Assembly (NCBI GenBank): GCA_937902925.1
Contig: CALFNN010000074.1
Location: 1-64,000 of the forward strand
Source of the DNA: an uncultured Opitutaceae bacterium
GTDB lineage: Bacteria > Verrucomicrobiota > Verrucomicrobiia > Opitutales > Opitutaceae
Length of the DNA stretch: 64,000 bases
Direction: 5' to 3'
Below, piece after piece: positions 1 through 64,000 of this stretch. Every line of letters begins with the position of its first letter. The stretch's first letter is position 1. Both the position numbers and the translations under genes were made by a program. Below the pieces are notes generated by a model. The model was given only the letters and a program-made list of their open reading frames with translations, made no database searches and was not told where the DNA came from.

Positions 1-425
1 GCGGGGTTGTTCGCGACGGTCCGCGGGTTGTGGTAGTGCGACCAGAATTTCGTGTCGTAGTTGAATTTCGAGATGTTGTAGATCTCGTTCTCCGTCTCGA
101 CATTCCCGTGCTCGGTGCAACCGATGTAGATGCCCACGCGGTCCTTCGGCACGGCCTCCCAGGCCACGCCGCTGTCGGCCAGCGCCTCGCGGGCGCAGTA
201 GATCGAGATCGAACCCGCCCGCGTGCCAACCCGCACCTCCTTCTTTTTTTGGTGCCGCAACGGATCGTAGTGGCAGACACCCGCGAGTTGCGAGCCCATG
301 TAACGGATCTCGATTCGCTCGATGCCGGCGACCCCGCCCAGCAGGTTGCCGCGAAACTCGGCGAGGGAGTTGCCGTTCGGCGCGGTCAGGCCGACACCAG
401 TGATGACGATGCGCGAGTGCTGCAT
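1..425 (-). CDS. Beta-ketoacyl-ACP synthase, FabF-like (N-terminal part, cut by window edge)
   Basis: The visible 141 residues are the N-terminal half of a thiolase-fold ketosynthase. The protein starts MQHSRIVITGVGLTAPNGN, the classic beginning of KAS II enzymes, and continues through the KEVRVGTRAGSI region and an IYIGCTEHG segment. The catalytic Cys and the two His lie outside the window. KAS enzymes condense malonyl-ACP with an acyl chain in fatty acid, polyene or polyketide synthesis. The start at 425 is chosen because the conserved VITGVG strand follows directly. It is transcribed away from galE, with about 147 bases between them. Whether it serves primary fatty acid synthesis or a secondary pathway (for example aryl polyene) cannot be told from this fragment. 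Confidence 0.85.
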   Translation of the reverse strand, partial: MQHSRIVITGVGLTAPNGNSLAEFRGNLLGGVAGIERIEIRYMGSQLAGVCHYDPLRHQKKKEVRVGTRAGSISIYCAREALADSGVAWEAVPKDRVGIYIGCTEHGNVETENEIYNISKFNYDTKFWSHYHNPRTVANNP

Positions 426-572
426 GAGGGAGGAAACGGAAATCGCTAGCCAACCTCCCGCCGAAAGCAATACAACGCTCGCTTGCCCCGGGTTCGCCCG
501 TGCCGGGCGCCGATCGGTCCGCGGCGCACTGCGGCGCGGCGGATGGGTCAGTCTTTCAATTCCTTTTTATTC

Positions 573-1571
573 ATGAACGTTCTTGTCGTCGGGGGAGCCG
601 GTTATATCGGCAGTCATTGCGTCCGTCAGCTCGTCGCCGCCGGTCACCGGCCGGTCGTGCTCGACAACTTCGTCTACGGCCACCGCGGCGCCCTTACGCC
701 AGACGTGACCGTCCACGGCGGCGACCTCGGCGATGAAAGCGTCGTGAAGCGCATCCTCCGGTCCGAGAAAATCGACCTGGTGATGCATTTCGCCGCCTTC
801 TGTTACGTCGGCGAATCGGTCACCGACCCGCTGAAATACTACATCAACAACAGCGCCGACACGCTCCATCTCCTTCGCGCCATGCTTGCCGCCGGGGTGA
901 AGAAATTTGTTTTCTCATCCACCTGTGCGACTTTTGGGGTGCCCGCCACGCTGCCAATTCACGAAAACCTTCCGCAGGCACCGATCAATCCCTACGGGCA
1001 GACCAAGCTCGACATCGAAAACGCCCTGCGCGCTCTCGCGCCCGCCACGGGACTGAGCTTCGCCGCCTTCCGCTATTTCAACGCCGCCGGCGCCGCGGAG
1101 GACGGTTCCATCGGCGAGGATCACAATCCCGAAACCCACCTCATCCCCGTGGCCATCGACGTCGCCGTCGGCAAGCGCCCGCACCTTCAGCTTTTTGGCA
1201 CCGACTACCCCACTCCGGACGGCACGTGCCTGCGCGACTATGTGCACGTCGACGACCTCAGCCGGGCGCACATCGCGGTTTTCGACCAGCTCGGCACGCC
1301 GGGCGCGGCGCTGTTCTACAATCTCGGCACCGGCACGCCGACCTCCAATCGTGCCGTTGTCCGTGCCGTCGAAAAAGTCACGGGCAAAAAGGTCAACGTG
1401 GTCGAGTCCCCCCGGCGGCCCGGCGACCCGCCGGCGCTTTATGCGGACTCGACGAAAGCCCGGCGCGAACTGGGTTGGAAGGTGAAGTTCCTCGACATCG
1501 AATCGATCGTCGCCACCGCGTGGAAATGGCATTCCACGCACCCGAAGGGCTACGCCGATCGTTCGGGTTGA
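573..1571 (+). CDS. galE: UDP-glucose 4-epimerase
   Basis: A 332-aa short-chain dehydrogenase/reductase-type epimerase interconverting UDP-glucose and UDP-galactose in the cytoplasm, supplying galactose metabolism and surface polysaccharide precursors. It has the NAD-binding GGAGYIG motif at residues 7-13, the FSST segment and the catalytic Tyr/Lys pair YGQTK (Tyr141, Lys145), with the usual RYFNAAGA and DGTCLRDYVHVDDL motifs behind them. Length is normal for GalE. The frame stays open upstream to 483, but the ATG at 573 places the nucleotide-binding strand (MNVLVVGGAG) right at the N-terminus as in the family, so it is preferred. It appears monocistronic. Confidence 0.95.
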   Translation: MNVLVVGGAGYIGSHCVRQLVAAGHRPVVLDNFVYGHRGALTPDVTVHGGDLGDESVVKRILRSEKIDLVMHFAAFCYVGESVTDPLKYYINNSADTLHLLRAMLAAGVKKFVFSSTCATFGVPATLPIHENLPQAPINPYGQTKLDIENALRALAPATGLSFAAFRYFNAAGAAEDGSIGEDHNPETHLIPVAIDVAVGKRPHLQLFGTDYPTPDGTCLRDYVHVDDLSRAHIAVFDQLGTPGAALFYNLGTGTPTSNRAVVRAVEKVTGKKVNVVESPRRPGDPPALYADSTKARRELGWKVKFLDIESIVATAWKWHSTHPKGYADRSG

Positions 1572-1692
1572 GGCACAGGAAATCCTGGCCGCGGTCGACG
1601 CCCCCCGGTCCCGGAACCCGCGGTTCACGGCGGGAAAGATATTTTCCCCAAGGTCAAATCCGTAGTCGATACGGCGCGGAAAAGCCTCCAGT

Positions 1693-2139
1693 GTGTTCGT
1701 GCGGTTTTCCTGCGGACCGCATCGATTGCCCTCGTCACCCCACAGAAAACCCACCGCCTGCGAGCGCACTCGCGGTTTGCCCGCCAGCCGGTTTGTCCGC
1801 CGTGAACGGGACGGCTTCACCCTCGTGGAGATAATGATCGTGGTCGTCATCATCGGCTTGTTGGCCTCGCTGGCGATTCCCGCCTTCCAGAAGGTCCGGG
1901 TGGCGTCGCAGGACAAGGCGGTGATGAACAACGCGAGGCAGCTCGCCGCGGCGGCCGATCAATACATGCTGGAATACGGCGCCACCCAGGCGCAAAGAAT
2001 TCAACTGATCGGCGCCACGAGCTACGTAAAATCGTTCGTGACGGTGGCCCATGAGAGTTACCCCGACTGGATCACCCAGGGCGTGACGCTCACGATCACG
2101 GGGGTTGCCGGCCAGCGCACAATGACCTATTCTCCGTAG
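1693..2139 (+). CDS. Type IV pilin / type II secretion pseudopilin-like protein
   Basis: A small prepilin-like protein. The sequence GFTLVEIMIVVVIIGLLAS is the N-methylation/prepilin-peptidase signature: cleavage would fall after Gly, with Glu at +5 and a hydrophobic helix that would embed in a pilus or pseudopilus. The C-terminal ~85 residues are a short globular domain. The GTG at 1693 gives an unusually long 41-residue leader; a TTG at 1777 would give a 14-residue basic leader and may be the true start. No prepilin peptidase or secretion ATPase gene is nearby, so this is an orphan gene. Such stand-alone prepilins are common in Verrucomicrobiota. Confidence 0.8.
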   Translation: MFVRFSCGPHRLPSSPHRKPTACERTRGLPASRFVRRERDGFTLVEIMIVVVIIGLLASLAIPAFQKVRVASQDKAVMNNARQLAAAADQYMLEYGATQAQRIQLIGATSYVKSFVTVAHESYPDWITQGVTLTITGVAGQRTMTYSP

Positions 2140-2233
2140 CATCGGAACTTCCGGCCGGGACGTGCGACCCGATTCAGCCTGCACGCGGAACTATTTAGGT
2201 GAAATCGGCCCGGACAGCGCCAGACTTGGTGGG

Positions 2234-2614
2234 ATGACGGATCGACCCGCATTCAGGATTCAGCTCGATGCCACGCGCAACCTGGTCCGGGTCTCGTATG
2301 TGGGGCGGGTGACCGCCGCGGACATGGCCGCGTGTGCGGCGGAGATTGCGGCGAGCCTGCCGGCGATGCGGCCCGGATTCATCGTGGTGACCGACTTGAG
2401 CGCACTGGAGTCGATGGAATTGGACTGCGTGGCGCATTTGACGCGGATCATGGACCTGAGCAAAGCCCACGGCATCGGCACGGTGGTGCGAGTAATTCCC
2501 GATCCCGCCAAGGATATCGGCTTCAATATTCTTTCGATCGTCCACTACCGGCGCGGCGTAAAAATCGTCACCTGCGAGACATCGGCCGAGGCCGAGCGGG
2601 CGCTCGCTTCGTGA
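2234..2614 (+). CDS. Small STAS-like/SpoIIAA-like protein, function unknown
   Basis: A 126-aa soluble protein starting at ATG 2234 (MTDRPAFRIQLD). It has an N-terminal beta-hairpin (NLVRVSYVGRVTAADM), then an alternating beta/alpha pattern with FIVVTDLS and a long helix, consistent with a STAS or SpoIIAA-like fold used in anti-anti-sigma and lipid-binding proteins. No catalytic motif or transmembrane segment is visible. The fold call is by pattern only. It lies between the pilin gene and a convergent porin gene with no obvious operon partner; the frame opens further upstream to 2162, but nothing there looks protein-like. Confidence 0.6.
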   Translation: MTDRPAFRIQLDATRNLVRVSYVGRVTAADMAACAAEIAASLPAMRPGFIVVTDLSALESMELDCVAHLTRIMDLSKAHGIGTVVRVIPDPAKDIGFNILSIVHYRRGVKIVTCETSAEAERALAS

Positions 2615-2665
2615 CGTTTTTCGCTCTCGGGGCTGGACACGCCGTCCCCCAAAGGCGGACGCCAA

Positions 2666-3892
2666 TCAATACGCGGCTTTCATCCGGAGAAAAAATACCA
2701 CGGCGTCGCGCACGGCGGCGCTGCCGCCCGGGTGCCGCACGTATTGCACGTCCGGAATCAAAGTCAGGTGTCCGTTGAGCGCGACCGTGTAGTTCGCCTC
2801 GATGACTTGTTCGTAATCGGGGGCCGGTTGGCCCGGATCGGCCACGCGGGCGTTGGCGGCGAGGCGCGGGCTGAACGCTGCGTGCGCCAACCCGAGCGCC
2901 GCGACATCGGCCGGTCGCCCGGGCAACAGGCCCGTGCCGGCAACGCCGGCATCGAGCACCCAGCCCAGCGTGTTGCGGTCGGAGGGCGCAAGGCCGGCAC
3001 GGAGGAACGCGGCGGTGTAACCGGCCTCGCCCGCCTTTCCGGCCAGCGTGCACTCGCCAATCGCATAAACGCCATAGTTCGACGAATGGCTGCGCGGAAC
3101 CGCGCCAGTGATCGCGAAGGGCCGGCCCGCCGCGTCATCGCGGACGTCCGCGAAGTCTGCCGTGTGGAGCCACACGCCCGCCCGAAACCGAGCCGGACTC
3201 GCAGCCGGGGCGCACGCCACCTCGCTGATCGCAAACCAGCCTTGCGCCCCGCCCAACCGATAGTGCCAGCCATGCGGGTTGACCGTCGGATTGCCGGCGG
3301 CTGAATCGAACGTGTCGCCATCGTAGACGCCAAGCCGCCAAATCGCCGCGTCGCCGACGTGCCGCTCAAGCCGAAGCCCGGGCGCGGCGACGAAGAACGC
3401 CGGGCCGGTATTGACGGTGTTTGCCGAGATGAAAGCCGGCCAGCCGAAGACACTGTTGAAGAAGCTGGCCCCGGCTTCGGTCCCGGCGAATTCCTCGTCG
3501 GCCAGCAGCGCGCCACCACGCAACGACCACCCGTCCGCCTGTGCCTCCAGCCACCAGGAATACAACCGGACGCTGTTGTATCCCTCCATATTGCTGGCCG
3601 CGAGAAAATCCCCGAGGAACCGCTCGGTCGGCCCCCGCCCTTCCAGCGCCAGCACGCCGGCGTAGGCTCGCCAGCGCAGTGCGCCGCCGCTCGCCGCGAC
3701 CTGCTCCCAGTCGAGATGAGCCAGCCCTAGCGCGTGCAACGCGGTGCCGCGCCGTTCGCCGCCGGCCAAGCTGGCCGCCGCTTCGGCCGTGACTTCGACA
3801 CCGCCACCCCAGCCGGCGTCCGCCGCGCGCGCGGGCGCACTCGGGAAAAGCCCGAGAATCGCCAGCCAGCCGGAGAGCCGCACGGATTTCAT
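2666..3892 (-). CDS. OprB-family carbohydrate-selective porin
   Basis: A 408-aa outer-membrane protein. From the ATG at 3892 it has a signal peptide (MKSVRLSGW... ending APARAADAGW), then a region with OprB features: short amphipathic strands, the YNSVRLYSWWLEAQ segment, GVYDGDTFD, NPHGWHYRLGG, and a final strand ending VVFFLRMKAAY. OprB porins admit sugars across the outer membrane. The cupin gene lies 69 bases upstream on the same strand, suggesting a two-gene unit. The frame extends 12 codons upstream of the chosen start, but those residues precede the signal peptide. Length is typical of OprB. The sugar specificity cannot be inferred. Confidence 0.8.
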   Translation of the reverse strand: MKSVRLSGWLAILGLFPSAPARAADAGWGGGVEVTAEAAASLAGGERRGTALHALGLAHLDWEQVAASGGALRWRAYAGVLALEGRGPTERFLGDFLAASNMEGYNSVRLYSWWLEAQADGWSLRGGALLADEEFAGTEAGASFFNSVFGWPAFISANTVNTGPAFFVAAPGLRLERHVGDAAIWRLGVYDGDTFDSAAGNPTVNPHGWHYRLGGAQGWFAISEVACAPAASPARFRAGVWLHTADFADVRDDAAGRPFAITGAVPRSHSSNYGVYAIGECTLAGKAGEAGYTAAFLRAGLAPSDRNTLGWVLDAGVAGTGLLPGRPADVAALGLAHAAFSPRLAANARVADPGQPAPDYEQVIEANYTVALNGHLTLIPDVQYVRHPGGSAAVRDAVVFFLRMKAAY

Positions 3893-3961
3893 GCCGGGCG
3901 AGAATTTCGCCGCGCCGCGGCCCGTCAACGCTGCAAATGCCGTCCCGGCGGGCGGCGGCCG

Positions 3962-4402
3962 TTACTTCGTGACCTTGATGACGAGATAGAGGAACGGATT
4001 GCTCACTTCGGGCATCCAGTGCGGCACGCCCGCGGGGATGACGATGACATCGCCCTTGCCAAGATGGCGCGTCACCCCGCCCGTGATCGAATCGCCGCGA
4101 ATCTCGCCCGGACCGCTCGGCTTGCCGCCCTCCATCGTGCCGCCGGTAATGATGGTCGCGGTGCCTTCGGTCACGTAGAAGATATCGGTGTCGTGCTCGT
4201 GGATTTCCACCTTCCCGGCCATCAGGCGTCGGCCCGCCTGGATCTTGTAACTCGAATTGATCAGGAGCGGCAGCCCCTTGGCAAAAGCGTCGTCGACCTT
4301 CGCGTGGTCATAGAGGACAACGTCGGTCGGTGGCGCATCGGCGGCGGCGACGCGGGCAACGAGTCCGAAGGCGAGCAGGGTGATGAATGCGATCGATTTC
4401 AT
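3962..4402 (-). CDS. Secreted cupin-domain protein
   Basis: A 146-aa protein with an N-terminal signal peptide (MKSIAFITLLAFGLVARVAAADA) and one cupin domain. Cupin motif 1 is seen as EIHEHDTDIFYVTEG, with two His and a Glu that normally bind a metal. Motif 2 is GDVIVIPAGVPHW, supplying the third His. Small exported cupins of this kind usually bind or isomerise sugars or other small ligands, but the substrate is unknown. It is the first gene of a probable unit with the OprB porin downstream. Its start faces the divergent BtpA-family gene, so both promoters probably lie in 4403-4518. Confidence 0.8.
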   Translation of the reverse strand: MKSIAFITLLAFGLVARVAAADAPPTDVVLYDHAKVDDAFAKGLPLLINSSYKIQAGRRLMAGKVEIHEHDTDIFYVTEGTATIITGGTMEGGKPSGPGEIRGDSITGGVTRHLGKGDVIVIPAGVPHWMPEVSNPFLYLVIKVTK

Positions 4403-4518
4403 GATTTGATTTTGGGTTGGCCGGGATCTTTGCCGGCGCGAACGGACATGCTAGGAGGCCATTCGCTGCGACGGCAATCCTTGCTTGGTTTGAAGACCTG
4501 ACGGCTTATGCTGCGTCG

Positions 4519-5322
4519 ATGCCCGCCAATCGCCGACTCTTTCGTTCGCGCCAGCCCGTCATCGCCATGATTCACGTTGGCGCTCTGCCTGGGACGCCGG
4601 CGGGCGGACGCAGCCTGCGCGAGATCGAGGCGGCGGCGGTTCGCGAAGCGAAACTTTACCGCGAGGCAGGAGTGCACGGCCTGATGCTTGAGAACATGCA
4701 CGACTCGCCCTATCTCCGCGGCGGGGTCGGGCCGGAAATCGTCGCCGCAATGGCAGTCATCGCCCGCTCCGTGAAGGAAACGACACGGCTGCCGTGCGGG
4801 GTGCAAATCCTCGCGGCCGCCAACTCCGAGGCGATTGCCGTCGCGCTCGCCGCGGGCCTCGATTTCATCCGCGCGGAAGGCTTCGCGTTTGCGCACGTGG
4901 CGGACGAGGGCGTCATCCAGTCGTCGGCGGCCGCGCTGCTGCGCTACCGCCGGGCGATTGGCGCGCAGCACGTCCAGGTATGGGCCGACGTGAAGAAGAA
5001 ACACAGCTCTCACGCCATCACGGCGGACGTTGGCATCGGCGCCACGGCGCACGCCGTCGAATTCATGCGCGGCGACGCCGTGATCGTGACGGGCTCCGTG
5101 ACGGGCGAGGCGCCGCAGCTCGACGATATCCGCGCGGTGAAGCACGCCACACGCCTGCCCGTCTATCTTGGGTCCGGTGTGACCGCGGCCAACGTCGGTG
5201 AATTTCTTGGCGAGGCGGATGGCTTTGTTGTTGGGTCCGAGTTTAAAGCGGGCGGACAATGGTCCGGGGCCGTCGAGCCACGCCGCGTGAAACGCTTCAT
5301 GGCGGTCGTCACGGGGCGGTAG
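4519..5322 (+). CDS. BtpA/SgcQ family protein
   Basis: A 267-aa TIM-barrel-like protein of the BtpA family. Typical family segments are visible: AMIHVGALPGTP near the N-terminus, GVHGLMLENMHDSPY, LPCGVQILAAAN, VWADVKKKHSSHAIT and VIVTGSVTGEAP, ending with a VYLGSGVTAANV phosphate-binding-like loop. BtpA was first described as a photosystem I biogenesis factor in cyanobacteria; SgcQ is a homologue of unknown role in sugar loci, and in heterotrophs the activity is unknown. The phosphate-loop region suggests a phosphorylated ligand, which is inference. The ATG at 4519 is chosen over an upstream frame extension because MPANRRLF leads directly into the first barrel strand. Confidence 0.85.
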   Translation: MPANRRLFRSRQPVIAMIHVGALPGTPAGGRSLREIEAAAVREAKLYREAGVHGLMLENMHDSPYLRGGVGPEIVAAMAVIARSVKETTRLPCGVQILAAANSEAIAVALAAGLDFIRAEGFAFAHVADEGVIQSSAAALLRYRRAIGAQHVQVWADVKKKHSSHAITADVGIGATAHAVEFMRGDAVIVTGSVTGEAPQLDDIRAVKHATRLPVYLGSGVTAANVGEFLGEADGFVVGSEFKAGGQWSGAVEPRRVKRFMAVVTGR

Positions 5323-5449
5323 TGGGCGTCAGGTCCGACGCATCTCCATCGCGCCGTGGCCATGCAATCAGCGCAGCAGATGCGCAAATCCCGACAAGCC
5401 GCGCGGAGTCAGAGGTGGCCGGCGCTGATAAAAATCAGGGCCTACCCTC

Positions 5450-5581
5450 ATGTCACACCATCCCAAAGCTCCCTCCCACGACCAGTATCTCGACGACCGG
5501 AAAGGCATCGCCCTCGCGGGCGTGCTGCTCGCTGTCTTCGCTTTCGGAATCGCGCTGATCGTCTCCGGACTATCGCGCTGA
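5450..5581 (+). CDS. 43-aa single-pass membrane peptide
   Basis: A small ORF reading MSHHPKAPSHDQYLDDRKGI followed by a ~20-residue hydrophobic helix (ALAGVLLAVFAFGIALIVSG) and ending LSR. The hydrophilic N-terminus and single transmembrane helix give a plausible one-pass membrane micropeptide. It sits alone between the BtpA-family gene and a convergent esterase gene, whose end is 31 bases away. No family is recognised. The codon choice is as GC-rich as in the neighbouring genes, which argues for a real coding sequence, but length alone gives little statistical support. Confidence 0.5.
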   Translation: MSHHPKAPSHDQYLDDRKGIALAGVLLAVFAFGIALIVSGLSR

Positions 5582-5612
5582 CCGGCCGGCCGAACTCAGT
5601 TGCCGCCGCCTG

Positions 5613-7373
5613 TCACAGGTGCGGCTTCGGCGGCTTGTTGGGCGCATCCCACGCGTTTGCCCCGGTCTTGTGCAGTTTCCGCCGGAACACCTTGTCGCCG
5701 CACGTGGCGTAGAGCGTATCGAAGTGGGCGCCGCCGAAAACGAGGTTGGAGACGCGCCGGTTTGGCGTCGGGACGATGCATTGCACCTTGCCGGTCTGGT
5801 CGCAGATTTGAATGCCGAGCCGTGTGGCGACGTAGAGCAGGCCGTCGCGGTCGCAGCGAAGCCCATCGGCGTTGCTCTGGTCGTCGCTGTCGGCGACGTT
5901 GAGCCAGTCGAAGCGCTGCTTGTTGGCGAGCGTGCCGTCCGGCTGCACCGAATAGGCGTAAATCCAGTGCGAGCGATAGTCGTCGACGTAGAGCAGCGAC
6001 TGGTCGGGCGAAAGCGTAACGCCGTTCATGTATTTCACCGCGCCGGTGTCGACGACTTGCCTGGTGCCATCGGGCCTGATGAGCCAGAGCTTGCTGGCCT
6101 CGTTGCTCGAGTCGGGCGGCGGGTTGGTGAGGTAGATGTCGCCATTGTGTGCGACGACGATGTCATTGCCGGCGATGCCTTCCGCAAGGACGGTCAGCGT
6201 CCCGTCGGCTTCGTGACGCAGAACCCGCGGGTCCTTCATCGAGACCGAGAGCAACCGGCCCTGTGGGTCGAACGCCTCGCCGTTCGCTTTCTTCGAGTCG
6301 CCGTTGAACAGCGTCACCTGCCCGTCCAGACCGACCTTAAAGGTCTTGTTGTCGCTCATGTCGTTGAAAAACACCTCGCCCTGCGCATTGACCGCGGCGC
6401 CCTCGGTCGCCTTGTAACCCTGCCCGACAAGTTCCCAGGCCTCGCCGGGAATGAACAACGGCCCGATGCGCTCGAGCGGAAGCTGGCCCGCCTGCACCGG
6501 CCTCGGCCAATCTTTCCACAGCCAGCGAATGGCCTCGGGGAAAATCGCCGCCGCGTGGTTGCCGCTGTGCGTGCCGTGGCCCCAGACATGGTTCACTTCG
6601 TAGCCCGCGTAGACCAGCGCCCGTTCCATCAGCTGGTTCGCCATCCACCAATCGCCGGCGTAGATGTTCTGGTCGTTCTCACCGTCCTGCAGGAAGACGC
6701 GGATCGGCTTCGGCTCGACCTTGCGAATCAATCCCGGGTAGCGCATCCCCCCGCGCAAATCGGGATACGATCCGATGGCGCTGAAGACGCGGCTGAACGC
6801 CTCCGGCCTCTCCCACGCCGCCGTGAAGGCGGCAATCCCGCCGCTGCTCTGGCCTCCGATCGAGCGGTCGTTGCCGGACTGCGACAGATGGATCGGCCGG
6901 CCATCGCCCGTCGATTTCGATTCGACGGCGGGCAGGAGTTCGTCGAGCACGAAGCGCGCGTAGGCGTCGCCCAGGCCGTCGTATTCGTAGCTGCGGTTGT
7001 AATGGTCCTGCTGCGTCGCGGGGTCGCGTGCCTTGACGACGCCGGGCGTGACGAAGACGCCGACGATCACCGGCAGTTCGCCCCGCGCGATCAAGTTGTC
7101 GAAGACGACATTGGCGTTGTTCTGCAGGCCATCCTGATTCACGTGGACGCACGCGGGCTTCGCCGGATCGTATTGCCGCGGCACGTAGATGGTGACCTCG
7201 CGCGTCGTGCCGGGAAATATCTTCGAGGCGGTGAACTCGAACTTGATCAATTCTCCCTGTGGCACGCCCGGCTGGATCTTGGAGTCCGGGCCGGGCACAT
7301 AGTCGTTCAACTCGGCGGCCGGAAGCCCCTTGGTCGCGAACGCGAAAACGATGGCGGCAAGCAGGTATTTCAT
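5613..7373 (-). CDS. Secreted esterase fused to SMP-30/gluconolactonase-like propeller
   Basis: A 586-aa exported two-domain enzyme. A signal peptide (MKYLLAAIVFAFATKGLPAA) precedes an enterochelin-esterase/esterase-D-type alpha/beta hydrolase at about residues 40-300, with nucleophile motif GQSSG (Ser176) and a likely catalytic His in HVWGHGTHSG. Residues ~320-580 form an SMP-30/gluconolactonase-like beta-propeller with repeated segments such as GLRCDRDGLLYVATRLG. Family knowledge: the esterase half often removes acyl or aryl esters from plant polysaccharides; the propeller may be a lactonase. A ThuA-like gene lies 64 bases upstream on the same strand, suggesting joint expression. The substrate is not determined by the sequence. 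Confidence 0.85.
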   Translation of the reverse strand: MKYLLAAIVFAFATKGLPAAELNDYVPGPDSKIQPGVPQGELIKFEFTASKIFPGTTREVTIYVPRQYDPAKPACVHVNQDGLQNNANVVFDNLIARGELPVIVGVFVTPGVVKARDPATQQDHYNRSYEYDGLGDAYARFVLDELLPAVESKSTGDGRPIHLSQSGNDRSIGGQSSGGIAAFTAAWERPEAFSRVFSAIGSYPDLRGGMRYPGLIRKVEPKPIRVFLQDGENDQNIYAGDWWMANQLMERALVYAGYEVNHVWGHGTHSGNHAAAIFPEAIRWLWKDWPRPVQAGQLPLERIGPLFIPGEAWELVGQGYKATEGAAVNAQGEVFFNDMSDNKTFKVGLDGQVTLFNGDSKKANGEAFDPQGRLLSVSMKDPRVLRHEADGTLTVLAEGIAGNDIVVAHNGDIYLTNPPPDSSNEASKLWLIRPDGTRQVVDTGAVKYMNGVTLSPDQSLLYVDDYRSHWIYAYSVQPDGTLANKQRFDWLNVADSDDQSNADGLRCDRDGLLYVATRLGIQICDQTGKVQCIVPTPNRRVSNLVFGGAHFDTLYATCGDKVFRRKLHKTGANAWDAPNKPPKPHL

Positions 7374-7437
7374 GGAAAAAAATTCGTCGTCTCGCGCCTG
7401 ACGCCACGAATCCGGACGCGTTGGGGCGATCGCGCGC

Positions 7438-8406
7438 CTAGTTCAGCTTGTCAGCTTTGGGCGCCGGTGCTTTCGCCGGGGGCGCCACGTATTTCGGCAG
7501 GACATTCGCCTCCGGCGCAACTCTCGCGAGGTTCGGCGTCAGATCCGCATCGACGCGGCCAAGGGCCCAGTTCAGTCCGCCGGTGAGCACGGCCTGGAAG
7601 ACGGGACTCGTCCAAATGTCCTCGCGGTGGCCCATGCTCGTATAAAACACGCGGCCCTTGCCATAACGGTGAATCCACGTCGAGGGATAGGGCGCGCGCG
7701 CATACTCCGCGCCCTTCATCCCGGCCGTGTCCTGCACGAGCAGCACGTGGAGGTCCGGGGCAAAATCCTTCAACGAATACCACTCCTCCATCGGCGCGTA
7801 GTCCGCGGGCACCGCGCCGATGCCGGGAAATCCGGCGTCGGCGACAACGAGGTGCGAGCTTTGCTGCGCGCCGTGACGGATGAATTCGCCGCCCAGCATC
7901 CTGATATAGGGATCCGCCCGGTCTCCGTCGTCCAGGAAACGCTCCGGCACGTGGTCTTCGCGGCCGAACGAATGGAAGGTGTCGGTCGCGCTGTGCGTGC
8001 CGATGAACGCCTTGCCGCCGGCGACGGCGGCGAGCAGCGCCGTTTTTCCCGCCGCCGTCATCGGCGGCAATCCGTCGCCACGCGGGTCGCTCTTTTCCTG
8101 CGTCAGGTCGCCGGTCGTGTAGAAAAAATAAGCGTCGAACTGCGAAAGATATTCCGGCGTGAACAAGCTCCCGTCCTTCGAGAACGTGAAATCGATGTTG
8201 TTTTTGCCGCCGATCTCCCGGAGCACGGGAAAGGCATAGCCCTCGCGACCGTCTTTCATGCGCAGCTTGATGGCGTCGTGTTCGAAGCCGGACGACTTCG
8301 AGAAGAACAGGATCTTTTTGACGGCGGGCGTTTCGCCGGCGCCGTGCGCGAGGGGAAGGAGTGGCAATCCGAGCGCCGCGAGGATCAGGAGTGTCTTTGG
8401 GGTCAT
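7438..8406 (-). CDS. Secreted ThuA-like domain protein
   Basis: A 322-aa protein with an N-terminal signal peptide (MTPKTLLILAALGLPLLPLAHGAG) followed by a ThuA-like, glutamine-amidotransferase-fold domain. Typical segments are KKILFFSKSSGFEHD at the start, FDAYFFYTTGDLT, GGKAFIGTHSATDTF, and the late GKGRVFYTSMGHREDIW. ThuA proteins are linked to trehalose and other disaccharide use, but the enzymatic role of secreted members is unclear. It ends with a low-complexity Ala/Pro/Lys tail. It lies 64 bases before the esterase/SMP-30 gene and 81 bases after an NtrC-type regulator, all on the same strand; a regulatory link to that regulator is possible but unproven. Confidence 0.85.
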   Translation of the reverse strand: MTPKTLLILAALGLPLLPLAHGAGETPAVKKILFFSKSSGFEHDAIKLRMKDGREGYAFPVLREIGGKNNIDFTFSKDGSLFTPEYLSQFDAYFFYTTGDLTQEKSDPRGDGLPPMTAAGKTALLAAVAGGKAFIGTHSATDTFHSFGREDHVPERFLDDGDRADPYIRMLGGEFIRHGAQQSSHLVVADAGFPGIGAVPADYAPMEEWYSLKDFAPDLHVLLVQDTAGMKGAEYARAPYPSTWIHRYGKGRVFYTSMGHREDIWTSPVFQAVLTGGLNWALGRVDADLTPNLARVAPEANVLPKYVAPPAKAPAPKADKLN

Positions 8407-8487
8407 ATGATAATTAGCGACAAAAACAGGCGGGGAAAACCAGCCTCAATTTCGCCGTTGGTTGCGCCGGGGGCGCCGCCGGGCGAC

Positions 8488-9981
8488 TTATTCCTTCAGC
8501 CGCTTTTGCAGCGCCGCCTTGGTCAGCCCGAGACGCTTCGCCGCCTTCGCCTCGTCGTTGCCGTCGGCGGCGAGCGCGCGTGCGATCAGCGCCTTCTCGA
8601 TCTGCGGCAGCAGCGGGCCGTCGTCGGCGAGGCGCGCAAAAACAACGTCGAGCGCCGCCTCGAGCGTGAGCGCCGTCCCGCCCGGCGGCGTTTCCTGCGC
8701 CGCAGGCACGGCGTGCACGGCGGCCGGGGCGGTCGCCGTCTCGACCGCCAGCGGCGGGGCGCTCCCCTCGCCCGCGCCGAGCGCGACGTTGCCGCGGATC
8801 TCGACCGGCAGGTCCTTCACGAGAATGGCGTCGCCCTGCGCGATGACCGCGCTGCGGTAGATCACATTCTCCAGTTCCCGCACGTTGCCCGGCCAGGTGT
8901 GCCGCGTGAGCAGCGCCATCGCCTCGGCGGACACCTTGGCAACCCGCGCCTTCTTTTGCTTCACGAGATTCTGCAGGCAGAAGTCGACAATCTGCGGCAC
9001 ATCCTCGATGCGCTCCCGCAGCGGCGGCATGCGGATCCGGACGACATTCAGCCGGTAGTAAAGGTCCTCGCGGAAGGTTTTCGCCTTCACCATCTCCTCG
9101 AGGTCCTTGTTGGTCGCCGCCAGGATGCGGACATCGACCTTGATCGTTTCCGTGCCGCCCACGCGCTGGATTTCGCCCGCCTGCAGCACGCGAAGAATCT
9201 TCGTCTGGGTCGCGAGCGCCATGTCGCCGATCTCGTCGAGGAAGATCGTGCCGCCGTCGCAGAGCTCGAATTTTCCCAGGCGCTGGCCGGTCGCGCCGGT
9301 AAACGAACCCTTTTCATGTCCGAAGAGCTCGCTTTCGATCAAGTTGTCGGGAATGGCGGCGCAGTTGACGGCGATGAACGGTTTGGCGGCGCGATGGCTG
9401 TGCTTCCAGATCGAGCGGGCGACGAGCTCCTTGCCCGTGCCGCTCTCGCCGGTGATCATCACGGTCACGTCGCTCGCCGTCACCTGGCCGATGACCTTGA
9501 ACACATCCTGCATCACCGGTGAACTGCCCACGATGCCCTCGCGGTAGTCGTCGGCGTTGATGGTCGGCTTGTAGTCGCCGACGGCACGGAGGTCGGCGTG
9601 GGCCTTCAGCGCATTCTCGGCCAGCGCGAGCACCTTCGCTGGATCGAAGGGCTTCATCACGTAGTCGAACGCGCCGTATTTCATCGCCTCGATCGCGGTC
9701 TGGGCGGTGCCAAAGGCCGTCATGAGCACGACGAGTTGCTTGGGGTTGATGGAGCGGATGTGCTGCAGCGCCTCGATGCCGCCCATGCCGCCCATGCGCA
9801 CGTCGAGAAACACGAGGTCGGGCGGCGGCCCCTTCTTGACGTGTGCGATGCCCGCCTCGCCGCTCGCCGCCTCCAGCACCTGATACTGCCGCGACGACAG
9901 CACGCGCGACAGCGAGTAGCGGATTTCGGCGTCGTCGTCGATGACCAGGATGGTGGGAGGCTTGACGGAGGGTTCGGACAT
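8488..9981 (-). CDS. Sigma-54-dependent response regulator, NtrC family
   Basis: A 497-aa transcriptional activator with three domains. A receiver covers residues ~10-125, with phospho-acceptor Asp60 in LVFLDVR and a KP pair in YVMKPFDP. An AAA+ sigma-54 interaction domain covers ~150-390, with Walker A GESGTGKE at 178-185 and arginine-finger region. A Fis-type helix-turn-helix lies at the C-terminus ([18 protein letters not shown]). The sigma-54-contacting loop reads GSFTGA at 225-230, one residue away from the usual GAFTGA. No cognate kinase adjoins it. It is upstream of the ThuA and esterase genes on the same strand and diverges from the M50 protease gene. Confidence 0.95.
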
Positions 9982-10046
9982 GGCAGGGAGCGTGGAATGA
10001 AAAGAGAACGCTGGCGATTTCCGCCGGCGCGCCTTTGTTAAACCTC

Positions 10047-10841
10047 ATGCTTGGCTGGTCAATGAACCTTTTCCGCGTCCGCGGCATTCAGCTCGCGGTG
10101 CACTTCTCCTTTTTCCTTTTGCTCGCCTATCGGGCGGAGGACGGCTGGGACAACGGTGGCTGGCCCGGGCTGGTTTGGGGCGCAACCACGCTCATCGCCT
10201 TCTTCACGTGCGTGGTGCTGCACGAATTGGGGCATTCGTTCACGGCAATGCGCTTCGGCATCGGCGTCCGGCGCATTCTGCTGATGCCGATTGGCGGCAT
10301 GGCGGAAATGGACGACATCCCGCGCCAGCCGGTCCGCGAGGGCCTCATCACGCTCGCCGGCCCCGCCGTGAACTTCGCGATCGCCGGCGTGCTTTGGGGC
10401 GGCCTGGCGCTGGCGCAGGTGCCGGATGAGGCCCTGGACGGCTACACGCTGCCCGCCTTCGTGGACCTATTGATGTTTTGGAATTTGCTGATGGGAATCT
10501 TCAATCTTCTCCCCGCGTTTCCCATGGATGGCGGCCGCATCCTCCGGGCGCTGCTGGCGCTCAAGATGCCCTACATGCGCGCCACGATTTGGGCGGTGCG
10601 GATCGGCAAGATTGTCGCCGGGGTCTGCGCGCTTCTCGCCCTGATCCTGCCACCGCTGCTTTACCGTTCCTCACCGGCGTTCCTGATCGTCGCCCTGTTC
10701 GCGTTCATCATTTTCGCCGGCGAGATGGAACTTCGCGCCATCCGCCGGCGCGAACTCGAGGACGCGCACTGGCGGGCGATCCTGGCCCGGACCTACCAGA
10801 CGTTTCCACCCGTGGAGGAACCGCCGGTCCTGATACGATAA
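10047..10841 (+). CDS. Site-2 protease-like M50 family membrane metallopeptidase
   Basis: A 264-aa integral membrane protein. The zinc-binding motif HELGH is at residues 59-63 inside a transmembrane helix, and the third ligand appears as Asp161 in LLPAFPMDGGR, the standard M50 second motif. At least five hydrophobic helices are visible, among them VHFSFFLLLAY at the start and ALLALILPPLLY and FLIVALFAFIIFAG near the end. Such enzymes cut transmembrane regulators within the bilayer. ATG 10047 (MLGWSMNLFR) fits better than a TTG four codons upstream. No anti-sigma or membrane substrate gene adjoins it, so the target is unknown. It is short, with no PDZ or CBS domain. Confidence 0.9.
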   Translation: MLGWSMNLFRVRGIQLAVHFSFFLLLAYRAEDGWDNGGWPGLVWGATTLIAFFTCVVLHELGHSFTAMRFGIGVRRILLMPIGGMAEMDDIPRQPVREGLITLAGPAVNFAIAGVLWGGLALAQVPDEALDGYTLPAFVDLLMFWNLLMGIFNLLPAFPMDGGRILRALLALKMPYMRATIWAVRIGKIVAGVCALLALILPPLLYRSSPAFLIVALFAFIIFAGEMELRAIRRRELEDAHWRAILARTYQTFPPVEEPPVLIR

Positions 10842-10893
10842 ATCCGCGACCAAGCGGTCCTGCACCGGTCATCGACAACGGCCGGTGGAGCGT

Positions 10894-12828
10894 TCAGGCG
10901 CGCGGATGGAGCAGCTCGTGGACCGTGGTCAACAGCTTTTCCGGTTTGAACGGTTTGGGTAGAAACCCCGCGGCGAAATCCTGAGGCCGGGGCGAGGCGC
11001 GCTGGCCGTGCCCGTTGCCGTTGGTGCGCTCGACCCCGCCACTCATGACGAGGATCTTCACGTCGGGATTGATTCGCTTCATGGCCGCCGCGAGCAGGGC
11101 GCCGTCGAGGTTCGGCATGTTCAAATCGGTCACGACGAGCCGGATTTCTTCCGCCTGCCGCCCGAAGAGCATCACCGCCTCGGTGCCATCGGCCGCCAGC
11201 AGGGCGCGATAACCGTGACTCGTGAGCATCGTCGCCGTCATCTCGCGAATATACTGTTCGTCGTCGACCACGAGGATGAGTTCGCCGCTGCCACGCGGGA
11301 GCGCCTTCGAATGGGGATGCGCCGAATCCGTTTGGGACGCTTCCGCGGCGGGAAGATAAATCCGGAAGCGTGCGCCCTCGCCCACGACCGTGTGCAACGT
11401 CACGAATCCCTCGTGGTTCTTGACGATGCCGCGGACGGTCGAAAGCCCGAGGCCGGTGCCTTTGCCGGGCTCTTTCGTGGTGAAAAACGGCTCCCACATG
11501 CGCGCGAGCACCTCCGGCGCGATGCCGGTGCCGGTATCCGCCACCTCAACCACGAGAAACGCCCCGGCCCGCCCGCCGTCGATCCCCGCCGCCGCCGCTG
11601 CATCCAGCACGAGGTTTTCCGTTCGCAGCGTGAGCGTGCCCCCCTGCGGCATCGCGTCGCGGGCGTTGACGCAAAGGTTGAGCACGACTTGGTGGATCTG
11701 GGTCGGGTTCGCCTGGATCGGCCACAAGTCGCCGGATCTATGCTCCTCCAGACGGATGGCCTTGGGGAACGTGCTTTCGATCACGGCCGCGATGTCGCGC
11801 AGCAGGTGTTTCACCTGGATCAATCGGTGCCCGCCGCCGGCCCCGTGGGAAAACGCGAGAATCTGGCGGACCAGGGCGGCGCCGCGCTCGGCGCTTTGCT
11901 CCAGGATTTCGAGCAACCGGAGGGGACCGGCCCCGGTCACCGCCTCGCGGAGCAACGGCGCCGCCATGAGGATCGGGGCGAGCATGTTGTTCAAGTCGTG
12001 CGCGATGCCGGCGGAAAGCAGGCCGATGTTCTCCATCCGCTGGGCCCGGAGGAATTGTTCCTCGAGCCGCTTTTTCTCGGTCACGTCGCTAAGGATGCTC
12101 AAGCGTGCCTTCGGCCGGCCGGCCTCGTCGCGAATGAGGGTCTGGCGGGTTTCCACGATCAGTGCGCCACCCTGCCGGTCGCGGAATTGAATCTCCCCAT
12201 GCCACTCGCCCTGCTCATCGGTCGTGGCATTGGCGGACTCCAACTGGGCGAGCATGCTCGGACCGAAGAGCTGGACCGCCGACTTTCCCAGCGCCTCGTC
12301 GCCCGTCCAGCCGAGCAGGCGGCCGGCGCCGCCATTCCAATACACGACGCGATTCGCGAGGTCCGTGATGATCAGCGCCTCGGTGGCGTGGTTGAGCATT
12401 TCCGCCTGCTCGCGGATCTGTCGCTCGGCTTGCAGGCGCTTCCGGCGTTCCTCGTTTTCCCGCAGCACCCGGTGGATGGCCGGGATCAGCCGCTTCATCC
12501 GATCCTTGATGACGTAGTCTTCCGCCCCGGCCTGCAGCGCCTCGATCGCCCGGTCCTCGCCGATGGTCCCCGAGAGAAACATGAACGGAATCTCCGGCGC
12601 ACGCTGCTTGGCGAGCCGGAGCGCATCCATCCCGTTGAACGCCGTCAGCGTGAAGTCCGACAGGATCAAGTCATAGTCGCCGAGGTGCAGTTCGCCGGTG
12701 TAGGCGAACGGCGTCGACACCGCGCGGATATCGGCATCGGGCCACTCCGCGACCACGAGTTCGCGAACGAGCGCCGCGTCTCCGGGATTGTCCTCGAGAT
12801 GAAGAATTCGCATAAGCTTTGGCGCCAT
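10894..12828 (-). CDS. Hybrid histidine kinase REC-PAS-HisKA-HATPase-REC
   Basis: A 644-aa soluble hybrid kinase with no transmembrane segment. Order: receiver at ~5-125 (acceptor Asp58 in LILSDFT), PAS at ~145-255, histidine phosphotransfer helix with His277 in AGIAHDLNN (NtrB-like H-box), HATPase domain with N-box LNLCVNARDAM and glycine-rich GKGTGLGLSTV, and a second receiver at ~525-640 with Asp in LVVTDLNMP. With no periplasmic domain it must sense a cytoplasmic cue or relay from another protein. It starts 36 bases downstream of the YcaO-like gene on the same strand and is probably the last gene of the peptide/YcaO/kinase operon. Confidence 0.9.
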   Translation of the reverse strand: MAPKLMRILHLEDNPGDAALVRELVVAEWPDADIRAVSTPFAYTGELHLGDYDLILSDFTLTAFNGMDALRLAKQRAPEIPFMFLSGTIGEDRAIEALQAGAEDYVIKDRMKRLIPAIHRVLRENEERRKRLQAERQIREQAEMLNHATEALIITDLANRVVYWNGGAGRLLGWTGDEALGKSAVQLFGPSMLAQLESANATTDEQGEWHGEIQFRDRQGGALIVETRQTLIRDEAGRPKARLSILSDVTEKKRLEEQFLRAQRMENIGLLSAGIAHDLNNMLAPILMAAPLLREAVTGAGPLRLLEILEQSAERGAALVRQILAFSHGAGGGHRLIQVKHLLRDIAAVIESTFPKAIRLEEHRSGDLWPIQANPTQIHQVVLNLCVNARDAMPQGGTLTLRTENLVLDAAAAAGIDGGRAGAFLVVEVADTGTGIAPEVLARMWEPFFTTKEPGKGTGLGLSTVRGIVKNHEGFVTLHTVVGEGARFRIYLPAAEASQTDSAHPHSKALPRGSGELILVVDDEQYIREMTATMLTSHGYRALLAADGTEAVMLFGRQAEEIRLVVTDLNMPNLDGALLAAAMKRINPDVKILVMSGGVERTNGNGHGQRASPRPQDFAAGFLPKPFKPEKLLTTVHELLHPRA

Positions 12829-12864
12829 GCGCGCCGCCCTGCCCGGGCGGTCGCCGCGGCGGGG

Positions 12865-13752
12865 TCACCAGAAAAAATACCGATCGTCTCCGCCGAGATA
12901 CCCTTCCCCCGGCGGTTGCAGCGCGAACCGCCACACGGTGGCGTAGTCCGCCCAGGGGCCCGGGATATCGCGGTCACAGGCGACCACCGCCTGCGGCATG
13001 GCTGCGCTGGCGCGCTCGCGCAGCCGTTCGCGAAATGCCTCGTGCCCCTCCTCGGTCGCGAAGAACAGGCAGCGACGCTCGAAGAGGCTCGTGGGAGGTT
13101 CCTTCTCGCCCGCGGCGAAGGCGAGCCACCACGCGCGCAGCACCCATTCATGGCGCGCCAGCTCGATCATGGCGCGCTCGCAGGCGGCGCCCACGGACTC
13201 CTCGGCGGCGTGTCCATAGGCATACCCACCCCAGTCGGTGCGCGCGAACACGATGGTCGCGACACCCCCGAACGGCCCGTTGATCGCGACCGCCGAGACG
13301 CCCGGCCAGTCGGTCTCGACCACCTGGCCCTGGGCCCGGCCTTCCCACCACGCGATCAGGCAGAAACGCTCGACGGCCTCGAGCATGGCCTTGCGCCGCG
13401 CGTTCCGGCGCAGGACGCCGGGAAACGCCGCCATCCCGTTCGAGGACGGATCGACGTCGAAGCCGAACTCGGCCGCCCGCTCGGAGCGCACGGTCGCGTG
13501 AAACGCCCAGCGCTCCAAGGCCTCGGACACGGCCATATGCCGGGCAATGCTGGCGATCCGGTGCGTGCCGGTGCCGTCGGCGTCGCTATAGATGCTCATC
13601 TGACGCTTGCGCGTCAGGCCGGGCGAAAGCCGGGCATTGGCCTGGAACATCCGGCGACTGCGCACGGGAAACTCCCCGGTTTCGATCCGCTCGACCGGCC
13701 CGCCATGGGCCGCGAGGACATTCCGATAACGCAAGGCAGCGAGGCTGATCAT
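12865..13752 (-). CDS. YcaO-like domain protein (possible peptide-modifying enzyme)
   Basis: A 295-aa cytoplasmic protein that I read as a divergent YcaO. The three ATP-site segments of that family can be matched in order: SEALER at residues 76-81 (family S..EA.ER), SNGMAA at 104-109 followed by the EAVER helix at 125-129 (family SNG.A.G...EA...E.IER), and RAMIELARHE at 193-202 (family RAL.E..Q, with Arg replacing Gln). YcaO enzymes use ATP to convert peptide backbone amides to azolines, thioamides or amidines; a RimO-assisting type also exists. No E1-like partner or dehydrogenase adjoins it. A 58-aa Cys/Thr/Ser-tailed peptide gene ends 28 bases upstream. The family call rests on motif order by eye, and function is inferred. 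Confidence 0.6.
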   Translation of the reverse strand: MISLAALRYRNVLAAHGGPVERIETGEFPVRSRRMFQANARLSPGLTRKRQMSIYSDADGTGTHRIASIARHMAVSEALERWAFHATVRSERAAEFGFDVDPSSNGMAAFPGVLRRNARRKAMLEAVERFCLIAWWEGRAQGQVVETDWPGVSAVAINGPFGGVATIVFARTDWGGYAYGHAAEESVGAACERAMIELARHEWVLRAWWLAFAAGEKEPPTSLFERRCLFFATEEGHEAFRERLRERASAAMPQAVVACDRDIPGPWADYATVWRFALQPPGEGYLGGDDRYFFW

Positions 13753-13780
13753 GGCGGGACGGGTGGAGGGACGCGCGAGA

Positions 13781-13957
13781 TCAATCCGTGTTGCACGGTG
13801 GCGTGCACCCGTCCGTTGGAGAGATCAACGCGTTCTTGGCGACGGCGGGAAGACTGGAATTCATAGGATCGAAGTGACTCGCCGCGCGTGCGAAACCGAC
13901 TGCAAACAGGAGGCTCGAGAGCGCTCCGAAGACGAAACGTTTGACTGTAGTATTCAT
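13781..13957 (-). CDS. 58-aa exported peptide with Cys-Thr-Pro-Pro-Cys tail, candidate YcaO substrate
   Basis: A small ORF from ATG 13957 to TGA 13781. The N-terminus is a textbook Sec signal: basic MNTTVKR, hydrophobic FVFGALSSLLFAVGF, then ARA-A as a likely cleavage site near residue 25. The remaining ~33 residues are polar and end SPTDGCTPPCNTD, with two Cys four apart and several Ser/Thr. The stop is 28 bases before the YcaO-like gene on the same strand, so the two are probably cotranscribed. Cys/Ser/Thr next to a YcaO suggests a RiPP precursor or a disulfide-bonded signal peptide; an exported hypothetical with no link to YcaO is the alternative. Codons are less GC-rich than in the neighbours. 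No Shine-Dalgarno is evident. Confidence 0.6.
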   Translation of the reverse strand: MNTTVKRFVFGALSSLLFAVGFARAASHFDPMNSSLPAVAKNALISPTDGCTPPCNTD

Positions 13958-14005
13958 GGCGGCGCTGAGCTTTTACGTCGTCATGTTGCGGCGCTAGCGC
14001 TGCGA

Positions 14006-14023
14006 CTACCGGAATTCCGGTAG
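14006..14023. promoter_or_regulatory. Perfect 18-bp palindrome between divergent signalling genes
   Basis: CTACCGGAATTCCGGTAG reads the same on both strands without mismatch. It lies in the 123-base divergent region between the 58-aa peptide gene and the propeller-kinase gene, 49 bases from the former start and 57 from the latter. A 10-bp palindrome (GCGCTAGCGC, 13991-14000) lies just beside it. A dimeric regulator operator is the natural reading; the protein that binds it is unknown. A related half-site (GCCGGAATT) recurs at about 14067-14075. Confidence 0.55.
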
Positions 14024-14080
14024 ATGCTCGGAAGTAAATTCGAGTCGCCTTTCCGGTCGAAGACGGCCGGAATTTGGCGA

Positions 14081-17000
14081 ATGAGGGTGACTGCGTCCAA
14101 GCACCTCCGAGCCGGTTGGCTGGTGACCGCTCTGGCTGTGTCGTATGCGGCGGGGCTTGTTGCTCCGCGCGTGTGTGGAGCGAGCCTTGGATTCCCGATC
14201 GTTACATCTTACTCGTCGACGGATATCGGGACCGACGCGATGAGCTGGGTTACGGTCCAAGACTCCGATGGCGTGCTTTATTTCGGATGTAGTGCACTGG
14301 TGAGCTTTGATGGTGATCGGTGGGGTATCACGTCGATGGATGACGCCTATGCGTTACGCGGTCTCGACTTTGGCAGCGACGGTCGACTGTGGGCGGCGGC
14401 TAACGGAAATATCGGTTGGTTTGCCCGCCTGCCAGGATCTCACTGGGGATTTCACTCATTGCTGGCGCAGATTCCGCCACAGGACCGACAGTTAGGCGAA
14501 GCGTGGAATGTTTTCGCCGAGAGCACCGGTGCGGTTTTTGTTTTGCGAGACCAGATTCTTCGGTGGAAAGGCAAGGCTTTTCAGAGATGGCTAATGCCAG
14601 GGACGGGGCGTCTGGAGGCAATGCGGAGCGGAGGCACAATTTTTGTGCATCATCGACCGACCGGGCTCTACGTCATGACGCCAGACGGCCCGCGGAAAGT
14701 TATTCCGGCCGAGTCGCTCCCGGATTCATCCATCTATTGGTTGGAGCGAACATCTAACGGATGGCTCTTCGCCACTTCGAACGGCCTTTATAATCTCGTC
14801 GCCGGCCACCTCCAGCCATTTGCGCCGGTTGCTTCCGAGTTGGTGCGGCGCTTCGCTCTAACGTGTGCGCTTCGCTTGCCCGACGGGCGACTGGCCCTTG
14901 GCACGTTCCGGGGAGGGATCATTTTGGTCGGCTCTGACGGCGCCCTTGATCACGTGTTGGATGCCGCCGACGGGCTGCCAACGCCAGTGATCTATTCGCT
15001 CCGCGTGGACCGCGATGGCCAACTGTGGGCGACATCTGGTTCTCATATTTTTCGCATCGGAATCAGCGGCCCCTCCACCCTGTTCGATGGACGTTCCGGC
15101 CTGCCGTCGCAGCCGGTTCTGAAGATCGTGCGGCACGAAACTCGACTCGAGGTTGCAGTAGATGCCGGAGTCTTTGGACTGGAGCCAGACGATAAACATT
15201 TCGGAGCGATGGAAGCCCTACGCGAGCGATTTCCAGATATGCTTTCGACCACACAGGGCTTGTTGGTTGGAAGCAACCACGACGTAAAACTGGTTGACGA
15301 TCACGTCGTCGACGTAATTTTTTCGGGTCAGGGCAGCGCTTTTGCACTGGGGGGCTCTCTTCGCTCGCCGGATAGCTTCCTTGCATCGGTTGGACAGAAT
15401 ATTGTCCTGCTGCATGCGCACGCCCAGCCTCGCGTCCTCGTGCAAAACCTGCCCGATCTTGCGCAGACGCTGGCGGAAGATCGTTCCGGCGCGTTGTGGC
15501 TTGGCACGACGACTCGGGGTATTCTGATGGCAAAACCTCAATCCGATTCGCCCGTCGAGGCGGTAGCCACCGGCCCCGCGGAAGGATTGCCCGGATCCGC
15601 TTTTCGAAGCTCCGTGCTGGGCGCGCCTGATGGCACGGTCCTGGCCTTCTCGACGCTCGGCGGCTGGATCAAGGGACGCGACGCAAAGCGATTCGAACCC
15701 ATCGCTGCCTATCCCCAGCGGGGTAGTCCCGCGCTTTCGAACGTCGATGCCAACGGCGCAGCCTGGGCGGTGCTTCCCGCATCTGACGGTCGGCCGGCCT
15801 GCCTCGGCCGAATCGCCATCAAGGGCGACCACGCCGTTTGGGAACCTGAGTCCGTCGAAGGACTGTGGAACGTGGGCATGCCGAGGACGCTCTTCGCCGA
15901 AAATTCCGAATCCGGTGCCACCGTTCTTTGGATCGGCGGCACGAACGGCATTCTTCGCACCTCCGTGGCAGCCGGCGCCGTCGCGACCCCTCCCCGCGCA
16001 CCGCTGCTGCACGCCTTCGCCCGTGCGGCTGGCAGCCGCACGCCGCAACCCATCAACGGCGCGCTTTCCTACTCCACCCGCTCGATATCGTTCGAATTCG
16101 CCGCACCGGAATTTTCCCGGCGCGCGGCTTTGCGCCTGGAGACGCGGATCGACGGCGTGGATGCCGACTGGGTGCCAGCCAACGCCACCTCGCGCCGCGA
16201 ACTCACGGCGGTGCGCGACGGCAGCTATGTCTTCCGTGTCCGCGCCGTCGCCGAGACGGGCGCCGTCAGCGAGGCGTCGGTGTTTGCGTTCACGGTGACC
16301 CCGCCGTGGTGGCGGACGGCGCCGGCGATCCTTGGCGCGATCATTGCGCTTCTTCCCGTCCTGTATGGCGCCTACCGTCTCCGCATTCGCGCGTTCCGTC
16401 GCCGCAACGCCGACCTCGAGGCCAAGGTCCGGCAGCGCACCGAGGAACTGGCACGCGCGAGCGCGGCCAAAACACAGTTCGTGGCCAACATGAGCCACGA
16501 CATCCGCAATCCGCTCAACGGCATTGTCGGCTTGACCCTCGCGCTCGAGGATTCGCCCCTCGATGCCCGGCAAAGCGAAATCGTCGCCACCTTGCGCGAG
16601 TGCACCGCCTATCTGTCGACGCTGGTGGACGACGTCCTCGACTTCGCCAGCATCGAGGCTGGGCGGATCGAACTGCGGCCCGCGCCGTTTGTGCCCGCGG
16701 AACTGTTGCGGTCCGTCGCCGCCGCGCTCCGCGCCCGCCTTCCCGTCAGCGGCGCAACGCTGGTGATCGAGCCCGGACCGGACCTGCCGTCAGCCGTCCT
16801 CGGCGATGCCGGCCGCATCCAACAGATCCTCGTCAACTACGTCACCAATGCCCTCAAATACGCCGGCGGCACCATTCGCCTGGGTGCGACCGTTCGCGTC
16901 GAGGATCGCGAGGAGGTGGAGTTTGCCGTGGCGGACGATGGCCCGGGTCTCACCGGGGCGGAGCGCGCGGTGTTGTTCACGAAGTTCACCCGGCTGGCCA

Positions 17001-17941
17001 AGGTCGGCGGCGAAAACGTCGAGGGCACCGGCTTGGGCTTGGCCTCGTGCCGCCTGCTGGCCGACGCGATGGGCGGCTCCGTGGGAGTCGACAGCTCTCC
17101 GGGCCACGGGGCGCGGTTTTACCTCCGGCTGCCGCTCGCGGTGGCACCGCCGCCAGCGGAGGTGCCCGCCAGTTCCCTGCCGCAAGCCAGCGTGCTGATC
17201 GTCGAGGACACCGATTATAACGCCGTGGCGGCGACCGCGGTTCTCGCCAAACTCGGCCTCGCCAGCGAACGCGCCCGCAACGGGCACGAGGCGCTGCGCC
17301 TTTTCGCCGACCGGCGCTTCAACATCGTCCTGCTCGACCGCAATCTCCCGGACATGGACGGGACCGAAGTGGCCCGGCGCATCCGGGAACTCGAGGGCGG
17401 CAGCCCGCAGTCGATTCTGCTCGCCGTCACGGCCTACTGCACCGCCGAGGATCGCACGCTGTGCCTGAATGCCGGCATGGATGCTTTTGTGGGCAAACCC
17501 CTCACGCCGGAAAAGCTGCGCAAGGTTTTGATCGACGCCGGCCGCAAGCTCCTCTCCGCGGCTTCCGTGCAGGTGCCGCCGGGACCCCAGGATGAGGCGA
17601 TCGATCTTTCGCTGCTGGGCTATATTTCGGACGGGACCGCCCAGGGACTGACGGTTCAGATCGAGCGTTTCCTCGCCGCCCTGTCGGAGGCCAGGGCGCA
17701 GGTGGCGCGTGCCGTCGACAACCGCGACCTCGCGGCGCTGGCCGATGCGGCGCATCAAGTGCTCTCGCATGCCAAGCTGATCGGCCGCAAGCCGCTCGAG
17801 GCCGCCGCGCTTCACCTCGAAAAGACCGCCCGGGCGTCCGACGCGGCCGCCTTTGACGATCCGCTCCGGCGGGTGCGGTCCGAGGCCGATGCCCTCACGG
17901 CAGCGTTGCATTGCCGCCTGCGCGCGAAGCAGTCAGCGTGA
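14081..17941 (+). CDS. Periplasmic-propeller hybrid histidine kinase (Reg_prop/Y_Y_Y-HisKA-HATPase-REC-Hpt)
   Basis: A 1286-aa hybrid two-component system. From ATG 14081 there is a signal peptide or anchor (GWLVTALAVSYAAGLV), then a large periplasmic sensor made of propeller repeats (for example DRDGQLWATSGSHIFRI) and a Y_Y_Y-like domain at ~663-740. A transmembrane helix lies at ~743-767. HisKA has His ~806 in NMSHDIRNPLNG, followed by the HATPase domain (~880-1020), a receiver with Asp in IVLLDRNLP (~1083) and an Hpt domain around AHQVLSH (~1221). In Bacteroidota such proteins sense polysaccharide fragments; here the ligand is unknown. The frame extends upstream to 14024. The 5' part is visibly less GC-rich than the kinase part. 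Its end overlaps the convergent LuxR gene by 47 bases. Confidence 0.9.
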   Translation: MRVTASKHLRAGWLVTALAVSYAAGLVAPRVCGASLGFPIVTSYSSTDIGTDAMSWVTVQDSDGVLYFGCSALVSFDGDRWGITSMDDAYALRGLDFGSDGRLWAAANGNIGWFARLPGSHWGFHSLLAQIPPQDRQLGEAWNVFAESTGAVFVLRDQILRWKGKAFQRWLMPGTGRLEAMRSGGTIFVHHRPTGLYVMTPDGPRKVIPAESLPDSSIYWLERTSNGWLFATSNGLYNLVAGHLQPFAPVASELVRRFALTCALRLPDGRLALGTFRGGIILVGSDGALDHVLDAADGLPTPVIYSLRVDRDGQLWATSGSHIFRIGISGPSTLFDGRSGLPSQPVLKIVRHETRLEVAVDAGVFGLEPDDKHFGAMEALRERFPDMLSTTQGLLVGSNHDVKLVDDHVVDVIFSGQGSAFALGGSLRSPDSFLASVGQNIVLLHAHAQPRVLVQNLPDLAQTLAEDRSGALWLGTTTRGILMAKPQSDSPVEAVATGPAEGLPGSAFRSSVLGAPDGTVLAFSTLGGWIKGRDAKRFEPIAAYPQRGSPALSNVDANGAAWAVLPASDGRPACLGRIAIKGDHAVWEPESVEGLWNVGMPRTLFAENSESGATVLWIGGTNGILRTSVAAGAVATPPRAPLLHAFARAAGSRTPQPINGALSYSTRSISFEFAAPEFSRRAALRLETRIDGVDADWVPANATSRRELTAVRDGSYVFRVRAVAETGAVSEASVFAFTVTPPWWRTAPAILGAIIALLPVLYGAYRLRIRAFRRRNADLEAKVRQRTEELARASAAKTQFVANMSHDIRNPLNGIVGLTLALEDSPLDARQSEIVATLRECTAYLSTLVDDVLDFASIEAGRIELRPAPFVPAELLRSVAAALRARLPVSGATLVIEPGPDLPSAVLGDAGRIQQILVNYVTNALKYAGGTIRLGATVRVEDREEVEFAVADDGPGLTGAERAVLFTKFTRLAKVGGENVEGTGLGLASCRLLADAMGGSVGVDSSPGHGARFYLRLPLAVAPPPAEVPASSLPQASVLIVEDTDYNAVAATAVLAKLGLASERARNGHEALRLFADRRFNIVLLDRNLPDMDGTEVARRIRELEGGSPQSILLAVTAYCTAEDRTLCLNAGMDAFVGKPLTPEKLRKVLIDAGRKLLSAASVQVPPGPQDEAIDLSLLGYISDGTAQGLTVQIERFLAALSEARAQVARAVDNRDLAALADAAHQVLSHAKLIGRKPLEAAALHLEKTARASDAAAFDDPLRRVRSEADALTAALHCRLRAKQSA

Positions 17942-18596
17942 ACCCGTGGTCCTGCGCGTAGCGCGCGAGCTCGGTCGTGTTTTGCAGCCCGAGTTTGTGC
18001 AGGATGTTGAAGCGATGTTTCGCCACCGTCTCGTTGGAGATGTCGAGGGTCTCGGCGATCTCGCGGTCGGTGCGCGGTTCCCCGATCAACGCCAGCACCG
18101 CCTGCTCCCGCTCGGTGAGCAGCTTGTCGAACGAGTGCGGATCGCGATGGCGCGTCGCCTTCACCCGCTGAAACGCCTCGGAAAAATAGGCGCGGCCTTC
18201 GTGCACCGCCGTGATCGCGTTTTTCAAGATCGCGACGGTGTTCGTGTTTTTGTCGACGAACCCCTGCACGTGCGCCTTCTCGGCGCGAAAGACCGTATAG
18301 TTGTCGCAGTGCGAGGAGAGGACCAGGATGCGAATCCGCGGCGCCACCCGCCGGATCGCCTCGACGACGCCGAATCCATCCAGGTTCGGCAGGTGCAGGT
18401 CGAGCAGCACCAGGTCGGGCGTGGTCGCCAGCACGAGCTCCACCGCCCGGCGGCCGTCGGCCGCCTCGCCAACGATTTCATGGCCGAGGTCGTGCTTGCA
18501 CACTTTGCGCAGCACCTCGCGAAACATGAGGTGGTCCTCGACGATGACGATTCTCACGGGCAACACGATGCGGCGGCAGCCGCGGCGCGCAAGCAT
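17895..18596 (-). CDS. LuxR/NarL-family response regulator
   Basis: A receiver plus LuxR-type helix-turn-helix protein. The receiver begins RIVIVEDHLMFREVL, with acceptor Asp in LVLLDLHLPNLDG and a conserved Lys in GFVDKNT. The DNA-binding domain includes LTEREQAVLALIGEPRTDREIAETLDISNETVAKHRFNILHKLG, the standard pattern. The start is uncertain: ATG 18596 gives 233 residues with a basic extension, while TTG 18563 or GTG 18557 would begin almost at the receiver and may be the true start. The 3' end overlaps the convergent propeller-kinase gene by 47 bases. Output for that kinase or for the 10894 kinase is plausible. Confidence 0.9.
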   Translation of the reverse strand: MLARRGCRRIVLPVRIVIVEDHLMFREVLRKVCKHDLGHEIVGEAADGRRAVELVLATTPDLVLLDLHLPNLDGFGVVEAIRRVAPRIRILVLSSHCDNYTVFRAEKAHVQGFVDKNTNTVAILKNAITAVHEGRAYFSEAFQRVKATRHRDPHSFDKLLTEREQAVLALIGEPRTDREIAETLDISNETVAKHRFNILHKLGLQNTTELARYAQDHGFTLTASRAGGNATLP

Positions 18597-18949
18597 CGTG
18601 CGTCGGGCTGCGCGGGCCTCACGACTCACCGCTCGTTGGCGCGGTCCGGGCGCCACCCGGCTGCGGGGGCGGCCTTATCTCCCGGACCAGGCTCGCACGG
18701 CCCACCCGCGGGGCGCCGGAAGTCAAGGATGGTGGTCTATCTTGAACAAAGCTCGACCCTTCTTTGACGAAAATCCTGCCGTTTAGGGTATCCCCACACC
18801 CTTCCCCACAGCGGGGAGGGCCTACGATGCCAAACTGGCCTTTCACAGCAACGATTTAAGCCCGGTTCACCCGTTCTCCCGCATCCCCGACTTCGGTCGG
18901 TTTTCGGTCGCTCGTCGCAGACTCCTCGCTCTCCGAAAACCTCCCTCAT

Positions 18950-18967
18950 CCGGCGCTCACGCGCCGG
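18950..18967. repeat. Hairpin, 7-bp stem, TCAC loop
   Basis: CCGGCGC-TCAC-GCGCCGG, perfect stem. It is the first of three TCAC-loop hairpins in this interval. Confidence 0.6.
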
Positions 18968-19011
18968 TGCCTTCGGCTACGGGTTCACACACACGGACGG
19001 GTTTTCCCGAT

Positions 19012-19032
19012 AAAGGACACACCGTGTCCTTT
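19012..19032. repeat. Hairpin, 9-bp stem, terminator-like
   Basis: AAAGGACAC-ACC-GTGTCCTTT, perfect stem flanked by an A run on one side and a T run on the other. It could act as a bidirectional intrinsic terminator, but the GC content of the stem is modest. Confidence 0.55.
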
Positions 19033-19050
19033 TGCCTGAAAGCCGGACGA

Positions 19051-19076
19051 GTTGAACCCGCCAAGCCGGGTTCGAC
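19051..19076. repeat. Hairpin, 10-bp stem with one G-U pair, CCAAGC loop
   Basis: GTTGAACCCG pairs with CGGGTTCGAC around loop CCAAGC. It resembles the hairpin at 19295-19314 in sequence, with both stem arms changed together. Confidence 0.6.
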
Positions 19077-19248
19077 GCTCGCAGACAGCCGGGCTTTTTC
19101 CTCCGCTCACCTCCGTTTCTCGGGCCTTGTCGCGCGACCACAAGACCGCGCGCCGGCGTCCCTCGGCTCTCCGGTTCGCTCCGTAAAAAGCCCGTCCGAC
19201 TGCTCGCCGGGTTCTTCTTCGACAAGAAGCAAGCGGCGCAGTCGCAGA

Positions 19249-19271
19249 CTCCGGTAACACAATCACCGGAG
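19249..19271. repeat. Hairpin, 7-bp stem, 9-base loop
   Basis: CTCCGGT-AACACAATC-ACCGGAG. The flanks GCAGT before and ACTGC after can pair further with a bulge between. Confidence 0.5.
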
Positions 19272-19294
19272 ACTGCTTGGTGCGCCTACGGGTT

Positions 19295-19314
19295 GAGCCC
19301 GCTAAGGCGGGCTC
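19295..19314. repeat. Hairpin, 8-bp stem, TAAG loop
   Basis: GAGCCCGC-TAAG-GCGGGCTC, perfect stem, preceded by GGGTT. It is the sister of the hairpin at 19051-19076: AAC/GTT in one is AGC/GCT in the other, so pairing is kept. Confidence 0.6.
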
Positions 19315-19315
19315 C

Positions 19316-19379
19316 GGCCAAAGACTCGCGTCCCTCGCTCCGCTTTTTGGGCTGCGCTCGGGCGCGCGAGACTTTGGCC
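19316..19379. repeat. 64-base imperfect inverted repeat
   Basis: GGCCAAAG-A-CTCGCG at 19316-19330 pairs with CGCGAG-A-CTTTGGCC at 19365-19379: 14 of 15 positions, with a single A-A mismatch. The inner 34 bases are C/T-rich then G-rich. A TTTTC run follows the right arm. Confidence 0.6.
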
Positions 19380-19461
19380 TTTTCGGAATGAGCGCGCGAC
19401 CGGCCGCTCCAGCCTAAGGCTTCCGCGTCCCATCGCTTTGATCGCTCATCCGAGTTTAACG

Positions 19462-19480
19462 GGTGACGCCCTGCGTCACC
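19462..19480. repeat. Hairpin, 8-bp stem, CCT loop
   Basis: GGTGACGC-CCT-GCGTCACC, perfect stem; a further GTGCGTGACG copy of the right-arm sequence follows a few bases later. Confidence 0.55.
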
Positions 19481-19496
19481 TTGTGCGTGACGAATT

Positions 19497-19512
19497 AGAG
19501 CCTCACGGCTCT
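19497..19512. repeat. Hairpin, 6-bp stem, TCAC loop
   Basis: AGAGCC-TCAC-GGCTCT, perfect stem. Same loop as 18950-18967 and 19530-19545. Confidence 0.55.
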
Positions 19513-19529
19513 TACGGGTTTTGTCCGTG

Positions 19530-19545
19530 GCCGCCTCACGGCGGC
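19530..19545. repeat. Hairpin, 6-bp stem, TCAC loop
   Basis: GCCGCC-TCAC-GGCGGC, perfect stem, 17 bases downstream of the previous TCAC-loop hairpin. Confidence 0.55.
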
Positions 19546-19779
19546 GAAGGCGATCGGCGCACATCGACACCCCGATTGACCTCTGGCCGTGCGCACCCAA
19601 GCGTCCGTAGCATGTTGACCAACGCTGTCCCAATCGCTGCGCGGAAATCCTGCGGATGAGCCCGGCATCGCAACCTGCCAGTATTCCGATCATCGCCGGA
19701 CTTTGCGAAAAAATTCACGATTGGGAACGGCGGCGCAACTAAGCCGAGTAGCATCGTTGCGTGCCTGACCAATCCGACG

Positions 19780-20385
19780 TTGAGCGAAAGAATGACCGAA
19801 AATCCACAGTTCACATGGGATCGCGACAAGGCGTATCGAGACCTGCATGCGCGATACGTCTGTATTTGGAAAGAGCGGTTTCTCGCCAAGGTTGAGATTT
19901 GGGAAGCCGAAGGCTCATCGGCGAAACAGGTGCAGGGAGATCGGCTGAGGGCCGAACTCGCGGCCGTTAAAGCCAAGATCGCCCGCCTGAACGACGGCTT
20001 CGCCGACGGTTCAATCGACCTCGCGGAGTTCAAGGAACTCAAGAACCCGCTCGTTCCAAAGAAGGTCGAACTGGAGGCTCAAATCACTGCTTTGGAGAAG
20101 ACCAAATCAAATCGGCTCGAACCGCTCCGAAATTGGATTTTAGAGGCCAATCACGGGGAGAAACTGGTTTCAGGGGAAAATTTTGGAGAAATGAAGTCAT
20201 TTCTCCAAAAGGTCGGCTCGAACCGCATTTTGCGCGCTCAAACCTTAACCGTTTCTTTCATAAAACCGTGGGATTCATTGGCCGAAACCCATCTCGCCGT
20301 GCGCAGCACGGCCGACGAATCGGCTCGAAATGAGAAATGGTGGACCCGACAAGAATCGAACTTGCGACCTCCTCAATGCCATTGA
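19780..20385 (+). pseudogene. C-terminal remnant of a large serine recombinase
   Basis: About 200 codons that match only the C-terminal part of large serine recombinases: a charged coiled coil (RLRAELAAVKAKIARLNDGF, then GSIDLAEFKELKNPLVPKK) followed by the family's final segments LEPLRNWILEAN, KSFLQKVGSNR and SFIKPWDSLAE. The N-terminal resolvase catalytic domain with its Ser, and the zinc-ribbon and recombinase core, are absent, so it cannot recombine DNA. The true recombinase sequence ends near 20280. The last residues of the open frame (WTRQESNLRPPQCH) are the antisense of tRNA-Ala and are not protein. Lower GC than the surroundings and the tRNA position indicate the relic of an integrated element. 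Confidence 0.8.
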
Positions 20386-20413
20386 GGCGCTCTGCCAACT
20401 GAGCTACGAGCCC
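20338..20413 (-). tRNA. tRNA-Ala (GGC anticodon)
   Basis: A 76-base cloverleaf with encoded CCA. The acceptor arm starts GGGCTCG and ends CGGGTCC-A-CCA, and contains the G3-U70 pair that identifies alanine tRNAs. The D-arm has AGCTCAGTTGGCAGAGCG; the anticodon stem CCTCA/TGAGG encloses loop ATGGCAT, giving anticodon GGC for GCC codons. The T-loop is TTCGATT. It lies just upstream-adjacent to the serine recombinase relic, at the kind of site integrative elements use. Confidence 0.95.
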
Positions 20414-20471
20414 ATTCACCTTTGCGAGAGGTGAGAAAAATCGAAGTTCCGCCCGCGAACGCAAGGACTTT

Positions 20472-21335
20472 TTAGCCGTTGTCCGTTTCCTTCATCCTGA
20501 AGTCCAGCGTGAGCGTCTCGCTTTGCCCGTCTGGCCGCGCGCCGATCGAGCCGACCGCGGCGACCGCGTCCAGCACCGCCCGGTCAAATTCCGCGCTGCC
20601 CGAGCGCTTTACGATCCGCGCCCCGGAGAGCGTCCCGTCCGCGGCAATGTGGAATTCCACGGTGGCAACGAGGGTATCGCTCAACCCGGGCGGACGGTTC
20701 AGCGCTTCCTCCAGCCGCCGCTTCAAAAGCGAAAAATATCGGTCGAGCGCGCTGCCCTCGTCGCTGACCAGCGCCTTGCCGCCGGCGCCGCCGACCTTGT
20801 TTTCGGTTGAGCCGCCGATCACGCCTTTGGCAATGCCCGCGGCGTCGATCTTGGTGAACTTTGGCGGAGTGGCCGCAGCCGCCTTGGCCTGTTTGGCGCG
20901 GTCGGCCTCCTCCTTCGCCAGCCGCTTTGCCTCCGCGGCGTGTTCCCGCGCGAGTTGCATCTTGGCGGTCGATTCCGCCCGGATCACCTGCCTTCGGATT
21001 TGATTCGAGAAATTCGGAGCCTTGGGCGCCACCGCGGCTGGCGTGACTGGCTTCGGGGAGGACGGTGCCGGTTGGATGGGAGCAACCTCCACGGGTGTCG
21101 GCTCCGCTTTCGGCGGCGTTGGCACCGGCACTGTCAGTTTTACCCGATCCGTCGTGCCGAGCATCGGGGCGACGGTCGCGCTGGAGTTGTTGCCCTCCCC
21201 GGCGACCAACTCGAGCACGCGCGGCATGTTCCGGGTTTGTCCAGTCGTGACAAAACTGAACAGCAGGATCAACGCGATGATCGTGCCGTGCAGCGTGACC
21301 GACAACAGGAAGGCGTTGGAGGTGCGCGCGGTCAT
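20472..21335 (-). CDS. tonB: TonB-family energy transducer
   Basis: A 287-aa inner-membrane-anchored periplasmic protein. A single N-terminal transmembrane helix (FLLSVTLHGTIIALILLFSF) is followed by a Pro/Lys/Glu-rich spacer (for example PTPPKAEPTPVEVAPIQPAP), an Ala/Lys-rich helical stretch and a C-terminal TonB/TolA-like domain with GTLSGARIVKRSGSAEFDRAVLDAV. It transmits proton-motive force to outer-membrane receptors. It is the last gene of the exbB-exbD-tonB unit, 45 bases after the exbD-like gene. The Ala/Lys-rich middle also resembles TolA, so a Tol role cannot be excluded. A second TonB-like protein is encoded at 30832-31950. Confidence 0.85.
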   Translation of the reverse strand: MTARTSNAFLLSVTLHGTIIALILLFSFVTTGQTRNMPRVLELVAGEGNNSSATVAPMLGTTDRVKLTVPVPTPPKAEPTPVEVAPIQPAPSSPKPVTPAAVAPKAPNFSNQIRRQVIRAESTAKMQLAREHAAEAKRLAKEEADRAKQAKAAAATPPKFTKIDAAGIAKGVIGGSTENKVGGAGGKALVSDEGSALDRYFSLLKRRLEEALNRPPGLSDTLVATVEFHIAADGTLSGARIVKRSGSAEFDRAVLDAVAAVGSIGARPDGQSETLTLDFRMKETDNG

Positions 21336-21380
21336 GGCTTCGGGGCGACAGTCTGGTGGCGTGGACGCCGCGCGGCAATC

Positions 21381-21815
21381 CTAGCGTTCCGTTTGCGAGT
21401 CGATCGTGAACCGCACGAGTCCGGCGCGTTCCACCTCGTTGAAAAGCTGGGCGACTTTTTGGTAGGGCACATCGGCATCGCCGCGGATCCGGACGACCGG
21501 CTGCTTCGTCTCGGCCGCGTAGTCTTTCAGCCGCCGGCGCAATTCGGCCAGCGTCACGGAATTCGTCTCGTTTTCGACGTAATACCTGCCGCCGGCGTCG
21601 ACGCCGATGGCCACGAACTTGTCGTCCTTGTCGGGTTTCTGCTGCGGGGTCCGCGCGACCGTCGGGAGGTTTACCGGCACCGTCTGTTCGTCCTGACTGT
21701 AGGACGCGCAAATCATGAAGATGATCAGCAGCGTGAAACCGAGGTCGATCAAGTTCGTGACGTTGAGCTCGGCGATCGGCTGCGCCGTGTGTTTGCGTCG
21801 AAAGATCCGTGCCAT
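21381..21815 (-). CDS. exbD: ExbD/TolR biopolymer transport protein
   Basis: A 144-aa protein with one N-terminal transmembrane helix (NLIDLGFTLLIIFMICASY) containing the essential membrane Asp (Asp24) in the family pattern V-x-NLID. A periplasmic domain follows, with the typical PVVRIRGDADVPYQKVAQLFNEVERAG region. Together with ExbB it forms the proton channel powering TonB. The gene starts 12 bases after the exbB-like gene and is followed by tonB, giving a compact three-gene operon. Confidence 0.9.
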   Translation of the reverse strand: MARIFRRKHTAQPIAELNVTNLIDLGFTLLIIFMICASYSQDEQTVPVNLPTVARTPQQKPDKDDKFVAIGVDAGGRYYVENETNSVTLAELRRRLKDYAAETKQPVVRIRGDADVPYQKVAQLFNEVERAGLVRFTIDSQTER

Positions 21816-21827
21816 GGCCGCCTCCGC

Positions 21828-22532
21828 CTATTTGCTTTCCAACTCGATGCGGTCCGCGAGCGAACTCGCGTAGTTTTCCATTTCGGTGATCAGCCGCCGG
21901 CTGCTCGCGAGCAGCACGTTGTAGCCGAAGACCGAGGGAATCGCGACGATGAGGCCCGCGATGGTCGTGAGCATCGCGCCCGACACGCCGGGCGCCAGCG
22001 CCGGAATGCCGGCCGTCTGCTGCACCGCCACCGAGCTGAACGCGTCCATCACGCCCCACACCGTCCCGAGCAGCCCCATGAACGGCGCGCCCGACACGAT
22101 CGAGGCGAGAAAAATCATGCTCGATTCGTAGCGCAGCGTCTGGCGGGCCAGGGCGCGCTGGATGGCGTTCTCCGCGTGCTCGAGCCGGGCCCGGGAGTTG
22201 TCGTCGCCCTTCTCTTTCCCGATCGCCGCGGCACGCCAGTAACTCTCGACTGCGTCCGCGAAAAGATCCGCATACGGAATCGAGCGCCGGTCGCGGAACG
22301 ATTCCGGCAGGTCGAGCAGCGACCGCTGGTCGCGCAGGTGCGATTCGAACGAGTGGTTCAGGATCCGCAGGCGTTTCAGGTCAAAGTGCTTTCCCAGCAT
22401 GATCGTCCAAGCGATCAGGCTGAACACGGCCAGCCCGCAGGTGATCGCCTGGCAGACCACGTCGGCGCCCAGGAAGATCTGGACGATATTGGCCATCGCG
22501 AACACCGGGGGAGCGAAAAAAAATGCGGACAT
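21828..22532 (-). CDS. exbB: MotA/TolQ/ExbB proton channel family protein
   Basis: A 234-aa inner-membrane protein with three hydrophobic segments: one near the N-terminus (CQAITCGLAVFSLIAWTIML) and two late ones (FLASIVSGAPFMGLLGTVWGVM and GVSGAMLTTIAGLIVAIPSVFGY). These two carry the conserved MotA/TolQ/ExbB pattern GLLGTVWG and AMLTTIAGL. It partners ExbD. The start is ambiguous: ATG 22532 (MSAFFF) is used here, ATG 22496 (MANIVQIF) is as good, and the open frame reaches 22604. It is the first gene of the tonB operon and diverges from the PfkB kinase gene. Confidence 0.9.
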   Translation of the reverse strand: MSAFFFAPPVFAMANIVQIFLGADVVCQAITCGLAVFSLIAWTIMLGKHFDLKRLRILNHSFESHLRDQRSLLDLPESFRDRRSIPYADLFADAVESYWRAAAIGKEKGDDNSRARLEHAENAIQRALARQTLRYESSMIFLASIVSGAPFMGLLGTVWGVMDAFSSVAVQQTAGIPALAPGVSGAMLTTIAGLIVAIPSVFGYNVLLASSRRLITEMENYASSLADRIELESK

Positions 22533-22694
22533 GGGCGGGTGCGCAGAGAGTTGGCGGGTTTGCCGGGCACCTTCAACGGAAATTCCGAACGACTTGTTCA
22601 CCATGACGGCGAAACATTGGTTTCGGGCGCGATTCTATTTGCCGCCCGCCGGCGGCGATTTTCTCCTCGGTCCCTGCCGCCGGCGCCCTCCACC

Positions 22695-23804
22695 ATGTTT
22701 CGCGAACGCACGCTCCACGAACTCCGCGCCCGGCGCGACCGGATCGGCGCGCGTCCGGCGGTCGTCGGCCTCGATGGCTTCGTGGACACGATCGTGACGC
22801 CCGTCGGCGTGCGGCGCGGCCGGGGTGACGACTTCACGCCGATCGGCACGATTCCGGAGTTTGCCCGGCGCATCGCCGGTGCCGCGGGGAAAAGCGCCAA
22901 TCTGGAACTTTATCCCCGCCTCGAGAAACTCGGCGGCAACGCCCCCATCATGGCAAATGCCCTCCTCGCCGCCGGGAATCGCGTCACGATGATCGGCGCG
23001 CTCGGCCACCCGCAGGTGCATCCCGTCTTTGCCGACATGGCGGCCCGGGCGCGGATCGTCTCGCTCTGCGCGGCGGCGCATACGACCGCGATCGAGTTCG
23101 AGGACGGCAAGCTCATGCTCGGGCAGATGCGCAGCCTTGACGAGATCACCTACGACCGCATCTGCGCCGTGATGGGTGAAGCCGCATTTCAGGCCGAACT
23201 GACCGCCGCGGGATTGGTCGCTTTGGTCAACTGGACCATGATCCCGAACATGACCGCGATTTTTTCCGAGCTGGTGGACCGGGTGCTGCCGCGGTTGCCG
23301 CCGGCGGCGGATCGCATCTTCTTTTTCGACCTCGCCGATCCCGAAAAGCGCACGGTTGACGACCTGCGCACGGCCTTGTCCACCATCGCGCGTTTCGAAA
23401 AATTCGGCCGGGTCACGCTCGGCCTCAACCTCAAGGAGGCGCAGCAAGTCGCCGTGGCCCTCGGGTGCGGCAACGCGGGCGACGGCGAACCCGCGCTGCG
23501 GGCGATGGCCGGGGCGATCCGGGAAAAACTCGCGGTCGCCACCGTCGTCGTCCACCCGCGCGAATCCGCGGCGTGCGCCACGGTCGACGGCACGTGCTGG
23601 GTGCCCGGCCCCTATACCTCGCATCCCCGGCTGACAACCGGCGCCGGTGACCATTTTAACGCCGGTTTCGCGTCCGGGCAGCTCCTTGGCCTCCCGTCCG
23701 AGGCCTGTCTCGCGGTCGGCGTCTGCACGAGCGGCCACTATGTCCGGACCGCGCAAAGCCCTACCCTCGCGGACGTTGAAACCTTCCTCGCCAACTGGCG
23801 CTGA
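22695..23804 (+). CDS. PfkB-family carbohydrate kinase
   Basis: A 369-aa ribokinase-superfamily kinase. It has the N-terminal substrate-site region (VVGLDGFVDTIV), a GGNAPIMANALLAAG motif resembling PfkB signature 1, and the catalytic signature 2 TTGAGDHFNAGF with the anion hole and catalytic Asp. These enzymes phosphorylate sugars or nucleosides with ATP; the exact substrate is not evident. The frame is open for hundreds of codons upstream, but those codons are antisense to tonB/exbD/exbB, and ATG 22695 (MFRERTLHELR) is the first sensible start. It is followed 18 bases later by tmk. Confidence 0.9.
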   Translation: MFRERTLHELRARRDRIGARPAVVGLDGFVDTIVTPVGVRRGRGDDFTPIGTIPEFARRIAGAAGKSANLELYPRLEKLGGNAPIMANALLAAGNRVTMIGALGHPQVHPVFADMAARARIVSLCAAAHTTAIEFEDGKLMLGQMRSLDEITYDRICAVMGEAAFQAELTAAGLVALVNWTMIPNMTAIFSELVDRVLPRLPPAADRIFFFDLADPEKRTVDDLRTALSTIARFEKFGRVTLGLNLKEAQQVAVALGCGNAGDGEPALRAMAGAIREKLAVATVVVHPRESAACATVDGTCWVPGPYTSHPRLTTGAGDHFNAGFASGQLLGLPSEACLAVGVCTSGHYVRTAQSPTLADVETFLANWR

Positions 23805-23822
23805 CTTCCCCATGCTTTTCCC

Positions 23823-24470
23823 ATGCCTCTGAAAAAGAAATCCACCGGCAAACTCATTTCCTTCGAGGGCTCCGAGGGCTCCGGCAAGTCCACGCAAATC
23901 GCCCGGCTGGCGGCGCATTTCCAAAAAGCGCATCGCGAGGTCGTCAGCACCCGCGAGCCGGGCGGCACCGAGATCGGTGAGCAGATCCGCAATATCATCG
24001 TCCACAATTCCAAGGGCGACGAGATGTGCGCCGAGACCGAGCTCCTCCTGTTTGCGGCGGCCCGCGCCCAGGTCGTTCGCGAGGTCATTGCCCCCGCCCT
24101 CGTGCGCGGCGCCATCGTCCTCAGCGACCGGTTTCTCGACTCGTCGACCGTTTACCAGGGCATCGCGCGCAACCTTGCCGCCGACCCCGTCGCCCAGATC
24201 AATCGCTTCGCCGTCGGCAATGTCATGCCCGACCTGACCATTGTCATCGATGTGCCGACCAAGGTCAGTCTCGCGCGCTTGAAACGCCGCGCCTCCGACC
24301 TCCCCGATCGGATGGAGCGCGAGAACGTCGATTTCTACAACAAGGTGCGGGACGGCTATCTCGTGCTCGCGACAAGCATGCCCGGGCGCATTATCGTGGT
24401 CGACGGCACGAAGACCGAGGATGTCATCGAGAAAAAAATCTGGGCCGCCGTGCAGGCGCGTTTGAAGTAA
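23823..24470 (+). CDS. tmk: Thymidylate kinase
   Basis: A 215-aa dTMP kinase making dTDP for DNA synthesis. Walker A is EGSEGSGKST near the N-terminus, followed by STREPGGT, the DR-x motif in LSDRFLDSS, and the substrate-binding YQG. The lid region has RLKRRASDLPDRME. Length is normal. It lies just downstream of the PfkB kinase and 44 bases before holB; tmk-holB linkage is very common in bacteria and supports both calls. Confidence 0.95.
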   Translation: MPLKKKSTGKLISFEGSEGSGKSTQIARLAAHFQKAHREVVSTREPGGTEIGEQIRNIIVHNSKGDEMCAETELLLFAAARAQVVREVIAPALVRGAIVLSDRFLDSSTVYQGIARNLAADPVAQINRFAVGNVMPDLTIVIDVPTKVSLARLKRRASDLPDRMERENVDFYNKVRDGYLVLATSMPGRIIVVDGTKTEDVIEKKIWAAVQARLK

Positions 24471-24514
24471 CCGGCCGGGGCATTGCCCGCGCCGCCGAGT
24501 TTCCGTCCGATCGC

Positions 24515-25474
24515 ATGACCGCCGCCACCCCCTGGCCTCCCGCTCTCGCCGGCACCCCGGCTGTCGCGGTCATCGAGCAGGCCATCGCGCGTTCGCGGCT
24601 GTCGCACAGCCTGCTGCTGCACGGGGACGATCCCGACACCCTCCTTGCCGTCGCCCTGGCGATCGCGGACCGGTTGCTCAACGCCAAGGGCGCGTCCGCC
24701 CATTTTCCGCCGGAACAGCATCCGGACTGCTTCGCCCTCCGCCCCGCCGGGAAGATGCGGATCATCTCCGTCGATGCCACCCGCGAACTCATCGGCAAGG
24801 TCCAGGTCACGCCGGCGGTCGCCCCGCGGAAAGTTGCGATTCTCCACGAGGTCGACCGGATGAACACCGCCGCCGCCAACGTCTTTCTCAAGACGCTGGA
24901 GGAGCCCCCGGCCAACACCACGCTGCTTCTCCTCACGACCCGCCCCTATGCGTTGCTGCCGACGATCCGCAGCCGCGTGCTGCATTTTCGCTTTCCCTCC
25001 GCGGCCATCGCGCTCGCGGCCGACGGCTGGCCGGCGTGGCTCGAAGACTATCGCGCGTGGCTCGGCCGTCTCGCCGGGGGCGGCGCCGCCGACAAGCGCG
25101 CGATCGCCGACCATGTCTTCACGCTCTACGGGCTGGTCGCGCGCTTCGCAGCGGTGCTCGATTTTGCCACTGGTGAAGTCTGGAAACTGCAGAAGGAAAA
25201 ACTTCCCGCCGACCTCGACGACGACGAGCAGGTCGCCATCGAGACGGGCATCGCCAACGGGCTTCGTGCGCGGCTCTTCGCCGAGATCGAGGGCGCGACG
25301 CGGGCCTTCGCCCTGCCCCGTCTGGTCGCCGGCGACGAATCCACGCGCCGTGCGTTGGTATCCGCGGTCGAAAAACTCGAGCACGCGGCCGGGCTTCTTC
25401 GCCTCAATCTCAACGAATCGGCCGCGCTCGAGGAGTTCCTGCTCTGCTCGCTGCGTCTCTGGACGAAACGCTAG
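24515..25474 (+). CDS. holB: DNA polymerase III delta-prime subunit
   Basis: A 319-aa clamp-loader subunit. It shows the RuvB/DnaX-like N-terminal region (SRLSHSLLLHGDDPDTLLAVALA) with a degenerate P-loop lacking GK-S/T, as expected for delta-prime. Further motifs are VAILHEVDRMNTAAANVFLKTLEEPPANT and LLTTRPYALLPTIRSR, where the usual SRC arginine-finger motif reads SRV. Zinc-ribbon cysteines are missing. The start is ATG 24515; the open frame further upstream overlaps tmk. Its stop TAG shares bases with the stop of the convergent alpha/beta hydrolase gene (CTAG). Confidence 0.85.
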   Translation: MTAATPWPPALAGTPAVAVIEQAIARSRLSHSLLLHGDDPDTLLAVALAIADRLLNAKGASAHFPPEQHPDCFALRPAGKMRIISVDATRELIGKVQVTPAVAPRKVAILHEVDRMNTAAANVFLKTLEEPPANTTLLLLTTRPYALLPTIRSRVLHFRFPSAAIALAADGWPAWLEDYRAWLGRLAGGGAADKRAIADHVFTLYGLVARFAAVLDFATGEVWKLQKEKLPADLDDDEQVAIETGIANGLRARLFAEIEGATRAFALPRLVAGDESTRRALVSAVEKLEHAAGLLRLNLNESAALEEFLLCSLRLWTKR

Positions 25475-26238
25475 GTCGCGAGCACGAGGCGCACGAACGC
25501 CTCCCGCGCCTCCATATGCGGATTGTGGGCTGCATCGCGGATCGTCGCGATCGTTGCCGCGGGAAAATGCGCGCGGATCGCCGGCTCGTCGGCGGGCAGC
25601 GCATAGCGCGATTTCCCGCCGAGGATAAAGAGCGTGGCCCCGGCAAAGCGGTCGTCCGGCTCGAGTGAATCCGCTTCCAGCGCCGCCAGCGCCGCCGTCA
25701 ACACGGGCAGATTGACCAGCCAGCGCCAGCCTTCCCCGCCACCGCGCTCCAGGTTCGTCAGGAGGAATTTTCTCATCGCCCAGTCCGGGACCTGCGGCTC
25801 GATGAGTTTTTCCGCCTCGGACCGGGAATGCAACCTGGCCAGATCGAGGCCGTTCATGGCCGCAAACTCACCGCGCCGTTCCGGCCAGAAATAGTCCTTC
25901 GGCGCGATGTCCACCACGATCAGGCGCGCCACCCGCTCGGGATGGAGGCAGGCCAGCCGCATCGCGACCTTCCCGCCCAGGCTGTGGCCCAGCAGCGTCA
26001 CCCGCGTCAGGCCATGGGCGTCGAGCCACGCCAGCACATCCGCCATCATCGCTGCGTAGGTCATTTCCGGCGCGTGCGGCGAGCCCCCGTGATTTCGCAG
26101 GTCGAGCGCGCACACATGATACCTTCCCGCCAAGTCCCGGCCGGCCGTCTGCCAGTTGCGCGACGATCCCAGGAACCCGTGCAGGATGACCAGCGGCGGA
26201 TGGCCCGCCCCGCCGAGATCGCGATGGAAAAGCATCAT
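25471..26238 (-). CDS. Alpha/beta hydrolase (YbfF-like esterase)
   Basis: A 255-aa alpha/beta hydrolase. The N-terminal oxyanion region is VILHGFLGSSRNW, the nucleophile elbow is GHSLGG, and a late catalytic His is in DAAHNPHMEA. LDLRNHGGSPH is the typical second HG-region of the YbfF/epoxide-hydrolase branch. It probably cleaves short acyl esters or thioesters in the cytoplasm. ATG 26238 (MMLFHRDLGG) is used; the frame runs further upstream, but those codons are antisense to mutS. The gene diverges from mutS with about 106 bases between, and its stop overlaps the holB stop. Confidence 0.85.
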   Translation of the reverse strand: MMLFHRDLGGAGHPPLVILHGFLGSSRNWQTAGRDLAGRYHVCALDLRNHGGSPHAPEMTYAAMMADVLAWLDAHGLTRVTLLGHSLGGKVAMRLACLHPERVARLIVVDIAPKDYFWPERRGEFAAMNGLDLARLHSRSEAEKLIEPQVPDWAMRKFLLTNLERGGGEGWRWLVNLPVLTAALAALEADSLEPDDRFAGATLFILGGKSRYALPADEPAIRAHFPAATIATIRDAAHNPHMEAREAFVRLVLAT

Positions 26239-26344
26239 CGGATTGGTCTCGCGCAAAGGCGCCGGGCCGCCAAGGCAAACCATCGCCGCCGGCGCGGTTT
26301 TTCCTTTGCGCCTTCGCGCCTTTGCACGAGCGTTTTCCGACCTG

Positions 26345-28903
26345 ATGAGCGCCGAGCAGAAAATCACCCCGATGATGCAGCAGTATTTCGAGGTCAAACG
26401 CGGGCTCCCGCGTGACACCCTCCTGCTCTTCCGTCTCGGCGATTTCTTCGAACTCTTCTTCGACGACGCCATCGTCGCCTCGCGCCTTCTCGGCCTCACG
26501 CTCACGAAGCGCCAGGACCACCCGATGGCCGGCATCCCGGCGCAGGCGCTCGACAACTACGTCAACAAACTCCTGACCGCCGGGAAAAAAGTCGCCGTGT
26601 GCGACCAGGCCGAAACGGCCCAGGTGGGGCGGTTGGTGCGGCGCCAGCTCACCCGCATCCTCTCGCCCGGCACCACGCTCTCCGCGAGCCAGCTCGACGC
26701 GGCGCGCAACCACTACCTTTGCTCGATCGCCCTCGACAAGGCGGGTCTTCACGCCGCGTGGCTCGATCTCTCCACCGGCGAATTTCGCGTCGCGTCCGAC
26801 ACCGCCATCTCGAACCTCCTCCCCGTCCTCACCGCCCTCGAGCCCGCGGAACTGCTCGTGATCGAGGGCGAACGCGCCCGCTGGCAGGCCGCGCCCCACG
26901 AGCAGACCGACGTGCATGCACTGCACGCGTTCGCCGCCGGACGTCTCGTCACCGAGCTTTCCGGCTACCATTTCGAGACGGGCACCGGCGCGAAGACGGT
27001 CCTGGACACCCTTGGGGTATTGAACCTCCAGGGGTTCGGCCTCGCGCATTCGCACCCCGCGCTCGGCCCCGCCGGCGCGCTGGTCTATTACGCCACCGAG
27101 AATCTTTGCGCGAAGCCCGAGAATCTCCGCGGCCTGCAGGAGTATCGCAGCACGCAAACGCTGCTGCTCGATCCCGCCACTCTGCGCAATCTCGAGATCT
27201 TCGCATCCGCGCGTGGCACGCGCGAGGGCACCCTGCTCGCCGCGATCAATCGCACGACGACTGCCGCGGGCGCCCGCCTGCTCGAGCGCTGGCTCGCCGC
27301 ACCGACCCTTGATCTCGCCGAGATCACCCGCCGCCAGGCCCTCGTCGGCGAACTGCTCACCCAGCCCTCGCGGCTGGCGGCACTGCGCGAGTCGCTCGGC
27401 CTCGTCCGCGACATTCCCCGGATTCTCGGCCGGCTGCAAAACCGCCTGCGGAATCCCCGCGAGCTTGGCGGGATCCGCGACACGCTGGCGCAAATGCCCG
27501 CGTTGCGCACTGAGATCGCCGGGTTCGGCGGCGCGCTGGCCGACGGCTATCAGGCGCGACTCGCCGAGCTCCCGGCACTGCGCGAGCTTCTGGCGGGCGG
27601 TCTGGCGGACGAGCTGCCCGCCGATCTCGCCGACGGGAATTACGTCCGCCCCGGCCACGACGCCGAACTCGACCGCCTGCGTTCCCTGACGAAGGACAAC
27701 AAGACATGGCTCTCCGACCTCGAGCGCGCCGAGCAGGACCGCACGGGCATCCGCAGCCTGAAGGTCAGGTTCACGAATAATTTCGGCTACTACATCGAGG
27801 TCACCAAGGCCAACCTCCACCTCGTTCCCTCCGACTACATCCGCCGGCAGACGACCGTCGGGGGCGAGCGTTACGTGACCGAGGCCCTGAAGCAGAAGGA
27901 AAAGGAAATCTTTCACGCCGAGGAAAACGCCCTGACCCGCGAACAGGAGCTCTTTAACACGCTCGTGGCCGCCGTCCTCGATGAATCCATCGCCCTCGCC
28001 CAAACCGCCGACGCGCTCGCCGAGCTCGACGTCCTGGCGGGCTGGGCCGTGCTTGCCCGCGAGTGGGATTACTGCCGGCCCGTGCTCGACGAGGGCGAAA
28101 CGCTCGAGATCGCCGAGGGCCGGCACCCCGTCGTCGAGCAGATGCTCCGCGGACCCGACGCCGCGCTGGCGCGCGGGGCGAGCGCCGCCTTTGTGCCCAA
28201 CGATGCCGTGCTCGCCTGCGGCGATGCGCAGATTGCGCTTCTCACGGGCCCGAACATGGCCGGCAAATCGACCTACATCCGCCAGGTCGCGCTCATCACC
28301 CTGCTCGCCCAGGTCGGCTGCTGGGTGCCCGCGAAGTCCTGCCGCGTCGGCCTCGTCGACCGGATTTTTTCGCGCGTCGGCGCCAGCGACGACCTCGCCC
28401 GCGGCAACTCGACCTTCATGGTCGAGATGAACGAGACCGCCAACATCCTCAACAACGCGACCGACCGGTCGCTCATCATCCTCGACGAAATCGGCCGCGG
28501 CACCTCGACCTACGACGGCCTGGCGATCGCATGGGCGGTCGTCGAGCACCTTCACCGCGCCGCCGATCGCGGTCCGCGCACGCTCTTCGCCACGCACTAC
28601 CAGGAGCTGACGCAGCTCGAAAAGCATCTGCCCCGGCTGCGCAATTTTTCCGTGGCGGTGAAGGAATGGAACGACGACATCGTCTTCGTCCGCCGCGTGG
28701 TCCCCGGCGCGGCGGATCGCAGCTATGGCATCCAGGTCGCGCGCCTGGCCGGCCTGCCGCTGAGCGTGATCGATCGCGCCAAAACCATCCTCGCCAAGCT
28801 CGAAAGCGACGACACCGACGTGTCGTTGCCCGCCCCGCAGGCGAGGCCGAAGAAAAAACTTACCGTCGCACCCGCCGACGATTCGCAGCTTAACTTGTTG
28901 TGA
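26345..28903 (+). CDS. mutS: DNA mismatch repair protein MutS
   Basis: An 852-aa MutS. Domain I carries the mismatch-contacting Phe-x-Glu in GDFFELFFDDA near residue 40. The connector, lever and clamp domains follow, and the C-terminal ABC ATPase has Walker A LTGPNMAGKSTYIRQV, signature and Walker B region SLIILDEIGRGTST, and the HATHYQEL-type switch (FATHYQEL). A short basic/hydrophobic tail ends the protein. It initiates mismatch repair by recognising base mismatches and recruiting MutL. Length is as in E. coli. ATG 26345 (MSAEQKITPMMQQY) is supported by the conserved PMMQQY start. No mutL is present here. Confidence 0.97.
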   Translation: MSAEQKITPMMQQYFEVKRGLPRDTLLLFRLGDFFELFFDDAIVASRLLGLTLTKRQDHPMAGIPAQALDNYVNKLLTAGKKVAVCDQAETAQVGRLVRRQLTRILSPGTTLSASQLDAARNHYLCSIALDKAGLHAAWLDLSTGEFRVASDTAISNLLPVLTALEPAELLVIEGERARWQAAPHEQTDVHALHAFAAGRLVTELSGYHFETGTGAKTVLDTLGVLNLQGFGLAHSHPALGPAGALVYYATENLCAKPENLRGLQEYRSTQTLLLDPATLRNLEIFASARGTREGTLLAAINRTTTAAGARLLERWLAAPTLDLAEITRRQALVGELLTQPSRLAALRESLGLVRDIPRILGRLQNRLRNPRELGGIRDTLAQMPALRTEIAGFGGALADGYQARLAELPALRELLAGGLADELPADLADGNYVRPGHDAELDRLRSLTKDNKTWLSDLERAEQDRTGIRSLKVRFTNNFGYYIEVTKANLHLVPSDYIRRQTTVGGERYVTEALKQKEKEIFHAEENALTREQELFNTLVAAVLDESIALAQTADALAELDVLAGWAVLAREWDYCRPVLDEGETLEIAEGRHPVVEQMLRGPDAALARGASAAFVPNDAVLACGDAQIALLTGPNMAGKSTYIRQVALITLLAQVGCWVPAKSCRVGLVDRIFSRVGASDDLARGNSTFMVEMNETANILNNATDRSLIILDEIGRGTSTYDGLAIAWAVVEHLHRAADRGPRTLFATHYQELTQLEKHLPRLRNFSVAVKEWNDDIVFVRRVVPGAADRSYGIQVARLAGLPLSVIDRAKTILAKLESDDTDVSLPAPQARPKKKLTVAPADDSQLNLL

Positions 28904-28931
28904 CGCGACGGCCCGGCTCGCGCCGGCGGCG

Positions 28932-29984
28932 TCAATCGGCCCGCGCCGCCTTCACCCCGCGCCGAATTGCCCAAAGCTGTTTTGCCTGCGCGATCGTCGT
29001 CGCGAGCGCATCGGGCATCAGCGCCTGCTTCGGATCGTCGCCGATGCCTTGGCTCGGACTCACGTGGGCCTCGATGCACAAGCCGTCGGCGCCATAAGCG
29101 ACCGCCGCGAGCGCGCAGGCCGGCACGTAGGCGGCCTTGCCGACGGAATGCGACGGGTCGACCACGACCGGCGCCCAGGTCTTCTCCTTCAACAGCGGCG
29201 TGATGCTCTCGTCGGGATGGTTGCGATAGCCGTCAAGCGCCGGCGCGGTGCCGCGCGGACAGAGGATGACGTTGGGATTGCCAAACGCCGCGATGTATTC
29301 GGCGGCGGAGATGAACTCGTTGAGCGCCCCCATGTGCAGGCTGCGTTTCAGCAGCACGATGGTGTCGCGCTCGGCGACCGCCCGGCCGATGGCGCGCAGC
29401 AGGGAGTAGTTGAGGGCGTTGCGCGCCCCGACCTGCAGCATCTGCACGCCGGCGGACAGCGCGAGGTCGAGCTGCTCCTCGTCCATCACCTCGGCGTCGA
29501 CCGGCAGCCCGGTGCGACGGTGCGCCTCCATCAGGATCTCCAGCGATTTCGCATCGCCCTGGAACGTGTAGGGATTCGTCCGCGGTTTCCACACACCACC
29601 GCGGAGAACCTGGGCTCCCGCCTCCTTCACGGCCGCGGCGGTCTCGTAAAAATAATTCGGGTTCTTCGGGTCGATCGTGCACTGGCCGGCAATGACGAAC
29701 AGTTCCTCCCCGAGCGTGACGCCGCCGAGCGTGATCCGGTGGCTCGCCAGGTCCGACCGCCGGTCCATCAGCTTGAACGGCGACTGGATCCGGTCGATGC
29801 GGTCCACATAGTCTAGGCCCTCGAGCCGGTTGATCATCAGCTCGTCGCGCTCGTCGCCCACGATCGCGTAGATGCTCCGGACGGCGCCGACGATCGGCTG
29901 AATCTTGCAGCCAAACTCCGTCACGATCGCGGTGACTTCGGCGAGCTGTTCGGGCGTGAGGCGGTTCGACTTCGGGAGGATCAT
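28932..29984 (-). CDS. aroF: 3-deoxy-7-phosphoheptulonate synthase (DAHP synthase, type I-beta)
   Basis: A 350-aa enzyme condensing phosphoenolpyruvate and erythrose 4-phosphate, the first step of aromatic amino acid synthesis. An N-terminal ~80-residue ferredoxin-like regulatory domain (IVTEFGCKIQPIVGAVRSIYAIVGDE) identifies the type I-beta subgroup. The barrel carries AGAQVLRGGVWKPRTNPYTFQG, VLLKRSLHM, GNPNVILCPRGT and VVDPSHSVGK, which hold the metal and substrate residues. It is transcribed toward mutS with a 28-base convergent gap. No other aro genes are adjacent; trpC lies at 46 kb. Confidence 0.95.
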   Translation of the reverse strand: MILPKSNRLTPEQLAEVTAIVTEFGCKIQPIVGAVRSIYAIVGDERDELMINRLEGLDYVDRIDRIQSPFKLMDRRSDLASHRITLGGVTLGEELFVIAGQCTIDPKNPNYFYETAAAVKEAGAQVLRGGVWKPRTNPYTFQGDAKSLEILMEAHRRTGLPVDAEVMDEEQLDLALSAGVQMLQVGARNALNYSLLRAIGRAVAERDTIVLLKRSLHMGALNEFISAAEYIAAFGNPNVILCPRGTAPALDGYRNHPDESITPLLKEKTWAPVVVDPSHSVGKAAYVPACALAAVAYGADGLCIEAHVSPSQGIGDDPKQALMPDALATTIAQAKQLWAIRRGVKAARAD

Positions 29985-30064
29985 GACGGCTCGGATTTAG
30001 CCGGAATGCCTCAAATGAACAGAACTAAAAACCGTTCCCAGCGAGCTCCCGCCGGGCGCCCGCG

Positions 30065-30835
30065 TCACCGCTGCAGCACGAGCTTCTCGAACTCCGGCGG
30101 GGCCGGAGCCCTGGCGGCGAACGAAAACCTTTGCCCGCGAAACTCGTAGTCGAATTTCGTCTCGAGCGAGTGGAGGAACAGCCGCTTCGTGCCCGCCGTC
30201 TTCGCCAGTTCGCGATTCGCCGGAAAGTTCCCGTAGGTCTGGTCGCCGACGATCGGCAGCTGCCGCTTGGCGCATTGCACGCGCAACTGGTGGCTGCGCC
30301 CCGTGCGCGGCTCGAGGCGGAGCAACGTCACGCGCGGCACGCCGCGCCCGGCGCGCAGGACGCTCATCTGGCTTTCCGCCGGCACATGCCCGGCGCTCGC
30401 GGTGGTCCGGACCCGTCCGCCCTGTTTGTCGACGGCGAGCAGGTCGCGCCAGAGCTCCACCGCCTGCCGCGGCGCCCCGAACACCACCGCCTGGTAAATC
30501 TTCCGCACCTGCTTGCGCTTGAACTGCGCGCGCATCGCGAGCGCCAGTTCCTCGCTGGCCGCCGCCAGGATCACGCCGGACGTTGCCGAATCCAACCGGT
30601 TGAGCAACCAGAGCCGCCGTGGAGCGCCGTCGCCACCGGTCCATTCGTAAACTTCACCGTCGAGGACATAACGGGCGTTCAGCAGCGAGCGCGGTTCCTC
30701 GCCCGCGCCGTTGGGATGCGACAGCGTTCCAGCCGGCTTGGCGAATGCCGCCAGCCCGTTGCCATCGTGAACCAGCAGCGCGACCCCGCGTCCGAGCGGC
30801 AGTTCCGCCCAGAAACTCTCCGGCGGCGCGCTCAC
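30065..30835 (-). CDS. RluA-family pseudouridine synthase
   Basis: A 256-aa RNA pseudouridine synthase. The catalytic motif is NRLDSATSG with Asp82, matching the RluA pattern HRLD-x-x-TSG with Asn in place of His. Other family segments are YQAVVFG, RTGRSHQLRVQCA, PIVGDQTYG and LFLHSLETKF. There is no S4 domain. The gene probably starts with the GTG at 30835, overlapping the stop of the upstream TonB-like gene as GTGA, which suggests translational coupling. An earlier ATG in the same frame lies inside that gene and is rejected. The target uridine (rRNA or tRNA) is unknown. Confidence 0.85.
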   Translation of the reverse strand: MSAPPESFWAELPLGRGVALLVHDGNGLAAFAKPAGTLSHPNGAGEEPRSLLNARYVLDGEVYEWTGGDGAPRRLWLLNRLDSATSGVILAAASEELALAMRAQFKRKQVRKIYQAVVFGAPRQAVELWRDLLAVDKQGGRVRTTASAGHVPAESQMSVLRAGRGVPRVTLLRLEPRTGRSHQLRVQCAKRQLPIVGDQTYGNFPANRELAKTAGTKRLFLHSLETKFDYEFRGQRFSFAARAPAPPEFEKLVLQR

Positions 30836-31950
30836 TGATAGTAGAACGTGAACGTCATCTCCTGCTGCTTGCCGAGCATCGCGATCATGTCGTCGGTCCA
30901 CGGTCCGTAGGGGGCGCGATCCGTGATGCCGCTGATGCAGGCGCGCGACGCGGAATCGCTCGCGGTGCTGTCGACGTTCACAATCCGGGCGATCTTGCCC
31001 TCGGAATCCATGATGAACTTCACCGTCACCGTGCTCCCGGAGGCAGGGTAGATCCGGCTGTCGATCAAGATGCGTTCCCACTGGGTCTGGACGGTGTCGA
31101 TCATCCGCTGCAGATACGCCCCGTAGTTGCTCCACTTCGCATCGACCGCGATATTGCCGATGTTCGACGTGCCGAATTTGTTCTCCGCAAAAATCGCGGG
31201 CCGGGTGTTCTGCTGCTTGACGACCTGCGGCCGCGGCCGTGGGTGCTGGGGATCGATCGCAATCTGGTTGGCGGACGCACCCTCGACCTCCGGAACATCC
31301 TTCGCGCCCTCGATCTTCTCCGGAATCGGCTTCGGATTCGTCGGCAGCTTCACGACATTGCTCCCGAAACTGTCGGGATCGTCGCCCTGCTTTTTCTCGA
31401 ACCCCGGCAGCGGATTCTGCTCCAGTTTCGGGGCCGCGATGCTCTGCTGCGCCTCGCGCGTCTCGGTCGGGGGCGGCACCGCCTCGATGTTCTCCAGCGG
31501 CTGATTGAGGTGCCCGTCGACGATTTGCGTCGAGTCGAAGTCCTTCTTGCCCTCCAGCGCCGGACGGTCGCTCTTGCCGTCGGGCGTCGGTTTTTCCTGC
31601 GCCACCTGCTGGTTGCGCGCGGCGAAGTTATTGGTCTGGTCCGGCGTGTTCTCGGGTGCGTCCGGGTTGGTCTCGACAAACTTGAACGGCGGCGGCTTCG
31701 GGGCCGGCTTGGTGAAGACATCGGGCGCCAGCTCGATGTTGAACAGCTTCGCCGCCGCCGGCGGGTGGCTCGCGCCGGGCGCCGGCTCAAAATGCAGGAT
31801 GTAGGGCGCCACCAGCCAAAGCAGCAAATAGAACAGGATCACGCCGGCGAGCCCCACCAGGGTCGATCGCGATTCGGGATCCGACCATGCGCGAACCAGC
31901 ATCCGGCGGGCGGATGGGTTGACGCTGGGAGCGGCGATGGTCTGGCTCAT
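30832..31950 (-). CDS. TonB-like membrane-anchored protein
   Basis: A 372-aa protein. Residues ~30-52 are a single transmembrane helix (STLVGLAGVILFYLLLWLVAPYIL) followed by a long, Pro/Gln/Lys/Asp-rich periplasmic linker (APKPPPFKF, EAVPPPTETREAQ, NPKPIPEKIEG, HPRPRPQVV). The C-terminal ~100 residues form a TonB/TolA-like domain with YLQRMIDTVQTQWERIL and TVKFIMDSEGKIARIVN. No ExbB/ExbD adjoin it, so it may use the pair at 21.4-22.5 kb, or have a TolA-like or structural role. Its stop overlaps the pseudouridine synthase start by four bases, an odd partnership. Confidence 0.7.
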   Translation of the reverse strand: MSQTIAAPSVNPSARRMLVRAWSDPESRSTLVGLAGVILFYLLLWLVAPYILHFEPAPGASHPPAAAKLFNIELAPDVFTKPAPKPPPFKFVETNPDAPENTPDQTNNFAARNQQVAQEKPTPDGKSDRPALEGKKDFDSTQIVDGHLNQPLENIEAVPPPTETREAQQSIAAPKLEQNPLPGFEKKQGDDPDSFGSNVVKLPTNPKPIPEKIEGAKDVPEVEGASANQIAIDPQHPRPRPQVVKQQNTRPAIFAENKFGTSNIGNIAVDAKWSNYGAYLQRMIDTVQTQWERILIDSRIYPASGSTVTVKFIMDSEGKIARIVNVDSTASDSASRACISGITDRAPYGPWTDDMIAMLGKQQEMTFTFYYQ

Positions 31951-31974
31951 GGATGGGAGGGAGGCTGGAGAGAG

Positions 31975-32556
31975 TCATGCCAGCAGACCGCACCGCGTCA
32001 AAATTTGTTTCGTTGTTTCCAGCGGCAGCCCAACGATGTTGCTGAACGATCCGCGATACCCTGCCACGATCAGGTCACCGTGCTCCTGGATGGCGTAGCC
32101 CCCGGCCTTGTCCGGCGTGTGGACGCGGGCCAGGTAGGCGTCGATGCCTTGGTCGTCCAGCGGCTTGAACGTCACGTCGCTGGCCACGCCTTCGTCGAGC
32201 CGCAATCCGTCGCTTCCCCGCCGGGCCGCGACCCCGGTAAACACCGTGTGCGTGCGGCCGGAGAGCCGGCGCAACATCGACCGGGCCTCGGCGGCGTCGC
32301 GCGGCTTGTTGAGGGCGGCGCCGTCGATGAACACCGTGGTGTCCGCCCCCAGCACCACGGCGGCGGGGTAACGCGCCGCCACCCAGTCGGCCTTCAGGGC
32401 GGCGTTGTGCGCGACCATCACGCGGGGATCGGTCGATGCCTCCTCGTGCTCGGTCACGACCGCCACCACGACCTCGAACGGGACCCCGAGCCGCCCCAAC
32501 AATTCACGGCGCCGCGGCGACGCGGACGCCAGAATCAGGCGCGCGGGCGCGCTCAT
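31975..32556 (-). CDS. maf: Maf family nucleoside triphosphate pyrophosphatase
   Basis: A 193-aa Maf protein, a housecleaning pyrophosphatase for non-canonical or dTTP/UTP nucleotides. The family N-terminus ASASPRRRELL is at residues 10-20; VVLGADTTVF and the NKP-x-D segment follow, then RRLSGRTHTVFTGV and GGYAIQEHGDLIV. It overlaps the stop of the TolC-like gene upstream by four bases (ATGA) and is followed by the TonB-like gene. Which Maf subgroup it belongs to (dTTP/UTP versus m7GTP) is not assigned here. Confidence 0.95.
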   Translation of the reverse strand: MSAPARLILASASPRRRELLGRLGVPFEVVVAVVTEHEEASTDPRVMVAHNAALKADWVAARYPAAVVLGADTTVFIDGAALNKPRDAAEARSMLRRLSGRTHTVFTGVAARRGSDGLRLDEGVASDVTFKPLDDQGIDAYLARVHTPDKAGGYAIQEHGDLIVAGYRGSFSNIVGLPLETTKQILTRCGLLA

Positions 32557-33881
32557 TCGGTCTTCTCGGTGAGCACGTCGCGCACCTCGCCCCGCGCCCG
32601 GGCCAGTTCCACCCGGCTCAAGTTGTAGCGATATTGCGCCTCGATCGCGTTGTCGTTGGCCAGCGCCAGTTGATTTTGCGCGTCGATGACCTCCTGGTTG
32701 TCCGCCACGCCCTGCTGGTAACGCTGGCGGGCGAGCTGGAGCTGGTCCTCGGCGAGCCGCAGGTTCTGCCGGGCCACCTCGATCTGCTGATTGCGCGAAT
32801 TCGCGTCCGCCTCGGCAAAGTCGATCTCCGCCTTGATCTGGTTCTCCAGCGCATGGAGCTTGATTTCCTGAACGCGGCGGCGCGACAGCGCGCTGCGGCG
32901 GTCGGCGTTGCTCCGCAGCCCGTCAAAAACCGGCACGGAGAGGGCGACGCCGGTGGACCACTCGTCCTCCTTGTTCGTGTCGAGGTAGGCGGCCGCCTTG
33001 CCGTAGCTGCCCGTCAGCGCGACCGACGGCGCCCGTTCGTAACGCGCGGCCTTTTCGTCGAGCACCGCCTGTTCGAGCGAGTGCTGCGCGCGGCGCCAGT
33101 CGGCCCGGCGGGCAAAATAGTTCGTCGTCACCAGTTCGCGCGAGGCGAGCACGGCTGCGCTCGACTTCGTGGTCTGGGGGGCGATGTTGGTCGGTTTCAA
33201 CGCCAACGATTGCAGCGCGTCGTAGTCGAGCGCCAGCAGCAGGGATTGGACGCCCTGCTTGCTGGTGGTCTGGTTCTGCAACTGCGCGAGTCGTGCCTGC
33301 GCGAGTTGGGCCTCGGCGCGGGTGACGTCAATCCGGGTGACGGTTCCCGCCACCAGTTGGTTTTGGGCCAAGGTCAGGAGCTCCTGCGCCCGGGCGACGT
33401 TCGCCGCGAGGACGACATCGCGGGTCTGGTTGCGCAATTCGGTGAAGTAGAAGTCCGCTGCGTCCGCCAGGGCAAATTGCAGGGTCGACTCGGCATCGGC
33501 GTCCGCCGCGGCCGCGGCGCGCTTGGCCGAATTGTAGCTCGCCGATTGCTGCAGGTTGAGCAGCGTCATGCTGCCGTTCAACTGGCCGTCGAAGCGACTC
33601 GCGGTCGCGCTCTGCGCGGCCGTCGTGTTGGTCACCGAGACGCTTTGCGCACGCTGTTGCTGCGCCCGAAGCGAGACATTCGGCAGCAACGCCACCCGCT
33701 GCACGTCGGCGGCGGCATGCGCCTGGGTCGCCACCTCCCGTCCGGTGAGCACGCTGCTATTCATCTGCGCGGTGCGCTGGAAGACCGCGGCGAGGTCGAG
33801 TTGCTCGTCGCCACGCGCGGACACGCCGGCGGCGAGCAGCAATAAAGATAGAAGGGAAAGACGGACGGGCAGCTGGCGCAT
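32553..33881 (-). CDS. TolC-family outer-membrane efflux protein
   Basis: A 442-aa protein with a signal peptide (MRQLPVRLSLLSLLLLAAGVSARG) and long coiled-coil helices typical of TolC/OEP proteins, with two similar halves: NSSVLTGREVATQAHAAA early, and long Gln/Ala-rich heptad stretches such as LARQRYQQGVADNQEVIDAQ, which is the standard OEP signature. It would form a trimeric outer-membrane channel for an efflux or type I secretion system, but no membrane-fusion or pump gene is adjacent. ATG 33881 is chosen because the signal peptide starts there; the open frame reaches 33923. The gene overlaps maf by four bases, so they are likely coupled. Confidence 0.88.
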   Translation of the reverse strand: MRQLPVRLSLLSLLLLAAGVSARGDEQLDLAAVFQRTAQMNSSVLTGREVATQAHAAADVQRVALLPNVSLRAQQQRAQSVSVTNTTAAQSATASRFDGQLNGSMTLLNLQQSASYNSAKRAAAAADADAESTLQFALADAADFYFTELRNQTRDVVLAANVARAQELLTLAQNQLVAGTVTRIDVTRAEAQLAQARLAQLQNQTTSKQGVQSLLLALDYDALQSLALKPTNIAPQTTKSSAAVLASRELVTTNYFARRADWRRAQHSLEQAVLDEKAARYERAPSVALTGSYGKAAAYLDTNKEDEWSTGVALSVPVFDGLRSNADRRSALSRRRVQEIKLHALENQIKAEIDFAEADANSRNQQIEVARQNLRLAEDQLQLARQRYQQGVADNQEVIDAQNQLALANDNAIEAQYRYNLSRVELARARGEVRDVLTEKTE

Positions 33882-33985
33882 GGTAGGTGGTTCTAGCAGA
33901 TTCAGTGCTGGACGCACGCGCAAGCCCGGCGTTGCGAGTTGTCAGGCCGCGAAAACGCCTTCACGTTCGCCGTTCTCATTTTTTC

Positions 33986-35632
33986 ATGCGCCTCGGCCTT
34001 GCCCAGTTCAATCCCCTCGTCGGCGACCTTGCCGGCAACCGCCGCCAGATCCTCGAGGCCTACGCCGCCCTCGTCGCCCAGGGCGCGGAGCTCGTCGTTT
34101 TTCCCGAGCTGGCCGTCTGCGGCTATCCCCCGCGCGACCTCCTATTCAAGCGCCGGTTTGTCGCGGATGTCGTCGAATCCCTTTCCCAGATCGCCGCCGC
34201 CGTCGGGGCCGTGCCCGCGATCATCGGCACGGTCGAGCCCAACCCCACGGGTCGCGGGCGGCCGTTCTATAATTCCGCCGCTTTCTGCTACCGCGGAGCG
34301 GTCGGCGCCGTCGGACGCAAGTGCCTGCTGCCGACCTACGATGTTTTCGACGAGGACCGTTATTTCGAGCCGGCTAACTCGCCTGTCGTCGTCGAGCACG
34401 CCGGGCACCGGATCGGCATCACGATTTGCGAGGACATCTGGACCCACCCGATGATCAGCACGCGGCGCCTTTACAGCGGCAGGATGCCCATCGAGCAGCT
34501 CGCCGACCAGAAATGCGACCTCATGGTCAATCTCTCGGCCAGCCCGTGGCACAGCACCAAGGAAAACGTCCGCCAAAACCTGGTCGTGTCCGAAGCGGCC
34601 CGCGCCCTCGGGTGCCCCGTCGCCTACATCAACGCCGTCGGCGGCAACGACGAGCTCATCTTCGACGGCCGCTCGCTCGTCGCCAACGCCCGGGGCGAGG
34701 TCACGTCCGGCCTCGCCGCCTTCCGCGAGGACCTCGCGGTGGTCGACACCGCGGCCCGGTCGCCGCGCCTCGATCCCTCGTTCGCTACCGACGAGTTGCG
34801 GGACATGTTCGACGCCCTCGTCCTCGGTCTGCGCGACTACGCCCACAAGAGCGGTTTCAAACGCGCCCTGGTGGCTCTTTCCGGTGGCATCGATTCCGCC
34901 GTCGTGGGCGTGATCGCCGCCGCCGCGTTCGGGGCCGAGAATGTCGTCGGCGTTTCCCTCCCCTCCTCCATCTCGTCGCAGCATTCGCGCGACGACGCCC
35001 GCCTGCTCGCCCAAAACCTCGGCATCCGTTTCGAGACCATCGCCATCGCCGACGCCGTCGCGGCCTGCGAGACGGCGCTCGCCCCGATCTTCGCCGGCCG
35101 CCCGCGCGACGTGGCCGAGGAGAACATCCAGGCCCGCGTGCGCGGCGTCCTCATGATGGCGCTCTCGAACAAATTCAACTCGCTGCTCCTCACCACCGGC
35201 AACAAGAGCGAGACCGCGGTCGGCTATTGCACGCTCTACGGCGACATGGCCGGCGGCCTGGCGGTGATCTCCGACGTCTTCAAGACGCAGGTCTATGCCC
35301 TCTCCCGGTGGATCAACCGCGACCGCGAGATCATCCCGGCCAGCAGCATCAGCAAACCGCCCAGCGCCGAGCTGCGCCCGGGTCAGGTCGACCAGGACAG
35401 CCTCCCGCCCTACGATGTCCTCGATCTGATCCTGAAGGCCTATGTCGAGGAAGGTCTATCCCGTCGCGACCTGGTGGCCCAGGGTTTCAACGAAGCCGTC
35501 GTCAACGACGTCGTCCGCAAGGTCGACCTCAACGAATACAAGCGAAAGCAAGCCGCCCCCGGCCTGAAGATCACCCCGCTGGCCTTTGGCGTCGGACGGC
35601 GGATCCCGATCGTGCAGAAATATGTCAGCTGA
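33986..35632 (+). CDS. nadE: Glutamine-dependent NAD+ synthetase
   Basis: A 548-aa two-domain enzyme. The N-terminal ~260 residues are a carbon-nitrogen hydrolase (glutaminase) with [26 protein letters not shown] and ITICEDIW containing the catalytic Cys. The C-terminal synthetase has the PP-loop LSGGIDSAV and the [15 protein letters not shown] motif. It amidates nicotinate adenine dinucleotide with glutamine-derived ammonia to make NAD+. Start ATG 33986 ([14 protein letters not shown]) is at the first strand of the nitrilase fold. hemL follows after 27 bases, so the two are likely cotranscribed. Confidence 0.95.
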
Positions 35633-35659
35633 CGTTCGCGAAAGAAAATTTCCGCACCG

Positions 35660-36937
35660 ATGACCTCTTCAGAAAGTCTCTTCGCCCGCGCCCGGGAATT
35701 GATCCCCGGCGGCGTCAATTCCCCCGTTCGCGCCTTCCGCTCCGTCGGTGGCGCGCCGTTCTTCGTCAAGGCTGCCCGTGGCGCAATGCTCGTCACCGCC
35801 GACGATCGCGAGTTGATCGACTTCGTCTGCACGTGGGGCCCGGCCATCCATGGCCACAACCATCCGCGCATCAAGGCCGCCATCGCGGCCGCGCTCGAGA
35901 ACGGCACGTCGTTCGGCACGCCCAACCCCTCCGAGGTCGAGATGGCCGAGCTCATCGTGAAGTTCGTGCCCTCGATTCAAAAGGTCCGCATGTGCAACAG
36001 CGGCACCGAGGCCACGATGTCCGCCATCCGGCTCGCGCGCGGGTTCACCAAGCGCGACAAGCTCATCAAGTTCGCCGGCTGCTACCACGGCCACTCCGAT
36101 GCGCTGCTCATCAAGGCCGGTTCCGGTGCGCTCACGCACGGCAACCCCGACAGCGCCGGCGTGCCCGCGTCCGTCGCGCAGGACACCGTCGTCCTGCCCT
36201 ACAACGACCGGGCCGCGCTCGCCGCCGGCTTCGCCGCCAATCCCGGGCAGATCGCGTGCGTCATCCTCGAGCCGTATTGCGGCAACGTCGGCTTCATCAT
36301 GCCCGACGCCGGTTACCTCGCGTTCGTCCGCGAGCTGTGCACGAAGCACGGCGCCATCCTCATCTTCGACGAGGTGATGACTGGTTTTCGCATCGCCAAG
36401 GGCGGCGTGCAGGAACGCGAAAAAATCGTCCCCGACCTCACCTGCCTCGGGAAAATTATTGGCGGCGGCCTCCCGGTCGGCGCGTTCGGGGGCCGGGCTG
36501 ACATCATGGACTGCCTCGCCCCGCTCGGCCCCGTCTATCAGGCCGGCACGCTCAGCGGCAATCCGCTCGCCATGGCCGCGGGCATCGCGGGACTCAAGTT
36601 GCTCGAGGAACTCGCTCCCTACGCCCGCCTCGACGCCCTCGGCCGGCAGCTTCGCGACGCCGTCCTCGCCGCCTGCGGTGCCAAGGGCCTGCCCGTGCAG
36701 GTCCCCCAATGCGGCTCGATGTTCAGCATCTTTTTCACCGCCACCCCCGTTCGCGACTATGCCACGGCGCTCACGGGCGACGCCCGGCTCTTCGGCCGGT
36801 TCTTCCACGGCTGCCTCGACCGCGGAGTCTACTTTGCGCCGAGCGCCTACGAGGCCGGCTTCCTCAGCACGGCCCACGACGGCGCCGCGCTCGACCGCGC
36901 GTGCGAAGCCTGCACCGCGGCCATCCGCGATTTGTAG
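35660..36937 (+). CDS. hemL: Glutamate-1-semialdehyde 2,1-aminomutase
   Basis: A 425-aa PLP-dependent class III aminotransferase-fold enzyme making 5-aminolevulinate for heme in the C5 pathway. Characteristic segments are [15 protein letters not shown] at the start, [17 protein letters not shown], and FDEVMTGFR. The PLP lysine lies in [17 protein letters not shown]. Length is as expected. It lies 27 bases after nadE. No glutamyl-tRNA reductase gene is in the window. Confidence 0.97.
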
Positions 36938-37083
36938 GATAAAATCCGACGAGATTTTCCGGAAAAATTCCCTTCGCCGCGTTTGCAAAGATTCGCCGGT
37001 TGCATGCTTCTTAGCGGCTCGTGCGCAGTTTTGATTTCTCGCAAATCTTCCAATTTTTAGAACACTTCGGCGATCTTAGGAAA

Positions 37084-38817
37084 ATGTCCCGTCTGACCCT
37101 CGTTCTCGTCTCCTTCGCCGTCGTGGTGCGGATGTCCGCCGCCCAGCCGGCTGCTCCCGCGATTCTCCCGCTCGACGATCTCAAGGCCGGCCAGCAGGGC
37201 GAGGTCTGGACCGTGTTTCAGGGCACGAAGCCCGAGCCGTTTTCCGTCGAGGTGACCGGCGTCGTCCGCAACGCGCTCGGCCCGGGCAAGTCGCTCATCC
37301 TCTGCCAGCTCACCGACCCGCGGGTCCAGAACATGGGCGCCGTCGCCGGCATGAGCGGCAGCCCGCTCTACATCGACGGCAAGCTGGCCGGCGCACTCAG
37401 CTATCAGATTCAGCGGTTCGAGACGGTGCACTATGCCGGCTTCACGCCCGCCGCCGATCTCGCCGAAGTCCGTGACAAGCTGGTCGCTTCCCCCTCGGCC
37501 ACTCCCCTCGCCGCCGTGGACGGCTCGCGTTACAACCAGCTTCGACCGGTCTTCACGCTCAGCGGGCTCAGCCCGTCGGTCGCGGAGCTTTTTGAGCCGC
37601 GCCTCGCCGCCCTCGGCCTTAGCGCGACCGCGCTTGGCGGCAGCCTCTCCTCGTCCGGCGCCGAATCCGCCGCCCTCAATTCCACGCCGTTGATTCCCGG
37701 TGGCGCGGTTTCCGTCGCCTTGTCGACCGGCGACGTCACGCTGGCCGGCACGGGAACTGTCTCCAGCATCGACGGCAATCACGTCACGGCTTTCGGCCAT
37801 TCGATGCTCTCGCTCGGCGACATCGCGCTCCCGATGTGCTCGGCCGAGATCGTCGCGATTCTCCCGTCGACGATGCAGTCGATCAAGGTCGCGAATACCG
37901 GCCCCGTGATCGGCACCATCACCCAGGACCGGCTTTCCGCCGTCTCCGGCACGCTCGGCGCCGGCCCGGCCATGACGGATGTCGAGGTCGTCGTCGAGTC
38001 GCCGCACGGGCCGTCGCGCTCGCTGCATTTTTCCGTCGCGCGCCAGCAGCAACTCACGCCCGTCCTCGTCGCAGCCGGCGTCACGCAGGCGATCACCGGC
38101 GCCAACGACTCCGGCCTCGTCAACGGCTTTCGCCTCACCAGTGACGTCACTTTCCCCGCCGCCGCCAAGCTCGCGACCCAGGCGCTTTATTCCGGCCCGC
38201 AGGGTTTCGCCCAGGGATTGAACGAATTCGTGCAAGGCCTCGCCGCCAACCTTCAGAATCCCTACGAGAAAACGTTCCCCGATCATGTTTCGTTCACCGT
38301 GGAGCCGCTCGATGAAAATCCGGCCATCACGCTCGATCTCTTCCAGGTCTCGCGCGCCACCGTGCGCGCCGGGGAGACCGTGCAGGCGACGCTCGGCTGG
38401 CGGGACTTCCAGGGCGCCGAGCATCGCGAGACGGTCGACGTGCCGATCGACCACGACTGGGCGGGCAAGCAACTCGAGGTCGTCCTCGCGCCCGGCCGCG
38501 CCATGGACGAGCTCACCGGCCGCCCGCGGCTGATCGCCGCCTCCGAGTTGCGCAGCTTCGACGCCTATCTCACCGCCATCCGCGACAACCGCCCGAACGA
38601 CGGCCTTTGCCTCGCCGTCGTCGAGAAGACCGATCTCTTCAGCGACCAGACCGTCGCCACGCCCGATGCCCCGGGTTCGATCGAGCGGATTGCCCGCGGC
38701 GCCGACGAGGCGCGGTTCCACACGCGCGATGCCGTGCTGCCGTTGTGGGAAAAACACCTGCTGGCCGGGAAACTCGCCACCGCGGTCGTCCGCCGGCCGT
38801 TGCGGGTGGTCGAATAA
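37084..38817 (+). CDS. SpoIVB-like (peptidase S55) secreted protein
   Basis: A 577-aa exported protein. After a signal peptide (MSRLTLVLVSFAVVVRMSAAQ) comes a region resembling the SpoIVB/S55 serine peptidase: GMSGSPLYIDGKLAGALSY holds the likely nucleophile Ser. GTVSSIDGNHVTAFGHSML is a further segment shared with this family. The remaining ~300 residues are beta-rich and of unknown function. S55 peptidases in Bacillus cut a regulatory membrane protein during sporulation; here a non-sporulating role is unknown. The frame extends upstream to 37021, but ATG 37084 begins the signal peptide. The next gene follows 5 bases later, so they form an operon. Confidence 0.75.
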   Translation: MSRLTLVLVSFAVVVRMSAAQPAAPAILPLDDLKAGQQGEVWTVFQGTKPEPFSVEVTGVVRNALGPGKSLILCQLTDPRVQNMGAVAGMSGSPLYIDGKLAGALSYQIQRFETVHYAGFTPAADLAEVRDKLVASPSATPLAAVDGSRYNQLRPVFTLSGLSPSVAELFEPRLAALGLSATALGGSLSSSGAESAALNSTPLIPGGAVSVALSTGDVTLAGTGTVSSIDGNHVTAFGHSMLSLGDIALPMCSAEIVAILPSTMQSIKVANTGPVIGTITQDRLSAVSGTLGAGPAMTDVEVVVESPHGPSRSLHFSVARQQQLTPVLVAAGVTQAITGANDSGLVNGFRLTSDVTFPAAAKLATQALYSGPQGFAQGLNEFVQGLAANLQNPYEKTFPDHVSFTVEPLDENPAITLDLFQVSRATVRAGETVQATLGWRDFQGAEHRETVDVPIDHDWAGKQLEVVLAPGRAMDELTGRPRLIAASELRSFDAYLTAIRDNRPNDGLCLAVVEKTDLFSDQTVATPDAPGSIERIARGADEARFHTRDAVLPLWEKHLLAGKLATAVVRRPLRVVE

Positions 38818-38822
38818 TTTTC

Positions 38823-41084
38823 ATGCGCCATCTTTTCGCCCCGGCCCTCGCCCTGCTCCTCCTCACCGCGACGCTCCGTGCCGATCCGCTCTCGAAGAAG
38901 ACCGACATCGATTTCTATCGCGACGTGCCGAGCCGGAACCTGAAGGGTCTCGCCTCGCGCTCCGACGGCCGCTTGGTGGCCGGCCCCACCCTCGCGGAGA
39001 TTGCCGCGCCCCCGCCGGCGGAGATTCTCTGGTGCCTCGAGCCCACGCCCGACGCGGCGAAGTGGCTGGTCGGGACCGGGCCGGACGGGAAAATCCTCGA
39101 GCTCACCTTCAATCCCGGCAACGCCACCTACGGCACACGCGAGCTCGCCACGCTCAGCGATCCCCAGGTCTTTGCGCTCAAGCGACTGCCCGACGGCTCG
39201 GTTCTCGCCGGCACCTCGCCGAAGGGTGCGCTCTACCTGGTCCGCGACGGCAAGCCCGTCGCGCAAGTCGCGCTGCCCGTCGATTCCATTTTCGACCTGC
39301 TTCTCGTCGACGCACACACGGCACTGGCCGCGACCGGCAACCCGGGCCGCATCTATCGGATCGATCTCGCCAAGTTTTCCTCCGCCGGGCTCAGCGCCGA
39401 AAAGATCGCCGATGCCAAGCTGCTCGCCGATCGCGGCGTCACGCTGTTTGGGGAGATTCGCGACCGCAACGTCCGTCGCATCGTCGCGTTATCCGACGGT
39501 CGCATCGCCGCGGGCTCCGCCCCGAAGGGGAACATCTACACCTTCGATTCCCCCGCAGGCGCCACGGCGTTGTCGCCGCATCCGCCTTTCATCCTCCAGG
39601 AAAATCGCGACGCCGAGGTCACCGATCTCCTGCCGCAGCCGGATGGCGACCTTTACGCCGCGCTCGTGTTTGGCAGCGGCAGCGGCGAGTCCCGCATCAC
39701 GCCCGCACCCAAGAGTTCCAAGGACAAGGAGCCGGCCATCGACCTGCCACCGCCCTCGCAACCGGAGCGTTTCGGTGGCCGCAGCGCGCTCGTGTGGTTT
39801 CCCGCGAACGGGTTTCCCGAGACGGTGGCGTCGCACAGCAACGCCGCCTTCTACCGGCTCGCCCGCCAGGGGAACGTGATCGTGATCGCCGGCGGTGAAG
39901 CCGGCGAACTCTTCGGCTACGACGTCAAGGAACGTCTTTCGCTCACGTTCGCGGGCAGCATTTCCTCGCAACTCAACGGCCTCGTCCCCATCTCCGGTTC
40001 TCCCGGAAAATTCCTCGTCCTCCGCAACAACGCGCCGGGCCTCGCGCTGCTCGATTTCAACGCGGCCGGCCCGCGCGAGGCCGAGACGCGCCGCGTCGAT
40101 CTTGCGGTTCCCAGCCAGATCGGCGCCGTCCGCTTCAACCGCCTGCGCAATGTCACGGACGCCCAGCTGACAGTGGAACTCAAGATCAGCAACGGCAGCG
40201 ACGAGCTCGAGGGCTGGGGTCCATGGCTCCCGCTCCACTCGCTCGATGGCGGCTGGCAGGCGGACGGCCTGCGCGGTCGCAACGTCAAGCTCCGCTTCCG
40301 TCTCGCCAATGGAGCGGCCGCCGACCCCGAGATCGACAAGGCCTCGCTCTACTCGCTCCCACAAAACCGCCGGCCGTCGCTTCAGGATTTTCGCCTGCTC
40401 ACGCCTGGCTACGGCATCATCCCGGCCGTCGACCAGCCGCCGCCGGCGGTGGTCACGCTGAGCCAGGTCATGCAGCCGGGCCCACGCGACGACGACAGCA
40501 AGCGCAAGGGCAACTTCCTCAGCAGCCAGGTCGTCCCCTCGCCGGGCACGCAGGTCGTGTTTTGGACGGTCGCCGACCCCGATGGGGACAACGTCGTCGC
40601 CACCTTCTCCCTCCGCCGCGACGGCGACCCGACGTGGACCGACCTCGCGGCCGACACGCGTGACAGCTACGTCCAGTTCGACACCGCACATATGCCGGAC
40701 GGGGTTTACTTCACGCGCCTGATCGCCACCGAAACCGCGCCGCGCCCCCCGGCGGACCGCCTCTCGGCAACCTTCGAGACCGACGACCTGATCGTCGACC
40801 ACACGCCTCCCGAAATGCTCGACGTGACCGCCCGCCGCAATGGCGACCGCGTGACGGTCGCTGCGCACGGTCGCGACGCGCTGTCGCTGCTCGACGGAAT
40901 CGAGGTCGTCTTCAACAACGGCGTCCGCGAAACCGTGGAGCAACCCGATGACGGCGTCCGCGACGGCCGCGAGGAACGGTTCACGCTCGATCTGCCGCTG
41001 GCGAAGGTCTCGAACGCCACCTCCGCGGAAGTCACGCTTTACGACGCCGCCGGCAACGGCGTGTCCCGGCGCGTCACCTGGTAA
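38823..41084 (+). CDS. Large exported beta-propeller protein, function unknown
   Basis: A 753-aa protein with signal peptide (MRHLFAPALALLLLTATLRA). It has repeated four-stranded segments with LASRSDGRLVAGPT, LKRLPDGSVLAGTSPKGALY, IVALSDGRIAAGSAPKGNIY and LLPQPDGDLYAALVFGSG, consistent with a WD40/NHL-like propeller over the first ~400 residues. The C-terminal part has Ig-like or fibronectin-like strands (TVADPDGDNVVATFSLRRDGDP). No enzymatic motif is seen. It starts 5 bases after the S55-like protease gene, so the two products may act together outside the membrane. The frame extends upstream to 38607, overlapping the protease gene. Confidence 0.7.
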   Translation: MRHLFAPALALLLLTATLRADPLSKKTDIDFYRDVPSRNLKGLASRSDGRLVAGPTLAEIAAPPPAEILWCLEPTPDAAKWLVGTGPDGKILELTFNPGNATYGTRELATLSDPQVFALKRLPDGSVLAGTSPKGALYLVRDGKPVAQVALPVDSIFDLLLVDAHTALAATGNPGRIYRIDLAKFSSAGLSAEKIADAKLLADRGVTLFGEIRDRNVRRIVALSDGRIAAGSAPKGNIYTFDSPAGATALSPHPPFILQENRDAEVTDLLPQPDGDLYAALVFGSGSGESRITPAPKSSKDKEPAIDLPPPSQPERFGGRSALVWFPANGFPETVASHSNAAFYRLARQGNVIVIAGGEAGELFGYDVKERLSLTFAGSISSQLNGLVPISGSPGKFLVLRNNAPGLALLDFNAAGPREAETRRVDLAVPSQIGAVRFNRLRNVTDAQLTVELKISNGSDELEGWGPWLPLHSLDGGWQADGLRGRNVKLRFRLANGAAADPEIDKASLYSLPQNRRPSLQDFRLLTPGYGIIPAVDQPPPAVVTLSQVMQPGPRDDDSKRKGNFLSSQVVPSPGTQVVFWTVADPDGDNVVATFSLRRDGDPTWTDLAADTRDSYVQFDTAHMPDGVYFTRLIATETAPRPPADRLSATFETDDLIVDHTPPEMLDVTARRNGDRVTVAAHGRDALSLLDGIEVVFNNGVRETVEQPDDGVRDGREERFTLDLPLAKVSNATSAEVTLYDAAGNGVSRRVTW

Positions 41085-41137
41085 GGCTCATCCGGTTTTT
41101 CCCAGCCTTCGCTCGCCCGTCGACGGAACTGTGCGAA

Positions 41138-41701
41138 TCATTCGCTCCGCGGAATCTGCACGGCATCCAGCAATTCCTCCAGAGCGACGGGTTTTGTGAG
41201 GACCGAATCGACCCGCAGGGCGCGGTATTCGGCGGCGAGCCGCGCATCGACACTGCCGGAAATGACGACAATCCGACCCGCGAATCCCGCCCGCCGCAAC
41301 CGCCCTGCCAGATCGAGCCCGGTCAGGTGTGGCATGTCGTGATCGGTGATCACGATGTCGTAGAAGTCGGGCCGCGCGGCGAGTTCCACCCAGGCTGTGC
41401 GCCCGTCGGCGGCGCCAACAACGGTGTGTCCCCGGCTGACCAGCGCCATTTCGACGACACGCCGGGCGGTCGGGTCGTCGTCGGCGCAGAGAATACGCAA
41501 GGGCGTCGTCGCAACGAGCCGCCCCGGCAACCTGGGCGCCGCCTCACTTCCGCGCGATCTCGTCTCGGGAGTCATGCCGGCTGGTGCGCCAACGCCACCG
41601 GCGTTTGGTTCGCTGCGGGATCGCGAAGTGCGGACATGGCTGGCAGTCGAGGCGGAAACTGGGAAATCAACGACGCGCGTGTCGGGCGGAGCATCGGGCA
41701 C
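41138..41701 (-). CDS. Single-domain response regulator
   Basis: A receiver-only protein: LRILCADDDPTARRVVEMAL opens the domain; the acceptor Asp is in YDIVITDHDMPHLTG, and the conserved Lys is in SVLTKPVALEEL. No output domain follows, so it probably relays phosphate or acts on a partner protein. ATG 41701 gives 187 residues with a ~65-residue unstructured lead; ATG 41575 gives 145 residues and begins nearer the receiver, so it may be correct. It is the third gene of an operon after the histidine kinase, 9 bases downstream. Confidence 0.88.
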   Translation of the reverse strand: MPDAPPDTRVVDFPVSASTASHVRTSRSRSEPNAGGVGAPAGMTPETRSRGSEAAPRLPGRLVATTPLRILCADDDPTARRVVEMALVSRGHTVVGAADGRTAWVELAARPDFYDIVITDHDMPHLTGLDLAGRLRRAGFAGRIVVISGSVDARLAAEYRALRVDSVLTKPVALEELLDAVQIPRSE

Positions 41702-41710
41702 GCCTCGAAA

Positions 41711-43276
41711 TCAGTCGGCCGCTGGCTCGACCGCGGGCAAGACGATGCGCACCGAGGTGCCGCGCCCCACCTGGCTTGTCAGCTTGACCTCGCCGCCCAT
41801 CGCCTTGGTCAGGCGGAGGACCGTGGCGAGCCCGAGCCCGGTCCCGCGCTTTCCCAGCTTGGTGGTGAAAAAGGCCGTGAACAGCTTGCGCCGGACTTCG
41901 GCCGGGATTCCCGCGCCGTCGTCCAGCACCTCGAGCCAGCAGCCCGCTCCGCCGGCCGCCGGCGTCTCGCTCCGGCCGACGTGGAGCGTGATTTTTCCGA
42001 CGGCCTCGCGCGTGGCATCCCGCGCGTTGAGGACCAGGTTGACCACGATCTGCTCGAGATGGGTGGAGTCGGCGCGCACGAACAACGGGACCCCGGATTC
42101 CGGGGCGAAGGAGATTCGTCGCGGGACGATTCGCACCAGCATGTCGAAGCTGCGCTGCACGGCTTCCGCGAGGTTCACCACCTCGGGCGCCGGCTCCGCG
42201 TGCCCGCTCAGGTGGCGGAATCGCTGGCAGATTTTTCCCGCCGTCTGCACGGCATGGATGACCGGCTGGATCGCGCGCACGGTGTTCGGGTTCGAGCGGT
42301 TCTGTTCCTGAAAGAGCGAGGCGTTCGCCAGGGCCACACCCAGGCAATTGTTCACCTCGTGGCCGATGGCCGCCGCGAGCATGCCCTGCGTCGCCAGCCG
42401 CTGCGCCCGGCGCAACTCACCCTCCACCGACACGAGTTGCTCGGCGCACGCCACCAGCATCCGCCGGCCTGCATCGCGCAACGGATCGCGGCGAAGCACG
42501 AGGCAGAACCGCGACCCCGGCGCGGGCAACACGGTTAGTTCCAGGCTGGAAGTCCGGGACCATCCGCCGGCTCCGGGTGGAGCCGGACGCTGCATCGCCG
42601 GCTCACCGGTGTCGGCGGCGCAGGCGACGAGCGACGCCAACTCCCCTCGCACCGCTTCCGGGAGACAGTCCGGGAAGCTGGCCCCGGCCCGGACCGCCGG
42701 TGCGCCGCCAAGCAGCCGGTCGGCGCCGCCCGACACGCTCTCGATAAAATAGCCTTCCTCGCCGCGCCGGCGTTTCGGCCGCACCCAGAGCGATGCGGTC
42801 TCCGGCGTGCCCGCACTCGCGAGGCCGCCGTCGGCCTTGCTCGTGCCCCCGTCCGACCCGCCGTCCACCCGGGGATAAAACCTGCCCGCCACGATCGCAC
42901 CGAGACTGCGCCCCGCGCCATCTCGTAGCGGCTGTCCCAGGCATTCCACGCGCACATGTCGCGCCCGTTTGCCATGTAAAATGACGGTCGTCTGAAACGG
43001 GGTTTCGGAATCGAGCGCCCGGTTCAACACCTCCTGCCATTCCGACCATCCGCGCTCCGCCCCCGGCCGCGGCACGGTGTCGCGCCAGCGCGTGCCGTCA
43101 TTCCATTTCCACCAGCGAAAAAATCGCACGTGCCAGGACAGCGTCGCGGTGACCAGCCGTCCCTCGACATCGACCATGAGGACAAAGCCGTGCGGCGTCG
43201 CGGAAAACCCGTCGCCGGACAACCGCTCCCACGGCGTCTGGCTGCCGGCCACGCGCGCGCGACGCCGGGTTTTCAT
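41711..43276 (-). CDS. PAS-like sensor histidine kinase, soluble
   Basis: A 521-aa kinase without transmembrane segments. The N-terminal ~270 residues hold PAS-like regions (FVLMVDVEGRLVTATLSW; and GFIESV-like and LELTVLPAPGSRFCLVLRRD strands). The H-box is AAAIGHEVNN with His306, the HPK4-like type. The HATPase domain has NLVLNARDA, DDGAGIP and GKRGTGLGLATV. It overlaps the upstream LuxR-type regulator by four bases (ATGA) and is followed by the receiver-only gene, so the three genes form a tight operon. The start at 43276 fits this overlap; an in-frame extension to 43726 is antisense-free only by chance. Confidence 0.9.
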   Translation of the reverse strand: MKTRRRARVAGSQTPWERLSGDGFSATPHGFVLMVDVEGRLVTATLSWHVRFFRWWKWNDGTRWRDTVPRPGAERGWSEWQEVLNRALDSETPFQTTVILHGKRARHVRVECLGQPLRDGAGRSLGAIVAGRFYPRVDGGSDGGTSKADGGLASAGTPETASLWVRPKRRRGEEGYFIESVSGGADRLLGGAPAVRAGASFPDCLPEAVRGELASLVACAADTGEPAMQRPAPPGAGGWSRTSSLELTVLPAPGSRFCLVLRRDPLRDAGRRMLVACAEQLVSVEGELRRAQRLATQGMLAAAIGHEVNNCLGVALANASLFQEQNRSNPNTVRAIQPVIHAVQTAGKICQRFRHLSGHAEPAPEVVNLAEAVQRSFDMLVRIVPRRISFAPESGVPLFVRADSTHLEQIVVNLVLNARDATREAVGKITLHVGRSETPAAGGAGCWLEVLDDGAGIPAEVRRKLFTAFFTTKLGKRGTGLGLATVLRLTKAMGGEVKLTSQVGRGTSVRIVLPAVEPAAD

Positions 43277-43974
43277 TGGGAATCCGGGTTCGTGTGGGGT
43301 GCTGTTTCGCCGGTGAGGCCCACTTGCGCGGCATAAAGCGAAATCTGCGCGACGCCGCGCAGGCCGATTTTCCGCATGAGGTTGCTGCGATGATTGGCAA
43401 CCGTGTAGCTGCTGATGCCAAGCAGCGCCCCGACTTCCTTGGCGGTGAATCCCTCCGCGAGATAACGCAGGACCGCTTTCTCGCGCGGGCTCAGCGGCAC
43501 GGGCGGCTTGATCGTGGTCGTCCGCCGTTCGACGAGATTCTTGATCTGCTCGCTGACAAACGGGCTGAAATAAACCCGGCCCTCGCTGACGGCTTGCAGG
43601 GCGGTTCGAAATTCCGCGAGCGAGGTCATCTTCTCCACAACCCCGTGGACCCCCGCTGAAAGCACGCCCCGGAGGGTCGCCGACCAAATGTTGCCTGAAA
43701 AGACGAGCACCCGGACGAGCGGACAAACCCGTCGCACCGCTTCGAGCAGACCCAAACCGGAGTCGCTTTGGAGGACGAGATCCAGGATCACCACATCCGG
43801 GTGCTCCCGCCGGCAGACCTCAACCGCCTGCTCGACCGTCATCGCATGACCGACGACCGAAAACCCCGGCATCGATTCGACAATCGGCGTCATCATCTCG
43901 ATGATCGCCGCGTGATCGTCGATAATCATGACCCGCGAGCGGATCCTAGGCTGGCTGGAGGCGAACGTCACCAT
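43273..43974 (-). CDS. LuxR/NarL-family response regulator
   Basis: A 233-aa regulator. The receiver has DD in VMIIDDHAAI and acceptor Asp65 in VVILDLVLQSDSG. A C-terminal LuxR-type domain has LSPREKAVLRYLAEGFTAKEVGALLGISSYTVANHRSNLMRKIGL, the helix-turn-helix. It is the first gene of the regulator-kinase-receiver operon; the start ATG 43974 follows a ~290-base non-coding stretch that must hold the promoter. The kinase gene start overlaps its stop. Confidence 0.93.
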   Translation of the reverse strand: MVTFASSQPRIRSRVMIIDDHAAIIEMMTPIVESMPGFSVVGHAMTVEQAVEVCRREHPDVVILDLVLQSDSGLGLLEAVRRVCPLVRVLVFSGNIWSATLRGVLSAGVHGVVEKMTSLAEFRTALQAVSEGRVYFSPFVSEQIKNLVERRTTTIKPPVPLSPREKAVLRYLAEGFTAKEVGALLGISSYTVANHRSNLMRKIGLRGVAQISLYAAQVGLTGETAPHTNPDSQ

Positions 43975-44261
43975 TGTTGCAAATTCTCACGTCAGATGGT
44001 GATGCGCGTCTCAACGCGATTATCTATCAAATAAACGCCCAAACACGGGGAATGAGGCATGAACCCCCAGCGGCACCCTAGTGATTTTGTGGCTTGTGGG
44101 CGGGATGGGACACGATTGGGGATTTTTGCTGGGCGTGTCTGAAGGTTGTTGGGCAGGTTTTAACCGGGCGTTGCACCGCTAAGCGCGCCGACCGAACTTA
44201 CCCCACTAATCGGCTCCGGGGCGAAACCCTTAACCGGAACAGGCCTGCCGGCGGCGAGCCG
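43975..44261. other. Non-coding region upstream of the regulator operon
   Basis: 287 bases between the regulator start and xerC end. It is AT-richer than its surroundings near 44010-44030 (TATCTATCAAATAAA), a likely promoter zone for the minus-strand operon. No credible ORF, tRNA or recognisable riboswitch is seen. Confidence 0.5.
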
Positions 44262-45197
44262 TCACGCCCGGGGATGCGCCTTGGCGTAGATCTCTTTCAA
44301 CCGCGCCACACTCACGTGCGTGTAGACTTGCGTGGTCGCGAGCTGCGCGTGCCCCAGCAACTCCTGCACGAGTCGCAGATCGGCGCCCGCGTTGAGCAGG
44401 TGCGTCGCATAAGAATGCCGCAGCTTGTGTGGCGTCAGGTCCAGCGGCAGTCCCGCAAGAGCCAGATAGCGCTTCAGCATCAACTGCACGGCGCGGATCG
44501 TCATCGCGCCGCCGTCCGCATTCGTCACGACCGGGCTCGTCGGCGCCGGGCGCCGGGCAAATTCGTCGCGGAATTTCGCCGCCACGGCGAGCGCCACGCG
44601 TCCCAGCGGGCAGAGTCGCTCCTTGCGTCCCTTGCCGAGCACTCGTGCCACGCCCGATTCGAAATCGATCGCGCCATAGCGCAGCCCCACAAGTTCGCTC
44701 ACGCGCAACCCGCCACCGTAGAGCAACTCCATCGCGAGCCGGTCGCGCCAGGCCGTGGGTGCATCCAGGCTCCCGTTCTCGAGCAGTCGCTGCGGCCCGC
44801 TCAACAAGAGTTTCACTTGCTCCTCGGTCAGGAATTTCGGGAGCCGTTTTTCGAGTTTCGGCAGCGGGACGCCCGCCAGCGGATTGCGCCGCAACTTGCC
44901 GTGACGCATCCAGTATTTGAAAAATGTCCGCAGTCCCGATGCGTGATTGTGCAGTGTGCGCCGGTCGAACCGCCGTTGCGCCTCGATGACGAAGTCGCGC
45001 ATCTCACGCGAACCGAGCGCGTCGAGTCCCCGCCCCCACCACCCCGCGCCCTCCAGCCACCGGTAAAAGTCGTCGAACGCCTGCCGGTAGTTCCGGACCG
45101 TGTAGCCGGAATAGCGACGCTCCCTCTCGAGATAATCGCCGAACGGTGCCCACCACTCGCCGAGCACCGCGGGCGGAATTTCTGGAGACTCTGACAT
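44262..45197 (-). CDS. xerC: Tyrosine recombinase XerC-like
   Basis: A 311-aa integrase-family recombinase that would resolve chromosome dimers at dif sites. The N-terminal SAM-like domain includes YLERERRYSGYTVRNYRQAFDDF. Catalytic residues are all present: Arg in GGGLRVSEL, Lys in GKGRKER, His-x-x-Arg in HKLRHSYATHLL, His in LLGHAQLATTQVY and the nucleophile Tyr in VYTHV. ATG 45197 (MSESPEIPP) is preferred to one 10 codons upstream. The mazG gene lies 26 bases upstream on the same strand, suggesting cotranscription. The length and motifs fit a chromosomal Xer rather than a phage integrase. Confidence 0.92.
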   Translation of the reverse strand: MSESPEIPPAVLGEWWAPFGDYLERERRYSGYTVRNYRQAFDDFYRWLEGAGWWGRGLDALGSREMRDFVIEAQRRFDRRTLHNHASGLRTFFKYWMRHGKLRRNPLAGVPLPKLEKRLPKFLTEEQVKLLLSGPQRLLENGSLDAPTAWRDRLAMELLYGGGLRVSELVGLRYGAIDFESGVARVLGKGRKERLCPLGRVALAVAAKFRDEFARRPAPTSPVVTNADGGAMTIRAVQLMLKRYLALAGLPLDLTPHKLRHSYATHLLNAGADLRLVQELLGHAQLATTQVYTHVSVARLKEIYAKAHPRA

Positions 45198-45223
45198 GGT
45201 GCGGCCCGGCCTCCGGACGGGAG

Positions 45224-45904
45224 TCACGCCCGGGCGAGCCCGGGGATGGATGCGGTTTTTTCCTCCACCTCCCGCATCACCTTGGTCGCGTGCAGCCGCA
45301 AGGCGCCCTCGGGATCGAGGCCCTTCGCCCGGCAGGCCGCCGAGATTTCGAACAGCATCCTCCCCAGCGATTCATCGGACAGGTGCCGGCCCAGCGCCGC
45401 CACCTGGACGGTGTCGACGATGCCGTCGGCCGGCAGTTTTTTCTTTTCGATCTGCTTCCAGACGGCCTCCGCAAACATCAGCGCCGGCAATCGCGGGGGC
45501 AGTTCCTTGAAAATTCCCGACGACACCGGGCCGTTTTTCTTTTCGGTCGCCTTGATTACGTCCCACTGCGCCAGCACCTGCTCCGAGGTGTCGAGCTTCC
45601 CTCCGCCGAAGACATGCGGATGCCGGCGGACCAGCTTCTCGTTTATTTCCCGCGCCACGTCGTCGAAATTGAATTGTCCTCGTTCCTCGGCGATGCGGGC
45701 GTGAAACACGATCTGGATGAGCACGTCGCCGAGTTCCTCGCGCATGTGCGGGTAGTCACCGCGGTCGATGGTGTCGACGAGCTCGCTGACCTCGTCGATC
45801 AGGCAGCGCACCAGCGTGGCGTGGGTCTGCTCCTGGTCCCACGGACAGCCGCCGGGCTCGCGGAGTCGCGCCATCGTTTGTCGAAGTTCGTCGATCGCAC
45901 TCAT
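45224..45904 (-). CDS. mazG: Nucleoside triphosphate pyrophosphohydrolase MazG
   Basis: A 226-aa MazG. It has the family start GGCPWDQEQTHATL and metal-binding acidic motifs LIDEVSELVDTI and REELGDVLIQIVFHARIAEE, with VRRHPHVFGG following. It hydrolyses dNTPs/NTPs to monophosphates, limiting mutagenic nucleotides and modulating ppGpp levels in some species. ATG 45904 (MSAIDELR) is used; the open frame runs a further 29 codons. It is upstream of xerC on the same strand and diverges from trpC. Confidence 0.93.
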   Translation of the reverse strand: MSAIDELRQTMARLREPGGCPWDQEQTHATLVRCLIDEVSELVDTIDRGDYPHMREELGDVLIQIVFHARIAEERGQFNFDDVAREINEKLVRRHPHVFGGGKLDTSEQVLAQWDVIKATEKKNGPVSSGIFKELPPRLPALMFAEAVWKQIEKKKLPADGIVDTVQVAALGRHLSDESLGRMLFEISAACRAKGLDPEGALRLHATKVMREVEEKTASIPGLARA

Positions 45905-46020
45905 GGGAAGAGGAGAAAGCACGAAACGCCCCAAACACACGAAAAATCCGGGCCGGAGCCGTGCCGGGTGATGCGTTTCCCGTATTGTCAAACCCCCGCT
46001 GCGCCCGAAACGTGGTGCCG

Positions 46021-46821
46021 ATGTCCGACAAGCTCACCGAGATCATGGCCTGGAAGCGGCGCGAGATTGCGCCGCTGGTCCGCCCCGTTTCCACGGTGGA
46101 ACTTTCCCGGCTCGATGCGTCGCTGCCGCGCCCGCCGTCCTTCGCGGGCGCCTTGCGCCGGGCCGATGGCCAGCTTGCCGTCATTGCCGAGATCAAGCGC
46201 CGCTCGCCGTCCGCTGGCGACATCAAGGCGGGCGCCTCCTCGCTCGAGCAGGCCCGTCGCTATCAGGCGGCCGGCGCGGACGCCCTCTCGGTCCTGACCG
46301 ACGAGAAATTTTTCGGTGGCAACCTCGCCGACCTCCGGGGCGCGACCGCCCATTTCCGCGCGACCGTCCCCGCGCGCCCCTGCCTGCGGAAGGATTTTTT
46401 CATCCACCCCATCCAGGTCCTCCAGGCCCGGGAAGCCGGCGCCAGCGCAATTCTCATCATCGTGCGCGCGCTCACCGACGAGGAGATCGCCGGCCTCTTC
46501 TCGGCGGCGCAGGCCGCCGGGCTCGACGCCTTGTTTGAAATTCACCACGAGGCTGACTTGGAGGAGGCGCTCGGCCACGGCGCGAAGATCGTCGGCGTGA
46601 ACAACCGCGATCTGGCGGTCTTCAAGACCGACCTCGGCCTCAGCGAACGCCTCATCCCGCAATTTCCGCGGGACGTCACCGCCGTCAGCGAGAGCGGCAT
46701 TTTCACGGCCGCCGACGCGGCGCGCGCGCGCGCCGCGGGCGCGCATGCCGTGCTCGTCGGGGAGGCGCTGATGCGCGCGCCGGATCCCGCCGCACTGGTC
46801 ACGGCCTTTCGTCATGTTTGA
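46021..46821 (+). CDS. trpC: Indole-3-glycerol phosphate synthase
   Basis: A 266-aa TIM barrel converting carboxyphenylamino-deoxyribulose 5-phosphate to indole-3-glycerol phosphate in tryptophan synthesis. Family segments are AEIKRRSPSAGDI, LSVLTDEKFFGG, PCLRKDFFIHPIQV, GVNNRDLAVFKTDL and VSESGIFTA. It starts at ATG 46021 (MSDKLTEIM). The other trp genes are not present, so trpC is an isolated copy here. Its stop overlaps the start of the next small membrane-protein gene by 8 bases. Confidence 0.95.
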   Translation: MSDKLTEIMAWKRREIAPLVRPVSTVELSRLDASLPRPPSFAGALRRADGQLAVIAEIKRRSPSAGDIKAGASSLEQARRYQAAGADALSVLTDEKFFGGNLADLRGATAHFRATVPARPCLRKDFFIHPIQVLQAREAGASAILIIVRALTDEEIAGLFSAAQAAGLDALFEIHHEADLEEALGHGAKIVGVNNRDLAVFKTDLGLSERLIPQFPRDVTAVSESGIFTAADAARARAAGAHAVLVGEALMRAPDPAALVTAFRHV

Positions 46822-47164
46822 GCACCGCGCCCAGCCCCTGCTGCCGCGGCGCGAATTCCTGCGCCGCCTCGCCAAGAATGTGGGCTATGGTCTCGTGCTC
46901 ATCCTGGCGTCGCTCGTTGTCGGCCTGCTGGGCTATCATTGTCTCGGATCGCTTTCCTGGACCGATTCGTTTCTCAACGCCGCGATGATCCTCTCCGGCA
47001 TGGGCCCCGTGAACGAGCTGCATGGGCGGGCCGCGAAGCTTTTTGCCGGCTGTTACGCGATCTATTCGGGAATCGCGCTCATCTCCACCGCGGCGGTCAT
47101 CTTCGCCCCGGTCCTCCATCGAATGCTGCATCGATTCCACCTCGCCTCGGACGACGAGGAATAG
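46814..47164 (+). CDS. Two-TM membrane protein, pore-loop-like, function unknown
   Basis: A 116-aa protein with two strong hydrophobic helices (VGYGLVLILASLVVGLLGYH and AGCYAIYSGIALISTAAVIFAP) separated by a short re-entrant-like segment DSFLNAAMILSGMGPVNELHG. The helix-pore loop-helix layout recalls potassium-channel-like 2-TM subunits, but the selectivity-filter sequence TVGYG is replaced by SGMGPV. This is a widely distributed hypothetical type, so channel activity is only a guess. It overlaps the trpC stop and precedes rsmA by 2 bases, so all three are likely one transcript. Confidence 0.75.
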   Translation: MFEHRAQPLLPRREFLRRLAKNVGYGLVLILASLVVGLLGYHCLGSLSWTDSFLNAAMILSGMGPVNELHGRAAKLFAGCYAIYSGIALISTAAVIFAPVLHRMLHRFHLASDDEE

Positions 47165-47166
47165 CC

Positions 47167-48012
47167 GTGCCACTTTCGCCGACCGCCACCCGCGAACTGC
47201 TCGCCTCGCTAGGGCACCAGCCGAAGCGCTTCCTCGGGCAGAATTTTCTCGTGGACGGCAATATCGTCCGCAAATCGCTCGAGCTCGCCGCCGTCCACGC
47301 GGGCGATGCCATCGTCGAGGTCGGCCCCGGCCTCGGCACGCTGACCCGCGCGCTGCTCGAAACCGGCGCCGAGGTGTGGGCCGTGGAAAAGGACCGCGTG
47401 CTGCACCACCATCTTGCGGTGACCCTGGCGGCGGAATTTGCGGACCGGTTTCATTTACTGGAGGGCGATGCCGTCGAGCATCCGCTCGCCGCTCTTCCCT
47501 CGGGGCGGGCGGCGGCCGGATTCAAGATCGTCGCCAACCTGCCCTACGCCATCGCGACTCCGTGGCTCGACGCGGTCCTCACCGGGCCGCTTCCGGAGCG
47601 GATGGTGCTGATGCTCCAACAGGAGGCCGCGCAGCGCTACGCCGCGCAACCGGGCACGAAATCGTTCGGCGCCATCTCCGTCTTCCTGCAGGCCGCCTAC
47701 GAGGTCGCACCCGGCCACAAGGTCGCTCCAGCCTGCTTCCACCCGCGCCCGGACGTCGACTCCTACCTGATCAACCTGGTCCGCCGGCCGCAGCCGTTCG
47801 TTTTTTCCACTCCGGTCAAGGCCCTCGTGCGCGCCTGCTTTCAGCAACGCCGGAAGCAGATCGGCGCCATCCTGCGCGGCCGGGTGCCGGAACATGCCCC
47901 GGTCTGGCGGGAACTTCTCCGCGTCGAAGGGCTCTCAGAACAGAGCCGGCCCGAGGCCATTCCTCCAGGATGGTGGATGCGGTTCGCCGCCACTTTGCCA
48001 GCCTTGGCTTGA
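47167..48012 (+). CDS. rsmA: 16S rRNA (adenine1518-N6/adenine1519-N6)-dimethyltransferase RsmA/KsgA
   Basis: A 281-aa SAM-dependent methyltransferase that dimethylates two adjacent adenines near the 3' end of 16S rRNA. It shows FLGQNFLVD, the SAM motif VEVGPGLGTLT, EKDRVL and the catalytic NLPYAIATPW (NLPY). The C-terminal domain has FHPRPDVDS. The likely start is GTG 47167, 2 bases after the previous gene's stop; the frame is open upstream, but that stretch overlaps the membrane-protein gene. Length is as expected. Confidence 0.95.
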   Translation: MPLSPTATRELLASLGHQPKRFLGQNFLVDGNIVRKSLELAAVHAGDAIVEVGPGLGTLTRALLETGAEVWAVEKDRVLHHHLAVTLAAEFADRFHLLEGDAVEHPLAALPSGRAAAGFKIVANLPYAIATPWLDAVLTGPLPERMVLMLQQEAAQRYAAQPGTKSFGAISVFLQAAYEVAPGHKVAPACFHPRPDVDSYLINLVRRPQPFVFSTPVKALVRACFQQRRKQIGAILRGRVPEHAPVWRELLRVEGLSEQSRPEAIPPGWWMRFAATLPALA

Positions 48013-48047
48013 AAGCCTCTTCCGGGCCGTTCTACTCACGTTCCGCC

Positions 48048-48755
48048 ATGTTACGCCCCACGCTTGCCGTCGCCTTTGCCTTGCTCTGCGTCACCACGCG
48101 CGCCCAGAACCCGGAATCCTCGCTCGCGGGCGAGGTCCAGGGGCGCACCTATATCTCGCCGACGGGCGCCTTCAAGGTCACCATTCCGGTGCTGCCGGAG
48201 CTCGGCGGCAGCGTCACGGACACGCCCAACGTCGTCACCTTTCAGGACGAATTCAACACCCACGTCAGCATCGCCGCGTTCGCGCAGGACGCCACGCAGC
48301 ACTGGGAAATGACGACGCGCGGCCTCAAGGACTATCTGATTTATTTCTTCACCAATTTCGTGCTGTCGGATTTCAAGCAAGCCTTCAAGGGCACCCAGAT
48401 CGAGAGCGCGAAGTTCGTCCCCGGCCTTTACGACGGCTCCCTGATCACGAGCATCCTGCTGCCGGGCGGTTCGATGTTCGCCGACAAGGCGCCGAGGTTT
48501 TCCGAGGACAGTCCCCCGCCGGTGGCGAAGCGGGGAAATCTCCTGTTCGTGAAGAACGGACACATCTTCGTCCTCAGCGTGGAACTGGCGGAAAAGGTGC
48601 TTGAGGGCACCGCCTACAAGAAAACCGTGGCGGAGGAGGATGAGATTCTCCGCCAGCGTCTGACCGACGTCGCCGGTAAAATCCAGTTTACCAGGCCGCC
48701 CGCCACGACGCCGGCATTGACGCCGCCGCCGGGCATCGCCGCCCCGAAGAAGTGA
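48048..48755 (+). CDS. Secreted protein of unknown function
   Basis: A 235-aa protein with a signal peptide (MLRPTLAVAFALLCVTTRAQ) and a beta-rich domain (GAFKVTIPVLPELGGSVTDT, FNTHVSIAAFAQDATQHWEM) followed by a helical segment and a Pro/Thr-rich tail (RPPATTPALTPPPGIAAP). No conserved catalytic motif is recognised. It lies 36 bases after rsmA and may continue that operon. Start ATG 48048 is the first that yields the signal peptide. Confidence 0.75.
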   Translation: MLRPTLAVAFALLCVTTRAQNPESSLAGEVQGRTYISPTGAFKVTIPVLPELGGSVTDTPNVVTFQDEFNTHVSIAAFAQDATQHWEMTTRGLKDYLIYFFTNFVLSDFKQAFKGTQIESAKFVPGLYDGSLITSILLPGGSMFADKAPRFSEDSPPPVAKRGNLLFVKNGHIFVLSVELAEKVLEGTAYKKTVAEEDEILRQRLTDVAGKIQFTRPPATTPALTPPPGIAAPKK

Positions 48756-48804
48756 GGCGGGGCGCCGGCTGGGCGCTTGCCACCCGCCGCGCCGCCAGCC
48801 CACG

Positions 48805-49311
48805 ATGCGCGCCATGACGCTGCGCGATGCCCGTGAGTCCGACCTGCCGGCGATCGTGGCGATTTACAACGCCACGATCCCCAGCCGCATGGTCACGGCC
48901 GATCTGCAGCCCGTGACCGTGGCGGACCGCCTCCCGTGGTTTCTTTCGCATCCGGCGGATCGCCGGCCGATCTGGGTGCTCGCCGACGAGACGGCCGGCG
49001 TCTGCGCATGGTTGAGTTTCGATACGTTTTACGCGCGCGCCGCCTACGACGGCACGGCCATGATCGCCCTCTACGTCTCCCCGGATCACCGCCGGCGCGG
49101 TCTTGGCCGGGAACTGCTGGTCGCCGCCCTTTCCCGCGCGCCGGCCCTGGGGGTGCACACGCTGCTCGGCTACATTTTCGGGCACAACGAGCCGAGCCTG
49201 CGACTGTTCGCCGCGCACGGATTCGAGCGCTGGGCCCATCTGCCGCGGGTCGCCGTGCTCGACGGCGTGGCGCGGGACTTGATCATCGTCGGCCGCCGCG
49301 TCACCCCCTAG
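48805..49311 (+). CDS. GNAT N-acetyltransferase (phosphinothricin acetyltransferase-like)
   Basis: A 168-aa GNAT-fold enzyme. It begins MTLRDARESDLPAIVAIYNA, the typical opening of Pat/YncA-type acetyltransferases, with acetyl-CoA-binding motif A as SPDHRRRGLGRELL and a late NEPSLRLFAAHGFER region. Such enzymes acetylate amines such as phosphinothricin, methionine sulfoximine or Met-like compounds; the substrate here is unknown. ATG 48805 (MRAM) or 48814 could be the start. It precedes the isoaspartyl peptidase gene by 14 bases on the same strand. Confidence 0.88.
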   Translation: MRAMTLRDARESDLPAIVAIYNATIPSRMVTADLQPVTVADRLPWFLSHPADRRPIWVLADETAGVCAWLSFDTFYARAAYDGTAMIALYVSPDHRRRGLGRELLVAALSRAPALGVHTLLGYIFGHNEPSLRLFAAHGFERWAHLPRVAVLDGVARDLIIVGRRVTP

Positions 49312-49325
49312 TCCCGGTGCTCGCG

Positions 49326-50396
49326 ATGAAACTCCCGTCCGCTTTCCCGCTTGCGCTCGCCGCCGCGGGCCTCGCCACTGCCACCGGCCTCCGCGCCGAG
49401 AACCCTCCCTCCATGAACCAGACCTACGGCCTCGTCATCCACGGTGGCGCGGGCGTCATCCTCCGCCAGGAAATGTCCGCCGAACTCGAGGCGCGCTACC
49501 GCGACGCCCTCACCCAGGCGCGCGACGCCGGCTACGCCGTGCTCGCGCGCGGTGATTCCTCGCTCGACGCCGTCGTCGCCGCGATCACGTTCATGGAGGA
49601 CTCCCCGCTCTTCAATGCCGGCCGGGGCGCCGTGCTCAACGCCGACGGCATCTGCGAACTCGACGCCTCGATCATGGACGGTCGCACCCAGGCCGCCGGC
49701 GCCGTGGCCGGCGTGCATCACATTAAGAATCCGATCCGCCTCGCGCGGGCCGTGATGGAAAAATCCGAGCATGTGATGTTCACGGGCGACGGCGCGGAAA
49801 CCTTCGCCCGGACACTCGGCTTCGAGTTTGTGCCCAACGAATATTTCCAGACGGAACTGCGCCGCCGCCAGCTCGAGAAGGCGCAACAGCTCGAAGCCGG
49901 CAAGAAATCCGCCGCGGCCCTCCACGAGCGGGTCACCTTCGCCACCGTCGACGACAACTACCTCATCGACCAGATCAAGCACGGCACCGTCGGCTGCGTC
50001 GCCCTCGACCAGCACGGCAATCTTGCCGCCGGCACCTCGACCGGCGGGATGACCAACAAGAAATTTGGCCGGGTCGGCGATTCGCCCATCATCGGCGCCG
50101 GCACCTACGCCAGTAACGCGACCTGCGCCGTGAGCGCGACCGGCTGGGGCGAGTTCTTCATCCGGTTGTCCGTGGCGCACGACATCGCGGCGCAGATGGA
50201 ATACCGTCAAACACCCCTCGCCGCCGCTGCCGACGCAACCATCGCGAAGGTCGGTAAACTTGGCGGCGACGGCGGCGTCATCGGGATCGATCGCGCCGGC
50301 CATGTCGCCATGTCGTTCAATTCCCCCGGAATGTATCGGGGATACCGGCTGTCGACGGGGGCGGGCGCCGTCGAGATTTTTGGGCCCGCGCAGTAA
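49326..50396 (+). CDS. Isoaspartyl peptidase/L-asparaginase, Ntn-hydrolase type, exported
   Basis: A 356-aa asparaginase-2 family enzyme. After a probable signal peptide (MKLPSAFPLALAAAGLATATGLRA), it has the family start YGLVIHGGAGV and NAGRGAVLNADG. The autoproteolysis site and catalytic Thr are in GTVGCVALD, where cleavage before Thr yields alpha and beta chains. STGGMTNKKFGRVGDSPIIGAGTYA is the usual beta-chain core. It hydrolyses beta-aspartyl dipeptides and possibly L-asparagine, probably in the periplasm given the signal. It is the last gene of this plus-strand run and is followed by an intrinsic terminator. Confidence 0.92.
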   Translation: MKLPSAFPLALAAAGLATATGLRAENPPSMNQTYGLVIHGGAGVILRQEMSAELEARYRDALTQARDAGYAVLARGDSSLDAVVAAITFMEDSPLFNAGRGAVLNADGICELDASIMDGRTQAAGAVAGVHHIKNPIRLARAVMEKSEHVMFTGDGAETFARTLGFEFVPNEYFQTELRRRQLEKAQQLEAGKKSAAALHERVTFATVDDNYLIDQIKHGTVGCVALDQHGNLAAGTSTGGMTNKKFGRVGDSPIIGAGTYASNATCAVSATGWGEFFIRLSVAHDIAAQMEYRQTPLAAAADATIAKVGKLGGDGGVIGIDRAGHVAMSFNSPGMYRGYRLSTGAGAVEIFGPAQ

Positions 50397-50440
50397 GCCG
50401 CGCTCGCAAAACTCGAGTCCAGCCTGGCGTCGCGGGGGTC

Positions 50441-50466
50441 AAAAACGGACTTGTCGCCGTTTTTTT
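50441..50466 (+). terminator. Intrinsic terminator after the asparaginase gene
   Basis: AAAAACGG pairs with CCGTTTTT around an 8-base loop (ACTTGTCG), with the T run continuing to 50466. It lies 45 bases after the isoaspartyl peptidase stop. The stem is A/T-heavy, so strength is uncertain. Confidence 0.65.
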
Positions 50467-50620
50467 GTGGCCTACTTAACGAAACGACGCCATTCGTCAC
50501 GGCGACCGTGATGACGTTCCCCCACAAGTTCGTTTGTCACGCGGCCGATGCATCGGAGGCGGAAACGGACCACCCTCGCCGCCCGCTCATGCGTTTCGTC
50601 GCGTCCTTCACAACGCGGTC

Positions 50621-53600
50621 ATGATTCCGGCTCACCGTGAACCCCCGCCCCCGGCGGCAACGAGGGTGGCGGGGCTGGCTGCGATGTTGCTGGTGGCCGT
50701 GGTCTACTTCGGCGCGGCCCGGCTCGGACTGCTGCTGGCCAGCGTGCACGAAAGCGTGTCGCCCGTCTGGCCCGCCACGGGCGTCGCGATCGGCGCTCTC
50801 CTTCTGGGCGGGTTCCGCCTGTGGCCGGGGATTGCGGTGGGCGCGTTCGCCGCGAACGCGTTGACCCAGGTCTCGCTCGTGGTCGCCGCGGGGATCGGCA
50901 CCGGCAACACCCTCGAGGCGGTCGCGGGGGCCTGGATCGTGGTGCAATGCACCGCCCGGTTTCGCCGTCTTGACCTGGAGCATCTCGCGCAACCGGTCGC
51001 GATCCTGCTGGCCTCCGCGGCCGCGCCCGTGGTCAGCGCGAGCTGCGGCGTCGCCGCGCTGCTGCTGGCGGGCGCGGTTTCCGGCTCATTGGCCGGGACG
51101 CTCTGGGGAACCTGGTGGGTTGGCGACGCACTCGGCGCTCTCATCGTCACGCCACTGCTGCTGGCCGGGCGCGACATGGTGCGGCAGCGCCCGAGCTGGA
51201 CGACCCGCGACGTCCTCCGCGCCGCCGCCGTCACGGCCGCCGTCACGGGCGTGTGTCTGCTCGTTTTCTTTTATCCGACGGGCACGGGGTATCTCTTCGT
51301 CATCTTCCCCGTCCTGCTGATCGCGGTGGCGTGGTTCAGTTCGCTCGGCGTGATGCTCGCCGCCTTCTTGATTTCGGGCCTGAGCATCGGCGCGGCCTTT
51401 TTCGGCTCCGGACCATTCACAGGCGGCTCGCTCAACGAGGATTTGCTGCACCTGCAGTTGTTCCTCACCTCGGTGGCAACGGCCGCGCTGCTCCTACCGG
51501 TCTTTCGCGCGACCGGACGGTTGCTGGCGTCGAGCGTGCTGCTTCTCATCGGCTGGGCGCTGAGCGGATGGCTGTTCTCCTCGCTGCATGAGGACCGGCT
51601 GAAGGCGGATGCGGCGCATTTCGACGTGCTCGTGAGCGAGACCACCGATCGCATCCAGCAGCGCCTGACCACCTACGAGGATTCGCTGCGCGGAGGCGCG
51701 GGCTTGTTCGTGGCGGCCAAGTCGGTCGGCCGTGCCGAATGGCGCGCCTACGTCGACGCCCTGCAACTGCAGGAGCGCTATCCGGGAATTCAGGGGCTGG
51801 GGGTCGTCTTTCCGGTGCCGGCCGCCGACGCACCGGCTTTTGTCGCGGCCACCCGTGCCGGCGGCGCGCCGGACTTCGCGATCAAGAGTCTGCCCGGCGG
51901 CAGCGCGCCGTCCAGCACGGCGGGCGGATCGGTGCACTACGTCATCACCTATATCGAGCCGATCGCCTCCAACCGCCCTGCCCTGGGGCTCGACAACGCC
52001 ACGGAAATAAACCGGCGCACCGCCGCCGAGGAGTCGCGCGATACCGGCCAGCCGCGCATCACCCGGCGGATCACGCTGGTGCAGGACGCCAGCGGGCGCC
52101 CCGGCTTCCTCCTCTTTGTGCCGCTTTACCGCCAGGGTGCGCCCTTGGCAACAGTCGCCCAGCGCCGCGCGGCACTGGTCGGTTGGGTCGATGCCGTGTT
52201 CATCACGGAGTCTTTTCTCAGCGGGGTGCTGGGCACTCACCCCGGGGAAATCGCCCTGCATGTCTACGACGGTTACTCGACTGCCGGGGAGAACCTGCTC
52301 TACGCTTCCGCGGGCGCCGAGCCCAACGCGACCGCCTTTGAGCGCGTCACTCATGTGGGGCTCGGCGGCCAGATCCTGACGATTGGGTGGTCCCGCGGCC
52401 TCGATTTTGTCGCCACCGGCGGCTCGGTGGCCGTGTGGGCGGCGACCAGTTCCGCGCTCGTTTCATTGCTGATGGTCGGTCTCGTCGTCGGCCTGCAGTC
52501 GGCCAGCCGGCGCGCGCAGGCGGTGGCGGCGCGGCGCTCGGAGGAACTCGTCGCGAGCGAGGAGCGTTTCCGCCTGCTGATCGAGAACGTGCAGGATTAT
52601 GCGATCTTCGTGCTCGACCCCGACGGGCGGATCGCCTCGTGGAATGCCGGCGCCGAACGCTCGCAGGGCTACACGGCGAACGAGATTGTCGGCCAGCATT
52701 TCTCCGCTTTCTACCCGCCGCAGGACATCGTCAGCGACAAGCCCGCCCGCGACCTCGCGGCGGCGGCGGCCCAGGGCCGGATGGAGGACGAGGGCTGGCG
52801 GGTCCGGAAGGACGGCACGCGGTTTCTCGCCAACGTCATCATCACCGTGCTGCGCGACCCGAACGGCGCGCCGCTCGGCTTCGTGAATATCGCGCGGGAC
52901 ATCAGCGAGCGAAAGCGGCTCGAGGAAAACCTCGCCCAGGTGCGCGACCAGGCGCTGCAGGCCTCGCGCCTCAAGTCGGAATTTCTCGCGACTGTGAGCC
53001 ACGAGATTCGCACGCCGATGAACGGCATCATCGGCATGACCGGTCTCATGATGCAGACCACGCTGACTGCCGAGCAGCGCACGATGGGCCGCGTGATCGA
53101 GAACAGCGCCGAGAGCCTCCTCAGCATCATCAACGACATCCTGGACTTCTCCAAGATCGAGGCCGGCAAGCTGCGCCTCGATCCGGCCGTTTTCGAGCTC
53201 CGTCAACTGGTCGAGGAGACACTGGCCCTCCTCGCGCCGCGTGCCCACGAGAAACGCCTCGAGCTCACCTGCGATCTCGACCCCGAACTCAACACTCCGT
53301 TGAACGGCGACGCCGGGCGCATCCGGCAGGTGCTGATGAATCTCGTCGGCAACGCCATCAAGTTCACCGAGCGGGGCGAAGTCACGGTCAGCGCCCGGCG
53401 CGTGCGCGGACAGGCCGGACGCACGGCATTCCGCGTAACGGTGACCGACACCGGCGTCGGGATCCCCGAGGAAGCGCGCGGGCGGCTGTTCGAACCGTTC
53501 ACCCAGGCCGACGGAACGGCGACGCGACGGTTCGGCGGCACCGGCCTGGGCCTCGCGATCAGCCGGCAGCTCGTCGGCCTGATGGGCGGAAGCCTCGGCT

Positions 53601-55078
53601 GTGAAAGCACGTTTGGCCAGGGCGCGACTTTCTGGTTCGAGCTCGACCTGCCCACGGGCGAGGAAAAGTCCGACGGCGAGCCGCTCGTGACGCTGCCACC
53701 GGGGCTGCGCGTGCTGGTCGTCGACGACAATGCCACGAACCGCCGGATCGTGCTCGGGCAGCTCGCCCATTTTGATTTGCAGGCGGAAGCGGTGGCCGAC
53801 GGTCCGGCGGCTCTCGCCCGGCTGCGCGCCCAGGCGGTGGCCGGCCTGCCCTGCCAATTGGTCTTGCTCGACTGGCACATGCCCGAGATGACCGGCCTGC
53901 AACTCGCCGTCGAGATTCGCTCGGATGCCGCCATCGCCCGCGTGCCGCTCGTCATGTTGTCGTCCGCGGGCACGCTTGACGATCCGACGACCGCCGCCGC
54001 GGTTGGATTTGCCGCCTTTCTGGTCAAGCCGGTGCGCGAGGCGCAGCTCCACCGCTGCCTCGCCCGCGTGCTGGGCGGCCCGGGCGCCCTCGCTGCCGCA
54101 TCGGTGGCGCGCGTCACCGCCGGCACCACCCCGCCGGCGCCCGGCGGGCTGCGCCTGCTCGTAGTGGAGGACAATCTCGCCAACCAGATGGTGGCGCGGA
54201 TGCTGTTCGAGAAACTAGGCCACACCGTCGAGGTCGCCGGCGACGGTGCCGCGGCACTCGAACGGCTGTCCCGCCAGACTTTCGACGCGGTCATCATGGA
54301 CTGCCAGATGCCGGTGATGGACGGTTATGAGGCGACCCGCCGCATCCGCTCGGGCAAGGAACCGGGCATCAACTCCCGGATTCCAATCGTTGCACTCACG
54401 GCCCATGCGCTCGCCGAGGACCGTCAGAAATGCCTCAACGCCGGCATGGACGACTACATGACGAAGCCCGTCCGCCTGAACGCCGTGCACGAGGCGTTCC
54501 TTCGGTGCGGGCTGCTCAAGTCGAAGCCGGGCGCTCCTGGAATTCGCCCGCGTCCCGCGCGCGGAAGCCAGAATCCTCCCGTGCCCGTGGTCGCCGACGA
54601 CCGCCGGGCCCCGGAGGTCGTCGCCCAGCCGCGCTCGGCCGCGAGCAGAACGGTCAGCAGCGCGCTGCATCCGATTCTCGTCGTCGACGACGACCCCAAC
54701 GATATCTTTCTCCTGCGCGAGCGCTTCGACTCCGCGCACGTTGCCAATCCGATCGTGGCTTTCACCAATGGCGCGGAGGCCGTGCAGTTCATCACCCGGA
54801 CGTGCCTCACGGCCGAAACCATGCAACATCCCCGGCCGCGCCTGATGTTTCTCGATATCAACATGCCCGGGATGAGCGGCTACGACGTGCTGGGATGGAT
54901 CCGCCGGCAGGACCGGCTCCGCACCATCAAGGTTGTCATGGTTTCGTCGCTGTCCGATCCGCGTGAGGCGGAACGCACGCACGAACTCGGGGCGGACCGA
55001 TACCTCGTGAAATATCCGGTGGCGGAGGTCCTCGCGCGAATCGTGGCCGAGGTCTCGACCGGTCCCGGCACGGCGTGA
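50621..55078 (+). CDS. Multi-domain hybrid histidine kinase (MASE1-CHASE-PAS-HisKA-HATPase-REC-REC-REC)
   Basis: A 1485-aa membrane sensor kinase. An N-terminal MASE1-like block has about eight helices over ~300 residues (for example VAGLAAMLLVAVVYFGAARL). A periplasmic CHASE-like domain (~330-530) ends YIEPIASNRPALGLD. PAS (~645-760) follows, then HisKA with His ~795 in ATVSHEIRTPMNG and the HATPase domain with GTGLGLAI. Three receivers come last: REC1 from LRVLVVDDNATN, REC2 from LRLLVVEDNLANQ, and a third, differently built one from ILVVDDDPNDIF that looks like a stand-alone Rcp1-type regulator joined on. ATG 50621 (MIPAHREP) is used although the frame starts at 50534. It is convergent with GH115, 4 bases apart. 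Confidence 0.93.
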   Translation: MIPAHREPPPPAATRVAGLAAMLLVAVVYFGAARLGLLLASVHESVSPVWPATGVAIGALLLGGFRLWPGIAVGAFAANALTQVSLVVAAGIGTGNTLEAVAGAWIVVQCTARFRRLDLEHLAQPVAILLASAAAPVVSASCGVAALLLAGAVSGSLAGTLWGTWWVGDALGALIVTPLLLAGRDMVRQRPSWTTRDVLRAAAVTAAVTGVCLLVFFYPTGTGYLFVIFPVLLIAVAWFSSLGVMLAAFLISGLSIGAAFFGSGPFTGGSLNEDLLHLQLFLTSVATAALLLPVFRATGRLLASSVLLLIGWALSGWLFSSLHEDRLKADAAHFDVLVSETTDRIQQRLTTYEDSLRGGAGLFVAAKSVGRAEWRAYVDALQLQERYPGIQGLGVVFPVPAADAPAFVAATRAGGAPDFAIKSLPGGSAPSSTAGGSVHYVITYIEPIASNRPALGLDNATEINRRTAAEESRDTGQPRITRRITLVQDASGRPGFLLFVPLYRQGAPLATVAQRRAALVGWVDAVFITESFLSGVLGTHPGEIALHVYDGYSTAGENLLYASAGAEPNATAFERVTHVGLGGQILTIGWSRGLDFVATGGSVAVWAATSSALVSLLMVGLVVGLQSASRRAQAVAARRSEELVASEERFRLLIENVQDYAIFVLDPDGRIASWNAGAERSQGYTANEIVGQHFSAFYPPQDIVSDKPARDLAAAAAQGRMEDEGWRVRKDGTRFLANVIITVLRDPNGAPLGFVNIARDISERKRLEENLAQVRDQALQASRLKSEFLATVSHEIRTPMNGIIGMTGLMMQTTLTAEQRTMGRVIENSAESLLSIINDILDFSKIEAGKLRLDPAVFELRQLVEETLALLAPRAHEKRLELTCDLDPELNTPLNGDAGRIRQVLMNLVGNAIKFTERGEVTVSARRVRGQAGRTAFRVTVTDTGVGIPEEARGRLFEPFTQADGTATRRFGGTGLGLAISRQLVGLMGGSLGCESTFGQGATFWFELDLPTGEEKSDGEPLVTLPPGLRVLVVDDNATNRRIVLGQLAHFDLQAEAVADGPAALARLRAQAVAGLPCQLVLLDWHMPEMTGLQLAVEIRSDAAIARVPLVMLSSAGTLDDPTTAAAVGFAAFLVKPVREAQLHRCLARVLGGPGALAAASVARVTAGTTPPAPGGLRLLVVEDNLANQMVARMLFEKLGHTVEVAGDGAAALERLSRQTFDAVIMDCQMPVMDGYEATRRIRSGKEPGINSRIPIVALTAHALAEDRQKCLNAGMDDYMTKPVRLNAVHEAFLRCGLLKSKPGAPGIRPRPARGSQNPPVPVVADDRRAPEVVAQPRSAASRTVSSALHPILVVDDDPNDIFLLRERFDSAHVANPIVAFTNGAEAVQFITRTCLTAETMQHPRPRLMFLDINMPGMSGYDVLGWIRRQDRLRTIKVVMVSSLSDPREAERTHELGADRYLVKYPVAEVLARIVAEVSTGPGTA

Positions 55079-55082
55079 GCCT

Positions 55083-57635
55083 TCAGCGATTTTCCGGCGG
55101 GCCGAGGTAGCTCGGTTGCAACCCGCCGGTGTCGATCACGATCTTGTCGACGACGACCCCGGGATCGACGGCGTAGAGATGCAGCGTGTGCGCCCCGGCC
55201 GATGTCACCGCCAGCCTGGCCGAACCCATCACCGTCGCGTTGAGCACGCCCTGCGCCCAATCGGCCGAACCGTCGCGGACATTCACGACCACTTCTTGCG
55301 GCCGTTGCTCGTCCAGCCCGAGCGCGAAACGCAATCCCCTCCCCGCGGCGATCGGCTGCGTGGGAATCAAATTGATCGTCACCGGGAATTCTCCCGGCGC
55401 GGCAAAATCAATGGCATAGTCGAGTCGCGGCGCCGCGGTCGCCAGCTCCGTGCTTGCGACGCCCGGCGTCGTCGTCGGAAACATCGCCACGGAATCGCCC
55501 GTGCGACCCAATCCCCGGATCACCTGCCAGCGGGCGCCGCCGCGCTCGACGCTCGCATCGAAGTGCTCCGCCTCGACGGAGATCACCCCGCCCGCCGGCT
55601 TCACGGCGGGCGACGACGGGAAAGGGGGAAACCGGGGCAACGCCCACGGGGCCACCCGCATCGACCGCCACTGGTTGTCGGCGGGTTCGAGATAGACGAT
55701 GCCGTGCCATTTTCCGCCGGCGATGTCGTCGTTAAAACGCCGCGTCTCCGTCTTGAGCTGGGCATCGGCCGCCTCCGCCGCCGTCGCCAGCCGGGCCGCA
55801 TCCGGCTCACCGCCCGCCGCATGGCGCGTGGAAAGTTCGCCGTCGAAATAACGGCGGTTTGCCAGCATGGAGCCGCGCACCGGATAAAGCACCAACTCGA
55901 AAAATGCGTCGCGCTGCGCCGGCGCCAGGCGGTCGTAGACCGCGCGCGCCTGCGCGTCCAATGCCCCGAATGCCGTGAGGCGCTGCGCGATCTCAATCTC
56001 GGTAAACGGACTCGGGCGCGGCGGCTGGTTCGGCAACCACCACTGCAAATGCTCGGGCTTGCGCTGGTAGTTCAGCGCGTAGTAGCGCCCCATGATCCGC
56101 GCGATGTCCTCGGCCTGCGCGGCACCGAATTCCCGGGCCGCCCATCCGACCAGATAGTCCGGCAGGTTGTCCGGCTGCCAGCGTTTGATGTCCCACGCCA
56201 TCTGCAGGAAAAATTCCGTCCCGATTTCGCCGGGCTTCAAGTCGCCGACATTTGCGATCCAGATCTTGCGGGCGCCATGGTCGTAGGCCTTGGACATTTC
56301 CTCCCATACGAGGGCCGGCGGGGTTGTGTAGAGCCACAGGTAGGCCATTGGCGCGCCGAGATACGACAGATGGTAGTAGACACCGAATCCGCCCGGGCGC
56401 GCGGCCTCGGCGCCGCTGGCGTAGTTCCGCACGTAGCCGAAGTTGTCGTCCGGCCACACGATGGTCACGTCGTCGGGGACCTTCAGCCCCTGCCGGTAGA
56501 GGTCGAGCACTTCCTTGTAGGCGCAAAACATCTGGGGCACGCGCTCCACCTGCGGGTTCACATATTTCGCGAGCAAGGCACGTTGATCGGAGAAAATCTG
56601 CTCCAGTGTGCGAATCCGCTCCGGATCGGTCTTCGGGCCCTGCATGTTCGAGTCGTGGATGCCCCGCATGCCGAGGGTGTAGATGTTTTCGTATTTCCCG
56701 TTCTCGGCGACCCGCTCCTCCCAGTATTTCAGCACGCCCGCTCGATTCGTGACATAGTTGTAGTCCTCGTGCGGGGCCGTCCACTCGCCGACGTTGTTGC
56801 GCAACATCGGCTCGGCATGCGACGAGCCCATGACGATCGCGTAGTCGTCGGCCACGAGCTTGTTCTCGGGGTAGTGATTGAACGGCTTGGTGCAGGCGTG
56901 CATCGCCGGCCAGAGCGTGTTGGCCTTCAGGCGGAGCAGCAGTTCGCAGATTTTTGCGTAGGTCTTCGGCCCGATGTCGCCCACCTCCGGTTCGAAGGTC
57001 TTGGCCGCCCACGGTTGCAGGCCCCAGTCCTCGTCGTTGAGAAAAATCCCGCGATACTGCACCGAGGGCGGGCCGAACCGCCGCGTGCCGGCGGCCACGA
57101 AGAGCGTATCGCGGTGCGCGGGCACCACATCCGCCCACCAATGCCACGGCGACACGCCGATCGCCTGGGACAGCTCATAGACGCCGAACGCCGTCCCCCG
57201 CCGGTCGCTGCCGACGACCACGAGGCCGCGATCCACGCCCGGTTGCGGATTCGCCACGGTCGCGATGACGAAACTTTCCCATTGGCCGCGCAGATCGTGC
57301 ACGTCGAGTTTTCCGGCGCGCACGAGGGCATCGATGGCCGGGCTGTGCTCAAGCGTGCCGACCAGGACCGTGGCGCCCGCCCCGGGTGTGCCCGCGCTCC
57401 CGAGTGCCGGCTTCCGCCCGGTGACTCGCTCCACGTCCGCGACCAAGTCTGCGGCGGCGAGTTGCACGACCTTGAAATCGCCGGCAGCAACGACGACCGA
57501 CGCAACCTGGTCCCGGCTCACGAGTGGAAAATCGCCGGGCCCGGCCGTGTCACTGACCCAGGGCACGGCATCCGCTCCGAGGAGATTTCCGGCCATGACG
57601 ACGAGTCCGAAGGCGAGGCGGCAAATACGGGGCAT
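55083..57635 (-). CDS. Glycoside hydrolase family 115 (xylan alpha-glucuronidase-like)
   Basis: An 850-aa exported enzyme. A signal peptide (MPRICRLAFGLVVMAGNLLGADA) leads to a domain with an alpha/beta N-terminal region and a (beta/alpha)8-like core. GH115-type segments include RGIFLNDEDWGLQPWAAKTFEP, KANTLWPAMHACTKPFNHYPENK, YTLGMRGIHDSNMQGPKT and VTIVWPDDNFGYVRNYAS. The C-terminal ~200 residues are beta-rich accessory domains. GH115 enzymes remove (4-O-methyl-)glucuronic acid from xylan, so the target is probably glucuronoxylan or a related hemicellulose. ATG 57635 is used; the frame extends to 57692. It lies downstream of a TonB-dependent receptor on the same strand, separated by a terminator. 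Confidence 0.9.
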   Translation of the reverse strand: MPRICRLAFGLVVMAGNLLGADAVPWVSDTAGPGDFPLVSRDQVASVVVAAGDFKVVQLAAADLVADVERVTGRKPALGSAGTPGAGATVLVGTLEHSPAIDALVRAGKLDVHDLRGQWESFVIATVANPQPGVDRGLVVVGSDRRGTAFGVYELSQAIGVSPWHWWADVVPAHRDTLFVAAGTRRFGPPSVQYRGIFLNDEDWGLQPWAAKTFEPEVGDIGPKTYAKICELLLRLKANTLWPAMHACTKPFNHYPENKLVADDYAIVMGSSHAEPMLRNNVGEWTAPHEDYNYVTNRAGVLKYWEERVAENGKYENIYTLGMRGIHDSNMQGPKTDPERIRTLEQIFSDQRALLAKYVNPQVERVPQMFCAYKEVLDLYRQGLKVPDDVTIVWPDDNFGYVRNYASGAEAARPGGFGVYYHLSYLGAPMAYLWLYTTPPALVWEEMSKAYDHGARKIWIANVGDLKPGEIGTEFFLQMAWDIKRWQPDNLPDYLVGWAAREFGAAQAEDIARIMGRYYALNYQRKPEHLQWWLPNQPPRPSPFTEIEIAQRLTAFGALDAQARAVYDRLAPAQRDAFFELVLYPVRGSMLANRRYFDGELSTRHAAGGEPDAARLATAAEAADAQLKTETRRFNDDIAGGKWHGIVYLEPADNQWRSMRVAPWALPRFPPFPSSPAVKPAGGVISVEAEHFDASVERGGARWQVIRGLGRTGDSVAMFPTTTPGVASTELATAAPRLDYAIDFAAPGEFPVTINLIPTQPIAAGRGLRFALGLDEQRPQEVVVNVRDGSADWAQGVLNATVMGSARLAVTSAGAHTLHLYAVDPGVVVDKIVIDTGGLQPSYLGPPENR

Positions 57636-57672
57636 GGCTGTTTTTTTGTCAGGCCTTCGGCTGGATTCCAAA

Positions 57673-57709
57673 CAAAACAAAAGCTCTCCCACCGGCCGGC
57701 GGGAGAGCT
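57673..57709 (-). terminator. Intrinsic terminator after the TonB-dependent receptor
   Basis: On the minus strand, AGCTCTCCC and GGGAGAGCT form a 9-bp stem around a 10-base loop (57682-57709), followed by TTTTGTTTTG. It sits about 30 bases after the receptor stop and just before GH115, so GH115 needs either read-through or its own promoter. Confidence 0.85.
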
Positions 57710-57739
57710 GGCAAACTTTCCGATCGCGGCCGTGGCCGC

Positions 57740-60700
57740 CTAGAGATCAAACGTGGTGCTCAGAACCCACTTCCGCGGATTGATGATGCGCCAGTTGTAG
57801 GGCGTGCCGTCCGGATTGACCGCGACCGCCTGCAGCCGGCCGCCCTCGAACGCGTTTTGCAGGTTCAACTGGATGCGCGCCCTCACCTTGTCGTGGAACA
57901 GCCGGAGGCTGTAGGACGCCCAGAAGTCGCAGGACGCGCGCGCCGGATCGTAGACGGGCTTGCTCACGTCGAGCGACCGGACGATGCCATCGGCATCCGG
58001 TGCCGCGCCGAGGTAGCCGATGGCGCTGCGGGAGTCCCATCGGACCGAGCCGCCGACCCCGACATCCCGCAGCGGGCCCTGGGTGAACTGATACGTCGAG
58101 AGCACGCGCCACGTGTATTCCTTGATCTGCGGATTGGATTTTCCGAGCAGCGCCTGGTCGACCTTGATGGGCGCCTCGACCGCCGAGCTGTAGAAATTCT
58201 GCGCGGACTGCGAGCCGAGCGCGGTGCTCGTCCACCACGGATTCCCCTGGTCGTCCTTGACGCTGAGCCAGTAGGGCATGCGAAGGGCGATGTAGTCGGT
58301 CAGGTTGCCCTCGAGCGACGTGTTGATCGATTTCGTCTGGGCGCCGCTGAACTTGATGCGCCAGGTGCTGAACGGATTGTAGGTCAGCTCGAGCTCGGCG
58401 CCCTTGGCGTCCAGGTTGTTCGTGCCGCGGAGCGCCGCGCCAGAGTTCGTGGCGAGAACCGCGTTCTGGAACCCAACCGGAAACTGGGTGATCGTCGCGG
58501 CGACGGCCGCAATTTGATCCGGGGTCGCGGTCGGCCCGAGGCGGGCCGAGGCGACGGAGTTCGCGAAGTTTTGCAGGCTGAAATGGTCGGAGCCGGTGCC
58601 GTTCTCGATCCGGGCGATGCGGCTGCCGATCGTCGAGTCGCTGTTCCGGTCGTTGATGTAGGCGTTGTCGTAGATCTTCGCGGAAAACACGAGTTTGCCG
58701 CCGAAGAGATTGACGAAGAACCCGGCGTCGTGGCCATGCGCGTAAGTATTCGGCAGCACGTTGCCAAACAGGTCCACCGCCGGCGGCTGTGGAGTGAAGC
58801 TCGAGGCGCGATCATAGGAGAGGCCAAGCCAGGTGAGCGGTTTCACGACAAGGCTGGCGGTGCGTGTCATGCCCGTCGCCGCCGTCCATGGCCCCCAGTT
58901 CTTGTCGTTGTCGAACGTGAAGAAACCGGTCGTCGGGTCGACCACGGCGCCAGCGGAATTGCGCGTGCGGTTGAAGTCCTTGCGGATCCCGCCGGTGAAC
59001 ACGATCCGGTCGTTCAGGAAGAAATTCTGCGTGGTCAGGCCGCGCGCGGTGTCCTCCTGCTTGGTCTGGCCGGAGATGTAGGGCGCCGTGCCGAACACCG
59101 CCGGCTCGTCGACCCACTGGCCGGTTGCGCCGTTGAACCAGTTGAGGTCGTAGGTTCCCGCGACGCCGGATTTCGGCGGCGCATAGCCCTGCTGGTAGCC
59201 GATGGCGTTCGGTCCGCCGACGTAGTAGCGATACGTGGGGCGCCCCACCGCCGGGCCGTTGGTGTAGTTCAACGCGCCCGCCGTGTTCCAAACGTGATTG
59301 GGATCGATGACCGCCTCACGGTAGCGGAACGTGCCGGTCGTGATATGGCGGCTTTCGTAGTAGGCGCCAAACTGGTGATGACCGAGCCAGCGCTTCCAGT
59401 CGGAATCGTTGTCGAAGTGAAGCTCGTAGGAGAGATTGCCCTGCAGGCTGTCGCTGAACTCGGGACTGCGGAAAATCGTGGGCTCGATGTTCTGGATGTA
59501 GGGGCGCAGGAAATAAGGATTCGGACGGCCATCCAGCAGATACTGGTTCACGTCGATCTGCAGCGTGGGCGGATTCGAGATGTTCCGGTTGTAGGTGTCG
59601 TAGTCCTCGAGATGCCAGCCGACCCGGGCGTAGAGATTGTCGACGACCTTTTGCACGACCTCCGCCGTGTAGATGAACGCGCGGTCCTTGTTCCAGTTGG
59701 TGGAAACCGCGTTCTCCTTCGTCCAATCGTAGAGTGACTTGTCGGTGAGGCCGGGAACCTGGTAGAGGATGCCGCCGTTGACCGTCCCGCGCATGATCCC
59801 CGAGCCGCTGCCAACAAGGCGGACGTTGCTCGTGGTGGTGCCGTTGGGATTGTTGGTGGTGCCGAGGCGGTTGACCTCCCAGAGCTGCACCTGGCCGTTG
59901 TCGATGAACATGCTCGGCCGCGTGTAGGTCGTGGAGTTCGAATACAGACCCGCCGGCAGGGTCAGCAGTTCGGCGGTCGCGCCGCTGCCCACGGGGATCG
60001 GCGCAGTCGTGGTGCCGTTCACCGTCGCAGTAAACGTCAGCGGGTTCCACGTCGGCCGCCCGGACTGCAGCCACTCGCTCACGCCGTCGCGCGGCGTGAG
60101 CGAATTCGGCGTCTGCCGCTGCTCGTGGTAGGTTTCGAAGATGCCGCTGATATTCGTGTCCTTGAGCGGCTTGTAGACGAACGACGCCGACAGCCGCTTG
60201 GTGAGGTCGTAGGACGGTTTTTGCAGGTAGGCGTTCTGCATGTAGAGTCCGTCGACCCGGAAGGCCAGCTTGTCCGGGATGACCGCCCGGTTGAGCGTGA
60301 AGTTGCTGCGATACCCGCCATAGCTGTCGCCGCGAAACGTCACCTCGGAGACATCGCGCTGCAGCCCCGCCTTGCCGCGGTTGATATTGATGGTGCCGGA
60401 AGGCGCGCCCAGCCCGGAGAGCGTCGAGTTCGGCCCGCGGCTGATCTCGATCGAGTCGATGTTGTAGCTGTCGATGGGAATCCGGGTGATCGCGGTGAAG
60501 TTGCCGTTCGAGATGTTGGGCGAGCCGACGCCGCGCAGGCGCGTCGCCGTCGCCGGGCTCGACTGGATCGAGTCCGTCGTCGGCGCCGCGGAATTCATCG
60601 CGGTGAAATCCGCCGTGCCCTCCGTGTTCGCCTCGTATTTGAACACGTCGTTGATGTCGACGGCCGCCGTGTCATCGAGTTGCTGCTTGGTGACGACGCT

Positions 60701-61081
60701 GATCGACGCGCCCAGATCCTCGATGCGGGACTTGATGCGCGTGCCCGACATCGTGTTGGACGCATAGTAACCGTGATCCTGCGAGGCATCGACCTCGAAG
60801 GGCGAGAGCTGGACGATGTCGCTGCCGCCGCCCGGACTCGCCGCGGTCTGTTCCACGGGTGCCTGCGCCATCCGGGCCTCGTCCGCCCGCATGACGGCCA
60901 GTTCGTCGGGATCGAGCTTTCCGTCGTGGTTCCGGTCGTATTTCGCCAGGGTTCCTGGGTCAGTCGGTGTCGTGGCCGGCCCGGTCTGGGCCAGGCAAAA
61001 GGTCGCGGCAAAAAGCGCCCCGATAAACGCCAGCCCGGGCCGGCGCGGATTTTTCTGCGGTATGGGTGTAGTCGGAATCAT
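57740..61081 (-). CDS. TonB-dependent outer-membrane receptor with N-terminal EF-hand loop
   Basis: A 1113-aa receptor. A signal peptide (LAFIGALFAATFCLAQ) is followed by an unusual canonical EF-hand calcium loop DRNHDGKLDPDE at residues 49-60. An Opitutaceae-type segment QLSPFEVDAS (91-100) with a probable TonB box comes next, then the plug (MSGTRIKSRIEDLGASISVV) and a large 22-strand barrel with many aromatic strand ends, finishing RKWVLSTTFDL. It would import a bulky nutrient using TonB energy; with GH115 downstream the substrate may be xylan oligosaccharides. There is no SusD partner. ATG 61081 (MIPTTPIPQK) is used rather than 61120. Confidence 0.92.
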   Translation of the reverse strand: MIPTTPIPQKNPRRPGLAFIGALFAATFCLAQTGPATTPTDPGTLAKYDRNHDGKLDPDELAVMRADEARMAQAPVEQTAASPGGGSDIVQLSPFEVDASQDHGYYASNTMSGTRIKSRIEDLGASISVVTKQQLDDTAAVDINDVFKYEANTEGTADFTAMNSAAPTTDSIQSSPATATRLRGVGSPNISNGNFTAITRIPIDSYNIDSIEISRGPNSTLSGLGAPSGTININRGKAGLQRDVSEVTFRGDSYGGYRSNFTLNRAVIPDKLAFRVDGLYMQNAYLQKPSYDLTKRLSASFVYKPLKDTNISGIFETYHEQRQTPNSLTPRDGVSEWLQSGRPTWNPLTFTATVNGTTTAPIPVGSGATAELLTLPAGLYSNSTTYTRPSMFIDNGQVQLWEVNRLGTTNNPNGTTTSNVRLVGSGSGIMRGTVNGGILYQVPGLTDKSLYDWTKENAVSTNWNKDRAFIYTAEVVQKVVDNLYARVGWHLEDYDTYNRNISNPPTLQIDVNQYLLDGRPNPYFLRPYIQNIEPTIFRSPEFSDSLQGNLSYELHFDNDSDWKRWLGHHQFGAYYESRHITTGTFRYREAVIDPNHVWNTAGALNYTNGPAVGRPTYRYYVGGPNAIGYQQGYAPPKSGVAGTYDLNWFNGATGQWVDEPAVFGTAPYISGQTKQEDTARGLTTQNFFLNDRIVFTGGIRKDFNRTRNSAGAVVDPTTGFFTFDNDKNWGPWTAATGMTRTASLVVKPLTWLGLSYDRASSFTPQPPAVDLFGNVLPNTYAHGHDAGFFVNLFGGKLVFSAKIYDNAYINDRNSDSTIGSRIARIENGTGSDHFSLQNFANSVASARLGPTATPDQIAAVAATITQFPVGFQNAVLATNSGAALRGTNNLDAKGAELELTYNPFSTWRIKFSGAQTKSINTSLEGNLTDYIALRMPYWLSVKDDQGNPWWTSTALGSQSAQNFYSSAVEAPIKVDQALLGKSNPQIKEYTWRVLSTYQFTQGPLRDVGVGGSVRWDSRSAIGYLGAAPDADGIVRSLDVSKPVYDPARASCDFWASYSLRLFHDKVRARIQLNLQNAFEGGRLQAVAVNPDGTPYNWRIINPRKWVLSTTFDL

Positions 61082-61297
61082 GTGCTTTTCTTCGTTTTGG
61101 TTGACGAAGCCAGAGTGCACCGGCTGGAGCGGCGGGAAGCGTGTCGGGGCGGGGCATAAGCGCGGGGTATCTGGGGCAGAGGATTATTTTCGATTACCGG
61201 GAAATTGAGAGCGCGCCGGTCCGCATCTGTTCCGTTTTGTCACCGCGGCGCCGCGCCGCCGTGTTCCAAAATTTATCGGACAGTCCGTAGGACGACG

Positions 61298-61333
61298 AAA
61301 AGCCGCCGCGCATCTTCCGATCGCGCGGCGGCT
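61298..61333 (-). terminator. Intrinsic terminator after the second TonB-dependent receptor
   Basis: On the minus strand, a perfect 11-bp GC-rich stem (AGCCGCCGCGC with GCGCGGCGGCT) is followed by TTTTC. It lies ~45 bases after the stop of the receptor at 61378. Between it and the next receptor's start at 61081 are about 215 bases with no gene, where that receptor's promoter must lie. Confidence 0.85.
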
Positions 61334-61377
61334 GAAATCCTGCCGGCCGTCCCGCCGGCCGCACCTCTTGTTTCGAA

Positions 61378-64000
61378 CTAGAGGCTGAACGTCGTCGTCA
61401 GGATGAACAGTTGCGGGTCGACGATCCGGAACGTGTGCGGCACGCCGTTTGGCAGCGCTCCCACGGGCTGGATGCGCCCGTTTTCGCCGACGTTGCGGGC
61501 ATTGAGCTGCACGGTCAGCCCGACGCGGTCGCGATAGATTTTCGTCCGGTAACTCACCCCAAGGTCGCAATACAGGTGGGCCTTGTCGTAGATGACCTTG
61601 CTTGGGTCATAGGCGTTCGGGTCGTTGTCGTAAGCGTAGTAGCCGATGCCGGCGTTGCTTTCCCAACGGACCGCGCCGCTCAGCGACACGCGCTGGAGCC
61701 ACTTGTTTTCGAGGCCGAGGCCCCGCAGCGCATAGTTCGTCACCAGGTTCGCCTTCCACTGCCGAATCTGCGGGCGCGACTTGCCCTCGGTGGCGCGCAG
61801 GAGCTTGTAGGGGCCGACCACGTTCACGTTGTAGAAATTCTCCGCGGTGCCGGCGCTCCCGTAGCGCGTCGTCCACCAGGGCGTGTTCGTGCGGGGATCG
61901 ATCACCGACGTCCAGACCGCCCAGCGGGAGTCGACGTATTCCTGGATGCCAGGCGTGACATTCTCCTCGACCACCTCCTCGTGGGAAACGTTGCCCCGCA
62001 GGGTCCAGTAGCGGTTGGGGTTGTAGGTGAGCTCGATCTCCTGGCCCTTCGATGTGACGTCGGACGTCTCGGCGATGGGATAGGCATTCATCTGCGCGAG
62101 CCGGTCGACCGGCACCTGCATGACCTTGGCCACCTCGGCGTCGATCTGGTCCTGGGTGAAGGCCGGATTGGCCGCGGCGACCCACGCGGCGGCCTGCCGC
62201 TGGAGATTAAACTGGTCGTTGTTGCCACCAAAGCGGAAGTCGATGCGACCGGCGCGCGTGGCGATCGTGCCCGCGTCGCCGGTGCGCGAGTTGATCTGGC
62301 CGTTGTCGTAGAAGTTGACGCGGACAAAAAGCTTGTCGGCCAGCCCGAACGAAACGCCGTAATCCTTGCCGACCGAGGTCGGGTTCGGCAGCAGCTTCAG
62401 GTTGAGGTTCTGGGCAATCGTCTGCGGCACGAAGCTGTCGGAACGGTTGTAGTAGAAATTCAGAGAACGGACGAAGTCGGCCACGTGGCTCACGAAACCC
62501 GAGCCGCTGTCGGCGCGGCGGTCGAGGAAACTCCACTTGCGGAAGGGACGGGCGACGACCTCGGCTGTCTTGGTGCGGCCGTCGCGACGGAACCAGTCGT
62601 TCGGCCACGTATCGTCGGAGCTGTAGTCCGGCGTGATCCCGTCGGGCAGCAATGCGAGTGGCGCGGCGTTGCGGTTGAAGTTCGAGTCCTTGCGCAGGCC
62701 GAACGTCGTGACCACACGGTCGTCGAGGAGGTGGCTCTGCAGGACCCCGCCGACCGTCTTGATCGTGTTGGCGGAAACCCGCACGCCGTTGCCCGCCGCC
62801 TCGCCGATCACGGCCGCCTCGTCGACCCACTGGCCCAGCGCGGCGTTATACCAGCGGAGATTGTGCGTCCCGCTGACCTTGTCCCACGCCGCGGGCCCGT
62901 AGTCGATGTCGTCGCCCTTGTTGTCGCCGATGTAATAACGATAGTAGCCGCGCGCGACCGTGGAGCCGCCGTAGCGCGCCGAGCCCGCCGGCAGCCAGGC
63001 GTGGTTGTCGACGATGACATCACGGAACGCGTAGCTCTGCCGGATCGAGCGCTTGTATTCGTTGTAGCCGCTGAGCGTGTGGTCGCCGATCCAGCGCAAC
63101 CAGTTTTTTTCCTTCGACAAGGTCAGGCGGTAGACGAGCTGACTCTTGTATTCCTCGGTGAGCGGCTGGCTCTTCGAGATGCCCGGCTCGAGCGCATTGA
63201 CATACGGGCGCCCGAAGAACGGATTCGGCCGGCCGTCGGGCAGCGTCGTGGTGACGTCCATGTAAACGATCATCGCGGCCGATCCGCTCGTGCCGATGAA
63301 CGACCGGGAGTAGTTGTCGCCCTCCTCCCGGTGCCAGCCGAGCTGCGCCGCGAGAAGATGCCGCGGCGTGTTGATGAAGAACTGCTCGAGCTGCGCCGTG
63401 TAGGACCTCGTCTTGTTCTGCTGCCAGTTCGCCGCCCCGATGTTCGCCCCGGACCAGTCGTAGACGGAACGGTCGGTGATGCTCGTCCACGTCGCGGCGA
63501 GCGGCCCGACGCGCGGCGCCGGGGCGGTCTCGATGAAACGCTGGTTGCCGTTGGTCGGGTGGAAGTCCGGCGTCGGCACCGGATTCGGATTCGTCGCCGA
63601 CGGTGCCGGGATGCCGCTGATGTAGCCGGTGGTCCACAAGGGGATCTGCCCGTGATCGACGAACAGAATCGAGCGGGCGAGCGTGGTGCCGATCGACTCG
63701 ACCCCGGCGCCGAGCAGCGCGTTCTCCGGGCCCGTGCTCGTGGCATAGGGCACGACGGTGTCCACTCCCTGGCGGCTCAGCGTCCACGTCGCGGCATTCC
63801 ACGTCGGCCGGCCGCTCTGCTCCCAGTAGCTGATGGCGTCACGCGGCAGGATCGCGTTCGGCCGCCGGGCATAATTTTCGTAGTGCTCGAACGCGCCGCG
63901 AATGGTCGTGTTCTTGAACGGCTTGTAGGTCACCATCCCGCTGTAACGGTTCGTCCGGCTGAACGACGGCTGGCGGACAAACTCGTCCTCCTGGTAAATC
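61378..64000 (-). CDS. TonB-dependent outer-membrane receptor (C-terminal part, cut by window edge)
   Basis: At least 874 residues of a receptor barrel; the frame stays open to the window end, where YQEDEFVRQPSF... reads as receptor sequence, so signal peptide and plug lie outside. Repeated strand-loop features are visible, such as GAFEHYENYARRPNA, SGYNEYKRS and a closing LFILTTTFSL. It is a divergent paralogue of the 57740 receptor: same strand, same C-terminal style, and matching segments such as PEFSDSLQGN-like versus LTEEYKSQLVYRL. A terminator follows the stop. The ligand is unknown; a tandem pair beside GH115 hints at related oligosaccharides. Confidence 0.92.
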   Translation of the reverse strand, partial: IYQEDEFVRQPSFSRTNRYSGMVTYKPFKNTTIRGAFEHYENYARRPNAILPRDAISYWEQSGRPTWNAATWTLSRQGVDTVVPYATSTGPENALLGAGVESIGTTLARSILFVDHGQIPLWTTGYISGIPAPSATNPNPVPTPDFHPTNGNQRFIETAPAPRVGPLAATWTSITDRSVYDWSGANIGAANWQQNKTRSYTAQLEQFFINTPRHLLAAQLGWHREEGDNYSRSFIGTSGSAAMIVYMDVTTTLPDGRPNPFFGRPYVNALEPGISKSQPLTEEYKSQLVYRLTLSKEKNWLRWIGDHTLSGYNEYKRSIRQSYAFRDVIVDNHAWLPAGSARYGGSTVARGYYRYYIGDNKGDDIDYGPAAWDKVSGTHNLRWYNAALGQWVDEAAVIGEAAGNGVRVSANTIKTVGGVLQSHLLDDRVVTTFGLRKDSNFNRNAAPLALLPDGITPDYSSDDTWPNDWFRRDGRTKTAEVVARPFRKWSFLDRRADSGSGFVSHVADFVRSLNFYYNRSDSFVPQTIAQNLNLKLLPNPTSVGKDYGVSFGLADKLFVRVNFYDNGQINSRTGDAGTIATRAGRIDFRFGGNNDQFNLQRQAAAWVAAANPAFTQDQIDAEVAKVMQVPVDRLAQMNAYPIAETSDVTSKGQEIELTYNPNRYWTLRGNVSHEEVVEENVTPGIQEYVDSRWAVWTSVIDPRTNTPWWTTRYGSAGTAENFYNVNVVGPYKLLRATEGKSRPQIRQWKANLVTNYALRGLGLENKWLQRVSLSGAVRWESNAGIGYYAYDNDPNAYDPSKVIYDKAHLYCDLGVSYRTKIYRDRVGLTVQLNARNVGENGRIQPVGALPNGVPHTFRIVDPQLFILTTTFSL

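What the first reader, a model, noticed from the sequence alone, without database searches (positions are those of the whole stretch)
10894..13957. Exported 58-aa peptide, YcaO-like enzyme and hybrid kinase in one operon
Three minus-strand genes follow each other with gaps of 28 and 36 bases: a tiny ORF with a clear Sec signal and a Cys/Thr/Pro-rich tail, a divergent YcaO-like protein, and a soluble hybrid histidine kinase. YcaO enzymes normally modify ribosomal peptides that lack Sec signals, and a dedicated kinase beside them is unusual. The arrangement suggests a modified, exported peptide signal sensed through a two-component system, possibly the divergent propeller kinase in the periplasm. 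The small gene is too short for usual annotation.
Basis: partly seen in the sequence, partly recalled or inferred. Interest (0 to 1): 0.75.

Follow-up and report, generated by a model that had tools for sequence, protein, structure and literature searches.

The report
Modified-peptide module with dedicated sensor
A tiny, fast-evolving peptide that looks made for export, the enzyme that probably modifies it, and a dedicated cell-surface sensor travel together through one group of bacteria, which looks like an undescribed peptide-signalling or peptide-weapon system.

Summary
12865-13752 is a YcaO-fold enzyme: model pLDDT 94; the 14 listed PDB entries with Z>=10 are all YcaO enzymes; the Mg/ATP glutamates are kept. 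The 58-aa ORF is a real gene: 77 of 91 non-redundant loci have the same signal-like leader within 500 nt upstream of YcaO (E<1e-3), with hypervariable, mostly Cys-bearing tails, sometimes in tandem. In 115 genomes all 31 strong leader matches lie beside YcaO. The five YcaOs with substituted active-site residues lack the standard precursor.

The most widely conserved partner is the divergent 1300-aa kinase (14024-17941), with a BT4663-like periplasmic propeller sensor, usually plus a NarL-type regulator (17895-18656). A perfect dyad, CTACCGGAATTCCGGTAG (14006-14023), lies between the promoters.

Best reading: a YcaO-modified, exported RiPP controlled by, and perhaps sensed by, this kinase, as an autoinducing pheromone. 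Modification, export and sensing are inferred; tests for peptide-sensor co-evolution were inconclusive. A cue-induced effector is the main rival. My literature searches showed no description; I saw no relative outside the window's order.

The parts
13781..13957 (-). RiPP precursor gene (58 aa); signal-like leader 13868-13957 (residues 1-30), variable tail with CTPPC at 13793-13807
   Evidence: Leader HMM, 86 precursors in 81 loci, one of them fused in L067, genome-wide strong profile hits only beside YcaO, codon-position bias
12865..13752 (-). Short stand-alone YcaO-family enzyme (295 aa), family usually ends in FFW
   Evidence: Family alignments A1/A2, AF2 pLDDT 94.1, Foldseek and VIA matches to YcaO enzymes, active-site residues conserved
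14006..14023 (.). Perfect dyad CTACCGGAATTCCGGTAG between the divergent promoters, starting 66 nt upstream of the precursor ATG; probable NarL-type response-regulator site
14024..17941 (+). Divergent propeller hybrid histidine kinase (ORF 1305 aa, likely start 14081): signal, periplasmic double propeller + Y_Y_Y, TM, HisKA, HATPase, REC, Hpt (Y_Y_Y and Hpt below Pfam cut-off in this protein)
   Evidence: Pfam, divergent long ORF in 79 of 91 loci, sensor homology in 70 of 84, sensor model pLDDT 92.3 matching BT4663/BT3049 sensors
17895..18656 (-). NarL/FixJ-type response regulator (REC + GerE/LuxR HTH); likely true start near 18557; 3' end overlaps the kinase 3' end
   Evidence: Pfam; homologue upstream in 60 of 68 loci with 5.5 kb upstream
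10894..12828 (-). Soluble hybrid kinase REC-PAS-HisKA-HATPase-REC, recurring accessory downstream of YcaO
   Evidence: Pfam; 17 of 77 loci by tblastn, 19 of 77 by frame clustering

Best explanation
The locus is a small self-contained RiPP-plus-sensor module. The 58-aa gene encodes a precursor whose conserved N-terminus is both a signal-type leader and, probably, the enzyme's recognition sequence. The stand-alone YcaO enzyme uses ATP to modify the short Cys-bearing tail in the cytoplasm, most likely at or next to the last Cys of the CxxPC-like core. The peptide then leaves through Sec and loses its leader, and tandem-core precursors release several copies. Outside the inner membrane it meets the periplasmic propeller sensor of the divergent kinase. 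That kinase passes phosphate through its REC and Hpt domains to the NarL-type regulator, which binds the dyad between the two promoters and boosts the precursor-YcaO operon: an autoinducing peptide signal. Shown by sequence or model: gene linkage, the precursor family, the YcaO fold and active site, the sensor fold, the dyad and its clade-typical spacing. Inferred: the modification and its chemistry, export, cleavage, phosphotransfer, the regulator-dyad contact, and above all that the peptide is the kinase's ligand. My separate estimates: YcaO acts on this precursor, 0.9; the peptide is exported, 0.75; kinase and regulator control this operon, 0.8; the peptide is the ligand, 0.45.
For: Precursor within 500 nt upstream of YcaO in 77 of 91 loci at E<1e-3. 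In 115 genomes all 31 leader matches at E<=1e-5 lie beside YcaO genes. Seven active-site positions are intact in 79 of 80 aligned loci with a standard leader; the five loci with substitutions all lack it (Fisher p 3e-5, not corrected for relatedness). Divergent ORF of >=1000 aa, or running off the contig, in 79 of 91 loci; the sensor region matches by tblastn in 70 of 84 loci with 1.5 kb upstream, and 12 of the other 14 match the kinase's catalytic part on that strand. Response-regulator homologue upstream in 60 of 68. Sensor fold matches BT4663/BT3049. Dyad with <=1 mismatch upstream of the precursor in 26 of 79 loci (16 at -64 to -66, 7 at -84 to -88) against 0 of 201 control stretches. The CGGAATTCCG-type dyad occurs in 9 of 115 genomes, all carrying the YcaO, reversed control 0; in three of the nine it lies only away from the module. 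Leaders are more conserved than tails, 0.69 against 0.37 identity in 37 pairs with YcaO 80% identical or more. Tandem cores in L154, L057, L146, L164, L065, L135, L039.
Against: No direct evidence that the peptide is the kinase's ligand; a solved relative of the sensor is titled heparin/heparan-sulphate sensing, so a glycan or other cue is possible. The sensor evolves fast, but control propeller kinases do so about as much (at kinase-core identity 0.55-0.65, sensor 0.312 here and 0.308 in controls). The residual correlation of tail and sensor divergence (r 0.216, 1 of 300 permutations) is no stronger than that of leader and sensor (0.279), so it is not specific. 24 of 85 leaders lack a good signal-peptidase site, and the Coraliomargarita leaders are short. 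L045 lacks the neighbouring kinase. Eight of 68 loci lack an upstream regulator; three of these have a homologue downstream of YcaO, five none found. 53 of 79 loci lack a dyad of the strict type. Other dyad copies sit by unrelated genes. A soluble kinase follows YcaO in 33 of 77 loci, which fits cytoplasmic sensing too.
Confidence: 0.45

Rival explanations
1. Cue-induced effector: the propeller kinase senses a glycan, metal or stress cue and switches on an exported YcaO-modified peptide that acts as a bacteriocin, metal binder or envelope factor. The peptide is the output, not the input.
For: The closest solved sensors belong to Bacteroides hybrid two-component systems, one titled heparin/heparan-sulphate sensing. 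Signal-peptide RiPPs known from bufferins bind copper (PMC12452194, passages read). Hypervariable tails also fit bacteriocins. Further dyad copies suggest a wider regulon.
Against: A metal binder should keep its Cys pattern, but only 57 of 86 tails have two or more Cys and the spacing varies. The genes near other dyads are not shared. I saw no exporter gene shared among loci, but that was tested only by neighbour clustering.
Confidence: 0.35
2. Autoinduced bacteriocin, as with nisin (recalled): the peptide is both antimicrobial and its own inducer.
For: Operon plus dedicated two-component system with a dyad; hypervariable core and tandem cores. In 14 of 77 loci a 70-80 aa protein of unknown family follows YcaO at once and could be an immunity protein.
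Against: That small protein is absent from the other loci clustered, the window's included; no shared exporter seen.
Confidence: 0.12
3. The hydrophobic N-terminus is only a recognition leader or membrane anchor; the modified peptide stays in the inner membrane or cytoplasm, and the soluble kinases downstream of YcaO sense it inside.
For: Conserved A..[LF]DP motif beyond the hydrophobic stretch; 24 of 85 lack a good [AVST]xA site; short leaders in Coraliomargarita (L061, L063); a soluble kinase follows YcaO in 33 of 77 loci, 19 of the window's type and 14 small ones.
Against: 61 of 85 have a plausible signal-peptidase site and 78 of 85 a positive n-region; the most widely conserved kinase has a periplasmic-type sensor; 44 of 77 loci show no such soluble kinase in the clustering.
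Confidence: 0.15

Closest known systems
YcaO RiPP enzymes (E. coli YcaO, McbD, LynD, methanogen YcaO; streptamidine-type stand-alone YcaO of PMC8442711)
   Same: YcaO fold (Z 17.2 to the McbBCD complex's chain D, 16.7 to M. kandleri YcaO, 16.1 to a heterocyclase that I recall as LynD, 12.5 to E. coli YcaO) and the SNGM...ExxER motif (hhalign probability 50%, E 1.6e-4); small precursor gene next to it.
   Different: Only 295 aa, mostly ends in FFW, window protein below Pfam's cut-off, precursor with a signal-type leader, kinase and regulator attached.
Bufferins and other MNIO-modified RiPPs with Sec signal peptides (PMC12452194)
   Same: Signal-peptide-bearing Cys-containing precursor encoded just before its modifying enzyme; the paper calls the Sec signal rare among bacterial RiPPs and says Sec export in the natural host was shown only for bufferins (passages).
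   Different: Enzyme is YcaO, not MNIO; short hypervariable tail; dedicated propeller kinase and regulator. A DUF2063-type partner was not searched for.
Bacteroides hybrid two-component systems (BT4663, BT3049)
   Same: Same periplasmic double-propeller plus Y_Y_Y sensor fold (TMq 0.70-0.76), hybrid kinase.
   Different: Ends in REC + Hpt with a separate NarL-type regulator, and is divergently paired with a RiPP operon.
Gram-positive peptide pheromone systems (Agr, ComQXPA; recalled)
   Same: Variable peptide, dedicated modifying enzyme, linked membrane histidine kinase and regulator.
   Different: Different enzyme, Sec-like leader, propeller sensor, Gram-negative-type envelope; ligand role not shown here.

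Membership tests
YcaO superfamily | YcaO fold | tested here: met
   AF2 model pLDDT 94.1; Foldseek top 11 chains, from four entries, all YcaO enzymes; all 14 listed entries with Z>=10 are YcaO enzymes, next entry Z 5.7
YcaO superfamily | ATP/Mg-binding acidic residues | tested here: met
   E77 77/77, E80 76/77, R81 77/77, E125 77/77, E128 74/77, R129 75/77, E197 76/77 in A2; E125/E128/R129 align with E199/E202/R203 of E. coli YcaO, hhalign probability 50%, E 1.6e-4; their ATP role in E. coli is recalled
YcaO superfamily | Sequence match to PF02624 | tested here: inconclusive
   Window protein 20.5 bits, below the 25.7 cut-off; 34 of 36 family members match at E<=1, best 4.4e-12
Azol(in)e-forming TOMM cyclodehydratase (SagD type) | Score over the TIGR03604 cut-off | tested here: not met
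   24.5 bits against 219.25, 24 residues matched
Azol(in)e-forming TOMM cyclodehydratase (SagD type) | C-terminal PxPxP (recalled) | tested here: not met
   C-terminus is mostly FFW in the family
YcaO-TfuA thioamidation | TfuA gene next to YcaO | tested here: inconclusive
   TfuA not searched by HMM; downstream clusters shared by many loci are kinases, regulators and one small unknown protein
RiPP biosynthetic locus | Small precursor gene with conserved leader and variable core next to a modifying enzyme | tested here: met
RiPP biosynthetic locus | Core is post-translationally modified | not testable with these tools
   Needs mass spectrometry
Hybrid two-component system (Bacteroides HTCS type) | Periplasmic double propeller plus Y_Y_Y sensor on a hybrid kinase | tested here: met
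   Y_Y_Y is below Pfam's cut-off in the window protein but found in 24 of 38 members at E<=0.01
Hybrid two-component system (Bacteroides HTCS type) | Fused C-terminal AraC-type DNA-binding domain (recalled) | tested here: not met
   Kinase ends in REC and Hpt; separate NarL-type regulator
Peptide pheromone two-component system | Peptide is the ligand and induces its own operon | not testable with these tools
   Dyad, linkage and variability only fit it

The most novel reading that the evidence does not exclude
A YcaO-made, Sec-exported peptide pheromone system in a Gram-negative-type phylum, in which each lineage's hypervariable CxxPC-type peptide is read by its own propeller hybrid kinase: a route of bacterial peptide communication made from a RiPP enzyme plus a sensor class whose best-known members read sugars.
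Probability: 0.4. Interest if true: 0.92.

Novelty: new variant of a known kind. Interest (0 to 1): 0.76.

Why it matters
If the reading is right, these Verrucomicrobiota (Opitutaceae and kin by the record titles) carry a peptide-signalling system built from a minimal YcaO enzyme and a propeller kinase, a sensor class with a solved glycan-sensing relative. It would extend Sec-type leaders, tied experimentally so far only to bufferins according to PMC12452194, to a second RiPP enzyme class, and would offer a natural series of peptide and receptor pairs for specificity studies. The precursors are too short, and the YcaO too divergent, for routine annotation: the Pfam YcaO model rings on neither copy in a six-frame search of this genome.

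Tried and rejected
1) Soluble hybrid kinase as the core partner: not supported as core, 17 of 77 loci by tblastn, 19 of 77 by clustering; with the small soluble kinases of 14 other loci it is a recurring accessory (HATPase confirmed by Pfam in six of these 14: L047; L126, L134, L138, L151, L162).

2) Shared neighbours: (37 loci, greedy ORF calling) suggested none beyond signalling genes, but that method recovered YcaO itself in only 24 of 37 loci, so I repeated it without greedy choice for 77 loci and 3 kb downstream (12 largest clusters looked at). It brought out a 70-80 aa family directly after YcaO in 14 of 77 loci, of no Pfam family at its cut-off (two members scanned). The three-locus clusters were not identified.

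3) Pherotype test by sensor divergence: the sensor is far less conserved than the kinase core, but control propeller kinases are similar (core identity 0.55-0.65: 0.312 here, 0.308 control; 0.65-0.75: 0.402, 0.345; 0.75-0.85: 0.449, 0.662 with only 5 control pairs). The controls mix paralogues. Inconclusive.

4) Tail and sensor co-divergence: partial r 0.216 in 281 close pairs, 1 of 300 permutations; but leader and sensor give 0.279, so not specific. Over all 2,211 pairs r is 0.086 (28 of 300).

5) Shared regulon: 16 dyad sites (0-1 mismatch) away from modules in six genomes, plus two weaker ones in this genome, have no homologous neighbouring genes. In G010, G055 and G075 the only site lies away from the module.

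6) Kinase sensor co-occurrence: matches at E<=1e-20 in 32 of 33 YcaO genomes and 7 of 82 others. In several genomes the best match is a paralogue elsewhere, and at most 9 candidates per genome were scored: supporting evidence only.

7) PDB search by sequence profile of A1: no hits. RRE, TfuA, E1-like and DUF2063 partners: not searched by HMM.

8) M50 protease at 10035-10841 as a leader-processing enzyme: in no cluster of three or more loci; not pursued.

Rows dropped: A1 uses 36 of 37 places (L067 fragment left out); A2 76 of 80 loci plus the window (L128, L141, L166, L168 left out); A3 49 of 85 leaders; A4 37 loci plus the window; the 91-locus set is 37 plus 54 of 80 after 26 judged duplicates were removed; searches use 67 of 91 loci; one search uses 90 of 91; searches use 79 loci. 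In one search the 86 precursors include the L067 fusion; leave it out.
Full report
What is there. Three minus-strand genes are as described: 13781-13957 (58 aa), 12865-13752 (295 aa) and 10894-12828 (644 aa), with gaps of 28 and 36 nt. On the other side of the 58-aa gene runs a divergent 1305-aa hybrid kinase (14024-17941, likely start 14081). A response regulator follows it in convergent orientation (17895-18656, receiver plus LuxR-type HTH). A perfect 18-base dyad, CTACCGGAATTCCGGTAG, lies at 14006-14023 between the divergent promoters.

The enzyme. By sequence the window protein reaches only 20.5 bits against PF02624 (cut-off 25.7), and a six-frame YcaO family search of the whole genome rings on neither of its two copies. 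The family confirms the link: 34 of 36 members match PF02624 at E<=1, best 4.4e-12. The AlphaFold model from a 77-row alignment has mean pLDDT 94.1. Foldseek's top 11 chains, from four entries, are all YcaO enzymes. VIA gives Z 17.2 to the McbBCD complex chain D (rmsd 3.9, 255 aligned), 16.7 to M. kandleri YcaO (3.3, 243), 16.1 to a heterocyclase recalled as LynD (4.0, 268) and 12.5 to E. coli YcaO (4.3, 244); the first unrelated entry listed has Z 5.7. Profile alignment pairs E125, E128 and R129 with E199, E202 and R203 of E. coli YcaO, at a modest probability of 50% and E 1.6e-4; these positions are 74 to 77 of 77 conserved. The family mostly ends in FFW: W is last in 67 of 77 rows, the other 10 have a gap there, and some members end otherwise, such as FFL in L036 and L057.

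Distribution. 33 of 115 genomes hold it, this one included, in 37 places, two in this genome. In 387 genomes drawn across the phylum, 14 hold it at E<=1e-10, all of the window's family or order; six candidates per genome were scored. A scan of 84,980 species genomes confirmed 99 stretches, of which 80 were kept. Their titles are Opitutaceae, Opitutales, Opitutia or Opitutae, genera such as Opitutus, Lacunisphaera, Cephaloticoccus, Cerasicoccus and Coraliomargarita, or plain Verrucomicrobia/Verrucomicrobiota (one says only bacterium). They include the isolates Cerasicoccus arenae KCTC 12870, Cerasicoccus maritimus NBRC 105382 and Coraliomargarita sp. SDUM461004. I did not see the other 19.

The precursor. 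A leader HMM seeded with seven upstream ORFs was run over 22,183 six-frame peptides of 91 non-redundant loci. It places a leader within 500 nt upstream of YcaO in 77 loci at E<1e-3. Four peptides elsewhere score below E=1: two in L118, one in L043, one in L067, all within about 1.1 kb of YcaO on its strand. Across 115 whole genomes, the 31 matches at E<=1e-5 all lie beside YcaO genes. Nine weaker ones (E 4.7e-4 to 0.009) remain: eight in frames of 184-815 aa away from it, one beside a YcaO gene of G104. The leader reads MKxxxRxxLGxxSSLLLxxGxxxAAxxLDP. Of 85 leaders, 78 have a positive n-region and 61 an [AVST]-x-A site; 24 do not. 80 of 86 tails hold a Cys and 27 hold CxxPC. Before the last Cys, Pro is at -1 in 47 of 79 and Cys at -4 in 35 of 79. 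Tandem cores occur in L154 (five of SSAFSELPCQF), L057 (four), L146, L164 and L065 (three each), L135 and L039 (two each). Leader codons differ mostly at third positions. In 37 pairs with YcaO identity of 0.8 or more, leaders are 0.69 identical and tails 0.37, against 0.26-0.28 for tails of distant pairs.

Link between enzyme and precursor. Seven active-site positions were read in 90 loci. 79 of 80 loci with the standard leader (HMM E<=0.3) keep all seven; the exception, L168, has a gap at position 197. The five loci with substitutions (L048, L058, L059, L060, L066) all lack the standard leader. Five more lack it with an intact site: two are cut by contig ends (L136, L166), two are Cerasicoccus (L163, L169), and L156 has a weak match. 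Fisher p is 3e-5, not corrected for relatedness. L058, L059 and L060 carry other signal-like peptides with III[KR]-type stretches.

The sensor and regulator. A divergent frame of 1000 aa or more, or running off the contig, is present in 79 of 91 loci. Of the 12 others, four have almost no upstream sequence, one (L118) has little, six have a shorter frame of 571-960 aa, and L045 lacks it. By tblastn the sensor region matches in 70 of 84 loci with 1.5 kb upstream, and 12 of the other 14 match the catalytic part on that strand. A response-regulator homologue lies upstream in 60 of 68 loci with enough sequence. Of the eight without, L063 and L156 have one just downstream of YcaO, as has L061, and L163 has one further downstream (Pfam for L061). 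The sensor model (pLDDT 92.3) best matches the BT4663 and BT3049 periplasmic sensors, TMq 0.70-0.76, and Reg_prop repeats are found in 36 of 38 members.

Downstream accessories. The window's type of soluble hybrid kinase follows YcaO in 17 of 77 loci by tblastn and 19 of 77 by frame clustering. In 14 other loci a 70-80 aa protein follows YcaO at once (two clusters of 8 and 6 that match each other, hhalign probability 96.5%, E 8e-10), and then a small kinase; six of these 14 kinases were scanned and all have HATPase_c. So a soluble kinase after YcaO is a recurring, not universal, feature.

The dyad. With at most one mismatch to CTACC-N8-GGTAG it is found upstream of the precursor in 26 of 79 loci, against 0 of 201 control stretches; 16 start at -64 to -66 and 7 at -84 to -88 from the start codon. 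A symmetric CTAC-N10-GTAG form gives 26 of 79 against 1 of 327, and other clades show variants at -84 to -89. The CGGAATTCCG type (<=1 mismatch) occurs in 9 of 115 genomes, all with the YcaO, and its reversed control in none. In six of the nine it lies at the module; in G010, G055 and G075 only elsewhere. This genome has eight copies, seven away from the module. Neighbours of the off-module sites are not shared between genomes, so a wider regulon is possible but not shown.

Mechanism. Most likely the YcaO modifies the tail, Sec exports it, and kinase plus regulator control the operon through the dyad. That the peptide is the kinase's ligand is the step I find most attractive and least shown. 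Divergence tests did not decide it. A solved sensor of this fold is a glycan sensor by title, which keeps the cue-induced effector rival strong.

Literature. Searches: YcaO with Verrucomicrobi, signal peptide and precursor peptide (0 papers), Opitut (37: 1), Sec and RiPP (61: 8), histidine kinase and pheromone (62: 1), propeller sensor and peptide pheromone terms (68: 12), YcaO chemistry terms (82: 8), quorum sensing terms (83: 41, 12 listed), Verrucomicrobi (87: 6), and Opitut, RiPP and pheromone terms (103: 1,431 with two or more terms, 15 listed). I saw no description of this module in the listings or in passages of PMC12452194, PMC10352776, PMC7794033, PMC8442711, PMC10885120 and PMC7298704. 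The library omits most subscription journals and the longer listings were cut, so this is not proof of absence. [quoted passage not shown]

Verdict. A real, conserved and, as far as these searches show, undescribed RiPP-type module with a dedicated sensor; a new variant of a known kind, with an attractive but unproven pheromone reading.

Noticed in passing
L044, L047, L053, L055, L056, L126, L134, L136, L138, L139, L141, L151, L162, L166: directly after YcaO: A 70-80 aa protein of no known Pfam family follows YcaO within a few bases in 14 of 77 loci, then a small soluble HATPase kinase; could be a partner, regulator or immunity protein.
   Followed up: partly
L047 (G000:C37:110001-129853), YcaO at locus 9299-10180 minus: A second copy of the module in the same genome (YcaO 46% identical) with its own kinase, precursor and a different dyad type (ATACCATTTAAAAGGTAG), suggesting insulated parallel circuits.
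   Followed up: partly
G000:C3:1313, C18:13677, C28:92, C103:228521, C104:187536, C104:191637, C104:196185: Seven further copies of the dyad (0-1 mismatch) elsewhere in the genome, mostly intergenic, three within 9 kb on C104; possible trans targets of the regulator.
   Followed up: partly
L058, L059, L060 upstream of YcaO: YcaO relatives with substituted active-site residues sit next to a different signal-bearing peptide with Pro-rich, III[KR]-type stretches, repeated in L058 and L060; perhaps a neofunctionalised branch.
   Followed up: partly
L067 (G016:C61), YcaO fragment: The precursor leader appears fused in frame to a truncated YcaO fragment, probably a decayed copy.
   Followed up: no
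L041, L118, L119, L168: Tandem pairs of diverged precursors in one lineage; in L041, L119 and L168 one member of the pair has no Cys in its tail.
   Followed up: no
L061, L063, L156 downstream of YcaO: In these loci a NarL-type regulator homologue lies just downstream of YcaO instead of beyond the kinase (Pfam confirmed for L061).
   Followed up: partly
window 17895-17941: The kinase and response regulator genes are convergent and their 3' ends overlap by 47 nt.
   Followed up: no
window 10035-10841: A membrane-embedded M50 (site-2 type) protease gene faces the soluble hybrid kinase; not seen in a shared neighbour cluster, but of a type that could process hydrophobic leaders.
   Followed up: no
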